Of a stretch of DNA of 35,953 bases, positions 1 to 35,953 are shown piece after piece. Under the pieces are notes generated by a model. The model saw only the letters and a list, made by a program, of their open reading frames with translations. It did no database searches and was not told the origin of the DNA. A program made the translations under genes and the position numbers. The stretch comes from an uncultured Myxococcales bacterium (GTDB taxonomy: Bacteria > Myxococcota_A > UBA9042): contig CAJBNH010000146.1 in NCBI GenBank assembly GCA_903955385.1, positions 1 through 35,953 on the forward strand, read 5' to 3'. How positions within the stretch are numbered: the stretch's first letter is position 1; each line of letters starts with the position of its first letter.

Positions 1-74
1 ACCGCCAGACGCCCGCCATCCCCCCTTGACCCAGAGCGAAACCGACCGCAATCTCGCCGCCAGACCGAGATAAG

Positions 75-100
75 GATCATTGCAGACGTCTGCAATGATC
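75..100. promoter_or_regulatory. Perfect 26-bp palindrome, probable operator
   Basis: The left arm GATCATTGCAGAC (75-87) is followed with no spacer by its exact reverse complement (88-100). The site is more AT-rich than its surroundings and ends 33 bp before the preferred start at 134. A TTGACC hexamer at 26-31 could be a -35 element, which would place the palindrome just after a transcription start, but no good -10 is visible. A gapless dyad of this length is typical of a binding site for a homodimeric regulator, so autoregulation of the downstream gene is a reasonable inference. A cruciform or other function cannot be excluded. Confidence 0.55.
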
Positions 101-133
101 ACGTCTCACCAGTCCACCACGAAGGTTTGCCCC

Positions 134-832
134 ATGCCCACGGACCTCGGCTTTGCGACAACCAACGAATCCTTCAGCGAAATCCTGGGCGAGCTCCGCG
201 CCCTGTCGCGTGACCATTTGCTCTTCTATCGCCTGGAAGTCGGCCGCCTGCTGCTCGACCACTTCTTCGATGGCAGTGCCGCCGACTACCGCGACCATTC
301 GCACGGCAAGGTCAACCGGTTCACGACCTTCGCAACCACCTGCGCCGACAACCTGCGCGTGTTCGGCCTGGGCGAGCGGACCCTGCGCGACTGCATCCTC
401 GCCCGCATCGTGTTCGACACCCTGCCTGGGCCGGTTCGCGATGCATTGGGCTTCTCACACGTCGTCGAGCTCACGCGGGTCTCTGACCCCACGATGCGCG
501 CCCGACTTGCCCATGCCATTGTCGACCAGGGCTGGACGGTGCAGGTGCTGCAGCAGGCCATCGACGCGGCCAAGACGGGCGACTGGTACGACACTGACCC
601 CGCGACTCCCGGTACGCAGGCGCCACCGCTGCCCGGCCCCAAGGTCAAGCGCCTGCCGCCGGGTCGGTTGCTGGCGCGTGCCCGGAAGTGGGTGGCCGAA
701 ACCGATGCTTGGTCGGAGCAGTGGGCCGCCGTGGCGCCAGGCAAGCTGACGCGGGCGCAGCGGACCCAGGCGGTCGAGGCGGTCCAGGCAGCCAAGGCGC
801 GGTTGGACGCGTTGCTGCGGACGCTGGGGTGA
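134..832 (+). CDS. Unrecognised 232-aa protein with YhcG/DUF1016-N-like helical region
   Basis: The family is not recognised with confidence. ATG 134 is preferred because GAAGGT lies at 121-126, about 7 nt upstream; the upstream in-frame TTG (80) and ATG (95) fall inside the palindrome at 75-100. The protein appears all-helical, with no signal peptide or membrane segment. A segment near residues 120-150 (LGFSHVVELTRVSDP, later GWTVQVLQQAI) follows the pattern 'L-S-H-x-x-x-L-x-R-x-x-D-P ... G-W-x-V-x-x-L-x-x-x-I' of the N-terminal region of YhcG/DUF1016 proteins, but no PDDEXK nuclease domain follows. The C-terminus is a basic, Ala-rich helix. A DNA-binding role is inferred from this weak resemblance and the adjacent operator-like palindrome. 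Confidence 0.7.
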   Translation: MPTDLGFATTNESFSEILGELRALSRDHLLFYRLEVGRLLLDHFFDGSAADYRDHSHGKVNRFTTFATTCADNLRVFGLGERTLRDCILARIVFDTLPGPVRDALGFSHVVELTRVSDPTMRARLAHAIVDQGWTVQVLQQAIDAAKTGDWYDTDPATPGTQAPPLPGPKVKRLPPGRLLARARKWVAETDAWSEQWAAVAPGKLTRAQRTQAVEAVQAAKARLDALLRTLG

Positions 833-1051
833 CAACGCGCTGGCCGGGACCGGTGCCTGGTCGAAGAACGCCGCTCCAGTGCTGGGGCGTTTGGTCGCAT
901 CCCGGACGCCACAGCACAGCGCTTGGGAGGTGCTGACGATGGGGAAGGTCGGCGTCGCTGGCGCCGTGCAGTCGTCTCCCGCGCGGGTAGCGAACTCGCC
1001 GCCCAGCCGCCATACTTGCCGCCGTTCGACCTGCTTGACCCCCCAGCCCGG

Positions 1052-4752
<3,701 letters not shown>

Positions 4753-4753
<1 letters not shown>

Positions 4754-4765
4754 GCGCGTCGCGCC
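4753..4765. terminator. Short GC hairpin between convergent genes
   Basis: GGCGC and GCGCC flank a GTC loop directly at the metH stop codon, in the 42-bp space before the end of the convergent cytochrome gene. There is no T tract on either side, so it is at best a weak bidirectional terminator. Confidence 0.2.
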
Positions 4766-4795
4766 CGTTCGGGGCACGCGGGCGCCGTCCTCCGG

Positions 4796-6547
4796 TCAGT
4801 CACCGACTCCCTTGGGATGGCACTCGTAGCATTTCGCGCTGGTATAGGTGTAATCGAGCACTTCGGTGTGGTCTTTGGCAGTGGCCGCCTGCGCATGACA
4901 GCCGCTCGACAGACACGTGTACGCCTTGAAACTGGCTGGGTTGTCGTGGCACTTCGTACACGCGAGGTTCGCGTGCTTGCCGGACGAGATCGGGAAGAAC
5001 GGCGTGTGGTTCACCATCTTCGCCGGTTGCCAAGCGGTCGCAGAGTGGCAGCTCTCGCAACCGGTCGGGAACCCCAGCAGGACGTGGTCGGGATTCTTGG
5101 CCGTCAGAAAGTTGGTCTGGTGGCAAGCGAAACACAGCTTGGGCGGGGGCGACGGCGTCGTGTGGCACGCGGTACACGGGGTCACCGTGTGCTTGCCCAG
5201 CAGCGCAAAGACCTTGGCGTGGTCGAAGCCGGGGGCGGGCTTCCAGTCGGCGGTGGTGTGGCAGGTCTCGCAGGCGGTCGCGATGCCGAGGGCTTGGTGG
5301 TTGGGCGCGGTGGTGGCGAGGTAGGCGGGCACGTGGCAGCCGGCGCAGGTCTTGGGCGGCGGCTGGTTGGTGGTGTGGCACTTGGTGCAGGCGACCGGCA
5401 CGTGCTTGCCCAGCAGCGGAAAGACCTTGGCGTGGTCAAAGCCGGGGGCGGGCTTCCAGTCGGCGGTGGTGTGGCAGGCGTCGCAGGTGGTGGGCAGGCC
5501 CGTGGTCTGGTGGTTGGGCTGCGTCGTGGCCAGAAAGGCGGCCATGTGGCAGCCCACGCAGGTCTTGGGCGGCGGCTGGTTGCTGGTGTGGCATTGGGCG
5601 CACGCGACCGGCAGATGTTTGCCCAGCAGCGGAAAGACCTTGGCATGGTCGAACCCCGACGCCGGCAGCCATGCGTCGGCGGTGTGGCAGACCTCGCAAG
5701 TGGTCGACAAGCCGATGGCGGCGTGATTCGGCTTTGTTGTGGCTGCATACGCCGGCGCATGGCAGGCCGCGCAGGTCTTGGGCGGCGGGGCGTCGGACAC
5801 GTGGCAACCCGTGCAGGCGGCCGTCGCGTGCTTGCCCAGCAGCGGGAATACCAGGTCGTGGTTCAACCCGGTTGCGGGCTTCCACCCGACGGGCGAGTGG
5901 CACGTCTCGCACGTGGTCGGCAGCCCGACGGCGGCGTGATTCGGCTTCGTCGTGGCCGCGTACGCCGCCGCATGGCACGCAGCGCAGGACTTGGGCGGCG
6001 GCTGGTCCGACACATGGCAACCCGCGCACGCAGCTGCCGTGTGCTTGCCCAGCAGCGGGAACACCGTGGCGTGGTCAAACCCTGCGGTTGGCTTCCAGGA
6101 ATCGTTCGTGTGGCACTTGCCGCAGTCCGTCGAGATCCCGATCGCGACGTGGTTGGGCGCCTGGGTCGCCAAGTAGTCCGGTTCGTGGCACGCCGCGCAC
6201 GTCTTGGCCGGCAACTGCGCGCCGGTGTGACAAGCCTGACAGACCACCGTGGCGTGCTTGCCCAGCAGCGGAAATGCGAGCGCGTGGTCGAATCCCTTGG
6301 CCGGCCGCCACGCCTTGGTCTGGTGGCACTGGGCGCAGTCGGTGCCGAAACCCTTGGTTTGGTGGTTGGGCAGCACCGTGGTCTGCCAGTCCGGGGTATG
6401 GCAGCCCGCGCACGGCACCTGGGTGGTCGAGGTCGCGCTGGTGGTGTTGGGTTGGCAGCTCGCAAGGGCAAGCACGACGGCGAACCACAGGCCAAGACGG
6501 GCAACGCGCCGGTGCCGGGAAGGGCATTGTAGTTTCGGTTCGTCCAT
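4796..6547 (-). CDS. Multiheme c-type cytochrome lipoprotein (23 predicted haems)
   Basis: A 583-aa exported cytochrome. The N-terminus is basic, then a hydrophobic stretch ending in lipobox LASC (lipidated Cys31). The rest is almost entirely haem-binding: 22 CXXCH motifs plus one CX4CH (CLSSGCH). Six exact 71-residue units each hold three CXXCH and three further invariant His (in FDH, GKH and PNH), then a degenerate seventh unit with the CX4CH; one haem motif precedes and one follows the array. One spare His per haem implies bis-His, low-potential haems arranged as a wire. Start: ATG 6547 has GAGG 10 nt upstream; GTG 6553 would add two residues. It stands alone; no porin or quinol-oxidising partner is adjacent. 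A role in periplasmic or outer-membrane electron transfer is inferred; the acceptor is unknown. Confidence 0.93.
   Translation of the reverse strand: MDEPKLQCPSRHRRVARLGLWFAVVLALASCQPNTTSATSTTQVPCAGCHTPDWQTTVLPNHQTKGFGTDCAQCHQTKAWRPAKGFDHALAFPLLGKHATVVCQACHTGAQLPAKTCAACHEPDYLATQAPNHVAIGISTDCGKCHTNDSWKPTAGFDHATVFPLLGKHTAAACAGCHVSDQPPPKSCAACHAAAYAATTKPNHAAVGLPTTCETCHSPVGWKPATGLNHDLVFPLLGKHATAACTGCHVSDAPPPKTCAACHAPAYAATTKPNHAAIGLSTTCEVCHTADAWLPASGFDHAKVFPLLGKHLPVACAQCHTSNQPPPKTCVGCHMAAFLATTQPNHQTTGLPTTCDACHTTADWKPAPGFDHAKVFPLLGKHVPVACTKCHTTNQPPPKTCAGCHVPAYLATTAPNHQALGIATACETCHTTADWKPAPGFDHAKVFALLGKHTVTPCTACHTTPSPPPKLCFACHQTNFLTAKNPDHVLLGFPTGCESCHSATAWQPAKMVNHTPFFPISSGKHANLACTKCHDNPASFKAYTCLSSGCHAQAATAKDHTEVLDYTYTSAKCYECHPKGVGD
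5060..6337 (-). repeat. Six in-frame 213-bp tandem units encoding a triheme module
   Basis: The LLGKH-encoding anchor recurs at 6256, 6043, 5830, 5617, 5404 and 5191, exactly 213 bp apart each time, giving six 71-codon units. A seventh copy (anchor near 4975) is offset 216 bp and divergent. The units around 5191 and 5404 are nearly identical over about 80 bp, which suggests recent duplication or gene conversion; the N-terminal units are more diverged. Confidence 0.9.
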
Positions 6548-6784
6548 CGACACGCCGCCTCGCTACCGGTCGGTGTCGTCCGTGTGCTCGAAATCCGACT
6601 GCTGGAGCCTTGTCCACGATGCGCTTCACCCATCGGAGGGTCAAGGACCAGGCGGATCGCGGTGGCAGGCCGGCCTTTCCGGCGGCGGCTCGGCCGCCGT
6701 CGTCTCGACATACGGTCCGGGGGCGCAACCCTGCGTACCGTCTGTCGTTTCCACGTCGGCATCGGCGACTGCATCGATGGCGTC

Positions 6785-6871
6785 TTAGTCCTGCGCGGCG
6801 TCCTGTCCGCAGCCCACGAGGCAGACCAGCAGCAGCATCGGGGCGATGGAGACCGCGTTGCGAAACCTCAT
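6785..6871 (-). CDS. 28-aa lipoprotein ORF, probably the front of a broken lipoprotein gene
   Basis: ATG 6869-6871 has an excellent ribosome binding site (GGGAGG, 5 nt spacing) and lies 15 nt after the M13 peptidase stop, so it is probably co-transcribed. The peptide has a short basic start (MRFRN), a hydrophobic core and lipobox LVGC with Cys21, and then only seven residues before TAA at 6785-6787. The same frame continues past the TAA for 47 more codons to a TGA at 6641-6643, with an Asp/Ala-rich stretch beginning DAIDAVADADVETTDG, exactly like mature lipoprotein linkers elsewhere in the window. It is therefore either a very short lipoprotein or a gene truncated by a nonsense mutation. Confidence 0.6.
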   Translation of the reverse strand: MRFRNAVSIAPMLLLVCLVGCGQDAAQD

Positions 6872-6886
6872 GAGAACCTCCCAGAT

Positions 6887-8968
6887 CTACCAGACGTCGC
6901 AGCGCTGCGCGGGGGACATGGGCGTGCCCTGAGGGCAATGAAACGCCTCGGCAAACGCCGGCAGCTGCGACAGTGGGCCGTTGACGCGAAAGCGCGGCGG
7001 CGAGTGCGGGTCGGTCTGCGCCGCCAGCCGCACCTGGGCCTCACGCACGTTGCCGCACCAGGTCTGCGCCTGCGCCAGAAAGAACTGCTGGTCTTCGGTG
7101 AAGCCGTCGGCGACCGGAGTCTCCTTGGCCTGCGCCCGCAGCCGACGATACGCGGCAAACGCAAGCTTGACACCGCCGGCATCCGCGATGTTCTCGCCCA
7201 AGGTCAGCTGGCCGTTCAGCGGCAGATCGGGCAAGGGGCGATAGGCACTGTACTGTTCGGCGATGCACTTGGTCTTGGTACGGAACTGCTCGGCCACGGT
7301 CGGCGTCCACCAGTCTCGCAGGTCGCCCTTGGCATCGAACTGCGCGCCCTCGTCGTCAAAGCCGTGCGTCAGCTCGTGCGCCACCACCATGCCGATGCCC
7401 CCCAAGTTCACGGCCACACCTGCCCGCACATCGTAGAACGGCGGCTGCAGGATGCCGGCGGGGAAGACCATGTGGTTCTTCTGCGGGTCGTAGTAGGCGT
7501 TCACGGTGGGCGGGCTCATCTGCCACTCGCGCCGGTCGACCGGCTTGCCGATCTTGGCGAACTGCCTGCGCGTCTCGAACTGTCTGGCCGCCAAAGCATT
7601 TTGTCCGTTGCGGCCCGCTTCGATGGCGAAGTCGTAGTGGCGCGGCGTGTCCGGATAGCCGATCAGGAACTCCATCGCCTGCAGCTTGACCCCCGCCTTG
7701 ACCCGCGTGGCCTCGTCCATCCACACAAGGCCCGCGACGGCCTGACCGAAGGCCGCGCGAATCGCCTCCACCATCTCGACGGCAGCGGGCTTGCTCTCGC
7801 CGGAAAAGCGCCGCTGGACAAACGGTTGCGCCAGCGCCTCTCCCAACGCGCCGTCGGTGGCGTCGATGCAGCGGCGCCAGCGCGGCTTGGGCTCGTCCTG
7901 ACCCGTCAGCACCTTGGCCATGCGAAACGACTCGTCGAACAGCGCCTGCGTCAGCACGCCCGCCGTACTGCGCAGCACGTGCCAGGTCAGATAGGTGCGC
8001 AGGACCGGCAGGGGCGTCTTGCCCAGCTGCACGCCAAGGCCAGCCACAAAGCCGGGGGAAGTCACGTTCATCCGCGTCACGCCTGCGGTTTCCAGTGCCG
8101 CCAGCCACGCCTGCCAGTCCAGCGCCGGGGCCGCCTGCCGCAGCGCCTCCAGCTCGGTCGCGTGATGCATCCCCTTCGGGTCGCGCCGTTCGACGCGGGT
8201 CTTGGTGACGGTCGCCAGCTCGGTCTCCAGCCGCAACACGTCCGCCGCACCCTTGGCCGCTGCCTTCGCGTCCAGCCCGCCCAGTCTCAGCATTGCCTCC
8301 ACATGGGCCAGATAGGCCTTGCGCAGCCCGGTCGCACGCTCGTCCTGCGACAGGTAGTCGTCGCGGTCGGGCAGCCCCAAGCCGCCCTCGTCGATTTGCA
8401 GCATCACGCGGGTGGCGTCGTCCAGGTCCTGCTCGGCCGAGGCGCGAAACAGTGGCCAAACGCCGTGACGATTCAGCTCGGCCAGCACGCCCGGCAGGTC
8501 GCGCAAGTTCTTCAGACCCTTCACTTTCGCCAGCAGCGGCGCGATCGGCGCCAGTCCCTGCTTCTCCGCAGCCGCCTCGTCCATGCACGCGCCGTAGAAC
8601 GTCCCCAGCTGCTTGACGACCGCGTCGTCGCCCGGGTTCTTGGCCGCGTCCTCCAGGATGGCCCGCAGGTCCACCTCATTGCGGCGCTGAATCTCGTCGA
8701 AGCTGCGGTACCAGCTCGCCTCGTCCCCGGGCACCGGCGTCTTGTGCAGCCAGCCACCGCAGGCGAACTGGTAGAAGTCCTCGCACGGGTTCACGTTTCG
8801 GTCCAGCGCCGTCGCATCCAGACCCACGTCGGCCAGTGTCACGGGCACCGGGCGCGGACCGGACGGCGTCGGCTCGACCGGGGCCACCGGGGTGCGGGGC
8901 ACCACGGGAGCGGCCGGGCAACAGGCCAACGCGAACAGGGCAAGCAGGGCTGGGGCAACGAAACGCAT
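6887..8968 (-). CDS. M13 family (neprilysin/PepO-like) zinc metallopeptidase, lipoprotein
   Basis: An exported zinc endopeptidase that cleaves oligopeptides. About 693 aa from ATG 8968, typical for M13. The zinc-binding HELTH is at residues 531-535, and the third ligand Glu592 is in GENIADAGG. The substrate-binding NAYYD motif and the N-terminal family signature NPCEDFYQFACGGW are present, so the enzyme should be active. The N-terminus (MRFVAPALLALFALAC) is a signal peptide with a slightly atypical lipobox (ALAC, Cys16). ATG 8968 has GAGG 5 nt upstream; an upstream GTG (9007) would spoil the signal peptide and overlap the preceding gene. It begins 7 nt after the mepA-like gene and is followed 15 nt later by the small lipoprotein ORF, so the three likely form an operon. 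Confidence 0.95.
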   Translation of the reverse strand: MRFVAPALLALFALACCPAAPVVPRTPVAPVEPTPSGPRPVPVTLADVGLDATALDRNVNPCEDFYQFACGGWLHKTPVPGDEASWYRSFDEIQRRNEVDLRAILEDAAKNPGDDAVVKQLGTFYGACMDEAAAEKQGLAPIAPLLAKVKGLKNLRDLPGVLAELNRHGVWPLFRASAEQDLDDATRVMLQIDEGGLGLPDRDDYLSQDERATGLRKAYLAHVEAMLRLGGLDAKAAAKGAADVLRLETELATVTKTRVERRDPKGMHHATELEALRQAAPALDWQAWLAALETAGVTRMNVTSPGFVAGLGVQLGKTPLPVLRTYLTWHVLRSTAGVLTQALFDESFRMAKVLTGQDEPKPRWRRCIDATDGALGEALAQPFVQRRFSGESKPAAVEMVEAIRAAFGQAVAGLVWMDEATRVKAGVKLQAMEFLIGYPDTPRHYDFAIEAGRNGQNALAARQFETRRQFAKIGKPVDRREWQMSPPTVNAYYDPQKNHMVFPAGILQPPFYDVRAGVAVNLGGIGMVVAHELTHGFDDEGAQFDAKGDLRDWWTPTVAEQFRTKTKCIAEQYSAYRPLPDLPLNGQLTLGENIADAGGVKLAFAAYRRLRAQAKETPVADGFTEDQQFFLAQAQTWCGNVREAQVRLAAQTDPHSPPRFRVNGPLSQLPAFAEAFHCPQGTPMSPAQRCDVW

Positions 8969-8975
8969 GGGGACC

Positions 8976-10022
8976 TCAGGGGTTCTGGTCTTCGGGCGCC
9001 GGGTCATCGACGGGCGTGGGGTCGTCGGGCAGGTTCAAGACCTCGATCCGGTCCTGGCAGCCGGTGGCGGGACACTTGAAGCGGATGTGAAAGTGATTGC
9101 CGTGTCCCGACCCGTGGTTGGCGATGGCTCCGGTTCGTCTCCCGCCAGCCGAGAACCACTTGGCGATGGTCGGCGTCGCCACCCCCTGTCGACGCGCCTG
9201 CGAACGCAGCTGCGACAGGACGCGTCGGTCGGTGATGATGCGGTCGACCTGCCCAGTCTCCAGCAACGTGCGCAGGAACAGCAGCGTGCGTCGGCCATCC
9301 AGTGTGCCGTTGGTGCCGCTCTTCAGGCGCTTCCCCGGGTCGATGCCGTGGTGGTAGAAGCCGACGTCGACCTCCAGCCCACCCCGATGCTCGATGTGCG
9401 GAGACATGCAACCACCCTTGGGGAAAGACAAATCCTCGAACACGAGCCGATGCCCCTGCGGATAACGCTCTTGAACCGTGCGCGCCGCCCGCTGCAGCAG
9501 GTCGACGACGAAGGGCTGGCCCCACGCGCGACCGGGGTTGCTGACGACGTAGTTTCCCGTACTTGCGCCCATCGAGACGCCGCCGTACAGCCGCTCGCCC
9601 ACACCGCCTCGAGAGGTCACATAGCGGTGCCGATGCACCAGCTTGGCGTCGGGCGAGGTCCCCCGCATCCCGTTGAGCGCCAAGAACGTGCGCACTGACA
9701 GGCGGTGGTGGCGGGCAAAGCTGGCTACCGTGTCGCGGAACAGCGCCTTGGACCGGTGCGTGCCACAAGAATCCGGACGGTAGTGGCGGTGGCCGTGTTT
9801 GCGGTGGTGGCCGCGAGCGACCTTGCCCCGCTTGTGCTTGGCGTGTGAGGGCTTGGCCCCAGCCGACGCCGAGGACGCACTGGGATGGGCATGATGACCG
9901 GAGCGGGGGGCCGTGAGCGCAGACGCCTCGCGCGCACCGGTCGACGTCACCAACGCCAACACCAGCACCGACAGGCGCAGCATCCGCAGCGAGCGATCCC
10001 GAGACCTGGGGGTTTCCTTCAC
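8976..10022 (-). CDS. mepA: MepA-type (M74) murein endopeptidase with N-terminal LysM-like segment
   Basis: A penicillin-insensitive, LAS-type metallo-endopeptidase expected to cut peptide cross-links of peptidoglycan. Zinc site: SPHIEHRGGLEVDV with His209 and Asp219, and the C-terminal HFH at residues 310-312 followed by IRF. The N-terminus has a signal-peptide-like hydrophobic segment (residues 15-30), then a His/Lys-rich low-complexity linker. Residues about 95-130 (DTVASFARHHRLSVRTFLALN) resemble a degenerate LysM wall-binding motif, not usual in E. coli MepA. At 348 aa it is longer than E. coli MepA, mainly through this front part. The GTG 10022 start has GAGGAAAG immediately upstream. 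It leads the probable operon with the M13 peptidase. Confidence 0.9.
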   Translation of the reverse strand: MKETPRSRDRSLRMLRLSVLVLALVTSTGAREASALTAPRSGHHAHPSASSASAGAKPSHAKHKRGKVARGHHRKHGHRHYRPDSCGTHRSKALFRDTVASFARHHRLSVRTFLALNGMRGTSPDAKLVHRHRYVTSRGGVGERLYGGVSMGASTGNYVVSNPGRAWGQPFVVDLLQRAARTVQERYPQGHRLVFEDLSFPKGGCMSPHIEHRGGLEVDVGFYHHGIDPGKRLKSGTNGTLDGRRTLLFLRTLLETGQVDRIITDRRVLSQLRSQARRQGVATPTIAKWFSAGGRRTGAIANHGSGHGNHFHIRFKCPATGCQDRIEVLNLPDDPTPVDDPAPEDQNP

Positions 10023-10141
10023 CTTTCCTCAGCTTGCGGCGTCCGGCAGACGTGGCCAGAGCGGGCGAGCCTAGCGGGTGGAGGGACTGCGGGCAACCGG
10101 AACCGCAGGGCACCGGGCGGGCATCGGCATGGCCGCGCGGA

Positions 10142-11086
10142 TCAGCGACGGCGACGGCGGTGTCGGTTGCCGCCGGCGCTGGGGCGCTCGCCGGTCTGCT
10201 CGCCTTCGACAGTCAGCGTCAGACGCAGCGGACCGGTCGCGTGCCGCACCCGCAGCTCGCGCAGCAGCTCGCTGGCGGCGGACATCACGAGCTCTGGGGC
10301 CAGATCCGCGTTGCCGCTGCGCGACACGGTCACGCTGAGCTGGGCCTGGTCTCGCGCGGGACGATCCTGAGTCTCACGCTGGCGAGCAGGCCGTTCTTCG
10401 CGGGGACGCTGCGTCGGCTCCACGCTGACGCTGTCGCCCGCTTCCTGCGCTGTGTCGGCGTTGTCGAATTCCTCGTCGTCCTCGTCGCTGTCGTCCTCGT
10501 CGCTGTCGTCCTCGTCGTCGTCGTCCGCATCGTCCGCGTCAGGAATGGCGGCAGGCGTCGGGGCGGGCGAATCCTTGCGCAGCGCGGCCATTTCGGCCTC
10601 TTCCTCTGCGTCAAGGTCGGCGACCGTCACCTGCGGCTTCTGGCCGAACAGGATGTGGAAGCGCGGCGGCGGCAGACCCGTCGTCTCACACACGCGCGAC
10701 CACAGGCGCAGCATGGTCTTGTCGCGCAGCACGGTCAGGAATGAGGTGATGGTGCCGTCGGGGGACATGGCCTGTTCGAGCGCCGCCGCGGCCTCCTCCA
10801 GCGCCTGGATCGTCATCTGGTCGATGGCGCTGACGCCAGCATCGCGGCGGGCCTGGCTGAAGCGCTGGCTGCCCTCGGCAAGCTGGCCGCGGCTCAACGC
10901 GTAACCGCTCCAAAGCACCTTGGTAAAGGCGCGCATGTACGGATTCTGGTGGTAGCCGAACTTCAGCAGGCCATCGGCGTCGGGGCCTGAGGCCTCGGTC
11001 TTGCCGGTGGGCATGCTGGCGAGCGTGCGCTCGAGGAGTTGAACCTCGTCGCGGCTCAACTGACCGATGGTCGCGGGCTTTGCCAT
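10142..11086 (-). CDS. Unrecognised protein with acidic linker and Arg-rich tail
   Basis: 314 aa, family not recognised. ATG 11086 is chosen because AGGAG lies 5 nt upstream; the frame is open further but not plausible there. Residues about 1-165 look like a folded helical domain with no known motif. A linker near 185-215 is almost only Asp/Glu/Ser, then a short predicted folded segment (QLSVTVSRSG ... RLTLTVEGEQ), and the protein ends in RHRRRRR. No signal peptide or membrane helix. The charge pattern is common in nucleic-acid-associated or chaperone-like proteins, but this is inference only. Alone between two intergenic regions, 119 bp before the mepA-like gene. Confidence 0.8.
   Translation of the reverse strand: MAKPATIGQLSRDEVQLLERTLASMPTGKTEASGPDADGLLKFGYHQNPYMRAFTKVLWSGYALSRGQLAEGSQRFSQARRDAGVSAIDQMTIQALEEAAAALEQAMSPDGTITSFLTVLRDKTMLRLWSRVCETTGLPPPRFHILFGQKPQVTVADLDAEEEAEMAALRKDSPAPTPAAIPDADDADDDDEDDSDEDDSDEDDEEFDNADTAQEAGDSVSVEPTQRPREERPARQRETQDRPARDQAQLSVTVSRSGNADLAPELVMSAASELLRELRVRHATGPLRLTLTVEGEQTGERPSAGGNRHRRRRR
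10476..10517. repeat. 15-bp tandem repeat in the acidic linker
   Basis: Two exact copies of TCGTCCTCGTCGCTG (10476-10490 and 10491-10505) are followed by a partial third. On the minus strand they encode the Asp/Glu/Ser linker. In-frame length change by slippage would only alter the linker. Confidence 0.75.
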
Positions 11087-11353
11087 GCGGACTCCTGGGA
11101 AATGGGCGCACAGTGGCGCCGGGAGGCGGCATCGATCGGGGTCCGGCGTCGGTCGCCCAGGTTTGGACGTCCGCCAGCCGGCCCGTAGTGCCGCGCAGGC
11201 CGTGGAGCGAAACAGCATCCACGGGCCCTGCAGGACGCAAGTCGCTTCGCGGGGCGGCGGCACTGTAGCAAACCGCGCGCGCGTGCGGCAACGGTCGGGC
11301 TTCGCGTGTGCGGATTCGTACGGCGCACAGGCCCCGGTCAGTGGTCGCGGAGG

Positions 11354-17875
<6,522 letters not shown>

Positions 17876-18197
17876 GCAATGACTCCAGGTCGTTCCCGCG
17901 CGCGTGGGACGTGACCCTAGCGACACGTGCAGGTTGCGGTCAAGACGTCATTTTGAGTTCGCGTCGCGGCCAGTGAGGTGAGCCGCGTGCGCCGTGGGGG
18001 GGAAGCCTAATCGCTAGCGCGATCGGGGTCGTCTGGCAGGCGTCGCATTCGCGGAAAGCAACGCCAAAGGAGTGAGCGGCGGGTGGAGCTGCCCCGGTTC
18101 ACCACAAGCGCAGGTCCTGCCAACCGGGCCGATGCAAGTCGATGCTCTGACGCTTTCGACTGGCCTAACGAAACTGCACAAACCGCGGTGGGTCACC
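17876..18197. other. Intergenic region upstream of the giant surface protein
   Basis: 322 bp between two minus-strand genes. It holds the candidate promoter at 17914-17943 and a weak ATCGC/GCGAT hairpin at 18010-18023 without a T tract. No coding sequence with a credible start, and no RNA gene, was seen. Confidence 0.5.
17914..17943 (-). promoter_or_regulatory. Candidate sigma-70-type promoter for the giant surface protein
   Basis: On the minus strand TTGACC (17943-17938) is followed after 18 bp by TAGGGT (17919-17914), about 40 bp before the start codon at 17875. The -35 matches consensus at 5 of 6 positions and the -10 at only 3 of 6. Confidence 0.3.
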
Positions 18198-20771
18198 CTA
18201 GAAATTCGCATCTCCGCCGGCGCCGTCCGGGCCGTTGCCGCCGCCCTGACCGAGGCTCTTGCCCCCGGCGCCGCCCATGCCCGCCGTTCCCAACAGTTGC
18301 ACGAAGTTGGCCTTCTTCATGGCCGCCGGGTCCAAGCCGTTTGCATTGGCCACGAACAGTCCGAACGACACGCCGCCGCAGCCACCGCCGCCGCCACCAC
18401 CGTGGCCGCCCTTGCCGCCCTTGCCGCCCGTGCCGCCCGCGCTGGCGCACCAGGCAAGGCCGCCGCCGTCGTCTGCGCCGCCGAACGCGCCGTCGCCGCC
18501 CACGCCGCCCACGCCGCCCTGACCGCCCTGGCCGCCGTCGCCGCCGTTGCCCGTCACAAACAGGTTGTCGGTGACGGCGGGCACACCCAACGCTGCGTCC
18601 GTGTAGACGATGAACAACGCGAACGAACCGCCGCCAGAGCCGCCGGCCTTGCCGCCGGTCGCGCCGCAGCCACCCGAGCCGCCGCCACCGCCCGAGCCGC
18701 CGATGTCCGGATACTTGAACTTCGGGTCGCTTCCCTTGCACGCGGCGCTGACCTCGACGCCACCGCCCGCCGCGCCGCCGCCACCGCCGGATCCCACCAA
18801 GCCGTCGCCACCGCCGCTGGCCAGATCGGGCTGCCACTTGCCACCGACAACCTGACCGGAGTTGCTCGCGCACGCGGCGCCCGGGTCGCCCAGCGAGCCG
18901 TCCTTGCCGTTGCCGCCGTTGGTGCCCACGGTGTCCAGAAAGGCGCTGGTCTCGTCCTTGCGGGGCACGTTGCAAAGGCCGCAGCTCGAGCTTCCTTCCC
19001 AAATCAGCGAGTCGTAACCAGAGCTTCCGCCGCCGCCCGCGCTCGGGCCCTGACCCGCGGTGCCCTGCTCGGCGGCGGTTTGGGTCTGCTTGTAGGGGCT
19101 GGACTTGGGCTGGGAGCCGTCCTCGTCATAGTCCGGGCAGATGGCGTTGCCGCCCTTGCCGCCGCCGACGTTTTGGCCGCCGCAGGTGCGGCTGCCGCCG
19201 TTGCCGCCGGTGGACTGGTGCTCGCTGCCGCAGGTGTACGCGCCGATGTCCTTGGCCTTGGCACCCGCGCTGCCCCCGACGCCGTTGTCGCCGTTGACGC
19301 CGGCCACGCCGCTCTGGCCGTTGCCCGCGTCGCCCGCGATGACGCGGTTGCCGACGATCTTCAGGCCGGGACCGGGGTTGCGCACGTAGATGCCGTAGGT
19401 CGACGCGCCCTTCTGCTTGACGTTGGCGCCGAAGACCGTGAAGCCGTCGAACGTCGCCTCGCCCGCGCCAAGGTCCAGCGCGTTGACGGTGCCGGGGGCT
19501 TCGGCCGACGGAACCTTGCCCAGCACGGCGGTTTCGTACGCCGCAGGGTCGTGGAAACGGAAGTCGGCGCTGTAGCCGCCGTAGACGTGCACGCCGGTGG
19601 CAAGGACCAGCGTCTCTTCGTACACGCCCGAAGCCACGTAGACGTCGCGCTTGCCGGCCGCCTTGGCGAGGTCGATGCCCTTCTGCAGGCTGGCGACCGG
19701 GTCCTCGCGCGTGCCCTTGGCGATGTCGACGCCTGTGCGGTTGACGAAGATGGCGTTCTCGATCTCGCCGTCGATGCCGTCGCAGTTCTGGTCGGGACCG
19801 TCGGGAATGTCGAGGTCAGACGCGAACTTGCACTCGCAGCCGTCCTTGGGATTGTCGTTGACGTCGAAGTACGGCGGGTTGCAGGTGAAGCTGCAGCCGG
19901 TCGCCGTGGCGGTCGCCTGGCAGTAGTTCACCGCGTTGGCAAACTTCAGCACGTTGCAGTTGTTGCCGCAGCCGCCGCACGCCTGCACGGTGGTGTACTT
20001 GCCCTTGGCGTCCACGTAGCCGTCGTCGATCTTGCCGTTGCAGTCGTTGTCGGCGCCGTCGCAGATCTCGGTGGGCAGCTGGCAGCCAGACCAGCCAGTG
20101 TTGCCGCACAGCTGGACGCCGTAGCAGACGTTGGGGCCGGTCGATTGCTTGCAGGCGCGCACCAGACCCTGGGTCGACGACGAGCAGTTGCACGAACCCG
20201 TCTTCGGCAGGCAGATGTCGAGATCGTCGCTGCCATCGGGGGCAGGGGACTTGCCGCAGGTGTGCGACGCGGGGCAGCCGTCAGAGCCCGTGGGGCAGTA
20301 GGTCGAGCAGAAGCTCTCTTCGCCCGATGTGATGCACCGCGCGCCGCCGCAGTCCAGGTCGGTCTTGCAGGTGTGGCACAGCTTGCTGATGGGGGCGACG
20401 CACAGGTAGACCGGCGCCTCAGACGTGAAGACTTTCTGGCACTTGTAGCCCGTCGGACACTGGTCCTTGCACGTCTGCGTGCAGAAGAAGCCGTTGTAGC
20501 CCTCGATGCAATAGCCGCTGTCGCAGTCGGCGTCGGACTTGCAGGGGTCGCCGAAGTCGGGGACCGAGCCCTCGATGATCTCTACCGCTGCGGCGTCATC
20601 GGTGCCGTTGCCGTCGTTGGCGCCGTCGCTCAGGCCGCCCTGATCCAGCGTGTTGGCGCCGTCGGTGGCGAGGCCAGTGCCCTCTTGAGGCGAGTCGGAG
20701 CAGGAGGCGAGCCCCCAAGCCACCACGACGAGGGCCAAGACCACGGGGAGCACGAAACGCGCATTCTTCAT
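18198..20771 (-). CDS. Large Gly-rich lipoprotein with MopE-type motif and beta-helix region
   Basis: 857 aa from ATG 20771 (GGAAG 6 nt upstream). The signal peptide ends in lipobox LASC (Cys24), then an acidic linker. Residues about 70-190 are Cys-rich (SDADCDSGYC, CPTGYKC). Residues 236-251 hold CDGADNDCNGKIDDG, the putative metal-binding motif shared with myxobacterial MopE-type proteins, and a second DQNCDGIDG lies near 325. Residues about 338-490 have the pattern of a right-handed parallel beta-helix (VYVASGVYEETL, GVHVYGGYS, FDGFTVFG). The last 370 residues are dominated by GGxGGxGG runs with paired Cys. Function unknown; a surface or outer-membrane structural, adhesive or sugar-binding role is plausible. 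It is divergent from the NTPase gene. Confidence 0.9.
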   Translation of the reverse strand: MKNARFVLPVVLALVVVAWGLASCSDSPQEGTGLATDGANTLDQGGLSDGANDGNGTDDAAAVEIIEGSVPDFGDPCKSDADCDSGYCIEGYNGFFCTQTCKDQCPTGYKCQKVFTSEAPVYLCVAPISKLCHTCKTDLDCGGARCITSGEESFCSTYCPTGSDGCPASHTCGKSPAPDGSDDLDICLPKTGSCNCSSSTQGLVRACKQSTGPNVCYGVQLCGNTGWSGCQLPTEICDGADNDCNGKIDDGYVDAKGKYTTVQACGGCGNNCNVLKFANAVNYCQATATATGCSFTCNPPYFDVNDNPKDGCECKFASDLDIPDGPDQNCDGIDGEIENAIFVNRTGVDIAKGTREDPVASLQKGIDLAKAAGKRDVYVASGVYEETLVLATGVHVYGGYSADFRFHDPAAYETAVLGKVPSAEAPGTVNALDLGAGEATFDGFTVFGANVKQKGASTYGIYVRNPGPGLKIVGNRVIAGDAGNGQSGVAGVNGDNGVGGSAGAKAKDIGAYTCGSEHQSTGGNGGSRTCGGQNVGGGKGGNAICPDYDEDGSQPKSSPYKQTQTAAEQGTAGQGPSAGGGGSSGYDSLIWEGSSSCGLCNVPRKDETSAFLDTVGTNGGNGKDGSLGDPGAACASNSGQVVGGKWQPDLASGGGDGLVGSGGGGGAAGGGVEVSAACKGSDPKFKYPDIGGSGGGGGSGGCGATGGKAGGSGGGSFALFIVYTDAALGVPAVTDNLFVTGNGGDGGQGGQGGVGGVGGDGAFGGADDGGGLAWCASAGGTGGKGGKGGHGGGGGGGCGGVSFGLFVANANGLDPAAMKKANFVQLLGTAGMGGAGGKSLGQGGGNGPDGAGGDANF

Positions 20772-21045
20772 GGGTTCTTCCTTGCGGACCGACCGCTGGC
20801 ATCGAACGAGTGCGCAAGTGTAATGCAGCACTTCGCCAGCGAACAGGAGGGGGCATCGGCATGTGGGGCTTTCAGTCCGCGGCCCGACCGCGCACGCCCT
20901 CTACCCGCCAACTCTGCACACTGGTAGACTTCGCGCGCCCTCACGAGCTCGCCTGTCGCTCAGAGGGTGCCGACCGGCTGTGCGCCGGACCCGGCCCGAC
21001 GACCTGCCTCCCACCCCTTTAGATCCCCCCCAAGAAGGAGACCTC

Positions 21046-22383
21046 GTGGCTGGCATTCGCAACGTCCTCATCCTCGGCGCCGCAGGGCGCGACTTTCACA
21101 ACTTCAACACGGTGTACCGCGGTGACCCGGCGTTTCGCGTCGTGGCCTTCACAGCGACGCAGATCCCCGACATTGACGGCCGCACCTATCCGGCCGAGCT
21201 CGCGGGACCCGGCTATCCGAAAGGCATTCCCATCTACCCACAGGACGAGTTCGGCGCCCTGATCGACCGTCTGGGCGTTCACGAGGTCGTGTTCGCGTAC
21301 AGCGACGTCACCTATCCCCACGTCATGCATCTGGCGGCAGAGGCGATGGCGCATGGGGCCGACTTCCGGCTGCTGGGTCCCGGCGGCACGATGCTGAAGT
21401 CGTCCAAGCCCGTGGTGTCGATCTGTGCGGTGCGGACCGGCTGCGGCAAGAGTCAGACCACCCGCCGCATCGTCGAACTGCTGCGCGAGAAGGGCCTCAA
21501 GCTCGTGGTGGTGCGCCATCCGATGCCGTACGGCGATCTCGTTGCGCAAAAGGTGCAACGGTTCGCCACGCGTGAAGATCTTGTGCGCCATCAGTGCACC
21601 ATCGAGGAGATCGAGGAGTACGAGCCCCACATCGACCGCGGCACCATCGTGTACGCGGGCGTCGACTACGAGGCGATCCTGCGCCAGGCCGAGCTGGAGG
21701 CCGACGTGGTGCTGTGGGACGGCGGCAACAACGATCTGCCGTTCTTCCGGCCCGATCTCGAGGTCGTGGTCGTCGACCCGCTGCGTCCCGGGCACGAGCT
21801 GGCGTACTTCCCGGGCGAGGCCAACCTGCGCCGCGCTCAGGTCGTGGTGCTGAACAAGATCGACAGCGCCGCGCCGCAGGACATCGAGACGGTTCGCTCG
21901 AACACCCGCAAGGTGAACCCCAACGCGATCGTCATCGACGCAGCCTCGCCCGTGACGGTGGACAACCCCGAGCTGGTGCGCGGCAAACGCGTGCTGGTGG
22001 TCGAGGATGGCCCCACGCTGACCCACGGCGAGATGAAGTACGGCGCGGGCGTCGTGGCGGCGCGGCGACTGGGCGCGGCAGAGATCGTCGATCCGCGTCC
22101 GTTCTTGAAGGGCAGCCTGATCGACACCTTCCGCAAGTATCCCGACATCGGCGCGGTGCTGCCGGCGATGGGCTACGGCGCTGAGCAGATGGCCGACCTG
22201 CAGGCCACCATCGACGCCGCCGACTGTGACTTGGTGATCATCGGAACGCCCATTGATCTGAGGCGTTACGTGTCATTCTCCAAGCCCGCCGTGCGCGTGG
22301 ACTACCAGTTGCAAGAGATCGGCCAGCCGACGTTCGTCGAGGTCATCGACCAGTTCGTCGCCGAGCACGTCCGCCGTCGCTGA
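21046..22383 (+). CDS. COG2403-type P-loop NTPase (cyclic 2,3-diphosphoglycerate synthetase-like)
   Basis: 445 aa from GTG 21046, with AAGGAG 6 nt upstream. The N-terminal part is Rossmann-like (VLILGAAGRDFHNFN). The P-loop is RTGCGKSQTTR (Lys135, Ser136), followed by DGGNNDLPFF, VVVDPLRPGHE, LNKIDSA (a GTPase-like NKxD) and a conserved C-terminal GYGAEQMADLQ. This matches the family that automated pipelines call cyclic 2,3-diphosphoglycerate synthase or 'predicted GTPase'; the biochemical assignment comes from archaea and may not hold here. It lies 575 bp upstream of the hydrogenase operon on the same strand; a link to H2 metabolism or metallocofactor assembly is inference from position only. 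Confidence 0.88.
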   Translation: MAGIRNVLILGAAGRDFHNFNTVYRGDPAFRVVAFTATQIPDIDGRTYPAELAGPGYPKGIPIYPQDEFGALIDRLGVHEVVFAYSDVTYPHVMHLAAEAMAHGADFRLLGPGGTMLKSSKPVVSICAVRTGCGKSQTTRRIVELLREKGLKLVVVRHPMPYGDLVAQKVQRFATREDLVRHQCTIEEIEEYEPHIDRGTIVYAGVDYEAILRQAELEADVVLWDGGNNDLPFFRPDLEVVVVDPLRPGHELAYFPGEANLRRAQVVVLNKIDSAAPQDIETVRSNTRKVNPNAIVIDAASPVTVDNPELVRGKRVLVVEDGPTLTHGEMKYGAGVVAARRLGAAEIVDPRPFLKGSLIDTFRKYPDIGAVLPAMGYGAEQMADLQATIDAADCDLVIIGTPIDLRRYVSFSKPAVRVDYQLQEIGQPTFVEVIDQFVAEHVRRR

Positions 22384-22536
22384 AAACACGACCGCCTGCG
22401 TCCCCTATCCCGCCAAATTACTTTCGTAAAGTTCGGCATGTGCGCCGGGCGCCGTCGCTTTGCCGGTTGCGTCGATCAGGCCGAGCCTGCGAGACGGGTG
22501 TCGCCCGCAAAAAGCTGAACGCGTGCGGTAACGCCA

Positions 22537-22551
22537 GGACCACTTTGGTCC
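22537..22551. promoter_or_regulatory. Short inverted repeat GGACCA-N3-TGGTCC
   Basis: Six-base perfect arms with a CTT centre, 11 bp upstream of the Rex-like dyad. It could be an operator half of a composite site or a small RNA hairpin; no known consensus is matched. Confidence 0.3.
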
Positions 22552-22562
22552 GACATCGGCGT

Positions 22563-22578
22563 CGTGAACTTCTTCACG
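22563..22578. promoter_or_regulatory. Rex-like operator upstream of the NADH-linked hydrogenase
   Basis: CGTGAA-CTTC-TTCACG is a perfect 6-4-6 dyad. The Rex consensus is close to TGTGAA-N4-TTCACA, so GTGAA/TTCAC and the 4-bp spacing match, and only the outermost base of each arm differs. Rex senses NADH/NAD+ and commonly represses fermentative and hydrogenase genes, which fits the NuoE/NuoF/HydA operon starting 380 bp downstream. No rex gene is in the window, and the long distance to the first start codon is a caveat. Confidence 0.45.
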
Positions 22579-22681
22579 GCAGTTGGCGAGACGGGTTGCA
22601 TGCTCCAGGGGGGAGGTCGATGCTGGCGCCAACACGGTCGCCTGAGACAGTCGGCCGTGTTGCTCGTTCTGGTGCTCTCGC

Positions 22682-22699
22682 GGCGGTGCACGCACCGCC
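22682..22699. promoter_or_regulatory. 8-bp inverted repeat GGCGGTGC-AC-GCACCGCC
   Basis: Perfect arms with a 2-bp centre, lying 260 bp before the hydrogenase operon. It could be a regulator binding site or a leader hairpin; no T tract follows and the regulator is unknown. Confidence 0.35.
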
Positions 22700-22958
22700 A
22701 ACGGCCTCCAGCGAACGCGCGGTCGCTCCCACCAGTTCTCCTGGGATGCGGTCGCACGACGCCGAGCCGAAAGAGGCTTGCTACTGGTCTGGTTCTTCCG
22801 TTTCTGGTCCCGGCCTCGCGTCCCCCCGCGCTCGCTTGGACTCTGCTGAACTTCGATACTTCTTTCGACGCGTGCGTGCGGGTCCGTTGGGACTCGTCGA
22901 TGCGCGCCGCAGCCCCAGGGTCCGGCACATCCCCGGTCCCGCCACATCAGGAGGCTTC

Positions 22959-23507
22959 ATGCTGCCCGCACAGCAAGCCCGACTCGCAGCTGACATCGCC
23001 GAGCTGGCCGACCACCATGGCCGTTGCCGCAGCGCCCTTTTGCCGATTCTGCAGGGCATCCAACGCGATCATCACCAGATCAGCGACTTTGCCATGCAAG
23101 AGGTCGCTCGCCAGCTCGACATCCACCCCGTCGAGGTCTACGGCGTCGTCACCTTCTACTCGTTCCTGAACACCGGGCGCGAAGGCCGCATGGTCGTTCG
23201 CCTTTGTCGGACCATCAGCTGCGACATGCAGCACAAGGACCGCATCGCCCGCCAGCTCGAGAACGATCTGGGCATCAAGTTCGGCGACACGACGTCGGAC
23301 GGTCGCTTCACGTTGCAGTGGGCCCACTGCCTCGGCATGTGTGACCAGGGACCCGCGCTGCTGGTCAACGACCAGGTGTTCACGCGCGTCAACTGCGAAC
23401 AGGTGCACGAGATCCTCGAGAACTGCCGCAAGACGTTCACTGCCAGCGGTCACGTGCTGACGACCGGTCATGGCCACGGCACTGCGAAGGAGGCGTTCGC
23501 CCGATGA
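22959..23507 (+). CDS. hydC: NuoE-like [2Fe-2S] subunit of [FeFe]-hydrogenase
   Basis: 182 aa, a thioredoxin-like ferredoxin of the NuoE/HydC/HndA family that relays electrons between the NuoF-like subunit and HydA. The four cluster ligands are in CRTISC (Cx4C) and CLGMC (Cx3C), the classic NuoE arrangement; the N-terminal helical part (LLPILQGIQRDHHQIS) is also typical. ATG 22959 has AGGAGG 5 nt upstream. Its stop overlaps the next start by 4 nt (ATGA), so the two are translationally coupled. Context with HydA rather than other Nuo genes identifies the complex. Confidence 0.93.
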   Translation: MLPAQQARLAADIAELADHHGRCRSALLPILQGIQRDHHQISDFAMQEVARQLDIHPVEVYGVVTFYSFLNTGREGRMVVRLCRTISCDMQHKDRIARQLENDLGIKFGDTTSDGRFTLQWAHCLGMCDQGPALLVNDQVFTRVNCEQVHEILENCRKTFTASGHVLTTGHGHGTAKEAFAR

Positions 23508-24694
23508 GCACTCGCAACCCCATCCTCTTCAATGACATCCCCGCCGAGTCCGGTCTGCGTCGCGCGCTGGAGATGCATCCCTTGGACATCGTGGCGGAAG
23601 TCCGCGCCTCTGGCCTGAAAGGTCGTGGCGGCGCCGGCTTTCCCACTGCGATGAAGTGGCAGCTTGCCGCAGCGGCGGAGGGCGCCACCAAGTACGTCGT
23701 CTGCAACGCTGACGAGGGCGAGCCCGGCACGTTCAAGGACCGCGTGCTCCTGTCCGACTTCGCCGATCTGGTGTTCGAGGGCATGACCATCGCCTCGCTT
23801 GCCATTGGTGCGACCGGCGGCATCGTGTACCTGCGCGGCGAGTACACCTATCTGGTGGCGCATCTGGAGAGCGTTCTGGCGCGTCGGCGGCAGGCCAATC
23901 TGCTGGGCAACGACATTCTGGGACGCAAGGACTGGAACTTCGACATCGTCATCCACCTCGGCTCGGGCGCGTATGTGTGCGGCGAGGAGACGGCGCTGAT
24001 CGAGTCGCTGGAAGGTCACCGCGGCGAGCCGCGCAACCGTCCGCCGTTCCCGGTCAATACCGGCTACATGGGGCGCCCGACGATCGTGAACAACGTCGAG
24101 ACCTTGTGTCTTGCCGCGCGCGTGCTGGCGCGCGGAGCGACCTGGTTCCGGCAGTACGGCACGCACGCCTCGACCGGGTCCAAGCTGTTCTCGGTATCGG
24201 GTGACTGCGCCAAGCCCGGCGTCTATGAGCTGCCGATGGGCATCACCATCGCCGATCTGCTGGTCGAGGTCGGCGGTCTGGGTGCCAAGGCGGTGCAGGT
24301 CGGTGGCGCGTCGGGACACTGCGTCCCCTCACGGCTGTTCGATCGGACGTTGGCTTTCGAAGACGCGCCCACGGGCGGGTCGATCATCATCTTCGGTCAG
24401 CAGCGGGACATGCTCGCGGTGGCCCGTAACTTTATGGAATTCTTCGTCGACGAGTCGTGTGGCCAGTGCACCCCGTGCCGCTATGGCAACTCGGTGCTGC
24501 TGGATGGCATCGAGCGGCTGGAGAAGGGCACCTGCTCGATCCGGCACCTCAATGAGCTGAAGGCGCTGGGCGAGACGATGGAGCTGGCCTCCAAGTGCGG
24601 TCTGGGCCAATCGGCTCCCAAGGCTTTCCTCTCGATCATCGAGCACTTCCACGATGAAGTGCTGGGTCGTGAACCGCCGCATTTCGCCGCCTGA
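23504..24694 (+). CDS. hydB: NuoF-like NAD(H)/FMN subunit of [FeFe]-hydrogenase, short form
   Basis: 396 aa. It binds FMN and NAD(H) and carries one [4Fe-4S] cluster. Motifs: GRGGAGFPTAMKW (FMN/NADH loop), CNADEGEPGTFKDR, GAYVCGEETALIESLEG, and C-terminal SCGQCTPCR with a further Cys about 40 residues on (CSIRHL). It has only the NuoF core: the N-terminal thioredoxin-like [2Fe-2S] domain and the C-terminal 2[4Fe-4S] ferredoxin domain of Thermotoga-type HydB are both absent. This argues for a simpler NADH-dependent enzyme rather than a classical ferredoxin/NADH bifurcating one, as inference. Overlaps hydC by 4 nt; hydA starts 43 nt after its stop. Confidence 0.93.
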   Translation: MSTRNPILFNDIPAESGLRRALEMHPLDIVAEVRASGLKGRGGAGFPTAMKWQLAAAAEGATKYVVCNADEGEPGTFKDRVLLSDFADLVFEGMTIASLAIGATGGIVYLRGEYTYLVAHLESVLARRRQANLLGNDILGRKDWNFDIVIHLGSGAYVCGEETALIESLEGHRGEPRNRPPFPVNTGYMGRPTIVNNVETLCLAARVLARGATWFRQYGTHASTGSKLFSVSGDCAKPGVYELPMGITIADLLVEVGGLGAKAVQVGGASGHCVPSRLFDRTLAFEDAPTGGSIIIFGQQRDMLAVARNFMEFFVDESCGQCTPCRYGNSVLLDGIERLEKGTCSIRHLNELKALGETMELASKCGLGQSAPKAFLSIIEHFHDEVLGREPPHFAA

Positions 24695-24737
24695 CGCACC
24701 GATTCCCGACCTCCAACTCCTCTCGGAGGACAAGTCC

Positions 24738-26663
24738 ATGGCATTCCTCAAGCCCATCTCTCCCAACACTTCCACCACGCGCGCGCCGCAGAGTCAGCGC
24801 CGCAACGAACCCGAGGCGATCGGCCCCGGGACGATGGTGTCGGTGACCATCGACGGCGCCACGACCGAAGTGCCTTACGCCACAACGATCCTGGACGCCG
24901 CCAAAAAGCTGAACATCAAGATCCCGACGTTGTGCCACCACCCCGACCTGTGCGTCGCGGGCGTGTGTCGCATCTGCGTGGTCGAGATCGAAGGCATGCG
25001 CAACCTGCAGGCCTCGTGCGCCTATCCGCTGACGCAGCCGCTGAAGGTCAACACCCACAGCCGCACGGTGCGTCAGGCACGGCGGCACGTGCTAGACCTG
25101 ATGCTCGCCAATCACTACGGACAGTGCACAACCTGTTGGCGCAACGGCAATTGCGAGCTGCAGCAGCTGGCCGAAGAGTACGGTGTCGACATGACGCGCT
25201 TCGGCAGCGTCGTGACGCCCAAGCACGAGATCGACCGGTCGAGCTACTCTGTCGTCCGCGACATGAACAAGTGCATCGGCTGCCGTCGCTGCGTGCGCAC
25301 GTGCATCGACTTGCAGGAAGTAGGCGCGCTGGAGGCCACCCGCCGTGGCGCCGAGACGCTGATCTCGACCTTCCAGGACAAGCCGCTGGGCGACGTGGTC
25401 TGCATCGCGTGCGGCCAGTGCATCAACCGCTGCCCGACCGGCGCGCTGATGGCCAACGACCCGACCGACGACGTGTGGGCGGCGATCGACGACCCGAAGA
25501 AGCACGTCGTCATCCAGACGGCCCCCTCACCCCGCGCGGCGATTGGCGAGTGCTTTGGCCAACCTCCGGGCACCGCGCTGACGTTCGAGCTGAACACGGC
25601 GCTGCGTTACTGCGGATTCGACAAGATCTTCGACACCAACTTCACGGCCGACCTGACGATCATCGAAGAGGGGACAGAGCTGCTGATGCGCCTGCATCGG
25701 GCGCTGGTGGGCGGCGACACGACGGCGGCGGTGCCCCAGTTCACCTCGTGCTCGCCTGGCTGGGTGAAGTACCTGGAGCACTTCTACCCCGAGATGATCC
25801 CGCACATGTCGACGGCCAAGAGCCCGCAGCAGATGTTCGGCACGATCATCAAGACCTACTACGCCAAGGTGCACAACATCGACCCGGCGGACATCGTGAC
25901 CGTCGCGCTGATGCCGTGCTCGGCCAAGAAGTTCGAGTGCAACCGTCCCGAGATGGCGGCATCGGGCTACAAGGACGTCGACTTCGGCCTGACGACCCGC
26001 GAGATGGCGGCGATGATCAAGGAGGCGGGCGTTGACCTGCCCAACGTCCCACCGTCCGAGTTCGACTCTCCGTTTGGCACCGCGACCGGCTCTGGCGTGG
26101 TGTTCGGCGCGACCGGCGGCGTGATGGAAGCGGCGCTGCGCACGGTCATCGAGCTCGTGACTGGCGAGAAGGTCGAGACCCTGTTCGAGAACGCCAACAT
26201 CATGCCCGTGCGCGGCTTTGACGGCGTGCGTTACGCGGAATTGAAGATCCCCAAGGTGGGGCCGGTGCCGCCGATCCTGCAGCACCTGTTCAAGGACTTC
26301 GAGTGGCTCAATGGCGTGACGCTCAAGGTCGGCGTGGCCCACGGCACCGCCAACGCCAAGCGCGTGATCGAGGACATCAAGGCCGGCGGCAAGTTCTCGG
26401 AGTGCCACTTCATCGAGTTCATGGCGTGTCCCGGCGGCTGCCTGGGCGGCGGCGGCCAGCCGATCCCCACCAGCCCGGAGATTCGGGCCGCGCGCGCCAA
26501 GGCCATCTACGCAGAGGACATGGGCTACGACATCCGCAAGTCGCACGAAAACCCCGATGTCCTGAGGATCTACGAGGAGTTCCTGACCGACGGACCCTGC
26601 GGTCACAAGAGCCACGAGTTGCTGCACACGAGCTACACCGTGCGCGGACGCTTCATCCTCTAA
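24738..26663 (+). CDS. hydA: [FeFe]-hydrogenase catalytic subunit (modular, NuoG-like N-terminus)
   Basis: 641 aa; reversibly reduces protons to H2. From the N-terminus: a [2Fe-2S] ferredoxin domain (Cys66, 77, 80, 94); a His-Cys3 [4Fe-4S] site (His126, Cys130, 133, 139); two [4Fe-4S] clusters (CIGCRRCVRTC 179-189, CIACGQCINRC 222-232); then the H-cluster domain. H-cluster motifs are L1 TSCSPGW (336-342), L2 MPCSAKKFE (392-400), ATGGVMEAALR (458-468) and L3 FMACPGGCLGGGGQP (561-575). L1 has Ser339 where clostridial CpI has its second Cys. ATG 24738 has GGAGGA 8 nt upstream. This is the modular type of the trimeric NAD(P)H-linked enzymes (group A3). No Tat or Sec signal: cytoplasmic. Confidence 0.96.
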   Translation: MAFLKPISPNTSTTRAPQSQRRNEPEAIGPGTMVSVTIDGATTEVPYATTILDAAKKLNIKIPTLCHHPDLCVAGVCRICVVEIEGMRNLQASCAYPLTQPLKVNTHSRTVRQARRHVLDLMLANHYGQCTTCWRNGNCELQQLAEEYGVDMTRFGSVVTPKHEIDRSSYSVVRDMNKCIGCRRCVRTCIDLQEVGALEATRRGAETLISTFQDKPLGDVVCIACGQCINRCPTGALMANDPTDDVWAAIDDPKKHVVIQTAPSPRAAIGECFGQPPGTALTFELNTALRYCGFDKIFDTNFTADLTIIEEGTELLMRLHRALVGGDTTAAVPQFTSCSPGWVKYLEHFYPEMIPHMSTAKSPQQMFGTIIKTYYAKVHNIDPADIVTVALMPCSAKKFECNRPEMAASGYKDVDFGLTTREMAAMIKEAGVDLPNVPPSEFDSPFGTATGSGVVFGATGGVMEAALRTVIELVTGEKVETLFENANIMPVRGFDGVRYAELKIPKVGPVPPILQHLFKDFEWLNGVTLKVGVAHGTANAKRVIEDIKAGGKFSECHFIEFMACPGGCLGGGGQPIPTSPEIRAARAKAIYAEDMGYDIRKSHENPDVLRIYEEFLTDGPCGHKSHELLHTSYTVRGRFIL

Positions 26664-26669
26664 CCGCCG

Positions 26670-26684
26670 TCCGCAAGCTGCGGA
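26670..26684. terminator. Hairpin immediately after hydA
   Basis: TCCGCA-AGC-TGCGGA, perfect 6-bp stem, starting 6 nt after the hydA stop. No T tract follows, so it may attenuate or protect the 3' end rather than terminate. Confidence 0.3.
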
Positions 26685-26706
26685 TTGCGGTGCTGAACAG
26701 GAGGTT

Positions 26707-26734
26707 CCCTGCCTTCGCCTTGTGCGGGGCAGGG
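26707..26734. terminator. Second hairpin between hydA and hydG
   Basis: CCCTGCC (26707-26713) pairs with GGCAGGG (26728-26734) across a 14-nt loop. Together with the hairpin at 26670 it could lower read-through from the structural genes into the maturase genes. No T tract. Confidence 0.3.
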
Positions 26735-26877
26735 GGCCTCTGCCATGCTCCGGGCGCGTCCCTCCTCCTTCGCGCCGGAGACACGGCTGTTCGCCGGGCG
26801 CTGCCCCCCCACGATAAGGAAGGCGCCCGGCGGACGGCCCCTTGGCTCGCCCAAGTCCTCATTCCCCCTGGTGTGTG

Positions 26878-28278
26878 ATGCCCCTGACCGAGACCGCTCC
26901 GACCATCGACCATTCCCTCATCGAGGCCACTCTTTCCCAAGTTTCGACCCACGACCCCAAGCGGATCCGCGAGATTCTGGCCAAGGCGCGCGAGCTGAAA
27001 GGGCTTTCGTTCGACGACCTGCCGCCGCTGATGGCCCTGCGCGACCCGGACCTGCTCGAGGAGCTGTTCGACACCGCCCGTCAGGTCAAGCAGCAGATCT
27101 ACGGCAACCGCATGGTGCTGTTCGCGCCGCTGTACATCTCGAACCTGTGCGCAAACGAGTGCCTGTACTGCGCCTTTCGCGCGTCGAACACCGGCTTGCA
27201 CCGCCGGATGCTGACTCAGGACGAGATCGCAGCAGAGGTCGGCGCGCTGGTCGACGAGGGGCACAAGCGCCTGCTTGTCGTGGCGGGAGAGACGCACCGG
27301 GCGGCCGACTTCGAGCACACCCTCGAAGCCATCCAGACCGTCTATGCGACAGCGCATGGCAAGGCGAACATTCGTCGCGTCAACGTGAACCTCGCGCCCA
27401 TGAGCGTGCCCGATTTTCGGCGCCTGAAAGCAGCCAATATCGGCACATTTCAGCTCTTTCAGGAGACGTACCACCGGCCGACCTATGCACAGATGCACAT
27501 CCGCGGGCGCAAGGCCGACTACGACTACCGCCTCTCAGCCATCGACCGGGCCATGACGGCAGGCATCGACGACTGCGGCATCGGTGCGCTGTTCGGCCTG
27601 TACGACTGGCGATTCGAGCTGCTGGCCGTGATGGCCCACGCGGCCCATCTGGAAAAGACGTTCGGCGTCGGTCCGCACACCATCAGCGTGCCGCGCATCG
27701 AGCCTGCCGACGGTTCCGACCTGGCCAGTGCGCCGCCGCACGCCGTGAGCGATCAGGACTTCCGCAAGATCGTCGCGCTGTTGCGCATCGCCGTGCCGTA
27801 CACCGGCATCATCCTGTCGACCCGCGAGAGCGCGGCCATGCGACACGAGACCTTCGCGTTGGGCGTGTCGCAGATCTCGGCCGGCAGCCGCACGAGTCCG
27901 GGAGGCTACGCCGACGCAGGGCCGGACGACGGGGCGCAGTTCTCGCTGGGCGACACCCGCAGCCTGCGCGAAGTCGTGCAGGACATCGCCGGTTTGGGCT
28001 ACATTCCCTCGTTCTGCACGGCCTGTTACCGGATGGGGCGCACCGGCGCGGACTTCATGGACCTGGCCAAGCCGGGCGACATCAAGACGCACTGCGAACC
28101 CAATGGCCTCGCGTCCTTTCAGGAGTACCTGGAGGACTTCGCGACCCCAGACGAGCGAGCAGTGGGAGAGAGCGCCATTGCCAAGGTGCTGGCGAATCTC
28201 GACGATCCGCAGGTGCACGAAAGGGCGCGGCGCATGGTCGACGCAGTGCGAAAGGGCAAGCGCGACGTCTACTGCTGA
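26878..28278 (+). CDS. hydG: HydG, radical SAM tyrosine lyase for H-cluster assembly
   Basis: 466 aa, normal for HydG. It cleaves tyrosine to give the CO and CN- ligands of the H-cluster iron centre. The radical-SAM cluster motif is Cys91-x3-Cys95-x2-Cys98 (NLCANECLYCAF). The C-terminal auxiliary cluster motif CX2CX22C (Cys380, Cys383, Cys406) is intact, which separates HydG from ThiH. ATG 26878 gives the standard N-terminus; no clear Shine-Dalgarno is visible (CTGGTGTGTG precedes it). It lies 214 bp after hydA and 32 bp before hydF, so the maturation genes may have their own promoter. Confidence 0.95.
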   Translation: MPLTETAPTIDHSLIEATLSQVSTHDPKRIREILAKARELKGLSFDDLPPLMALRDPDLLEELFDTARQVKQQIYGNRMVLFAPLYISNLCANECLYCAFRASNTGLHRRMLTQDEIAAEVGALVDEGHKRLLVVAGETHRAADFEHTLEAIQTVYATAHGKANIRRVNVNLAPMSVPDFRRLKAANIGTFQLFQETYHRPTYAQMHIRGRKADYDYRLSAIDRAMTAGIDDCGIGALFGLYDWRFELLAVMAHAAHLEKTFGVGPHTISVPRIEPADGSDLASAPPHAVSDQDFRKIVALLRIAVPYTGIILSTRESAAMRHETFALGVSQISAGSRTSPGGYADAGPDDGAQFSLGDTRSLREVVQDIAGLGYIPSFCTACYRMGRTGADFMDLAKPGDIKTHCEPNGLASFQEYLEDFATPDERAVGESAIAKVLANLDDPQVHERARRMVDAVRKGKRDVYC

Positions 28279-28310
28279 GCGAGCGTTGTTGAGCACGCAC
28301 AGGGGGTTCG

Positions 28311-29570
28311 ATGCGGTCCACACCCAAGGCCCAGCGTCTGTCCATCGGCCTGTTCGGTCGCCGCAACGTGGGCAAGTCGAGCTTGCTGAACGCGCTGACC
28401 GGCCAGGATCTGGCCATCGTGTCGCCAGAAGCGGGCACGACCACCGACCCCGTTGAAAAGCCGATGGAGCTGTTGCCGTTGGGGCCGGTCGTCTTCATCG
28501 ACACCGCCGGTCTGGACGACGAGGGCGTGGTCGGACTGCAACGCGTGCACAAGTCGCGGCTGGCGCTGGGGCGGGTGGACATCGCCCTGGTGGTCGCGGA
28601 AGGCAAGGTGTGGACCGACCACGAGGCGTCGCTGCTCGACGAAGTGGTGCGGCGCAACATCCGGCCCGTCGTGTGCTTCAACAAGATCGACCTAGGCGAG
28701 CCGGACCCCAAGCTGCTTCGGCACCTGCGGTCGCGCGGCGTGGCGGTGGTCGAGGTCTCAGCGTCGCAGGGGTGGGGCATCGACCGCTTGCGTGAGGCCC
28801 TGTTCCACGCAATGCCTCAGGATTTCTACGAATCCCAGGTACTGATGGCCGACCTGGTGCCGCCGGGCAAGGTTGCGGTGCTGGTGATGCCGGTCGACAG
28901 CGAAGCGCCCCGCGGTCGACTGATCCTGCCGCAAGCGCAGGCGGTGCGAGACCTGTTGGATAACCGCGCCATCTCGGTCGTGTGTCAGGACGCGGAGCTG
29001 CCCAAGGCGTTGGCGGCCCTGCGGGAGCCTCCGGCGCTGGTTGTCACGGACTCGCAGGCGTTTGCTCAGGTATCCGCCGCGACGCCGCCCGGGGTGCCGC
29101 TGACCTCGTTCTCGATTCTGTTTGCCAGGATGCAGGCGGACTTGACCGAGCTGGCGCGGGGTACCGCGGGTTTGGCGCGGCTGCGTGACGGCGACCGCGT
29201 GCTGCTGGCGGAAGCGTGCACCCACCACCCGACTGAGGACGACATCGCGCGCGTCAAGATCCCCCGCTGGCTGGAGAAGAAGACCGGCGCGCAGCTCGGG
29301 TACGAATTCCAGCGCGGCCACGAATTCCCGGAAGACCTGACGCCCTGGCGAGCCGTCGTGCACTGCGGCGGCTGCATGGCGAACCGTCGCGAGATGCGCG
29401 CCAAGCTGTGGCGGGCCCAGCAACAGGGCGTCGCGATGACGAATTTCGGCATGACGATCGCTTGGAGCTTGGGGATCCTCGACCGCGCGTTGGGGCCATT
29501 CCCTGAGGCGCTGGCGGCCTATCACAAGGCCAAGGCCGAAGTGGCGGCGACGGCAGAGGTGGATGCGTGA
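28311..29570 (+). CDS. hydF: HydF, GTPase scaffold for H-cluster assembly
   Basis: 419 aa. It carries the assembled 2Fe subcluster precursor and delivers it to apo-HydA. The N-terminal GTPase domain has G1 GRRNVGKSS, G3 DTAG and G4 NKID. The C-terminal cluster-binding motif CXHX45HCXXC (ACTHH ... HCGGC) matches the family consensus of 44-53 spacer residues. ATG 28311 is preceded by a GGGGG run about 4 nt away. The stop overlaps the hydE start by 4 nt (GTGA), so hydE translation is probably coupled. Confidence 0.95.
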   Translation: MRSTPKAQRLSIGLFGRRNVGKSSLLNALTGQDLAIVSPEAGTTTDPVEKPMELLPLGPVVFIDTAGLDDEGVVGLQRVHKSRLALGRVDIALVVAEGKVWTDHEASLLDEVVRRNIRPVVCFNKIDLGEPDPKLLRHLRSRGVAVVEVSASQGWGIDRLREALFHAMPQDFYESQVLMADLVPPGKVAVLVMPVDSEAPRGRLILPQAQAVRDLLDNRAISVVCQDAELPKALAALREPPALVVTDSQAFAQVSAATPPGVPLTSFSILFARMQADLTELARGTAGLARLRDGDRVLLAEACTHHPTEDDIARVKIPRWLEKKTGAQLGYEFQRGHEFPEDLTPWRAVVHCGGCMANRREMRAKLWRAQQQGVAMTNFGMTIAWSLGILDRALGPFPEALAAYHKAKAEVAATAEVDA

Positions 29571-30661
29571 ACCGCGACGAGATCCTGACCTGGCTGCGCG
29601 AGGAAGATCCCGAGAAGCTGCAAGGGCTTTGGACGCTTGCCGACACCGCTCGCCAGCAGGGCGTGGGCGATGCCGTGCACCTGCGCGGCCTGATCGAGCT
29701 GTCGAGCCACTGCGTGCGATCATGCGCCTACTGCGGCCTTCGCTGCGGTCGCAAGCCCCTGTCGCGCTATCGCATGTCACCCGACGAGGTGGTGGACTGT
29801 GCGCGGCAGGGCATTCGGCTGGGCTATGGCACCGTGGTGCTGCAGACCGGCGAGGACCCGGGCCTGCGCGCGCCGGACGTTGCGGAGATCGTGCGTCGAA
29901 TCAAGGCGCTGCCCACCGAGTCAGGTGTGCCGCTGGCCGTGACGCTGAGTCTGGGAGAGCGCGCCGACGACGAGCTGGCGCTGTGGAAACAGGCGGGCGC
30001 GAACCGCTACCTGCTGCGCTTCGAGACCTCGGACCCGCTTCTGTTCGCACGCATCCACCCATCGCTGCCCGGCCGGCCGTCGGATCGCGTGGCGATGCTG
30101 CGCCGACTGCGGACGCTGGGCTACGAGATCGGCAGCGGCGTGATGGTGGGCATCCCGGGACAGGCGTGGGGCACGCTGGCAGACGATCTGTTGCTGTTCC
30201 GCGAGTTGGACCTCGACATGATCGGCATCGGTCCGTACCTGCCGCACCCCGACACGCCGCTGGGCCGCGGCGACCCGGGCTTTGGGCCGCTCGAGCCCGG
30301 CCAGCAGGTGCCGTCGACTGCGCAGATGACGTGCAAGGCGGTGGCGATCGCGCGGATCCTGTGTCCGCAAGCCAACATCCCCAGCACCACGGCGCTGGCC
30401 ACGCTGGACCCGGACCACGGTCGCGAGGACGGCCTGTCCCGTGGCGCCAACGTCGTGATGCCCAACCTGACCCCGGTGCGCTACCGCGAGAAGTACGACA
30501 TCTACCCCGACAAGGCGTGCCTGCACGAGACCGCAGAGACCTGCGCGGGCTGTCTGCGCGGGCGCATCGAGCAGTTGGGCCGGGTGGTGGGAAGCGGGCA
30601 GGGCGGTCGCATGGGCACAGAAGCGTGCTCGTCCGTTGCACAAATCGCCGTCTCCGGGTAG
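29567..30661 (+). CDS. hydE: HydE, radical SAM maturase for H-cluster assembly
   Basis: 364 aa. A radical SAM enzyme that acts with HydG and HydF in building the azadithiolate-bridged di-iron site. The radical-SAM motif is Cys49-x3-Cys53-x2-Cys56 (HCVRSCAYC). A second motif Cys318-x7-Cys326-x2-Cys329 reproduces the spacing of the accessory cluster site of Thermotoga HydE, which many HydE proteins lack. The GTG start overlaps the hydF stop. It is the last recognised hydrogenase gene; a zinc-ribbon gene begins 43 nt later. Confidence 0.94.
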   Translation: MNRDEILTWLREEDPEKLQGLWTLADTARQQGVGDAVHLRGLIELSSHCVRSCAYCGLRCGRKPLSRYRMSPDEVVDCARQGIRLGYGTVVLQTGEDPGLRAPDVAEIVRRIKALPTESGVPLAVTLSLGERADDELALWKQAGANRYLLRFETSDPLLFARIHPSLPGRPSDRVAMLRRLRTLGYEIGSGVMVGIPGQAWGTLADDLLLFRELDLDMIGIGPYLPHPDTPLGRGDPGFGPLEPGQQVPSTAQMTCKAVAIARILCPQANIPSTTALATLDPDHGREDGLSRGANVVMPNLTPVRYREKYDIYPDKACLHETAETCAGCLRGRIEQLGRVVGSGQGGRMGTEACSSVAQIAVSG

Positions 30662-30704
30662 ACCTTGGGCAGTCCGGGCTTTCGGCCCGTCCCCCGAGGA
30701 CTGC

Positions 30705-31628
30705 GTGCGCCTGCTTTGTCCCATCTGCCAAGAGATCACGGACATCGGTCGACAGCGTTGGCTGGGCCGCTCCGAGCTGCCGGTGCAGTGCCCGCCCTGT
30801 GGTGCGCGACTGCTGCTGAAGCGCGAAAAGCGGCGCGTGTGGCCCACCCTGGACCCCTCGCCGCCGGAGCCGTTGTTCACCGACGAGGACAAGGCCGAAG
30901 ACGAGCTGCCGTCGCTGCCTGAGACTGAGGTTGAGGCCGGTGTGCAGGACGAGGGCGAGTGGTTCGAGGACGACCGCTTCGTCGCTGCGGCGGCCGACCA
31001 CGATCTCGCGCCTTTGCCCGACGAGGACCTGCTGCCGGAATCGGCCTCGCACGCGGAACCAGACCTCGAGCCCGGGCCAGGGCCCGAACTCGATCTGGAA
31101 CCGTTCCCAGAGTCCTCGACGGTGACCGACGCGCCGCCAGAGGCCATCGCTTCGTCCTTGCCTGAGGTTGCCGCTGACTCCGTCGCGACGGCCGACACCG
31201 CAACGACGGCCGTCGATGTGCCTCAACCAGCCAGCGCTTCCGCCTCCGCACCGACGCCGCCGTCCGCAGTGCGAACGACCAGACCGCTGGCTCCTCTGCC
31301 GGCGCGCTCAGACGTGCCAGCAGCCAACGCTTCGTTGCGCAAGGCCAATTCCTTCTGGTCGGATGACCCGTCCTTCCAGCCCGAGCTGCCAGCGCCGGTC
31401 GCACCGCCGGCTCCGGGGCCCGAATCCGATCTGCTGACGGGAGCAAAGCTGGACCTGCCGCTGACGCAGCAGACGCGAAAAGTCGTCGACGATCAGCTAC
31501 TTCGCGACATGAGCGTGATGTTCAGGCTGCAGACGAGTCACCGCAAGCGCGACGCGCTGGTCTGGTACGTGGTCGGCGCCGTCCTGCTTGGGTTGGCCGT
31601 TTGGGGCTTCACGCAGTGGGTAGGGTAG
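30705..31628 (+). CDS. Zinc-ribbon, tail-anchored membrane protein of unknown function
   Basis: 307 aa from GTG 30705 (GAGGA 4 nt upstream); a longer start inside hydE is possible but lacks this site. The N-terminal zinc ribbon has Cys5, Cys8, Cys29, Cys32 (CPIC ... CPPC). A long acidic, Pro/Ala-rich disordered linker (about 50-250) follows, then a basic segment (SHRKRDAL) and one C-terminal membrane helix (WYVVGAVLLGLAVWGF) ending at the C-terminus. This suggests a cytoplasmic ribbon held at the inner membrane. Similar layouts are frequent in Myxococcota and of unknown function. It may be co-transcribed with hydE, but no H2-related role is supported by its sequence. Confidence 0.85.
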   Translation: MRLLCPICQEITDIGRQRWLGRSELPVQCPPCGARLLLKREKRRVWPTLDPSPPEPLFTDEDKAEDELPSLPETEVEAGVQDEGEWFEDDRFVAAAADHDLAPLPDEDLLPESASHAEPDLEPGPGPELDLEPFPESSTVTDAPPEAIASSLPEVAADSVATADTATTAVDVPQPASASASAPTPPSAVRTTRPLAPLPARSDVPAANASLRKANSFWSDDPSFQPELPAPVAPPAPGPESDLLTGAKLDLPLTQQTRKVVDDQLLRDMSVMFRLQTSHRKRDALVWYVVGAVLLGLAVWGFTQWVG

Positions 31629-31669
31629 TTTCGGTCGCGCCCTGACATGGCGAAAGCGGCCCATCAACG

Positions 31670-33715
31670 CTAGCGAGCTGCGGCGGGCCGAGTCTTCGCC
31701 GGGTGCACCAGCCTCCTCCGCACCAGCATCCACAGCGCCAGAATCCCCAGCAGCCACAAGCCGTTTCTGGGCGCCGCGGGACTCGCCTGACAGCCGCCCC
31801 CGGCCAAGGTTGGCTGCGTCGACGTGACAGGCGTCGTCTCGGCCGCCAAGTCCTGAGCCAGCCCGTCGCCGTCTGGTCCCGCGTCGTCGACCGTGTCGCC
31901 GGCATCGGGGGCCGCCGCGCAGGTGTCCAGTTCGTCCGTGAGGCCGTCGCAGTCGTCGTCCAAGCCGTTGCAGACTTCCAGGGGCAACGCGCACTCCGAC
32001 CACGTGCAGCCGGTGCCGCATACAGGCTTGCCGACCGTGCCGCAGGCGGTGGTACAGGTCGCGTCTTCAGGAGGTGCCATGCCCGCGTCGCACTGCCAGC
32101 CCAGCGTGGACAATCCCAGCACCAAACGCCCGTTGCCGTAGGAGTCGTCGGGGTCGGCGTCGCCCATCGGCACGGCGTCGGCGACCATGTAGGGCAGGGC
32201 CTCGAGCGCCGGCAGGCCCATCGAGCGGGCGTATACGGCCAGCAGACCGGCCGCGTGCGGGCAGGCCGCCGACGTGCCAAAGAAGGCGCCCTGACTCGTC
32301 TTGACACCCGTCGGGGCCATCACTTCGGGCTTCAACCGGCCGTCCGGGGTGGGGCCGTATGAGCTGTAGCCTTCCAGCGGCCCTTTGTCGTAGTGGCCGT
32401 GGTAGATGGCGCCAACCGTCAGGACGTGGTCGCAAGACGCCGGGTCGTAGATGTTGCCGTTGTTGTGCCAGACCGAGAACGTGCTGCCGCCACCGCCCAG
32501 GTTGATGAGGCGCATCCAAGTCCCGCTCTTGGTTCCCTTCTTCGCCTCGACAACGGCGCCGTAGACCCCGGGGCCGGGGTTGTCGATCTGGATGGTCTCG
32601 TACGGCGGTTGATACGGGCCATGCTCGTGGCGCGACGAGTCGACGAGCTCCCACTTGCCGCCCTCACCCAGCCGATAGAGCGCCAGATCGAAGTTTTGGG
32701 TGCGCAGCTCGTAGTCGTCCCAGTCGAGCGACAGCTGGATGGCGCCGCCGTGGCCTTGCACGAAGATCAGATGCGGCTCGCCGGGTTGGAAGTCGTGCAG
32801 GCCGTCCTTGTCCGCGTCGACGAACTGGGCCTTGTAGAACTGCCCGCCGCTGCTGTTGCCCGCCGCGTTGACCCAGGCGACGCCGGCGCTGCGCACGAGA
32901 TCGGTGACGGCGCACGCGGGGCCTTCGTGCCGACCGAAGCCCATGCCCAGCCAGATGACGGAGTGGCTGACGATCTCGATGGTGTCGGGGTTGCCGTTGA
33001 CGATCTTCTTGGCCAGGTTCTGCACCGCTGAGAACGAGCCGCCCATCACGGGCAGGATGCGGGCGCCGGGAGCGACGTCGGCCACGACCTCTGCGCACAT
33101 CGTTCCGTGGGCACCACCGGTCTGGGCAACGTTGCCCAGGACCTCAGGCAACTCACCCGCTGCCATGGACTTGTCCAGGTCCTGAAAGCCGGCGTCGAGC
33201 ACGGCCACAGTCGCGCCCGCGCCGTCGGCTCCCAAGCACTCGGTCTGGGCGGGCCGCAGAATCGTTGCGCCCTCGCTCTGGTTCGGCCCTACCGTCGGCA
33301 CCCCGCGCCAGGGCAATTGCGCAAATGCGACCTGGGGATGCGCCCGCAGAAACGCCGACAGCCGTTGGGGGGGCAGCCACGCGTCCATCATGTCCAGGCC
33401 GCGCACGCCTGCCCGCCCGCCGAATGCTGCGAGCGACGCGTCGGTCACGGACTCTGGCACGGTGCCGGGCTGCAGGTGCAGCTGCAGCTCAAGCCGGTCG
33501 CCATCCCAGCGGGCGTGGGCGCGTTGGCTCAGGCGTTGCACGACGGTGGGATCGGCATGGGCCGTGGCCGCGGCCAGGTCAAGGACCTCGCTGGAGATCC
33601 TGGTGCGTGGCGCCGCCGCGGGACGCGCCGCGACGGGCGAAGCCAAGGCGATGGCGCCCACCAGGGACACCGCGAAACCGAACCGGACACTGCGGGATGG
33701 AAGGTGGTTGGGCAT
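31670..33715 (-). CDS. Subtilisin-like (S8) serine protease with C-terminal sorting tag
   Basis: 681 aa. Signal peptide at the N-terminus (cleavage near SPVAA), an inhibitor-like pro-region to about residue 140, then the S8 catalytic domain with Asp174 (AVLDAGF), His203 (GGAHGTMCAEV), the oxyanion Asn in VNAAGNSSG and Ser482 (GTSAACPHAAG). Between His and Ser an inserted beta-domain (about 265-370) resembles a pre-peptidase C-type fold. The C-terminus has a Cys-rich segment, a MopE-type motif (CNGLDDDCDGLTDE), an Asp-rich linker, then GGGCQASP, a hydrophobic helix and VRRR, like a MYXO-CTERM tag. ATG 33715 lies 1 nt after the stop of the upstream gene with no good ribosome binding site, implying translational coupling. 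Predicted active and cell-surface anchored. Confidence 0.93.
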   Translation of the reverse strand: MPNHLPSRSVRFGFAVSLVGAIALASPVAARPAAAPRTRISSEVLDLAAATAHADPTVVQRLSQRAHARWDGDRLELQLHLQPGTVPESVTDASLAAFGGRAGVRGLDMMDAWLPPQRLSAFLRAHPQVAFAQLPWRGVPTVGPNQSEGATILRPAQTECLGADGAGATVAVLDAGFQDLDKSMAAGELPEVLGNVAQTGGAHGTMCAEVVADVAPGARILPVMGGSFSAVQNLAKKIVNGNPDTIEIVSHSVIWLGMGFGRHEGPACAVTDLVRSAGVAWVNAAGNSSGGQFYKAQFVDADKDGLHDFQPGEPHLIFVQGHGGAIQLSLDWDDYELRTQNFDLALYRLGEGGKWELVDSSRHEHGPYQPPYETIQIDNPGPGVYGAVVEAKKGTKSGTWMRLINLGGGGSTFSVWHNNGNIYDPASCDHVLTVGAIYHGHYDKGPLEGYSSYGPTPDGRLKPEVMAPTGVKTSQGAFFGTSAACPHAAGLLAVYARSMGLPALEALPYMVADAVPMGDADPDDSYGNGRLVLGLSTLGWQCDAGMAPPEDATCTTACGTVGKPVCGTGCTWSECALPLEVCNGLDDDCDGLTDELDTCAAAPDAGDTVDDAGPDGDGLAQDLAAETTPVTSTQPTLAGGGCQASPAAPRNGLWLLGILALWMLVRRRLVHPAKTRPAAAR

Positions 33716-33716
33716 G

Positions 33717-35708
33717 TCAGCGGACGTACCACCAGCCGTCGTGATTCCAGCTGTCGTTACCGCCCATGCCGCCGCCCCAGTAGTTGCCATAGGCGCCGCC
33801 GTTGTTGAACAGCACCAGGTAGGCCGCGTTGTTGGCGGTTCGCGTGTACCAGCTGCCGGCCGCGCAAGAATTGCTGTAGCCGTTCGCAGTGTAGGGGCCC
33901 GCCAGCGCGGTGCGGTAGCTGTAGCCGCCCAGCCCAAAGCAGGGGCAGGGACCGTAGCTGAAGGCGACGGGGTCGGTGTACTTGTAGGCGACGAACCGAT
34001 TGACCGCCTTGGCGGCCGCGGGGGTGGGGGTGTCCAGCGCGACCATCATCTCGCCGTGGACCATGTTGCGCAGCAGCACACCGGCCTTGCTGTAGGTCGT
34101 GTTGTCGTCTTGGCGGTCGGCCCGATAGGTGCCCGCGTTCTGTTCGAACAGGGGACCGCACGCGTAGTTGCTGTTGACGTGTGCGAAGAACGTCCAGCCG
34201 CCGCCGTCCGTCGTCATGTCGCAGTAGGCCTCGAACGAGTCCGACGAGTCACCGCCGTTCGGGTCGATCCAGAACGTGCCGTCTTCGAGCGAGGGATAGT
34301 GGGCCTTGAGCTCCTTGCAGTTGGGTGCCGGCGTGGTCGCAGTCTTGCCGTCGAAGCCGTACAGCGCGCCCCACGCGGTGCCGTTGCAGCCCAGGAACAT
34401 GGTGCCGTCCCACCGCACGGTGCCGGCCTTGGCAGCGGTGCACGCGACGTCCTCGTTGCCCACCTGTACGCTGCCGGTGACGATCAGGTTGCCGGAAATG
34501 CGGATCTTCTTGTTGGACAGCGTCTCGATGTCGATGCTCCAGCTCGTGACCTCGCCGTCGTTGCCGTTGTTGAAGAATTCGCTATCGACGACCTTGAGAT
34601 ACCACTTGCCGACTGGATTCTTGCCCGACCACGCGACCAGGTTGCCCGACACCACGGGGGTGGGCGTGGGCCACGACGTCTTCAGCACGGAGCCCGTCGC
34701 CGACTTGTCGTACAGCACGTGCTCGGCGGTGGCGGGGTCGATCACGCTGACCTGTACCTTGGCGATGTTTGAGTTCTTCAGGTCCACGGTGACCGTCAAC
34801 TTCTGGGCAACGCCGATGTCGGGAAACTCGATCAGACTGGTGGCGCCGATCGGGTTATTGTCGAGGATCGGCATGGGCAGCTTGGTGGGCAGGAACGAGT
34901 CGACGAACTGGTTGTGGATCAGGCCGTTCGAGATCTCGTCGATGCCGTCCTTGGGCAGCGCGTTGACGTCGACGGCGGCGGTGCAGATGAACTTGCCGTC
35001 GGCCTCGAACCCTTGGATCGCCAGGCCGCTGCCACACGAGGCCCCGACCTTGGGGACCACGGGCGTGCCGGACAAGTCACCGTAAAGACCGGACTTCGCC
35101 ACTTTGGACAACACCGGCGCGTTCGACAGGTCGGCATAGCTGCCGGTCGTGGCGACGTCGGCCAGCGTGGCCAGCTTGGCATACGCGCTCAAGTCCGCAT
35201 TCTTGGCGAAATCGGTCAATGCACTCGTCTTGGCATAGTCGGCCAGCACGCCGGCATCCAGTGCACCGATCTTGACGCAGCCCGAGCAGTCGAGGCCCTC
35301 GGCCACGCCCGCGCGCAGGGCGAACACGGTCGAGGACAGGGCGATGCGCGGCAATTCGGGGTCGGTCGCGGCTTTTACGCCCAGCCAGTATTGCGGCAGC
35401 GTGGCGAACAGTTGGGCGTTCAGGGCAGTCTTCGAGCCCAGCAAGTAGTGGAACATCCCGCCAGCAACCACCACCTTGACCGGTCCCTCGGACCACAGCG
35501 CGTTGCTGCCTTGGGCGACGCCATAGATGGCGAACGTCAGGTCGTACTCGCCATCCGGAGCGGGGACGCCGGCGCCAGAGCCGAGAAAGCCCTCTGCTGC
35601 AACGGTATTGGGAACAGCGGCTTGAGTCGGCAGGGCAAAGACGGTCGTAGCGGCAACGACCGCACACGTCAGCGCGAGGCGAAGCAGGGGGGCAGCAGGC
35701 GACGTCAT
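33717..35708 (-). CDS. Secreted P-domain and fibrinogen-like protein
   Basis: 663 aa, with a signal peptide ending near residue 30 (ALPTQAA). The N-terminal third is beta-rich; residues about 185-225 carry adhesin or tail-fibre-like repeats (YADLSNAPV, YGDLSGTPV). Residues about 293-393 match the proprotein-convertase P-domain (LTVTVDLKNSNIAKVQVSVI, NPVGKWYLKVVD, VTSWSIDIE). From about 463 to the end is a fibrinogen-like domain (NCKELKAHYPSLEDGTFWID, AYCDMTTDGGGWT), likely a carbohydrate- or protein-binding lectin fold, Cys- and aromatic-rich. ATG 35708 has GAGGTG 5 nt upstream. It precedes the S8 protease by 1 nt; P-domains normally sit on the protease itself, so the two products probably work together. 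Confidence 0.9.
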   Translation of the reverse strand: MTSPAAPLLRLALTCAVVAATTVFALPTQAAVPNTVAAEGFLGSGAGVPAPDGEYDLTFAIYGVAQGSNALWSEGPVKVVVAGGMFHYLLGSKTALNAQLFATLPQYWLGVKAATDPELPRIALSSTVFALRAGVAEGLDCSGCVKIGALDAGVLADYAKTSALTDFAKNADLSAYAKLATLADVATTGSYADLSNAPVLSKVAKSGLYGDLSGTPVVPKVGASCGSGLAIQGFEADGKFICTAAVDVNALPKDGIDEISNGLIHNQFVDSFLPTKLPMPILDNNPIGATSLIEFPDIGVAQKLTVTVDLKNSNIAKVQVSVIDPATAEHVLYDKSATGSVLKTSWPTPTPVVSGNLVAWSGKNPVGKWYLKVVDSEFFNNGNDGEVTSWSIDIETLSNKKIRISGNLIVTGSVQVGNEDVACTAAKAGTVRWDGTMFLGCNGTAWGALYGFDGKTATTPAPNCKELKAHYPSLEDGTFWIDPNGGDSSDSFEAYCDMTTDGGGWTFFAHVNSNYACGPLFEQNAGTYRADRQDDNTTYSKAGVLLRNMVHGEMMVALDTPTPAAAKAVNRFVAYKYTDPVAFSYGPCPCFGLGGYSYRTALAGPYTANGYSNSCAAGSWYTRTANNAAYLVLFNNGGAYGNYWGGGMGGNDSWNHDGWWYVR

Positions 35709-35765
35709 GTCGGCACCTCAGTGGGGCACGTGGGCGGGGTTCTGGGGCCGCCGTGTGCGTTGAGG

Positions 35766-35794
35766 ATGCTGGTAGGCTTGGGGGGGCAAGTCAA
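35766..35794 (-). promoter_or_regulatory. Candidate promoter for the P-domain/protease pair
   Basis: On the minus strand TTGACT (35794-35789) is followed after 17 bp by CAGCAT (35771-35766), about 58 bp before the start codon. The -35 is good (5 of 6) and the -10 weak (3 of 6). Confidence 0.3.
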
Positions 35795-35953
35795 TGGCCT
35801 GTCAGGTCACGCCAGCCGAGATCGGTGGCGCCGCAGGCATGCTTGCGCCCGCCCGCTTCGCAGCGTGCGAAAAGGCCCAGTCCCCGTCTTCGACAAACCG
35901 CGGCCATGCACGTCGGCTGGCGCCGGCGGGGTCGCGGGGAATACGGGCGGGCT

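Follow-up and report, generated by a model that had tools for sequence, protein, structure and literature searches.

How a cytochrome with 23 haems might function, and how it came by its length, is the question raised by a gene that has no conduit gene beside it in the window, the whole 35,953-nucleotide stretch of DNA from an uncultured Myxococcales bacterium analysed here. The gene (4796–6547, minus strand) is an uninterrupted frame, running from an ATG at 6547 to a stop codon at 4798–4796, and its ORF and Pfam matches define a 583-aa multihaem c-type lipoprotein. The initial annotation had read it as a 23-haem lipoprotein, and this description was confirmed. The motif count gave 22 CXXCH sites and one CX4CH site, which corresponds to 24 residues per haem. 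The signal peptide (6458–6547, minus strand) carries the lipobox LALASC, with the lipid-bearing Cys31 encoded at 6455–6457 and Gln as the next residue. A lipobox ending the signal peptide, as expected of bacterial lipoproteins, was also found in most homologues by pattern search. Four stretches of the protein matched PF14522 (Cytochrome_C7) with 74.8 bits versus a curated cut-off of 24.8, and PF14537 (Cytochrom_c3_2) was matched well over its cut-off as well.

No porin or conduit gene was found beside the window gene. The earlier remark to this effect is correct for the window, but not for the genome, since a conduit operon with a paralogue is present elsewhere in it. In relatives, the flanking MetH and M13 peptidase genes are on separate contigs or, in G010, on a single contig with about 15 kb between them, and the surroundings of the window gene are therefore uninformative on its function. 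Farther along, the window contains a [FeFe]-hydrogenase set (22440–30661, plus strand) comprising a NuoF-like subunit (PF01512), HydA (PF02906, PF02256), HydF, a radical SAM protein with a BATS domain (HydG-like), and a further radical SAM protein (HydE-like), with a NuoE-like frame before it. It also encodes a 2190-aa secreted protein (11354–17926, minus strand), in the sequence of which many EGF-like Cys repeats could be read, along with repeats rich in Asp and a C-terminus resembling OmpA.

Triheme units and their histidines

Sequence inspection and comparison with homologues delimited an N-terminal half-unit, CAGCH–PNH–CAQCH, with two haems and one spare His (6314–6412, minus strand). It is followed by six back-to-back units (6313–5036), each of exactly 71 aa or 213 bp, which were delimited by self-comparison and are located on the minus strand at 6101–6313 (unit 1), 5888–6100 (unit 2), 5675–5887 (unit 3), 5462–5674 (unit 4), 5249–5461 (unit 5), and 5036–5248 (unit 6). 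The protein ends in a divergent terminal unit of 79 aa (4799–5035, minus strand), recognized by homologue comparison, with the order h-h-C-C-h-C, which is kept in homologues. If C denotes a haem site and h a spare His, the complete layout is C-h-C, (h-h-C-C-h-C) x6, h-h-C-CX4CH-h-C. The exact 213-bp period proposed for the six consecutive units proved real: self-identity of the protein was 48% at lag 71 and at most 12% at every other lag, which is far beyond chance, and self-identity of the DNA at lag 213 was 61%. The six units are equal in length and unequal in sequence, with pairwise identities of 48%–75% at the amino acid level and 60%–81% at the nucleotide level, and 25 positions are invariant in all of them. 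The nearest relative of unit 5, both by self-comparison and in the tree, is unit 4 (81% nucleotide identity).

The extra histidine motifs FDH, GKH, and PNH are conserved in general, as had been stated, but LNH replaces FDH in unit 3 and PDH replaces PNH in unit 6. The assertion that the histidines suffice for bis-His ligation of every haem did not hold, since the 23 haems of the mature protein are matched by 22 spare His, one too few. By the logic of the unit, the haem lacking a distal His would be the first one in the N-terminal half-unit. The CX4CH site (CLSSGCH, 4895–4915, minus strand), located by the motif count inside the terminal unit, had been singled out as unusual. This was rejected, because the site is kept in every member examined of the taxonomic family and is a conserved family mark rather than an oddity. 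Sites of this type are also present in tetrahaem cytochrome c3.

The AF2 model of three units had a pLDDT of 84 and a pTM of 0.50, and neither Foldseek against PDB nor VIA-align returned a match for it. The best phmmer match of the single sequence in PDB reached only an E-value of 0.12. A profile was built from three-unit slices, which aligned in register, while four-unit slices slid by one whole unit in MAFFT. This profile matched 16-haem, MtrF, MtrA, GSU1996, and MtrC chains in PDB, with E-values of 2.4e-11 for the MtrA chain, 4.5e-11 for GSU1996 (3OV0), and 8.6e-10 for MtrC. Despite these profile matches, MtrA and MtrC of Shewanella are decahaem proteins without the 71-residue unit.

The closest likeness in architecture was found in the periplasmic 'nanowire' cytochromes GSU1996, GSU0592, and GSU2210 of Geobacter, which, like the window protein, consist of head-to-tail triheme c7 domains in one chain. 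GSU1996 has four such domains with one His-Met haem in each (PMC10138318). The window protein shares the tandem arrangement but not the ligand order. In the GSU1996 sequence (3OV0), the two leading His are adjacent (SHEFH...MADMDKGKSCGACH), with a Met-bearing stretch ahead of haem 2, whereas the window unit spaces its two leading His 10 apart and has its third His between haems 2 and 3. The lipobox and the family-wide variation in unit number also distinguish the window protein from GSU1996. Naming triheme cytochromes from sequence is difficult (PMC12977616).

The paralogue and its conduit operon

A 14-haem homologue, 57%–59% identical to the window protein across the shared half, is encoded on another contig of the same genome. 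It belongs to a same-strand run of genes for a 36-haem cytochrome, the 14-haem lipoprotein, a barrel candidate of about 600 aa, a 4Fe-4S/FAD oxidoreductase, and a cytochrome b561 (PF01292). The oxidoreductase combines an N-terminal membrane part with 4Fe-4S and FAD/NAD(P) domains. The family of the ~600-aa protein had no match in Pfam. AF2 placed 22 long strands over its residues 177–586, mostly with pLDDT 70–96 in this region, and the top Foldseek matches were all outer-membrane barrels, ushers, or porins (E-values down to 1.6e-9). The gene (L033, 4600–6363, minus strand) is predicted from AF2, Foldseek, and homologue alignment to encode a 22-strand outer-membrane barrel with an N-terminal beta domain. 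The same genome has three matches to PF01578, a family for cytochrome c assembly. A binning error was considered and rejected: the window flanks and the paralogue contig have the same GC content (67.6%) and a tetranucleotide correlation of r 0.985, and therefore belong to one genome.

In the tree of end regions, the window copy pairs with the copy from its own genome (support 93/94). Units of these two copies cluster together (86/90), and window units 4 and 5 are sisters (97/95), with moderate supports in these trees, which are based on short rows. The most economical reading of these sequence relationships is that the window gene would have originated by duplication of the operon lipoprotein gene and subsequently gained units.

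Variable lipoprotein and constant partner

The initial proposal that the length changes by whole triheme units was upheld when unit numbers were compared among relatives. In 16 of 16 complete homologues, including the window protein, the number of haems is 2+3k, ranging from 5 to 59 (5, 8, 11, 14, 17, 20, 23, 29, 53, and 59 are represented), as counted in draft metagenome assemblies with frame breaks in some neighbouring genes. No intact member off this rule was seen among the homologues found. The naive chance of such a pattern is 3^-15, a rough guide at best since the members are related. Within the same family, the lipoprotein adjoining the 36-haem gene has 5 haems in L068, 8 in L066 and L067, 11 in L036, L038, L039, and L040, 14 in L033, 20 in L034, and at least 21 in L035, where the gene is cut by the contig end. 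Its gene is missing from two family operons (L071 and L072), and the lipoprotein is therefore dispensable there. Elsewhere in the phylum, homologues sharing this cap and these units carry 17 (L077), 23 (L078), 29 (L074 and L076), 53 (L075), and 59 haems (L007). Unit identity is 58% within the window protein versus 48% between proteins; therefore, the gains are partly lineage-specific. One genome of the phylum encodes two lipoproteins that follow this plan and stand alone, with 53 haems (L075, 7103–11035, minus strand) and 29 haems (L074, 8080–10326, plus strand); CX3CH and CX4CH sites close their terminal unit.

The partner cytochrome behaves differently, with the same total of 36 haems in each of the eight family genomes that allowed a count. 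It is a single chain in L033, L036, and L067, and a pair of 23- and 13-haem proteins in L034, L038, L071, and L072, as well as in L066, where the 23 haems were counted across a frameshift. The single and paired forms point to fission or fusion of the partner gene with the total unchanged. The 23-haem first cytochrome recurs in L077, L078, and an operon on an Emticicia plasmid. Within the operons, the lipoprotein varies from 5 to 20 haems while the partner is fixed at 36, and this changing tail beside an unchanging body is the most telling result of our analysis. We infer that the 36-haem body bridges a fixed distance, and the need to span it would keep the number of haems constant. The lipoprotein tail would have a free end, so that 213-bp units could be duplicated in tandem or lost, lengthening or shortening it.

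The homologues thereby provide a natural series of one chain, in which a two-haem cap is followed by anything from 1 to 19 triheme units and which would allow length to be varied with few other changes. The dependence of haem-chain electron flow on length has been debated mostly from models and unrelated proteins. Set against the 36-haem partner, this series suggests which part of a conduit spans a fixed gap and which has a free end.

Proposed role, alternatives, and known systems

We consider it probable that the window protein is an outer-membrane-anchored, wire-like c-type cytochrome serving the operon conduit in trans. Stated more broadly, it is most likely a haem wire or electron store that is tethered to the outer membrane and fed by the conduit of the paralogue operon, for which we infer location, direction of electron flow, and ligation. 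All haems except probably the first would be bis-His ligated and stacked as one chain, and the lipid would hold the protein at the outer membrane. Quinone or NAD(P)H could be the pool with which cytochrome b561 and the 4Fe-4S/FAD protein exchange electrons. Electrons would then pass through the 36-haem cytochrome in the periplasm and the barrel to the lipoprotein, in either direction, and the lipoprotein could extend the path outward or store electrons. The lengthened duplicate in the window would work with the operon in trans. The modular nanowire-like interpretation offered initially gains partial support from the 2+3k haem numbers of the relatives. A more specific model, which we put forward tentatively and with less than even confidence, is that of a surface haem wire with its reach set by the copy number of units. 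It would combine a trans-envelope segment fixed at 36 haems with a lipid-anchored tail that can be adjusted, through tandem gain and loss of the 213-bp module, anywhere from 5 to 59 haems, and lengthened stand-alone copies would reside outside the operon.

Several points speak against a wire: an outer-membrane lipoprotein may face the periplasm, as such lipoproteins often do; no conduit gene adjoins the window copy, whose MetH and M13 peptidase neighbours are separated in relatives; two family operons do without the lipoprotein; and the three-unit model has no Foldseek match in PDB. The first point and the isolation of the window copy favour an electron store, or capacitor, at the periplasmic face of the outer membrane, where the number of units would tune capacity and the haems would hold charge when the acceptor runs out. 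This role has been proposed for the triheme tandem GSU1996 (PMC10138318). On the other hand, the sibling gene sits between the conduit cytochrome and barrel genes, and a lipid anchor would be needless for a store. Neither objection is decisive, but on balance we regard a purely storing function as unlikely. It is much harder to accept that the window gene is a decaying duplicate without a present role. Its position as a lone gene outside the operon would fit decay, and no promoter-like hexamers were seen for it with a consensus ill-suited to this genome. However, the frame is intact, all 23 of 23 haem sites are kept, and dN/dS lies at about 0.3 in the closest unit pairs and at 0.3–0.6 in the other pairs tested, which shows, at the level of codons, purifying selection on the units. 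Filament cytochromes such as OmcS take His between subunits, and the one-His deficit and the N-terminal half-unit, common to the window and own-genome copies, which both lack a His before the first haem, could mean that a neighbouring molecule or the partner cytochrome supplies this free haem with a His; such self-assembly is quite improbable, because several relatives (L036, L040, and L068) have a His just upstream of the first haem, so that the deficit is not general, and a lipid attached at that end is an obstacle to stacking.

Long multihaem wires, triheme tandems as in GSU1996, and variable haem numbers in PCC3 were already known, while a partial literature search found no reports on this lipoprotein, its length ladder, or its operon. 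PCC3 clusters comprise a porin together with cytochromes, periplasmic as well as extracellular, that have internal repeats and very many haems (PMC5566968). In the tabulated part of PMC10734462, periplasmic PCC3 cytochromes have 21, 24, or 27 haems, which are already steps of three. The window protein, with its 23 haems and 71-aa repeat, shares the high haem number and internal repeats with PCC3 of the iron oxidisers Sideroxydans and Leptothrix. A porin gene, present in PCC3 clusters, is absent from the window locus, and a predicted 22-strand barrel adjoins the paralogue. The conserved PCC3 inner-membrane protein has five helices and two HX13H motifs; the paralogue operon encodes, perhaps in its place, the PF01292 cytochrome b561 and the 4Fe-4S/FAD protein. 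Unlike PCC3, this operon uses a lipoprotein. Homologous 21-haem genes adjoin 36/46-haem genes in Gammaproteobacteria (L009 and L010).

With the gene plan described here, a putative operon for extracellular electron transfer can be recognised in this phylum as well as in Bacteroidota, one that may escape standard porin models, since its barrel has no Pfam match. In Emticicia oligotrophica, plasmid pEMTOL02 has the same plan, with genes for a membrane protein, a 4Fe-4S/FAD oxidoreductase, 23- and 40-haem cytochromes, and a 538-aa protein. Identity to the query was 40%, with 92% of it covered. The repeat protein of the plasmid is a single 40-haem chain with an ordinary signal peptide, in contrast to the lipoprotein found here, and the functional annotation goes no further than 'cytochrome c3 family'. 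The entire conduit-like operon is located on the plasmid (L073, 494–12292, plus strand) with a CcsA gene in front, and its presence on a plasmid of Bacteroidota hints at transfer between phyla.
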